NCBI GenBank assembly: GCA_026391995.1
Contig: JAPLCY010000369.1
Coordinates: forward strand, 1-7,764
DNA length: 7,764 nt
From: Candidatus Auribacterota bacterium
GTDB lineage: Bacteria; Auribacterota; Tritonobacteria; UBA1439
Direction: 5' to 3'
Shown: positions 1 through 7,764 of the stretch, piece after piece
Position numbering within the stretch: position 1 is the first letter of the stretch
How the letters are laid out: each line of letters starts with the position of its first letter
Made by a program: the position numbers and the translations under genes
The notes under the pieces: model-generated
Seen by the model: only the letters and a program-made list of their open reading frames with translations
What the model was told of the DNA's origin: nothing
The model's database searches: none

Positions 1-2
1 CC

Positions 3-377
3 GTCAGAATCGCCCCCGACAGCCGCGTGCTCCTCCGGGACAGCAACCATCCCTTCACGCATGTGGGGATTGGGTATTTCCTTGAAATGTTCGCGAAGAA
101 CATGGCGCGCGCGCACGCGCGCCGGGAGGGCTGGCTCATCGACCACGGGAAGGGCTCCGTCAGTGGCCGGGCGGTTCGCATCATCCAGGGGGTTCTTCCC
201 CGCGAGAGGGACAAGGGATACTATTGCTATCGGTGCGTGGCCTCGTTCGACAGCGAGAGCGGCCTCCCGATACGGATGGAAATCTACAACTGGGATGATC
301 GGCTTGCCGAGGAGTACCGGTACGAGGATCTGGAGCTGAATGAGGGGGTGGAGGAAGAGGAGTTTGAGAAGATTTAA
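3..377 (+). CDS. DUF1571-type protein, C-terminal part (5' end outside window)
   Basis: The reading frame is open to the left edge (first whole codon at base 3), so the gene begins outside the window; the GTG at 27 is an internal Val, not a convincing start. The 124 visible residues end with a pattern I recognise from DUF1571 proteins of Planctomycetes and related bacteria: a Cys-containing strand (YYCYRC), FDSESGLPIRMEIYNWDD, then a Tyr-rich EEYRYEDLELNEG segment and an acidic tail. In that family this end follows a LolA-like beta-structure and the proteins are usually exported; no signal peptide can be checked here. The biochemical role of DUF1571 is unknown. It ends in TAA and converges on trpD with only 3 nt between the two stop codons, leaving no room for a separate terminator. 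The family call is by eye; that this is a real gene is fairly certain. Confidence 0.7.
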   Translation, partial: VRIAPDSRVLLRDSNHPFTHVGIGYFLEMFAKNMARAHARREGWLIDHGKGSVSGRAVRIIQGVLPRERDKGYYCYRCVASFDSESGLPIRMEIYNWDDRLAEEYRYEDLELNEGVEEEEFEKI

Positions 378-380
378 TTT

Positions 381-1487
381 TTAACGGTTGCTTTCCTTGG
401 CGAGCTCCCCAAGTTTTTGAAGCGCCCCGCCGCTTTCGAGGGCGGCGCGCGCACGATCCATGCCGTCCGGCATGGTATCCACGAGCCCCGCGGCATAGAG
501 CCCCGCGGCCGCGTTCGCGAGGCAGATGTCGCGGCGGGGGCCCCGGTCACTTCCCTTCAGGATACTGGTGAGTATGGCGGCGTTCTCCGCCGGGCTCCCA
601 CCGCGGAGCTCGTCAAGAGAAGGCTTCTTGAGGTCGAGTGCTGCGGGATCAGTCGTGAGTCGGGTTACGCAGCCATGCGTGACCCGGAGGGCATGTGTCG
701 TGCCCACCGTGGACACCTCATCCATCCACAGGTGAGGCGCGCCGGCCTCCCCGCAGACTACCAGCGCCCGTGGGAGCCCGAGGAGGGAGAGGGCGCGGGC
801 CACGGGTTCGAGCATATCGGGGTGGTAGACGCCCACGAGTTGGGCCGACACCGGAGCGGGGTTGCACAGCGGCCCGAGAAGGTTGAATACGGTGCAGAAC
901 GGGAGCGCATGCCGCACCGCCGCGACATTTCGCATGGCCGGATGATAGCGCGGGGCGAACATGAATCCGATGCCGGTCCGCCGGATGCAGCGCGCCACGG
1001 CATCGGCTGCGAGATCGATCCGCACGCCGAGGGATTCCAGGACATCTGCGCTGCCCGCGCGCGAGGTGCTCGCCCGGTTGCCGTGCTTGGCGATCGGCAT
1101 GCCGGCGGCAGCCATGATGAACATCGCACTGGTTGAGATATTGAAGAGGTGAAGCGCATCCCCGCCGGTGCCGCAGTTATCGGCGAGGATGCGAGAGTCG
1201 GGCTCGAACGTGATCCGGATGGATCGGGAGCGCATCACCCCTGCCATCGCCGCGAGCGCCTCGGGCGTGCAGGAGCCTGGTTGCGCGGCGCTGAGGAAGA
1301 GGGCGGTCTCATAGGGCCGGCTGGGCCCGCCGATCATAAGCTCCATGGCGCGCCCCGCATCGCGGGGAGTAAGTGGATCGCCGGCGAGAATTCGCCGGCC
1401 CACGGCGAGCAGTTCGGTCCATTCGCCCGCGGGGGGAGGGGGGAAGAGTTGCGGAAGATCGTTCTCCACGAATGCACGGTAGTCCAT
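381..1487 (-). CDS. trpD: anthranilate phosphoribosyltransferase
   Basis: TrpD transfers the phosphoribosyl group of PRPP to anthranilate, the second committed step of tryptophan synthesis, in the cytoplasm. Numbered from the longest frame (ATG at 1505, 374 codons), it has an N-terminal helical domain (about 30-105), the PRPP loop GTGGD (112-116), NIST (122-125), KHGNR (140-144), GSADVLESLG (151-160), the anthranilate-site stretch FAPRYHPAMRN (183-193), FNLLGPLCNP (207-216) and the metal-binding Asp-Glu pair (262-263). I prefer the ATG at codon 7 (1487): GGAGAGGG lies 8-9 nt before it, whereas the ATG at 1505 has no clear ribosome site. The product is then 368 residues, slightly longer than the usual ~340. 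Oddities: the usual Arg of the L-x-x-R-T-x-F-N segment is Cys (LPFCTVFN), and the KGET motif of the helical domain reads PGSCT. No other trp gene is in the window. A TrpD-like paralogue is possible, but the active-site motifs favour TrpD. Confidence 0.88.
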   Translation of the reverse strand: MDYRAFVENDLPQLFPPPPAGEWTELLAVGRRILAGDPLTPRDAGRAMELMIGGPSRPYETALFLSAAQPGSCTPEALAAMAGVMRSRSIRITFEPDSRILADNCGTGGDALHLFNISTSAMFIMAAAGMPIAKHGNRASTSRAGSADVLESLGVRIDLAADAVARCIRRTGIGFMFAPRYHPAMRNVAAVRHALPFCTVFNLLGPLCNPAPVSAQLVGVYHPDMLEPVARALSLLGLPRALVVCGEAGAPHLWMDEVSTVGTTHALRVTHGCVTRLTTDPAALDLKKPSLDELRGGSPAENAAILTSILKGSDRGPRRDICLANAAAGLYAAGLVDTMPDGMDRARAALESGGALQKLGELAKESNR

Positions 1488-1519
1488 CTGTTGAACCCTC
1501 TCCATGATACTTCACCACA

Positions 1520-1539
1520 GCATATAGCATAAGATATGC
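1520..1539. promoter_or_regulatory. AT-rich inverted repeat upstream of trpD
   Basis: GCATAT and ATATGC form perfect 6-bp arms around an 8-nt spacer, 33-52 bases upstream of the preferred trpD ATG. On the minus strand it contains TATGCT- and TATATG-like -10 elements, so a protein bound here could cover the trpD promoter. I see no convincing -35 and no trp leader peptide. An operator role is inference. Confidence 0.3.
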
Positions 1540-1598
1540 CGTTGCCGCACCTGATTTTTCTGATCCGCCTGAACACATGGCCACGCCGGCGCAACCGT

Positions 1599-1617
1599 TT
1601 CCACCTGCGAGGTGGAA
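1599..1617 (+). promoter_or_regulatory. stem-loop that can occlude a ribosome binding site
   Basis: TTCCACCT and AGGTGGAA are perfect 8-bp arms around a 3-nt GCG loop. The 3' arm contains GAGGTGG, the best Shine-Dalgarno match for the ATG at 1619, so in RNA the 5' arm (CCACCT) pairs with it directly. A second dyad, AACATG (1616-1621) with CATGTT (1631-1636), overlaps by two bases and includes the ATG itself. As DNA, the same palindrome could be an operator in this divergent region. There is no U-run on either strand, so it is not a terminator. Confidence 0.45.
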
Positions 1618-1618
1618 C

Positions 1619-2044
1619 ATGCCAATCCCCCATGTTTGGTTGCGCGGCCGCAATGGAGCTGGTAGGGTATACGGCGTGAACACCGACACGAAAAGCACGG
1701 CTGATCGCCAGCGCGAGGATACGCTTGTTGAGGAGATCGAGCAGTTCAAGCGGGAGAAGGAGCGGGTCCGGGCGATCGTCGGGAGGATCGGAGGCGTCCC
1801 CACCTTCAGGGACAAACTCTTCAATGTTCTTTTCAGCATAGGTGTTGCCGCCTGTTTCGCGATATCAATCGCGACCCATGGGAGGCTTGTGCTGCCGATG
1901 ATCGAGATCGGCGTGGTGCTTATATCGGTAAAGATCATCTACCTGCTGCACACCTACTCGCGGCAGATGCACTTCATGTTCTGGGTGCTCTCCTCGATAG
2001 AGTGGAAGTTGAATGAAATGGCGAAGCATCCGGGGGAACGATGA
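1619..2044 (+). CDS. small two-helix membrane protein of unknown function
   Basis: I do not recognise a family. From the ATG at 1619 the product has 141 residues. A charged, probably coiled-coil stretch (about 40-75, EEIEQFKREKERVRAIV) is followed by two hydrophobic segments: KLFNVLFSIGVAACFAISIA and, after a short RL turn, VLPMIEIGVVLISVKIIYLL. The C-terminus is amphipathic (FWVLSSIEWKLNEMAKH). This predicts a small inner-membrane hairpin. The start is uncertain: ATG 1619 has GAGGTGG just upstream, while GTG 1676 (122 residues) has a weaker AGGG site but begins where G/C at third codon positions rises. A longer frame from ATG 1577 lacks a ribosome site. The TGA stop overlaps the next gene's ATG (ATGA, 2041-2044), implying translational coupling to the lipoprotein and therefore a shared transcript. 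Confidence 0.65.
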   Translation: MPIPHVWLRGRNGAGRVYGVNTDTKSTADRQREDTLVEEIEQFKREKERVRAIVGRIGGVPTFRDKLFNVLFSIGVAACFAISIATHGRLVLPMIEIGVVLISVKIIYLLHTYSRQMHFMFWVLSSIEWKLNEMAKHPGER

Positions 2045-4845
2045 GAACACGCTGCGGGATGGCGATTGCCGTGCTGCTCCTCGCCGGCTGTGTGGCCTAC
2101 ACGCCGGAAGAGATCGTGCGGCCTCCCCGGAACGCCCGCGCCGCCCGACCGGAGGCCCCTCGCGAACGGGCAGTGGCGGTTCGCCCGGCGGCGACGCCCC
2201 TCGTCATCGAGGCGGTGTTGCTCCCCGGGCCGGATGGCACGCCACCGGAGGAAACGCCGGCGCGCCGCATGGACTATATCCGGGAGCTGAAGGAGTGCCA
2301 CGAGCTCGGGGCCTCCATTGTGCGCGTGCAGCCGATCGCCGCCGACAGCGGCATGGATGCCTACCGTTTCGACCGCAGCCTGGCCAACTATCGCGCGCTG
2401 ATCGGCGAGGTGCTCCAGGCAGCGCCCGATGTCATCATCGATCTCGACCTGGAGGGCGCGCCGCCCGACGTGCAGGAGTGGGCGCAGTGCAATGAGCGGA
2501 TCGAGCTCGCGACGTCCTTCGCGTGGGACCGCTCGTTCGTCGTCGCCTCAGGCAATGTCCCGCTCACAAAGATGAAGCACGCCATCGCCCGCGGGAAAAA
2601 TCTCCGTCTCGGTCTCCATGAGAGCACCGCATGGCCGTACAAGGGGAGGGCGACGAATCTCGACTATCTCAGGCAGGCGCTGGCCCTTGCGCGTGAGGCG
2701 GGGAGGGCCGTTGCGACACCGGCGGAGGCTCGCGCGCTGCTGAACATCCCGCCGCTCCGGCAGCTCTACCTTGTCCCCTCCTCCGAAATGGTGGAGCGCG
2801 GGAAGCGGTTCTTCATGGACGCGATCATGCAGCCGATCCGGGAGCCGTTCAGGGCGTATCTGGTCGTCATTCCCCCCTCGGGGCAGCGGCGCTCGATGCT
2901 CAAGAGCGGGAAGATAGTGAGGGGGGTCCATCCGTTCGCCGGCGGGAAGGGATCGGAGTGGCTCGCGTACAAGACGCTGATCAACACGACCCTGAAGCCC
3001 GACCTGTCGAAGGGAGAGTACACCTTCTATCTCGGGTTGTTCTCGCCCCGGGCGCTGGTACGCCCCGGGCATGAGACGGCGATCACGAAATCGTCGATCA
3101 CCGTGGAGTGTGAGTTCTTGTTCTGGACGAAGGCTTTCATCCCCACGCTGAAGGAAGATCCCGCTGACGCGGAGATCGTCAGTCACATGCTCATGATACG
3201 CGCCGGGATGATGCGCAAGCTCGGCGCGGGGATCTATACGTACCTTCCCCTCGGGTGGCGCGCGATCAGGAAGGTGGAGGGGATCGTCCGCGAGGAGATG
3301 GACCGCGCGGGCGCCCAGGAGCTTCTTCTCCCCATTCTGAGTCCGGCGGAGCTCTGGCGTGAAAGCGGCCGCTGGTCCGAGTATGGCAAGGAGATGATGC
3401 GGCTGAAAGACCGGAATGAGAGGGAGTTCGCGCTCGGCCCCACGCACGAGGAGGTCATCACGGGCACGGTCCGGGGCGAGGTGCGCTCCTACCGGGAGCT
3501 CCCGGTCTGCCTCTATCAGATTCAAACAAAGTTCCGGGACGAAGTGCGGCCCCGCTTCGGCGTGATGCGCGGGCGTGAGTTTACGATGAAGGACGCCTAC
3601 TCGTTCCACCGCGATCCCGCCTCGCTCGACGACTACTATAAGATAATGCACGAGGCATACACGCGCATCTTCCGGCGCTGCGGCCTTGACTTCAGGGCGG
3701 TGCTGGCCGATGCCGGGATCATGGGGGGCAAAGTCACGCACGAATTCATGGTGCTGGCGGCGTCGGGGGAGTCGGTCGTGCTCTCCTGTCCCGCACAGGG
3801 CTGCGGCTACGCCGCCACCACGGACACGGCGTCGGGTGCCATACCCGCGTGCGCGGTGGCGGGGGATGAGCCTCTGCGGGAGGTCCACACGCCGGGGCGG
3901 AAGACGGTCGAGGAGGTCACGGCGTTTCTCAAGGTGGGGCCCGAGTGTGTGATCAAGACGCTTATCTACGAAGCGGCGGGCGCGCCGGTCGCAGTGCTCA
4001 TCCGTGGCGACAGGGATGTGAACGAGGCTAAACTCCAGAACGCGCTCGCGTGCATCAACATCGCCCTCGCCGACGAGGCGGTCATACGCCGCACAACCGG
4101 CGCCGGGCTCGGTTTCGCCGGGCCGGTGGGCCTCAGGGGGATACGCGTGATCGCCGATCACACGGTGAAAGGGATCACGGGGGGCGTCACCGGGGCCAAC
4201 AAGACCGACTATCACCTGACCGGTGTGCGCGAGGGGCGCGATTTTACTGTCTCCGGGTATCACGACCTGGCGCTCAATCGCGAGGGGGACGGCTGCCCCC
4301 GCTGCGGCGCGGCGCTCACGGCCTACCGGGGGATTGAGGTGGGGCAGATCTTCAAGCTCGGCACTAAATACAGCGAATCGATGCAGGCGGTTTTCACTGA
4401 TGAGGATGGTGCCGCGAAGCCGTTTGTCATGGGGTGCTACGGTATCGGGATTACCAGGACGGTTGCCGCGGCGATCGAGCAGCATCACGACAGGGATGGA
4501 ATCATCTGGCCCCTCTCGATCGCCCCGTACCATGTGGAGATCATCCCGATGAACGTCGGCGACGAGGCGACGATGAAGGTCGCGACGGATCTCTACGCGG
4601 CCCTCGGGCAGCGCGGGGTCGAGACGCTGCTTGACGACAGGGACGAGCGCCCGGGGGTCAAGTTCAAGGACGCCGACCTGGTTGGCATACCGTACAGGGT
4701 CGTTATCGGACCGAAGGGGCTCGCACAGGGGAAGGTCGAGCTCAAGTCGCGCGGCTCAAAAGAGACGCAACTCCTGGCGCTGGAGGGGGCTGCTGAAGAG
4801 ATTGCACTGATGGTGAGAACGGCCCTGGATAAACTGGCCGGGTAG
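2041..4845 (+). CDS. continuous ORF: BKACE-like lipoprotein joined in frame to prolyl-tRNA synthetase
   Basis: Residues 1-17 are a lipoprotein signal ending in the lipobox LLAGC, so Cys17 would be lipidated. A Pro/Arg-rich linker (about 24-50) follows. Residues 52-236 resemble BKACE (DUF849, beta-keto acid cleavage enzyme): an opening TPLVIEAV, GASIV (90-94), and at the end NLRLGL...GRATNLDYLRQA...GRAVATPAEARALLNI (187-236). The family's His-x-His metal pair is Arg95/Gln97, and the Glu of its GLED motif is His193. The middle of the TIM barrel, roughly 100 residues, appears missing. It is therefore probably a non-catalytic relic or binding domain. Residues 240-358 look like a beta-sandwich (PFRAYLVVIPPSG, EYTFYLGLF, SSITVECE), family unknown. 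From Leu360 the frame continues straight into a full ProRS. A lipid-anchored synthetase would be very unusual, so a lost stop (for example TGT at 3109 from TGA), a sequence error, or separate internal initiation are all possible. The start ATG 2041 is preceded by GGGGGA and overlaps the upstream stop. Confidence 0.6.
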   Translation: MRTRCGMAIAVLLLAGCVAYTPEEIVRPPRNARAARPEAPRERAVAVRPAATPLVIEAVLLPGPDGTPPEETPARRMDYIRELKECHELGASIVRVQPIAADSGMDAYRFDRSLANYRALIGEVLQAAPDVIIDLDLEGAPPDVQEWAQCNERIELATSFAWDRSFVVASGNVPLTKMKHAIARGKNLRLGLHESTAWPYKGRATNLDYLRQALALAREAGRAVATPAEARALLNIPPLRQLYLVPSSEMVERGKRFFMDAIMQPIREPFRAYLVVIPPSGQRRSMLKSGKIVRGVHPFAGGKGSEWLAYKTLINTTLKPDLSKGEYTFYLGLFSPRALVRPGHETAITKSSITVECEFLFWTKAFIPTLKEDPADAEIVSHMLMIRAGMMRKLGAGIYTYLPLGWRAIRKVEGIVREEMDRAGAQELLLPILSPAELWRESGRWSEYGKEMMRLKDRNEREFALGPTHEEVITGTVRGEVRSYRELPVCLYQIQTKFRDEVRPRFGVMRGREFTMKDAYSFHRDPASLDDYYKIMHEAYTRIFRRCGLDFRAVLADAGIMGGKVTHEFMVLAASGESVVLSCPAQGCGYAATTDTASGAIPACAVAGDEPLREVHTPGRKTVEEVTAFLKVGPECVIKTLIYEAAGAPVAVLIRGDRDVNEAKLQNALACINIALADEAVIRRTTGAGLGFAGPVGLRGIRVIADHTVKGITGGVTGANKTDYHLTGVREGRDFTVSGYHDLALNREGDGCPRCGAALTAYRGIEVGQIFKLGTKYSESMQAVFTDEDGAAKPFVMGCYGIGITRTVAAAIEQHHDRDGIIWPLSIAPYHVEIIPMNVGDEATMKVATDLYAALGQRGVETLLDDRDERPGVKFKDADLVGIPYRVVIGPKGLAQGKVELKSRGSKETQLLALEGAAEEIALMVRTALDKLAG
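3044..3070 (+). repeat. 10-bp direct repeat able to form a GC hairpin
   Basis: CGCCCCGGGC occurs at 3044-3053 and 3061-3070, 7 nt apart, inside the lipoprotein coding part (SPRALVRPG). The copies can also pair with each other through GCCC/GGGC, GGG/CCC and CG/CG with single-base bulges. It lies about 50 nt before the proS TTG. There is no U-run after it, so it is not an intrinsic terminator; it may be only a product of local GC-rich codon use. Confidence 0.5.
3118..4845 (+). CDS. proS: proline--tRNA ligase, bacterial type, from internal TTG
   Basis: ProRS activates proline with ATP and charges tRNA-Pro in the cytoplasm. Starting at TTG 3118, with GGAG (3105-3108) 9 nt upstream, the protein opens MFWTKAFIPTLKEDPADAE, where bacterial ProRS proteins normally start, and has 575 residues, the usual length. 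Seen in order: the TxE loop THE (109-111); class II motif 2, from FRDE through RGREFTMKDAYSF (139-163); the INS editing domain (about 224-405) with the IKTL lysine (280) that guards against mischarged Ala; a Cys-rich CPRCG element; motif 3, GCYGIGITR with Arg447 (439-447); and a C-terminal anticodon-binding domain (HVEIIPMNV onward). All catalytic landmarks are intact, so this is almost certainly the working enzyme. The same frame is open upstream into the lipoprotein domain, so it may also be made as a fusion. It converges on the BMC-P genes with 10 nt between stops. Confidence 0.93.
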   Translation: MFWTKAFIPTLKEDPADAEIVSHMLMIRAGMMRKLGAGIYTYLPLGWRAIRKVEGIVREEMDRAGAQELLLPILSPAELWRESGRWSEYGKEMMRLKDRNEREFALGPTHEEVITGTVRGEVRSYRELPVCLYQIQTKFRDEVRPRFGVMRGREFTMKDAYSFHRDPASLDDYYKIMHEAYTRIFRRCGLDFRAVLADAGIMGGKVTHEFMVLAASGESVVLSCPAQGCGYAATTDTASGAIPACAVAGDEPLREVHTPGRKTVEEVTAFLKVGPECVIKTLIYEAAGAPVAVLIRGDRDVNEAKLQNALACINIALADEAVIRRTTGAGLGFAGPVGLRGIRVIADHTVKGITGGVTGANKTDYHLTGVREGRDFTVSGYHDLALNREGDGCPRCGAALTAYRGIEVGQIFKLGTKYSESMQAVFTDEDGAAKPFVMGCYGIGITRTVAAAIEQHHDRDGIIWPLSIAPYHVEIIPMNVGDEATMKVATDLYAALGQRGVETLLDDRDERPGVKFKDADLVGIPYRVVIGPKGLAQGKVELKSRGSKETQLLALEGAAEEIALMVRTALDKLAG

Positions 4846-4855
4846 CGTCGTTAAA

Positions 4856-5140
4856 TTACTTTTTGGGATTTGATTCGATGTCAATCGAATCAATAAAGCC
4901 CACGATGACGGCGCGGACGCAGCCGTCGGCCCAGTCCAGCACCAGCCGGGCGGAGTTTCCCTCATCCACGAATAGCACCCTGTCTCCGGGGCCCGCGCAG
5001 ACGGTATCCACGGCGACGACCGGCGCCTCGGCCTTTTTCCCGTAGGGGTCTTCGGGGCGGACAAGGAGAAGTTTCCGGCCGTTATATCCCTCGTTTTTCA
5101 ATGTCGCCACCACCGTGCCTATCACCGTGCCGATCTTCAT
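4856..5140 (-). CDS. BMC-P vertex protein, EutN/CcmL family (third of trio)
   Basis: BMC-P proteins form pentamers that cap the vertices of bacterial microcompartments. The 94 residues match the whole single-domain fold: the opening MKIGTVIGTVVATLKNEGY, the strand KLLLVRP (23-29), VVAVDTVCAGPGDRVLF (41-57), the family signature GNSAR (61-65, usually GSSAR) and the closing AVIVGFIDSIDI (77-88). Length is normal (about 85-100). Its ATG overlaps the TGA of the preceding BMC-P gene (ATGA on the minus strand, 5137-5140), so the two are translationally coupled. It is the most canonical of the three and probably the main vertex protein. Its last codons carry a perfect 10-bp inverted repeat. The specific type of compartment cannot be told from vertex proteins alone. 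Confidence 0.92.
   Translation of the reverse strand: MKIGTVIGTVVATLKNEGYNGRKLLLVRPEDPYGKKAEAPVVAVDTVCAGPGDRVLFVDEGNSARLVLDWADGCVRAVIVGFIDSIDIESNPKK
4870..4893. repeat. perfect 10-bp inverted repeat in BMC-P 3' end
   Basis: TTGATTCGAT (4870-4879) and ATCGAATCAA (4884-4893) are perfect complements around a 4-nt loop. The repeat lies within the last codons of the third BMC-P gene (residues IDSIDIES) and 24 nt past the proS stop on the opposite strand, so it would fold in transcripts from both sides. Neither strand shows a U-run after it, so it is not a classical intrinsic terminator; it might stabilise or mark the 3' end of one or both converging messages. Confidence 0.6.
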
Positions 5141-5409
5141 CTCGTATTCCTGCTTACCATATCGATGATGCCGATAATCGCGGCGTCCGAGGGGTTGAAT
5201 GGTTCGGGCAGCGGCAGCGAGGCCTCCCGTCCCCCGATGAAGAAGACGGTTTCGCCGGGGCCCGACTGTTGCGTGTCACACGCGACAACGGGCTCACCGG
5301 ACGGTTTCCCGTCCTCGTCGAGCGGCTGGACGAGGAGCAGTTTCACTCCGGTGAGTGACTCAACCTTGCGCGTGGCGACCACGGTTCCTATTACTTTACC
5401 AATTTTCAT
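5137..5409 (-). CDS. BMC-P vertex protein, EutN/CcmL family (second of trio)
   Basis: The 90-residue single-domain BMC-P protein shows MKIGKVIGTVVATRKVESLTG, KLLLVQPLD (23-31), EPVVACDTQQSGPGETVFF (39-57) and AAIIGIIDMV (76-85). The GSSAR signature is altered to GGREASLPLPEP (59-70), so it is a diverged paralogue, perhaps occupying a subset of vertices. The ATG at 5409 is chosen because it aligns with the conserved MKIG start; the frame is open upstream, but those residues are a shadow of the first BMC-P gene. No Shine-Dalgarno is visible in the 17-nt gap after the first gene's stop, which holds a tandem 7-mer (AACTTAG twice on the plus strand, 5417-5430). Translation may depend on coupling to the upstream gene. 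Its own stop overlaps the next ATG. Confidence 0.9.
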   Translation of the reverse strand: MKIGKVIGTVVATRKVESLTGVKLLLVQPLDEDGKPSGEPVVACDTQQSGPGETVFFIGGREASLPLPEPFNPSDAAIIGIIDMVSRNTR

Positions 5410-5426
5410 GGTGTATAACTTAGAAC

Positions 5427-5717
5427 TTAGTGTTTGACCCTGAACTCTTTGCCCCCGACTTCCCATGTGTCCACGATCGCCATCACGATGCCGTCGACCG
5501 GCTTCTTGTCGGTGGGGGCGGTCTGGCGGCAGGAGCTCCCCTCGGCGTAGAGGACGACATCGCCCGTGCCCGCCTGGACCACGTCGACGGCGACGACGTA
5601 GTTGTTGAGCGGCTTGTCGGTATGCGAGAGCTGCTGCACGAGGAGCAGCTTCAGCCCCTTGATGCTCTCGCTTTTCTGCGTGGAGACGACCGTCCCCACG
5701 ACCTTGCCGAGTTGCAT
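5427..5717 (-). CDS. BMC-P vertex protein, EutN/CcmL family (first of trio)
   Basis: The 96-residue BMC-P protein has MQLGKVVGTVVSTQKSESIKG, KLLLVQQL (23-30), NYVVAVDVVQAGTGDVVLYAEGSSCRQ (39-65; the signature is GSSCR instead of GSSAR) and DGIVMAIVDTW (75-85). The C-terminal tail (EVGGKEFRVKH) is longer than in its neighbours. The ATG at 5717 matches the conserved family start and has purine-rich GGGCGGAAG just upstream; the in-frame extension to 5873 runs through promoter-like DNA and shows no homology. This is the first gene of a three-gene minus-strand operon. Three different BMC-P paralogues in one operon are typical of some complex compartments, including planctomycete/verrucomicrobial ones, where they sit with hexamer (BMC-H) genes and enzymes. 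None of those is present here. Confidence 0.9.
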   Translation of the reverse strand: MQLGKVVGTVVSTQKSESIKGLKLLLVQQLSHTDKPLNNYVVAVDVVQAGTGDVVLYAEGSSCRQTAPTDKKPVDGIVMAIVDTWEVGGKEFRVKH

Positions 5718-5781
5718 GCGCTTCCGCCCTTTCCCTGTCTTCCGACTCTCTCGGTACCACCCGCGTGACCACGATGGTCTC

Positions 5782-5798
5782 TTCCGGACCTGCCGGAA
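5782..5798. promoter_or_regulatory. operator-like dyad at the BMC-P transcription start
   Basis: TTCCGG (5782-5787) and CCGGAA (5793-5798) are perfect 6-bp arms around 5 nt. They fall at about +2 to +19 relative to the start predicted from the promoter at 5807-5834. This position suits a repressor site, or a hairpin at the 5' end of the mRNA. The regulator is not in the window. Confidence 0.35.
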
Positions 5799-5806
5799 CG
5801 AAACCC

Positions 5807-5834
5807 ATTCTACACCAGGATGGCCGGATGTAAA
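5807..5834 (-). promoter_or_regulatory. sigma70-like promoter of the BMC-P operon
   Basis: On the minus strand TTTACA (-35, 5834-5829) and TAGAAT (-10, 5812-5807) are separated by 16 nt; each matches the consensus at 5 of 6 positions. The start would be near 5800, giving a leader of about 80 nt before the first BMC-P ATG. It separates the vertex genes transcriptionally from the AT-rich nucleotidyltransferase gene upstream. Confidence 0.5.
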
Positions 5835-5878
5835 AGGGAGAAATGTTTTGGGGTCAAACCTTAACAATAGCACAATTA

Positions 5879-6451
5879 CTATCTATGTTTTTTTAACTTT
5901 ATCCCCAGACTCTTTATTTCATCATTAAGGAATGCCTTTACGCCCAACCAATTGGCCCATTTCCCGAGATACGCGAAATCTAGCTTGGCGGAATTTTCCG
6001 CAATTATATTCCGTGCATCTTCTGTATCTTTTTCTCTGCCCGTCTGTAATTTTAAAAGGATCAGATCTTCGCGGGAAATGATATCCACGGGCATTTTTCC
6101 GAACTTTATCCTTCTCGCCCTTTTTACTATACCCTTCTGGAAAACGGTTTCGGCGATAAATAAATCAACGTATAATTTGTGTTTCTTATGGAACAAGGTT
6201 ATAAATGGCAAACCATGAATGAATTTCACGGGTTTTTTTTCGTCATACCCGAAACCCAATTTAGTGACAGCAGGTAAAAACTTATCCAAATCGTGTTTTT
6301 CGGAATCGATGATACCGTCTATATCGTAGGTGGCCCTCGGCCTGGCATAGAAGCTCGTCGCTATGCCCCCCATCAATACGACGCGGATCTCCTTCTTCCG
6401 GCAAAGTGTTACAAGTGTTTTAAGCGACCGTGTTAAAATATCACTTAGCAT
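5879..6451 (-). CDS. nucleotidyltransferase-fold protein, AbiEii/MNT-like putative toxin
   Basis: The 190 residues carry the DNA polymerase beta-like nucleotidyltransferase signature: Gly28-Gly29 (LMGGIATSFYA), then Arg39-x-Thr41-x-Asp43-Ile-Asp45, and a likely third acidic ligand, Asp96, in YVDLF. The segment IISREDLILLKLQTGREKDTEDARNII (124-150) is the conserved helix seen in AbiEii-type and related proteins. Family members transfer nucleotides to tRNA or protein targets and often act as toxins or abortive-infection effectors; the target here is unknown. The active-site residues look intact. The start ATG 6451 has AGGA 6 nt upstream and overlaps the preceding small gene by 11 nt. The gene is clearly more AT-rich than its neighbours (Lys, Ile and Phe through A/T-ending codons), suggesting recent transfer. 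A housekeeping nucleotidyltransferase is less likely in this context. Confidence 0.75.
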   Translation of the reverse strand: MLSDILTRSLKTLVTLCRKKEIRVVLMGGIATSFYARPRATYDIDGIIDSEKHDLDKFLPAVTKLGFGYDEKKPVKFIHGLPFITLFHKKHKLYVDLFIAETVFQKGIVKRARRIKFGKMPVDIISREDLILLKLQTGREKDTEDARNIIAENSAKLDFAYLGKWANWLGVKAFLNDEIKSLGIKLKKHR

Positions 6452-6638
6452 AAGCCGTCCTGCTGATGCCTTTCAATATGGAATGAGTTGCCTTTACCTT
6501 CTCCTCCCGCATGCGTTCCAGCTTGTGCAGAAATTCGGTTTTACTCAGATTATCTTTCATTAAATTAAATGTGATATCGCAGAGGGAAAGCCACGCCTCT
6601 ATTTTTTCCTGCGTATTGAGTCTCGTTGTATGATGCAT
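6441..6638 (-). CDS. small helical protein paired with the nucleotidyltransferase, possible antitoxin
   Basis: The 65-residue product is predicted to be almost all helix and highly charged (EKIEAWLSLCDITFNLMKDN, then KTEFLHKLERMREEKVKA). It has no signal peptide or membrane segment and no recognisable DNA-binding motif. It ends 11 nt inside the nucleotidyltransferase gene in another frame, so the pair is almost surely co-translated. A small first gene overlapping a toxin-like second gene is the usual layout of toxin-antitoxin modules, but known AbiE antitoxins are much larger winged-helix proteins, so this would be a different partner type. The start ATG 6638 has only a GGGG-rich stretch as a possible ribosome site. 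It shares the AT-rich composition of its partner. Function is inferred from position only. Confidence 0.6.
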   Translation of the reverse strand: MHHTTRLNTQEKIEAWLSLCDITFNLMKDNLSKTEFLHKLERMREEKVKATHSILKGISRTAYAK

Positions 6639-6746
6639 AGAGCCGACCCCGATCCTATTACAGGTACAGGAACATGCGTAATTTTATCAATTTCTATGCC
6701 ATTTTGATATGAAAAGTACCACTACCGCAGAAAACGCACGGGTGCA
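6639..6746. other. AT-rich intergenic gap, right border of the acquired block
   Basis: About 108 nt between the symporter stop and the small helical gene. It is AT-rich in the middle, and base composition returns to GC-rich just beyond 6720. It must hold the promoter of the small gene/nucleotidyltransferase pair, but I find only weak -10-like and -35-like pieces with poor spacing. No tRNA or attachment-site repeat is seen. Confidence 0.4.
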
Positions 6747-7764
6747 TCATGAACCGGGGGGAGTTGATCGGCCGTTCCGGGTATCCCACAGGTGCGCGTG
6801 CGTCTCGGCCACGACCACGCCGCTCAGGAGGAGGAGCGAGATCAGATTCGGTATCGCCATGAGGGCGTTGGCGATATCGGCGAACGACCAGACCGAGGGG
6901 AGCGACACCACCGACCCCAGCATTACCGCCCCCACCCATGCCTTGCGGTAGGGGGCCGTGGCGCCCGTGCCCAAGAGGTATTCCACCGCCTTCTCGCCGT
7001 AGTAGCACCAGCCGAAGATGGTCGAAGCGACGAAGGTGAAGAGCCCCACGGTGAGGATGGCGGGGCCGACCATCGGGATCTTGGCGAACGCCGCGCTGGT
7101 GAGCGTGGCGCCACCGAGTCCCCGAACCCATTCCCCCGAGTTCACGATAACGAGCCCGGTCATGGCGCACACCACCACCGTATCCCAGAATGTGCCGGTG
7201 GAGGAGACCAGCGCCTGGCGGATCGGGTTCCGCGTCTGGGCGGCGGCGGCGATGATCGGCGCGCTTCCCATGCCCGATTCGTTCGAAAAAAGGCCGCGGG
7301 CGATCCCGAACCTGATCGCCTCCTTCATCCCCGCGCCGATAAAACCGCCCATGGCCGCCTGCCCGGTGAAAGCGCTCTTGAGGATCAGGAGCACGGTGTG
7401 CGGGATCGTGGACGCCCCCATGATGAGCAGGATGAGGCAGCCGAGGACGTAGAAGATCGCCATGAACGGCACCAGGAGTTCGCAGACGCGCGCGATGGAC
7501 TTGATCCCGCGGATCATGACGAGCGCCGTGAGGCAGGTCATTGCGATGCCGGTGACCCACGGCGAGACGTGAAAGGTGTCCCTGACGAGCGTGGCGATCG
7601 AGTTTGCCTGGACCATGTTGCCGATGCCGAACGCGGCGACCGCGGTGAGGGCGGCGAAGACCATCCCGAGCCAGCGGCAGCCAAGCCCCCGCTCGAGGAC
7701 ATACATGGGTCCGCCCACCATGAAGCCGTCGCGCGTGACGGTCCGGTATTTGACCGAGAGGACA
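6747..7764 (-). CDS. AGCS-family sodium:alanine/glycine symporter, partial (5' end outside window)
   Basis: Members of the AGCS family (AlsT/DagA/AgcS) import alanine or glycine with Na+ or H+ across the inner membrane. The frame is open to the right edge: codons before the ATG at 7721 read VLSVKYRTVTRDGF and then MVGGPMYVLERGLG, the conserved stretch of this family, so that ATG is internal. Visible motifs are NMVQANSIA, IRGIKSIARV, the family signature GLFSNESGMGSAPIIAAAAQT, and WDTVVVCAMTGLVIV. Several hydrophobic helices follow, up to ISLLLLSGVVVAETHAHLW and a short polar tail. About 338 of the usual ~450 residues are present; the missing part is the N-terminal helices. Composition is GC-rich like the rest of the chromosome. 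The gene runs toward the AT-rich nucleotidyltransferase block but is separated from it by 108 nt, so co-transcription is uncertain. Substrate cannot be fixed from sequence. Confidence 0.92.
   Translation of the reverse strand, partial: VLSVKYRTVTRDGFMVGGPMYVLERGLGCRWLGMVFAALTAVAAFGIGNMVQANSIATLVRDTFHVSPWVTGIAMTCLTALVMIRGIKSIARVCELLVPFMAIFYVLGCLILLIMGASTIPHTVLLILKSAFTGQAAMGGFIGAGMKEAIRFGIARGLFSNESGMGSAPIIAAAAQTRNPIRQALVSSTGTFWDTVVVCAMTGLVIVNSGEWVRGLGGATLTSAAFAKIPMVGPAILTVGLFTFVASTIFGWCYYGEKAVEYLLGTGATAPYRKAWVGAVMLGSVVSLPSVWSFADIANALMAIPNLISLLLLSGVVVAETHAHLWDTRNGRSTPPGS

Follow-up and report, generated by a model that had tools for sequence, protein, structure and literature searches.

A predicted lipoprotein gene and a prolyl-tRNA synthetase gene share one reading frame in a single Auribacterota assembly

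Organization of the locus

We analysed a stretch of 7,764 nucleotides (the window) from a Candidatus Auribacterota genome assembly (GCA_026391995.1), which holds an open frame of 934 codons without a stop, running from an ATG at 2041 to a TAG that ends at 4845 (Table 1). As the original prediction had it, this single uninterrupted frame contains a complete predicted lipoprotein (residues 1-356) followed by a complete prolyl-tRNA synthetase of the bacterial type (ProRS). Codon TTG 3118 indeed lies in the same frame as ATG 2041, nine bases behind a GGAG, and is separated by a spacer of 6 nt from the TGT at 3109-3111. The sizes of the two possible products, predicted at about 64 and 103 kDa, were computed as 62.8 kDa for the 575 residues counted from TTG 3118 and 102.4 kDa for the full frame.

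Table 1. Features of the window, in order of position.
Feature	Position	Strand	Remarks
TrpD-like transferase (PF00591)	381..1505	-	neighbour on the other side of the pair
Upstream gene, 155 codons or fewer	1577..2044	+	start uncertain; TGA stop at 2042-2044
Predicted lipoprotein gene proper, 356 codons	2041..3108	+	signal peptide, shortened BKACE/DUF849-like part, C-terminal sandwich ending at E356
GGAG, Shine-Dalgarno-like site	3105..3108	+	9 nt before TTG 3118, within the last lipoprotein codons
TGT (Cys357)	3109..3111	+	aligned codon is the lipoprotein stop in 4/5 relatives (TGA in G001, G003, G004; TAA in G002)
Proline--tRNA ligase (ProRS, bacterial type, editing domain), 575 aa	3118..4845	+	profile matches, homologue alignment
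EutN/CcmL-type shell protein 1	4856..5140	-	convergent with ProRS
EutN/CcmL-type shell protein 2	5137..5409	-	neighbour
EutN/CcmL-type shell protein 3	5427..5717	-	neighbour

In DNA as GC-rich as this, the length of an open frame says little by itself. A spurious chance frame was considered and rejected, because both the lipoprotein and the ProRS are genuine genes, with homologues that match them in extent. The unusual feature is that two real genes share one frame without a stop, which is seen in none of the five relatives available in the order (the order counts six genomes including that of the window, G000, and all comparisons at this level are with the other five, G001 to G005). We also rejected a reading of UGA as a sense codon, which is unneeded because TGT is the codon in question and TGA acts as a stop elsewhere, ending the upstream gene as well as the lipoprotein of four of the five relatives.

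The TGA of the upstream gene overlaps the ATG of the lipoprotein gene (ATGA), so that these two genes are likely translationally coupled. A homologue of the upstream gene (69% identity) is found directly upstream of the lipoprotein gene in G002, and none was found in the other four fetched relative stretches. Three EutN/CcmL genes in a row adjoin the ProRS gene in four of the five fetched stretches (the contig of G005 ends near ProRS) and a TrpD-like gene lies near the lipoprotein-ProRS pair in three of the five. Positions 5879-6700 of the window are AT-rich (about 42-44% GC versus 55-69% elsewhere in the window) and encode a nucleotidyltransferase (DUF2204/DUF6036) and a frame of 65 codons, neither of them found in the fetched stretches of the five relatives and both without a PADLOC match; this AT-rich stretch is possibly an insertion. 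A search with Rfam found no RNA in the window or in stretch L053.

The lipoprotein part

Residues 1-17, read by eye from the sequence, form a signal peptide that ends in an LLAGC lipobox with Cys17. This cysteine is conserved in four of the five relatives (the alignment has a gap in G005) and a loose lipobox pattern fits nine of the 12 database homologues, one of the three misses (P0004) being a protein without an N-terminus. Judged by its lipobox and cysteine, the N-terminal part is of the bacterial lipoprotein type, with a predicted location in the cell envelope; a lipoprotein signal peptide exports the protein that carries it.

The first part of the lipoprotein matches the BKACE enzymes (DUF849, PF05853; Kce, PDB 2y7d) both by profile and by fold. 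Profile PF05853 scored 56 bits (cut-off 24.8) over residues 169-235 only, the NCBI Kce model reached 31.6 bits, far below its cut-off of 382, and in a profile search Kce was aligned significantly over the first and last parts only, the middle of the barrel being without a profile match. The structure model (mean pLDDT 83.3, mostly confident from about residue 50 onward) consists of an alpha/beta part and then a beta sandwich, of which the last strand ends at residue 356. The top solved structures found with Foldseek were the DUF849/Kce enzymes 3chv and 2y7d, at TM-scores of 0.37-0.43 by query length, and the weaker matches include a CARDB domain.

The protein departs from the BKACE enzymes in its lipoprotein signal peptide, in the sandwich added at its C-terminus and in the residues that occupy the three metal-ligand positions. 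R95, Q97 and H193 are found at the positions aligned to the metal ligands of Kce, which we take to be H46, H48 and E230. R95 and Q97 are invariant in all six genomes of the family and position 193 is H in three of these and R in the other three. A literature search that combined Kce, zinc and DUF849 gave no hit. The modelled fold and these substitutions suggest that the lipoprotein is likely an exported offshoot of the BKACE enzyme fold without its metal chemistry.

With the lipoprotein part as query, a protein search gave 14 proteins, of which 12 are relatives over most of the length (42-54% identity) and two are weak matches that carry a DUF849 domain. In eleven of the 12 the last residue is the one aligned to E356; P0011 is five residues longer. 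As a single-protein query in genome_contigs the lipoprotein found no relative, nor did it in viral_contigs; an alignment-based search found one, L005. In a seventh genome, of the same class, ProRS is present and the lipoprotein part is unmatched at E <= 0.001. The conserved gene pair reveals an exported protein, as predicted from its signal peptide, that is built on the fold of a metabolic enzyme and is present in all six genomes of the order.

The ProRS part and its start

Residues 363-921 match PRK09194 at 783 bits, above the equivalog cut-off of 558, and TIGR00409 at 690 bits (cut-off 306.7). The class II core (PF00587), the editing domain (PF04073) and the anticodon-binding domain (PF03129) all score above gathering in this part, and the best solved relatives are proline--tRNA ligases that are aligned from residues 362-365 on. 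The ProRS therefore resembles the PRK09194/TIGR00409 enzymes over its full length, with catalytic core, editing insert and anticodon-binding domain; it differs in that it begins with a TTG without an upstream stop, whereas the genes of the five relatives begin with an ATG that follows a stop and a further 26-175 nt.

The junction was originally placed at the natural N-terminus of ProRS, and homologues bear this out. Twenty ProRS homologues were picked for alignment from the 119 others among the best 120 matches to the frame; in 19 the first residue is the one that TTG 3118 encodes, and the twentieth, P0020, has a Met at that position with five residues ahead of it. A database entry, P0015, equals the ProRS of the window at 575 aa, the length expected for a start at TTG 3118; this entry has one member, from one contig. 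In a search with the whole frame of 934 aa the 8000 candidates sharing most words were scored, with lengths up to 1.75 times that of the query permitted, and 7995 matched; among the best 120 of these no fused protein was found, all being 608 aa or shorter.

For the ribosome-binding site we computed pairing energies with anti-Shine-Dalgarno letters that we assumed. The duplex before TTG 3118 (-9.8 kcal/mol) is tied for the best among the 60 in-frame ATG, GTG and TTG codons, and the ProRS starts of the five relatives range from -4.5 to -12.0 kcal/mol. The tie is with GTG 2470, which lies inside the lipoprotein, and therefore the match alone does not prove a start; ATG 2041 itself is tied fourth at -8.6 kcal/mol. 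The strong pairing indicates nonetheless that a signal for separate initiation is still present, so that a start codon and a Shine-Dalgarno match coincide at the homologous N-terminus of ProRS. A second ProRS was not found in the genome, other matches being weaker and partial; since the genome is 84% complete, a second gene could be absent from the assembly. Initiation at TTG 3118 is the best reading because the initiation signal is kept and no second ProRS was found, and from homology and the ribosome-binding match ProRS is likely made separately from this codon.

The gene pair in related genomes

Each of the five order-level relatives has the ProRS gene next to and after the lipoprotein gene, with a stop between the two (TGA in G001, G003, G004 and G005, TAA in G002). 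The suspicion that TGT 3109-3111 is a lost stop gained by this comparison: the lipoprotein stops exactly at the aligned codon 357 in G001 to G004 (three times TGA, once TAA), and five codons later in G005. The distance from the stop to the ATG of ProRS is 26 nt in G001, 175 in G002, 50 in G003, 116 in G004 and 27 in G005. In G001 to G004 the two genes are in different frames; in G005 they are in one frame, parted only by the TGA and nine further codons. ProRS starts with ATG in all five relatives versus TTG in the window, and has about 73-80% identity with that of the window. The nearest relative, G001, belongs to the same genus and has 77% identity in ProRS and 48% in the lipoprotein.

A comparison of the junction in related genomes had been proposed with the original prediction, and a stop between the two domains in close relatives had been named there as the refuting outcome; such a stop was found in five of five, and the genes form an ordinary pair in every relative. 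A lipid-anchored synthetase as a conserved feature fails for this reason. The same holds on a wider scale: the frame as query was matched in all 44 genomes of the phylum, that of the window included (a few matches were merely partial or weak), and an unbroken match over both parts was seen in the genome of the window only. Hence the fusion occurs in one genome, with no second case among the five order-level relatives or elsewhere among the 44. Lipoprotein and ProRS matches P0001 and P0022 lie on contigs of equal extent (26829), as do P0007 and P0021 (29606), which suggests that they are separate neighbours in these two cases.

Some other frames around ProRS genes were also unusual. In G003 (L036) 375 stop-free codons precede the ATG of ProRS in its frame, which is not that of the lipoprotein; this long frame is accidental, the DNA being GC-rich. 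Contig C72 of G018 has a ProRS match at 49835-51568 with an internal TAG and an open frame of 1087 codons, which could be another accidental or fused frame. In G005 (L005, about 6360-6390) the ProRS frame stops early near the contig end, and a protein with the same N-terminal part as this ProRS (P0032) has full length, so that the early end looks like a chimeric contig end.

Frame integrity of the assembly

The assembly that contains the window consists of 395 contigs and is 84% complete. As a control of frame integrity, 57 of its contigs including the window (259 kb of 1814 kb) were compared with G001, of which 899 kb out of about 3800 kb was covered in 81 stretches. Before overlaps were removed, seven G000 frames (two of them in the window) had two partners in G001, and two G001 frames had two in G000; apart from the frame of the window itself, we take these to be accidental frames over real genes. 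When only the best-scoring non-overlapping matches were accepted (n=53), one G000 frame held two G001 genes and this was the frame of the window. Neither another fusion nor a G001 gene split over two G000 frames was found among the 53. Correspondingly, 24 of the 25 same-strand neighbour pairs in the sample are in separate frames. Ends agree within 20 codons in 42 of the 48 matches with both stops present; the six pairs that end more than 20 codons apart are that of the window and five at 27-47% identity.

In the sample, then, the reading frames of the assembly are generally intact and frame errors look rare, which speaks somewhat against an error at the junction and cannot prove a single base. 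The TGT differs by one base from TGA, the aligned stop of three relatives, yet more than one base sets the junction as a whole apart from that of the nearest relative (a spacer of 6 versus 26 nt and a TTG versus an ATG start), so that a longer-standing rearrangement on the lineage is possible instead of one recent base change. Nothing shows that the change of the stop is recent, because even the nearest relative is distant. We consider a real mutation and a consensus error at TGT 3109-3111 about equally likely.

Origin and meaning of the shared frame

With high probability we are dealing with an adjacent gene pair of which the stop has been lost in one assembly, while ProRS is likely still a separate cytosolic enzyme that starts at TTG 3118. 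The lipoprotein and ProRS genes would be neighbours in one operon, which they likely form, and with the lipoprotein stop of the five relatives missing here the two frames would read as one, ProRS still being translated on its own. Should the TGT be real, each ribosome initiating at ATG 2041 would additionally produce the 102 kDa lipoprotein-ProRS chain, and the signal peptide would send this chain to the cell envelope; there its ProRS part is predicted to be idle, because no tRNA and ATP are present. On present evidence, then, the locus represents a stop loss in a single assembly and not a lipid-anchored synthetase.

Of the options offered originally (a fusion, dual products, or a lost stop or sequencing error), the suspect stop codon was borne out, a conserved fusion was not, and a private fusion retains some probability. 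Two sub-cases fall within our explanation. The first sub-case is a real, species-specific fusion with two products, an envelope-bound one of 102 kDa from ATG 2041 and a soluble one of 63 kDa from TTG 3118. We give this somewhat less than an even chance. The frame itself is open, the spacer is shortened to 6 nt from the 26-175 nt of the five relatives, the sampled assembly is sound elsewhere (no other fusion and no split in 53 accepted matches), the initiation signal at 3118 is strong and, if the DNA is correct, the long product is unavoidable whenever the lipoprotein is translated. Against this, none of the five order-level relatives and no other of the 44 phylum genomes has the fusion, a single sequence supports it (entry P0015, with its one member on one contig), only three residues join the last predicted lipoprotein strand to ProRS in the predicted structure, and an exported ProRS would be without its substrates, which are absent outside the cytoplasm.

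The second sub-case, which we hold to be just as plausible, is that the sequence at 3109-3111 reflects a minority variant or an error of consensus or assembly, the organism having an ordinary stop there. The single base that separates TGT from the TGA of three relatives and the fragmented state of the draft assembly that supplied the contig (395 contigs, 84% complete) agree with this, but the 57 contigs gave no other fused or split frame among the 53 accepted matches and the spacer differs from that of the relatives by more than one base. Taken as one claim, that the stop is truly gone and that the frame yields both a soluble ProRS of 63 kDa from TTG 3118 and an exported, lipid-anchored lipoprotein-ProRS of 102 kDa, the reading with two products appears rather unlikely.

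We know of no aminoacyl-tRNA synthetase that is carried on a lipoprotein. Synthetase-type domains joined to membrane proteins do exist: LysX of Mycobacterium tuberculosis is made up of MprF and LysRS, and its synthetase part faces the cytoplasm, different from the exported part considered here. LysX, a two-domain protein, is reportedly required for lysinylated phosphatidylglycerol (PMC2713425). It resembles the frame of the window in combining a synthetase-type domain and a membrane-protein part in one chain and differs in this function. In cyanobacteria, CAAD is described as a domain that anchors ValRS to thylakoid membranes, the membrane location being reported, and as a recurrent acquisition; here too a synthetase and an added membrane-targeting part share one chain, but the anchor is another one and recurs, whereas the frame of the window is known from one assembly and begins with an exporting signal peptide (PMC4893482). 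In the parts of the literature available to the search, none of the matches listed described a lipoprotein aminoacyl-tRNA synthetase. A conserved, functional membrane-tethered ProRS comparable to the CAAD-anchored synthetases is very improbable: a complete lipobox and a complete ProRS do stand in one frame, but there are stops in all five order-level relatives, the 20 aligned homologues keep the ProRS start without a lipoprotein part, and CAAD is reported to anchor ValRS to thylakoid membranes whereas a lipoprotein signal peptide would export (PMC4893482).

If the 102 kDa form is real, it would be, as far as known, the first case of a lipoprotein that carries an aminoacyl-tRNA synthetase, and a truly lost stop would turn the locus into a natural experiment on whether a cytosolic, essential enzyme tolerates fusion to a secretion signal, the internal start coming to its rescue. 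If it is an error, the lesson is a cautionary one: a single base of a draft genome is enough to produce what looks like a lipid-anchored synthetase.

At the other end of the enzyme, an NPK-type tail (e.g. NPKSQIPNPK) ends nine of the 18 close ProRS homologues (P0016-P0033). TTTGGGA/TCCCAAA repeats are found near the ProRS gene in G001 (L034, about 7031) and G002 (L035, about 2025 and 5821), and these repeats could encode ProRS tails of the NPK type.
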